Source: a bacterium (lineage in GTDB: Bacteria; Chloroflexota; Dormibacteria; UBA8260; Bog-877). Taken from it: 5,264 nucleotides of DNA. Each line of letters opens with the position of its first letter. The stretch's first letter is position 1. Under the pieces are notes generated by a model, which searched no databases, was not told where the DNA came from, and saw only the letters and a list, made by a program, of their open reading frames with translations. Both the position numbers and the translations under genes were made by a program. Positions 1 to 5,264 of the stretch are shown piece by piece. The stretch is taken from contig JAKAWF010000270.1 in NCBI GenBank assembly GCA_021817025.1, forward strand, positions 1-5,264, given 5' to 3'.

Positions 1-384
1 CGTAGCATGGACGGAAGTGGCCGGACCAGCGAGCGTAGCTACTGACGGGTGGCTGGTTCGTCAGCGCAGTACGAGCGAGGCTGACGAGGGCCCGGGGTCG
101 GGCTGGTCGACCAGACATCCCTCTAGGGGATGCAATCGCTCCAGCCCGTGGGAGACTACGCCGCAGCCACGCCCGGACAGTCATGGAGGGCGGGATGCAG
201 GGGGTGCCCACTATCGGCAGCGAGGGGGCCCGCCTCCAGGACACTGTCCGGCGTTGGGCCGTGTCTTCGGACTCCGCGGGGGACCCTCGGGAACGGGTCT
301 CACGGCGATCCGCGGCGCCGGGCAACGAAGTCAAGCATCTCTTGGGCGCCACCAGGATTTTCGCGGCAGAGAAGAGAGGCGGTA
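1..384. other. No supported gene; possible decayed regulator sequence
   Basis: Open frames run through this stretch in all three plus-strand frames, as often happens by chance in high-GC DNA, and none gives a protein I recognise. The one hint is in frame 3 just before the LuxR-type gene, around 291-372. There the translation ERVSRR...EVKHLLGATRIFAAE loosely resembles the helical repeat that precedes the DNA-binding domain in large ATPase-type LuxR regulators. If real, it is in a different frame from the downstream HTH, so the region would be a frameshifted remnant. I see no RNA gene, promoter or insertion sequence here. Confidence 0.4.
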
Positions 385-606
385 GTGTCTGACCCCCCGG
401 GCGGTGGCCTGCCAAGGCCACCTCGCAGGTCGCTGGATGACTTCACCGCGCGTGAGCGAGAGATCACCGAGTTGGTCGCGTCAGGCCTAACCAACCGTCA
501 GATCGGGGCGGAGTTCCACATCAGCGAGAACACCGTCGAGTACCACCTCCATCACCTCTACGTTCGGCTCGGCCTCTCGACACGCACCGCCCTGGTTCAG
601 AGTTAG
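385..606 (+). CDS. LuxR/GerE-type helix-turn-helix DNA-binding protein (small or 3' remnant)
   Basis: This encodes a 73-residue protein that is almost entirely a LuxR-type DNA-binding domain, so it is expected to bind DNA as a transcription regulator. After a Pro/Gly/Arg-rich start comes FTAREREITELVASGLTN (residues 20-37), the first helices. NRQIGAEFHISENTVEYHL (37-55) follows, with the scaffold and recognition helices and the usual T50-V51 and H54, and then RLGLSTRTAL closes the domain. GTG 385 is chosen because GAGAGG lies 5 bases upstream (374-379). The frame is open back to an ATG at 130 (158 residues), but that extension looks non-coding. At about 73 residues it matches single-domain GerE-like proteins. 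No receiver, PAS or ligand-binding domain is present, so it may also be the tail of a broken larger LuxR regulator. It converges on the glycosyltransferase gene. Domain assignment is firm; start and intactness are not. Confidence 0.7.
   Translation: MSDPPGGGLPRPPRRSLDDFTAREREITELVASGLTNRQIGAEFHISENTVEYHLHHLYVRLGLSTRTALVQS
403..422. repeat. Perfect inverted repeat at the start of the LuxR-type gene
   Basis: GGTGGCCT and AGGCCACC form a perfect 8-bp stem around the 4-base loop GCCA, beginning 18 bases after the GTG start. No T-run follows, so it is not a classic terminator. In the mRNA it would sit next to the initiation region and could dampen translation, or it could be a palindrome left at the edge of a deletion. 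Its function is not known. Confidence 0.55.
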
Positions 607-802
607 CATCCCGACCCGGGACCACTCCCAAAATGCCACGGAGAGTGGGAGATCGTTGCCCGCCGGGCTGGATCCCAACACCCCCACAGTGCATTGGCTA
701 CCTCTGGCCAAGCTCGCGCCGATCACCTCCGTTTCCGGCGCTCACCGGCAAACGGGGCCGGGTCGGGCCCACCGCGAACGCTGTCACCTGGCTTCTGACC
801 AT

Positions 803-845
803 CGGACCGCCACGCGGGGTTCGCCCCACCCCAGGTGGCGGGCCG
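803..845. terminator. Long hairpin between convergent genes, possible terminator without T-tract
   Basis: CCGCCAC (807-813) pairs with GTGGCGG (835-841), a perfect 7-bp stem. CGG/CCG (803-805 with 843-845) extends it across one A/G mismatch. Inside, GGGG (816-819) can pair with CCCC through a TTCG tetraloop, or with the next CCCC (829-832) in a larger loop. It lies 64 bases past the glycosyltransferase stop and about 200 past the LuxR-type stop, in the only gap between converging genes, so it could end transcripts from either side. Neither strand has a T-run, so factor-dependent termination, mRNA end protection or a REP-like palindrome are alternatives. The rest of 607-909 shows nothing else. 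Confidence 0.4.
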
Positions 846-909
846 CTGCTCCCGGCCAACGAGTCGTGACCGCATCTCGATGGGGAGGATCGGCTGCTGA
901 GCGCTGCCG

Positions 910-2526
910 TCAGGGGAGGGGCGGCGGAACTCGGAAGTCGGGCTTGCCCACCAGCACTGTAGGGCTGCGCTTCAGGATGAGCCATGGGCTTTCGGTGACG
1001 AGCGTGAAGTGCGCGTAGACGTAGGCCTCCAGCTTGGGCGTCCACACCATTCGGGTCTGGCTCGCCTGCGAGAGCATCAGGTACTGCGCCCGTCGGAAGT
1101 AGCTCAACCAGAGAGCGGCAGCCTTCGCTTCCCCGACGTGGCTGGTGCGATTCAATGAGATGGTTGTGGTGGTGCCGAATGAATCCACGACCTGGGGGCA
1201 GCGCGACGAGTTGGCGGTGAAACGATTCACCTCCATGGTGAACTCCGGGTCGTCGGTGAGCACGCAGGCGCCTGCTGGGACCAGCGCATCGACCTTGGCA
1301 ATTTGAGCAGCCGTGCTGCTGAGAACGGGAAGGGAGGGCGGGATTGTGGCGGCGTGCAGGACACTGGCGACCAGGACCGCCGCGACCGCGACAACAGCCG
1401 GCAGGGGGCGGGCGGCGGCGACGCGTCCGGCGGCGAGTCCTAGCACCAGGGCCAGAAACGGACCGAAGAAGGCTGGGTAGTGGTACCAGAACTCCGGCGG
1501 CCACATGAGTCCGGCCAAGACCGCTACCGCAGCTGCCAGGCAGAAGCGCTCCAGATCGGTGGTGCGGGGACTGCTCGGCGAGCCTCGCGAGGGGTCAGGC
1601 GGGCCCAGCTCGCGCGGGATGAAGATGAAGGGAAACACCACGGCGATGACGATGGCCGTGCAAATAGCCCCGGTGAGGAGGAGGAGATGGGGCGTCTGGG
1701 GCCCGGTGGTAATGCCCGTCCACAGTCCTGACAGGAACTCCAGCCGCACCACGTGCGACACCAGACTGGGGCCGTTGCGGCTCAACTGGGCCACGATGAC
1801 CTGGTTGACGAAGGCTGCGGGAGCGGAGAGCAGGAATGGGGCACACATCACCAGAAAGCCGGCGGCTGTACCGCCGGCGAATGGAAGCAGGCGCTGCCGG
1901 AGCCGGGGCAGGAACATTAGACCCAGCACTGCGACCGGGAGAATGGCCCAAACCTTCACGGCTCCTGCCACGCCAAACGCCGCCCCTCCCAGCACCAGCC
2001 GTCGCCGCGAGCTGGTGAAGTTGTCTCCGTCGAAGAGCAGGAGTGCGCCGATCAGGCAGAAGAGGTCGAGGATGGGCTCCAGCATCACCGTCAGGGCTGT
2101 CAGGATGCCGTCGGGGTAGAGTGCCAGCGCGAAGCACGCCACCAATACCACAACCGGTGCACGGCGCCGCAGCAGCAACCCCACCAGGACGACGTTGGCA
2201 CCCCCTACCAGAGGCATGGTGACCCGCGCAGCCACGAGCGCGTTCTCAGAGCCGATCAAGTTCCCCAAAGCTGCGAATGGAGTGAGCAGCAGCGGGGCTC
2301 CCGGTGGCACTATCAGTACGAAGTCGCGATACGGGAGGACCCCGTGGAGCAGTCGGATCGCCGCCCCGAGAAAGACCGCGTCGTCATAGTTCCACGAACC
2401 GGTCAGGAAGCCTGACCGCACTTGCCCGTCGAGCCGGAGTGCGATCGCAGCCAGCGCCGCGATCGTGATGACCACCACTATGACCACACGGCGCTGGCTG
2501 CTGACGCTCGATCGCCCGGCAACCAT
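910..2526 (-). CDS. GT-C-type polytopic membrane glycosyltransferase
   Basis: The 538-residue protein has the layout of a GT-C glycosyltransferase. These enzymes sit in the cytoplasmic membrane and move sugars from polyprenyl-phosphate donors onto lipids, glycans or proteins on the outer face. A first membrane helix (about 13-31) is followed by a loop with NYDDAVF, where D48-D49 sit at the usual acidic catalytic position. Next comes LPYRDFVLIVPPG (64-76), a pattern common in this group. Many hydrophobic helices run to about residue 390, including FWYHYPAFFGP (346-356). The soluble tail has LTDDPEF (423-429), typical of a C-terminal outer domain. The start ATG has GAGG five bases upstream. Sugar, donor and acceptor cannot be read from the sequence. 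It lies 174 bases after the secreted four-cysteine protein gene in the same direction, so co-transcription is possible but unproven. Large open frames opposite it are shadows. Confidence 0.85.
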   Translation of the reverse strand: MVAGRSSVSSQRRVVIVVVITIAALAAIALRLDGQVRSGFLTGSWNYDDAVFLGAAIRLLHGVLPYRDFVLIVPPGAPLLLTPFAALGNLIGSENALVAARVTMPLVGGANVVLVGLLLRRRAPVVVLVACFALALYPDGILTALTVMLEPILDLFCLIGALLLFDGDNFTSSRRRLVLGGAAFGVAGAVKVWAILPVAVLGLMFLPRLRQRLLPFAGGTAAGFLVMCAPFLLSAPAAFVNQVIVAQLSRNGPSLVSHVVRLEFLSGLWTGITTGPQTPHLLLLTGAICTAIVIAVVFPFIFIPRELGPPDPSRGSPSSPRTTDLERFCLAAAVAVLAGLMWPPEFWYHYPAFFGPFLALVLGLAAGRVAAARPLPAVVAVAAVLVASVLHAATIPPSLPVLSSTAAQIAKVDALVPAGACVLTDDPEFTMEVNRFTANSSRCPQVVDSFGTTTTISLNRTSHVGEAKAAALWLSYFRRAQYLMLSQASQTRMVWTPKLEAYVYAHFTLVTESPWLILKRSPTVLVGKPDFRVPPPLP

Positions 2527-2677
2527 CGGAGCCTCAGCGGCTGCGAAGACCTGCAGCCAGCTGCGCAGCGGGTTGCATGGACCGACCTCGGGATGGGACT
2601 CGGCAGCTAGCCGGACTTTCCGACACCTTCCTAGACGCTCGACGGGTCTCGCCGGCTTACCCCCGCCGGTCAGCAGA

Positions 2678-2711
2678 GGCGTGTCACGCCAGGAGGCATG
2701 TCACGCCAGGA
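2678..2711. repeat. 17-bp tandem duplication over the stop codon of the secreted-protein gene
   Basis: Two 17-bp units, 2678-2694 and 2695-2711, differ at a single base (GGCGTGTCA... versus GGCATGTCA...). The proximal unit contains the TGA stop (2703-2701) of the secreted four-cysteine protein. The distal unit contains the 13-base palindrome GGCGTGTCACGCC. The protein end is unchanged whichever copy is kept. The neighbouring 2527-2677 leader of the glycosyltransferase holds further palindromes, such as GCTGCGCAGC (2560-2569) and CCGGC/GCCGG around 2652-2669, but no promoter I can defend. Confidence 0.7.
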
Positions 2712-3692
2712 TAGGAATCGCGAAGTAGTTCTGGGCGTTCAGCTCGGTGACCGAATACGGACTGGAATCGACGATCGTGTACGAGCCCCAAGCGTCCAGG
2801 GTCTGCGCGTTGGCGGGCTGGAAGAACCCATGCACGGCGTACCCGGCGTTGGCATTCAGAGTGCAGGACGTGCAGCTCAGGATCGTCGAAATGCTCTCGT
2901 TGGTCCGCGGTGTGGCTGGCTCGTCATACCCGAATGTGTAGGTCGCCACGTATTCACCCAACGTGTAATCGTAGATACCACCGCCGGGGCCGGACGCCTC
3001 TGCATTCACGACCCGAAACGATACGTTGTCTCCAGGTGGAATCTCCGTTCCGCCAGCGATGCTACCCTGGTTGCTCGCGAAGAAGGGCACGGCACGGAAT
3101 AGAATGCCGAGCCGTGCTGCCCAATCAGTAGTCCGGTGCGAAGAGTGTTCTGAGAGTTGACGACGGCAGCGGAGACGGTAACAGTCGCGCTGCTCGGAAC
3201 ATTCCACGAGGTCGGCACTGTACCGTCGATGCTGGTGCCCCATGTGGTCCCGCTGCCAGAGACCGCTTCGGGTTGGGGGTCGGCCCCAGCACCTTGCGCG
3301 CCGGAGCCCTGGCTCGAGGGCGTGGCTGTGGTCGGGGTCGCAGATGCCGAGGGCTCGAAGTTCACGTAATTGCACTTGGGCGCCTGGCACAGGAAGGTCA
3401 TCTGTACCATCACGTTCTGAATGGTATTGCCGCTCGCGCTGGGCTCAAAGGAGAGCGCCTGCTGGCACGCCGGGGACAGGTTCGCTCCGAAGCAGGAAAC
3501 ATAGTATCCGCCGGCCGGGGCGGGCGTAGGGACGCTGAAAGGCCCGGGCGGCGGTTGGATCGCGTACCCCGCCGGCGAATGTGCGGGGCTCAAGCTGCTG
3601 GCGCTGGCCCCTATCATGGTGATGCCGAGGCTGAGTAAACTGAACACCACCACAGCGGACACGCGCATTGCAAGATGTCGATGTGGACGCAT
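2701..3692 (-). pseudogene. Frameshifted secreted protein: four-cysteine domain plus C-terminal beta-rich domain
   Basis: Read as given, the frame starting at ATG 3692 ends early at 3006 after 228 residues. The natural continuation lies in another minus-strand frame and ends at TGA 2703-2701. Removing one copy of a 5-bp repeat (3086-3095) joins them into 328 residues. The repaired protein has a signal peptide: Arg/His-rich start, hydrophobic core about 11-28, and an ASA site suggesting cleavage after residue 31. Next comes a four-cysteine domain (about 46-114; C67, C76, C102, C107), a Ser/Thr/Pro/Gly linker (about 115-150), and a probably beta-rich domain to the end with a CTSC motif (272-275 after repair). 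The four-cysteine domain is shared with the membrane protein encoded just upstream. A strong AAGGAG site supports this start. It is unclear whether the shift is a real mutation or a sequence error. Both frames keep sensible composition on either side, so any break is recent. Function is unknown; it is probably extracellular or surface-bound. Confidence 0.8.
3086..3095. repeat. 5-bp tandem duplication causing the frameshift
   Basis: GGCAC is repeated back to back on the + strand (GTGCC GTGCC in the gene's direction). With one copy removed, the codons read TAT TCC GTG CCC TTC TTC GCG, giving Y-S-V-P-F-F-A and joining both halves of the secreted-protein gene. The total length then becomes 987 bases, exactly 329 codons including the stop. 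Replication slippage or an assembly or basecalling error would both look like this. Confidence 0.8.
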
Positions 3693-3698
3693 GTTTGG

Positions 3699-3704
3699 CT
3701 CCTT
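3699..3704 (-). promoter_or_regulatory. Strong ribosome binding site of the secreted-protein gene
   Basis: Reading the minus strand, AAGGAG lies six bases before ATG 3692-3690. It selects this ATG over the in-frame ATG at residue 9. It is the clearest Shine-Dalgarno sequence in the window, which suggests this gene was well translated even though it is now out of frame. Confidence 0.75.
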
Positions 3705-3742
3705 TTCACAAACCGAAACTGATAGCAGGACATCTGCGACCT

Positions 3743-3760
3743 GGACTGTTCAGACAGGCC
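3743..3760 (-). terminator. Weak hairpin between the two four-cysteine genes
   Basis: CTGT and ACAG form a 4-bp stem around a 4-base loop. GG and CC extend it past one mismatch, 18 bases after the membrane-protein stop. There is no T-run. It could cut readthrough from the membrane-protein gene into the secreted-protein gene, or it could be chance. Evidence is thin. Confidence 0.2.
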
Positions 3761-3778
3761 GTAGCATTCTGGCGATGG

Positions 3779-4339
3779 TTAGGGCGACATAGTTGGGGTC
3801 GGCGACGCTGTGACAGGCTCGAAATCCCGGTATGAGCAGGTCGGTGCCTCGCACAGAAACGTCATCTGCAGCATCGGGACCGAGATCGTGGCGGCGGTCA
3901 CGTTTGGTTGAACGGATAGCACCTGCTGACACGCCGCGGTCAGGGTCTGCCCGAAGCACGACACGTAGTAGCCGCCGCGCGGCGCGACCGTGGGCTCGAG
4001 GAAGGGACCCGGCATGGGTTGCACCATGGCGGCAACGGCCGTCGCAGGCGTGCCGGGTCCCAGGAGATAGTGAATACCGACGGTCGCGACCGCAGCCACA
4101 AGCGCTGCGCTCAGTCCGATAGCAGTTAGGATCGTGCCCCGGCCATGACGTCGGCCACTGCTGCCAGCGGCAGCCGCCGGGCTCGGCAGGGTAGGGTGAC
4201 ACCAGGCATCGACGACGCCGACGAGAAGGTCCAGCATCGTGCGTGCGGTCCCCGGAGTCGCGCGGAGGTCAACCTCTAGCTCTGCGCCGTAGCGCGCGCG
4301 CCACGCCGGAGGGTAGCAGTGGACCCACCACGACTTCAC
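3779..4339 (-). CDS. Single-pass membrane protein: helical cytoplasmic head, four-cysteine outer domain
   Basis: This 186-residue protein starts at GTG, whose last two bases lie within the PadR stop codon region (GTGA overlap), so its translation is probably coupled to PadR. Residues 1-50 (CYPPAWRARYGAELEVDL, then a second helix with LDLLVGVVDAW) resemble small helical heads found on membrane proteins encoded next to PadR regulators in Gram-positive bacteria and their relatives (HAAS-like; inference). A basic segment GRRHGRG precedes one membrane helix (about 69-93), which places the head inside the cell. The outer part carries a four-cysteine domain (about 107-175; C128, C137, C163, C168) and a short Thr/Pro tail. 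About 43 of 69 residues match the secreted protein encoded next, with no gaps. Cysteine spacing X8, X25, X4 is identical, suggesting two disulfides or a metal site. The second, beta-rich domain of its partner is absent. I do not recognise the four-cysteine domain. It is plausibly an outside sensor or anchor working with PadR. Confidence 0.8.
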   Translation of the reverse strand: MKSWWVHCYPPAWRARYGAELEVDLRATPGTARTMLDLLVGVVDAWCHPTLPSPAAAAGSSGRRHGRGTILTAIGLSAALVAAVATVGIHYLLGPGTPATAVAAMVQPMPGPFLEPTVAPRGGYYVSCFGQTLTAACQQVLSVQPNVTAATISVPMLQMTFLCEAPTCSYRDFEPVTASPTPTMSP

Positions 4340-4653
4340 GGCAGCCCCGCCCGTGCGCTGAGCGCGTCACTGAAGGCACGAAGTCCGCCGACCTCGGTGC
4401 GTAGAATCTCGCGGCCCATCGCCGTGAGCTCATACGGGTGGCGTCGGCCAGCGGCCGGCAACCCCCTGATCCACCCGCGCCGCTCGAGGCGGGCCAGAAC
4501 CCCGTACAGGGTGCCGGGTCCGATCGTAATCCCAGTAAGATCCCGGACGTCCTGGGTTATGGCATACCCATGGCGAGGGCCGGTCGCCAGGCTGCCGAGG
4601 ACGAGGAGAGCCGGATCGGCGAAGCGGCCAAGACCAGCAAGGGAAGATCGCAT
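4336..4653 (-). CDS. PadR-family transcriptional repressor (short type)
   Basis: This 105-residue protein is a compact PadR regulator, a winged-helix DNA-binding protein that usually acts as a dimeric repressor released by a small ligand or stress. The N-terminal PALLVLGSLATGPRHGYAI (14-32) and the recognition helix region GPGTLYGVLARLERRGWI (45-62) are typical. So are the wing GRRHPYELTAMGREIL (69-84) and a short C-terminal helix for dimer contact. The frame is open upstream to 5157, but that extension has no protein-like character and begins before the promoter. ATG 4653 matches family length and gives the usual start just before the first helix. No ribosome binding site precedes it, which fits a leaderless mRNA. 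It overlaps the membrane-protein gene by four bases. Autorepression together with control of the downstream pair is likely from family habit but is not shown by the sequence. Confidence 0.92.
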   Translation of the reverse strand: MRSSLAGLGRFADPALLVLGSLATGPRHGYAITQDVRDLTGITIGPGTLYGVLARLERRGWIRGLPAAGRRHPYELTAMGREILRTEVGGLRAFSDALSARAGLP

Positions 4654-4660
4654 GGCTGGC

Positions 4661-4689
4661 AGTATAGCGCCTGACGATGTATCACACAA
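4661..4689 (-). promoter_or_regulatory. Sigma-70-like promoter giving a leaderless padR-type mRNA
   Basis: On the minus strand, TTGTGT (4689-4684) and TATACT (4666-4661) are separated by exactly 17 bases. The -10 box matches the TATAAT consensus at five of six positions; the -35 box matches only its TTG. Seven bases separate TATACT from the PadR ATG, so transcription should begin at or next to the A of the start codon. The absence of a Shine-Dalgarno sequence agrees with this. It would drive PadR, the membrane protein and perhaps the secreted protein. Confidence 0.6.
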
Positions 4690-4698
4690 CGGTATAGC
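4662..4698. repeat. GTATAGC direct repeats flanking the PadR promoter
   Basis: GTATAGC occurs at 4662-4668 and 4692-4698, exactly 30 bases apart. The first overlaps the -10 box and the second sits just upstream of the -35 box. That puts both on nearly the same face of the helix, as expected for paired operator sites. PadR proteins more often use inverted ATGT/ACAT-like sites, so these are candidates only. Confidence 0.35.
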
Positions 4699-4699
4699 C

Positions 4700-5212
4700 T
4701 GATGTGGGGTGTGGGACGAAAAGGTGCAGGTCCACGCCAATGTCTGGGGGGCAATGGCCGGGTCTGGGCGTGTGAAGGTGGGATGGGCGCCCAGGGGGAG
4801 CCGAGAGAGGCGGGGAGCAGCGTCTGGCCGAGGGCTGGATGAGTGTTTGAACTCATCGACAGGCCTCTTCGCCTGCAGCCCGTAGAGGCCGGCCGCGATC
4901 AGGGGGAAGTCAGTCAGAGACCCAGCAGCGTCCGGGGGTAGCGCCAGTCGGAGCAGTAAACGAGACGATTTGTAGTGACCGCTTGACGCGAACCAAGTCC
5001 GTCTCGACTGGGATCGCTCACTGAGACAGCCACAGGTCCATCCCGAGCCGTTGTTTGGTGTCCGAACGGTGCTCTGCACATCCTTGCTGACGACTATCCA
5101 GACGGAAATGTTCTGCAACTCCTGCCCAGCGGCTTGGAGGCTGCGATGGAACGTCACAGGGGCATCGGACGTTGGTGTCGAAGTGCTCCATAGCTACAAC
5201 ATTGAGGTGGGC
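4700..5212. other. Long non-coding stretch with palindromes upstream of PadR
   Basis: No protein I recognise is encoded here on either strand, although the PadR frame stays open through most of it. A perfect 7-bp stem, GATGAGT/ACTCATC with a 6-base loop, lies at 4838-4857. Five bases on, GGCCTC (4862-4867) pairs with GAGGCC (4885-4890) over a 17-base loop. No T-run follows either. The stretch separates the PadR module from a possible divergent gene and could hold its promoter or the remains of a lost gene. Confidence 0.45.
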
Positions 5213-5264
5213 GTGAACAGTATCCGCGAGGAGACTCCGCAGTCCGTCCGCGGGAAATCCCTGG
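5213..5264 (+). CDS. Possible 5' end of a gene running off the window
   Basis: GTG 5213 opens a frame reading VNSIREETPQSVRGKSL, which runs off the right edge after 17 codons. GAGG (5204-5207) lies five bases before it, a normal ribosome-binding distance. The short charged and polar sequence looks like a protein start, but it is too short to assign a family. The same frame is open back to 4979, with another ATG at 5108, though that part looks less protein-like and has a poorer binding site. If real, this gene is divergent from PadR. Confidence 0.35.
   Translation, partial: MNSIREETPQSVRGKSL

Follow-up and report, generated by a model that had tools for sequence, protein, structure and literature searches.

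A domain of 69 residues with four cysteines was found in two neighbouring proteins, a predicted one-pass membrane protein (A) and a predicted secreted protein (B), encoded in a cluster headed by a PadR-like transcription regulator. The domain is likely new, and A is most likely a PadR-coupled one-pass sensor, the outer domain of which would, by analogy with Clostridium RsgI, be reused on a secreted effector. As a tentative account, to which we give somewhat less than an even chance, padR, A and B form a PadR-coupled surface-sensing unit, in which B carries the ligand-binding domain of A and acts on what A detects. The domain is thus rare, and its proposed role in sensing can be tested, the PadR-coupled sensor context being the more useful point.

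The window, i.e., the whole 5,264-nt stretch of DNA that was analysed, contains on its minus strand, in this order, padR, the gene of membrane protein A, the gene of secreted protein B and the gene of a large membrane protein (2526..910). The features of the cluster are as follows.

4336..4653, minus strand: PadR-like transcription regulator, 105 aa, first gene of the cluster (Pfam PF03551)
3779..4339, minus strand: membrane protein A, 186 aa, GTG start, predicted one-pass sensor (open reading frame, hydropathy, relative P0002)
4190..4339, minus strand: A residues 1-50, PadR-linked N-terminal module (YPPAWRARYGAELE ... LDLLVGVVDAW), predicted cytosolic, common to P0003-P0005
4058..4141, minus strand: A residues 67-94, predicted transmembrane segment (19-residue hydropathy windows up to 2.15)
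3815..4021, minus strand: four-cysteine domain, A copy, residues 107-175 (43/69 identical to the B copy)
3006..3692, minus strand: secreted protein B as read in the window, 228 aa, with frameshifted tail (open reading frame; frame compared with P0006)
3597..3692, minus strand: B residues 1-32, signal-peptide-like N-terminus (sequence; hydropathy of P0006)
3351..3557, minus strand: four-cysteine domain, B copy, residues 46-114 (43/69 identical to the A copy)
2701..3090, minus strand: rest of the C-terminal domain of B, in another frame than the start of B, containing CTSC (matches P0006)

The sequence-only reading, the interpretation of which was partly supported overall, had missed the PadR context, the N-terminal module of A and the frame change in B. 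The regulator matched the PadR winged-helix family PF03551 with E = 2.4e-14 and 53.5 bits (cutoff 27), and the 3' end of its gene (4653..4336) overlaps the gene of A by 4 nt at 4336-4339, the two being adjacent as in a HAAS-PadR dyad; A and B are separated by 86 nt. A PADLOC match of the PadR protein to Cas10 (13.6 bits, E 0.004) was rejected. In the region 5' of padR (4654-4700), two copies of GTATAGC spaced 30 bp apart (4662, 4692) and a TATACT box 7 nt ahead of the padR ATG were seen by eye as candidate promoter and PadR sites; a consensus promoter scan upstream of padR found none. Elsewhere in the window, the 538-aa protein at 910-2526 (minus strand) appears multi-spanning by eye and matched the PMT glycosyltransferases (PF02366) weakly, below cutoff, with E 0.07, and a LuxR-type helix-turn-helix is encoded at 388-606 on the plus strand (PF00196, E 9.3e-16; scanned stretch of the open reading frame 130-606). 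No sigma factor was found among six window proteins scanned against Pfam, the LuxR-type protein scoring 26.0 with Sigma70_r4_2 (cutoff 25.7) versus a far better 57.6 bits with GerE.

Protein A is composed of the PadR-linked module, the transmembrane segment and the four-cysteine domain, and its relative P0002 shares 89% identity with it across 98% of the query length. Because its single hydrophobic stretch (about 67-94) is preceded by R63, R64 and R67, the four-cysteine domain of A is predicted to lie outside the membrane. For B, the intact relative P0006 (330 aa; 92% identity across 89% of B as read in the window) showed a hydropathy peak of 2.29 at residues 9-27, conforming with a signal-peptide-like start, and B is predicted to be secreted. 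The topology of both proteins was read from hydropathy, and it fits the earlier proposal that both domain copies reside outside the membrane. A ribosome-binding-like AAAAGGAG was noticed by eye ahead of the ATG of B (3692).

The architecture of B comprises the predicted signal peptide, the four-cysteine domain and a C-terminal domain. Comparison with P0006 revealed that the frame of B departs near 3090 (3085-3110, minus strand), at about residue 200, with the remainder being readable in another frame to 2701; the change may be either an error of sequencing or a true frameshift. P0008 (hypothetical protein WA976_03685, source name Candidatus Dormiibacterota bacterium), which was added by the profile search described below, resembles P0006 from residue 96 on, chiefly in the C-terminal half (41% over 240 columns); it has the C-terminal domain of B and differs in lacking a detectable four-cysteine domain, with a single cysteine in total. 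Judged by P0008, the one relative with a named source, the window may derive from that phylum or a neighbouring one, and the bacterium probably belongs to a lineage not yet cultured. Mediator Med13_C was rejected as an identity for B, its match to residues 89-213 being below the Pfam cutoff (E 8e-4, 19.3 bits, cutoff 26.1; E 0.03 in P0006), overlapping the end of the domain and lying mostly on the Pro/Ser-rich linker; Sdh_cyt matched B 5-43 below threshold (E 0.07). Gene B ends in a tandem repeat (2676-2709) of two 17-nt units (GAGGCGTGTCACGCCAG), which are 94% alike.

The sequence-only reading had counted about 43 identities in a gapless alignment of the two domain copies, with identical cysteine spacing, silent codon differences and a protein sequence kept by selection since the duplication, and these claims held throughout. 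Exactly 43/69 identities were found between A 107-175 and B 46-114, as compared with a maximum of 13/69 and a mean of 5.1 when one copy was shuffled 2000 times, and BLASTP of whole A against whole B gave E = 7e-31 as a single comparison. The spacing X8, X25, X4 was confirmed with all four cysteines in register (A: C128, C137, C163, C168). At 21 of the 43 identical residues the codon differs, and dN/dS is about 0.33 (NG86, dN 0.30 and dS 0.91, rough values from 69 codons), the protein sequence being conserved. The B copy is identical to the copy in P0006 at 63/69 positions and to that in P0007 at 57/69. Any disulfides among the cysteines stay putative, as the structure models, with pLDDT 58 and pTM 0.43 for the domain and pLDDT 32 for full P0006, are too weak for disulfide placement or fold matching. 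The domain is preceded by a Pro-rich stretch and followed by Thr/Pro-rich tails. Such flanks would suit a docking module on flexible linkers, and together with the presence of one domain in each of two neighbouring genes, at the identity given above, they are consistent with a self-association module, whereby secreted B would dock on the copy of A as ligand, co-receptor or decoy, instead of binding an external molecule itself.

This homotypic contact is, in our estimation, rather improbable, and the uneven change of the domain between near-identical sensors speaks against it. Window protein A, listed as P0001 in the protein searches, differs from P0002 at only 2 of its first 112 residues versus 21 of the last 74, including 18 of the 69 domain residues (51/69 identical), while B and P0006 show no such contrast, with 15 differences in 200 residues, only 6 of them in the 69-residue domain; the A and B proteins compared here may not be matching partners. 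Fisher's exact test gave p = 6.6e-8 for the contrast in A, an optimistic value, as it comes from one sequence pair and the boundary at 112 was picked after the differences had been seen. The cysteines and the GGYYVSCFG, ACQQ, QMTFLC and FEP blocks are unchanged between P0001 and P0002. Simple copying of the domain of B into A was rejected as the cause, as P0002 keeps the A-type QPMPGPF, FGQ and CSYRDFEP. Possible causes are diversifying selection, recombination with an unseen paralogue, relaxed constraint or misassembly. If the first applied, the outer domain could be under pressure from phage, rivals or kin recognition, and sensor and secreted protein would constitute a recognition system that renews its surface. 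The concentration of the differences in the domain, with cysteines and core motifs kept, agrees with this explanation, to which we nevertheless assign a very low probability: the other causes would account for the single pair equally well, the contrast is absent from B, and no defence family in PADLOC matched A or P0006.

That the domain could not be placed in a named family, as originally stated, is supported by the family searches, which returned no credible match in Pfam, NCBIfam (queried with A and the window's B), PHROGs (A, P0002, P0006 and P0008), PADLOC (A, P0006 and P0008) or PDB sequences. Against Pfam, the domain alone matched no family at E up to 10 and A none at E up to 1, and PDB sequences matched at E 0.38 or worse. 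Two single proteins (E up to 0.01) and one profile (E up to 1) served as queries against about 5.8 billion proteins grouped at 90% identity. The profile search scored the 7995 candidates sharing most words, and all these searches reach relatives with exact 5-residue words, so that distant ones may be missed. Within this set, the domain was found only in P0001, P0002, P0006 and P0007, in addition to the window's B, the clusters of P0002, P0006 and P0007 having 12, 5 and 4 member sequences, respectively.

Exact peptide patterns of A, which reach close relatives, gave 49 stretches and no relative in 84,980 GTDB r220 species genomes, a collection that presumably includes Dormibacterota. In viral contigs, alignment A2 as the query likewise gave 49 stretches, none a relative, and the domain of B had no match in plasmids; a weak phage match to it (E 0.6, 33% identity) was taken as chance. 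Whole-genome profile searches yielded 0/5 genomes at E up to 0.1, 1/80 at E up to 0.01 in the phylum of the genome of locus L005, and 0/396 at E up to 1e-4 in that of locus L001, where at most 7 candidates were scored in each of 20 genomes listed; all three sets lie outside Dormibacterota, and empty results of this kind carry no weight unless a genome known to be positive is included. The one match, in G034 (model positions 106-173; E 0.0037 in a single genome of the 80), was put down to chance. The source phylum is probably little studied, and literature searches on secreted or surface proteins of Dormibacterota and on PadR with four-cysteine returned nothing usable among the matches listed. 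In its widest form, which we hold to be fairly unlikely, the proposal would be that of a new extracellular domain family, seen so far in one narrow, perhaps Dormibacterota-related lineage, that provides recognition to both a PadR-coupled transmembrane sensor and a secreted protein of the same cluster and diversifies its surface quickly on the sensor. Such a system would be the PadR-based equivalent of RsgI sensing, with a ligand-binding fold not seen before.

The first 50 residues of A recur in P0003, P0004 and P0005 (E 4.6e-6, 1.8e-5 and 2.6e-3; 23-25% of the query), which match the N-terminal part of A only and are without a detectable four-cysteine domain. No Pfam or NCBIfam model covers this module in the proteins scanned, and the first 62 residues of A matched no Pfam family at E up to 10. 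The module, of about 50 residues, unnamed and with the pattern YPPxWRxRY...DAW, may deserve its own family. With the PadR gene as the query, 15 loci were fetched, eight from Streptomyces or Streptacidiphilus, four from Acidobacteria metagenome-assembled genomes (MAGs) and one each from MAGs named Krumholzibacteriota, Thermoanaerobaculia and Gemmatimonadetes. A module profile was built from the first 62 residues of A, P0003, P0004 and P0005 and run on 840 open reading frames of at least 60 aa, taken from these 15 PadR loci and L016. Its five best matches among the 840, in L001-L005, all lie just after PadR (E 4e-14 to 2e-9); L007, L009 and L011 had one frame each at E 0.001 to 0.004, and in seven of the 15 PadR loci nothing was found at E up to 1. 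The PadR frame overlaps the following module frame by 4 nt in L001, L002, L004 and L005, as in the window, with L003 being left out of this reading, as its frame as called starts upstream. Hence, the N-terminal module and its position after PadR are more widespread than the four-cysteine domain.

On P0003 (223 aa) and the L001 protein (295 aa), the module sits on longer proteins that appear multi-spanning by eye and carry no detectable cysteine domain. This would fit A and B being general envelope proteins, with the cysteine domain as a disulfide-stabilised structural module and PadR reacting to membrane stress instead of a ligand bound by the domain. Work on Listeria points the same way, two of the three PadR repressors studied mainly regulating their own operons with membrane proteins, and the authors assuming that the repressors respond to envelope-acting compounds (PMC6624303, accessible part). 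We regard such an envelope role as rather unlikely, as it leaves unexplained why a membrane-bound and a secreted protein both retain the same domain and why this domain changed rapidly between P0001 and P0002.

The PadR-coupled sensing reading favoured here would operate as follows. A would span the membrane, its short N-terminal module touching PadR on the cytosolic side, while its outer four-cysteine domain would bind a ligand or surface polymer. Binding could alter the grip of the module on PadR and thereby transcription of the cluster, and B, as one cluster product, would be exported with the same ligand-binding domain and a second, probably beta-rich domain. This reading is supported by the PF03551 match, the position of the module after PadR in L001-L005 and the recurring 4-nt overlap, and also by the domain common to A and B with its dN/dS and by the modular look of both proteins, which follows from P0003-P0005 matching the N-terminal part of A only and P0008 the C-terminal half of B. 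The logic proposed for HAAS-PadR pairs (PMC11237479) and RsgI (PMC4711584), as given in the accessible parts of both papers, lends it further support; by the latter analogy, A and B would share the domain because the sensor probes the binding target of the secreted protein. The presence of the domain on both proteins suggests that the same outside molecule is handled by sensor and secreted protein. Against the reading, A does not show the sequence features of the published HAAS domain, 10/15 PadR loci are without a strong match to the module, and B, starting 86 nt after A, could have its own promoter. Furthermore, B is frameshifted in the record, implying that it may be dispensable or that the record holds a sequencing error, and the weak structure models lend no support to a binding site.

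To our knowledge, what PadR-adjacent membrane proteins sense is mostly unknown. An outer part common to a sensor and a secreted protein of the same cluster would offer a direct route to the ligand via the secreted copy and would give an orphan domain its first function.

PadR regulators adjoin membrane proteins in many bacteria, and HAAS-PadR pairs, in which a short domain of the membrane protein is proposed to pass the signal to the partner PadR, have been put forward as an alternative to two-component systems (PMC11237479, accessible part). The present cluster resembles these HAAS-PadR-like wHTH dyads, as far as that text describes them, in having a PadR-like regulator beside a membrane protein with a short, typically N-terminal module before varied sensor or transmembrane parts. 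It differs in that the N-terminal 62 residues of A have neither a Pfam match nor a GxP motif, and in its single transmembrane segment, outer cysteine domain and secreted protein sharing that domain. As no DUF1700-like HAAS profile matched A in Pfam (the presence of DUF1700 in Pfam-A being taken from the wording of the accessible part of PMC11237479) and the GxP of the kinked three-helix HAAS fold is absent from the sequence of residues 1-62, A was not classed as a HAAS member. The Listeria operons are alike in combining a PadR repressor with transmembrane proteins of unknown role, and differ in that the accessible part of PMC6624303 mentions no domain-sharing secreted partner and in belonging to an unrelated bacterial group.

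Also close are the RsgI anti-sigma-I factors of Clostridium thermocellum, the outer module of which resembles that of secreted enzymes; according to the accessible part of PMC4711584, the GH10 module of RsgI6 is 57% identical to xylanase Xyn10D, and sigma-I6 recognises the predicted promoter of Xyn10D. Here, too, the outer module of a membrane sensor recurs in a protein predicted to be secreted, at 43/69 identity. Unlike in RsgI, no sigma-I or RsgI domain was found in A with Pfam and NCBIfam, the common domain is an unnamed one rather than a known carbohydrate module, and the regulator is PadR.
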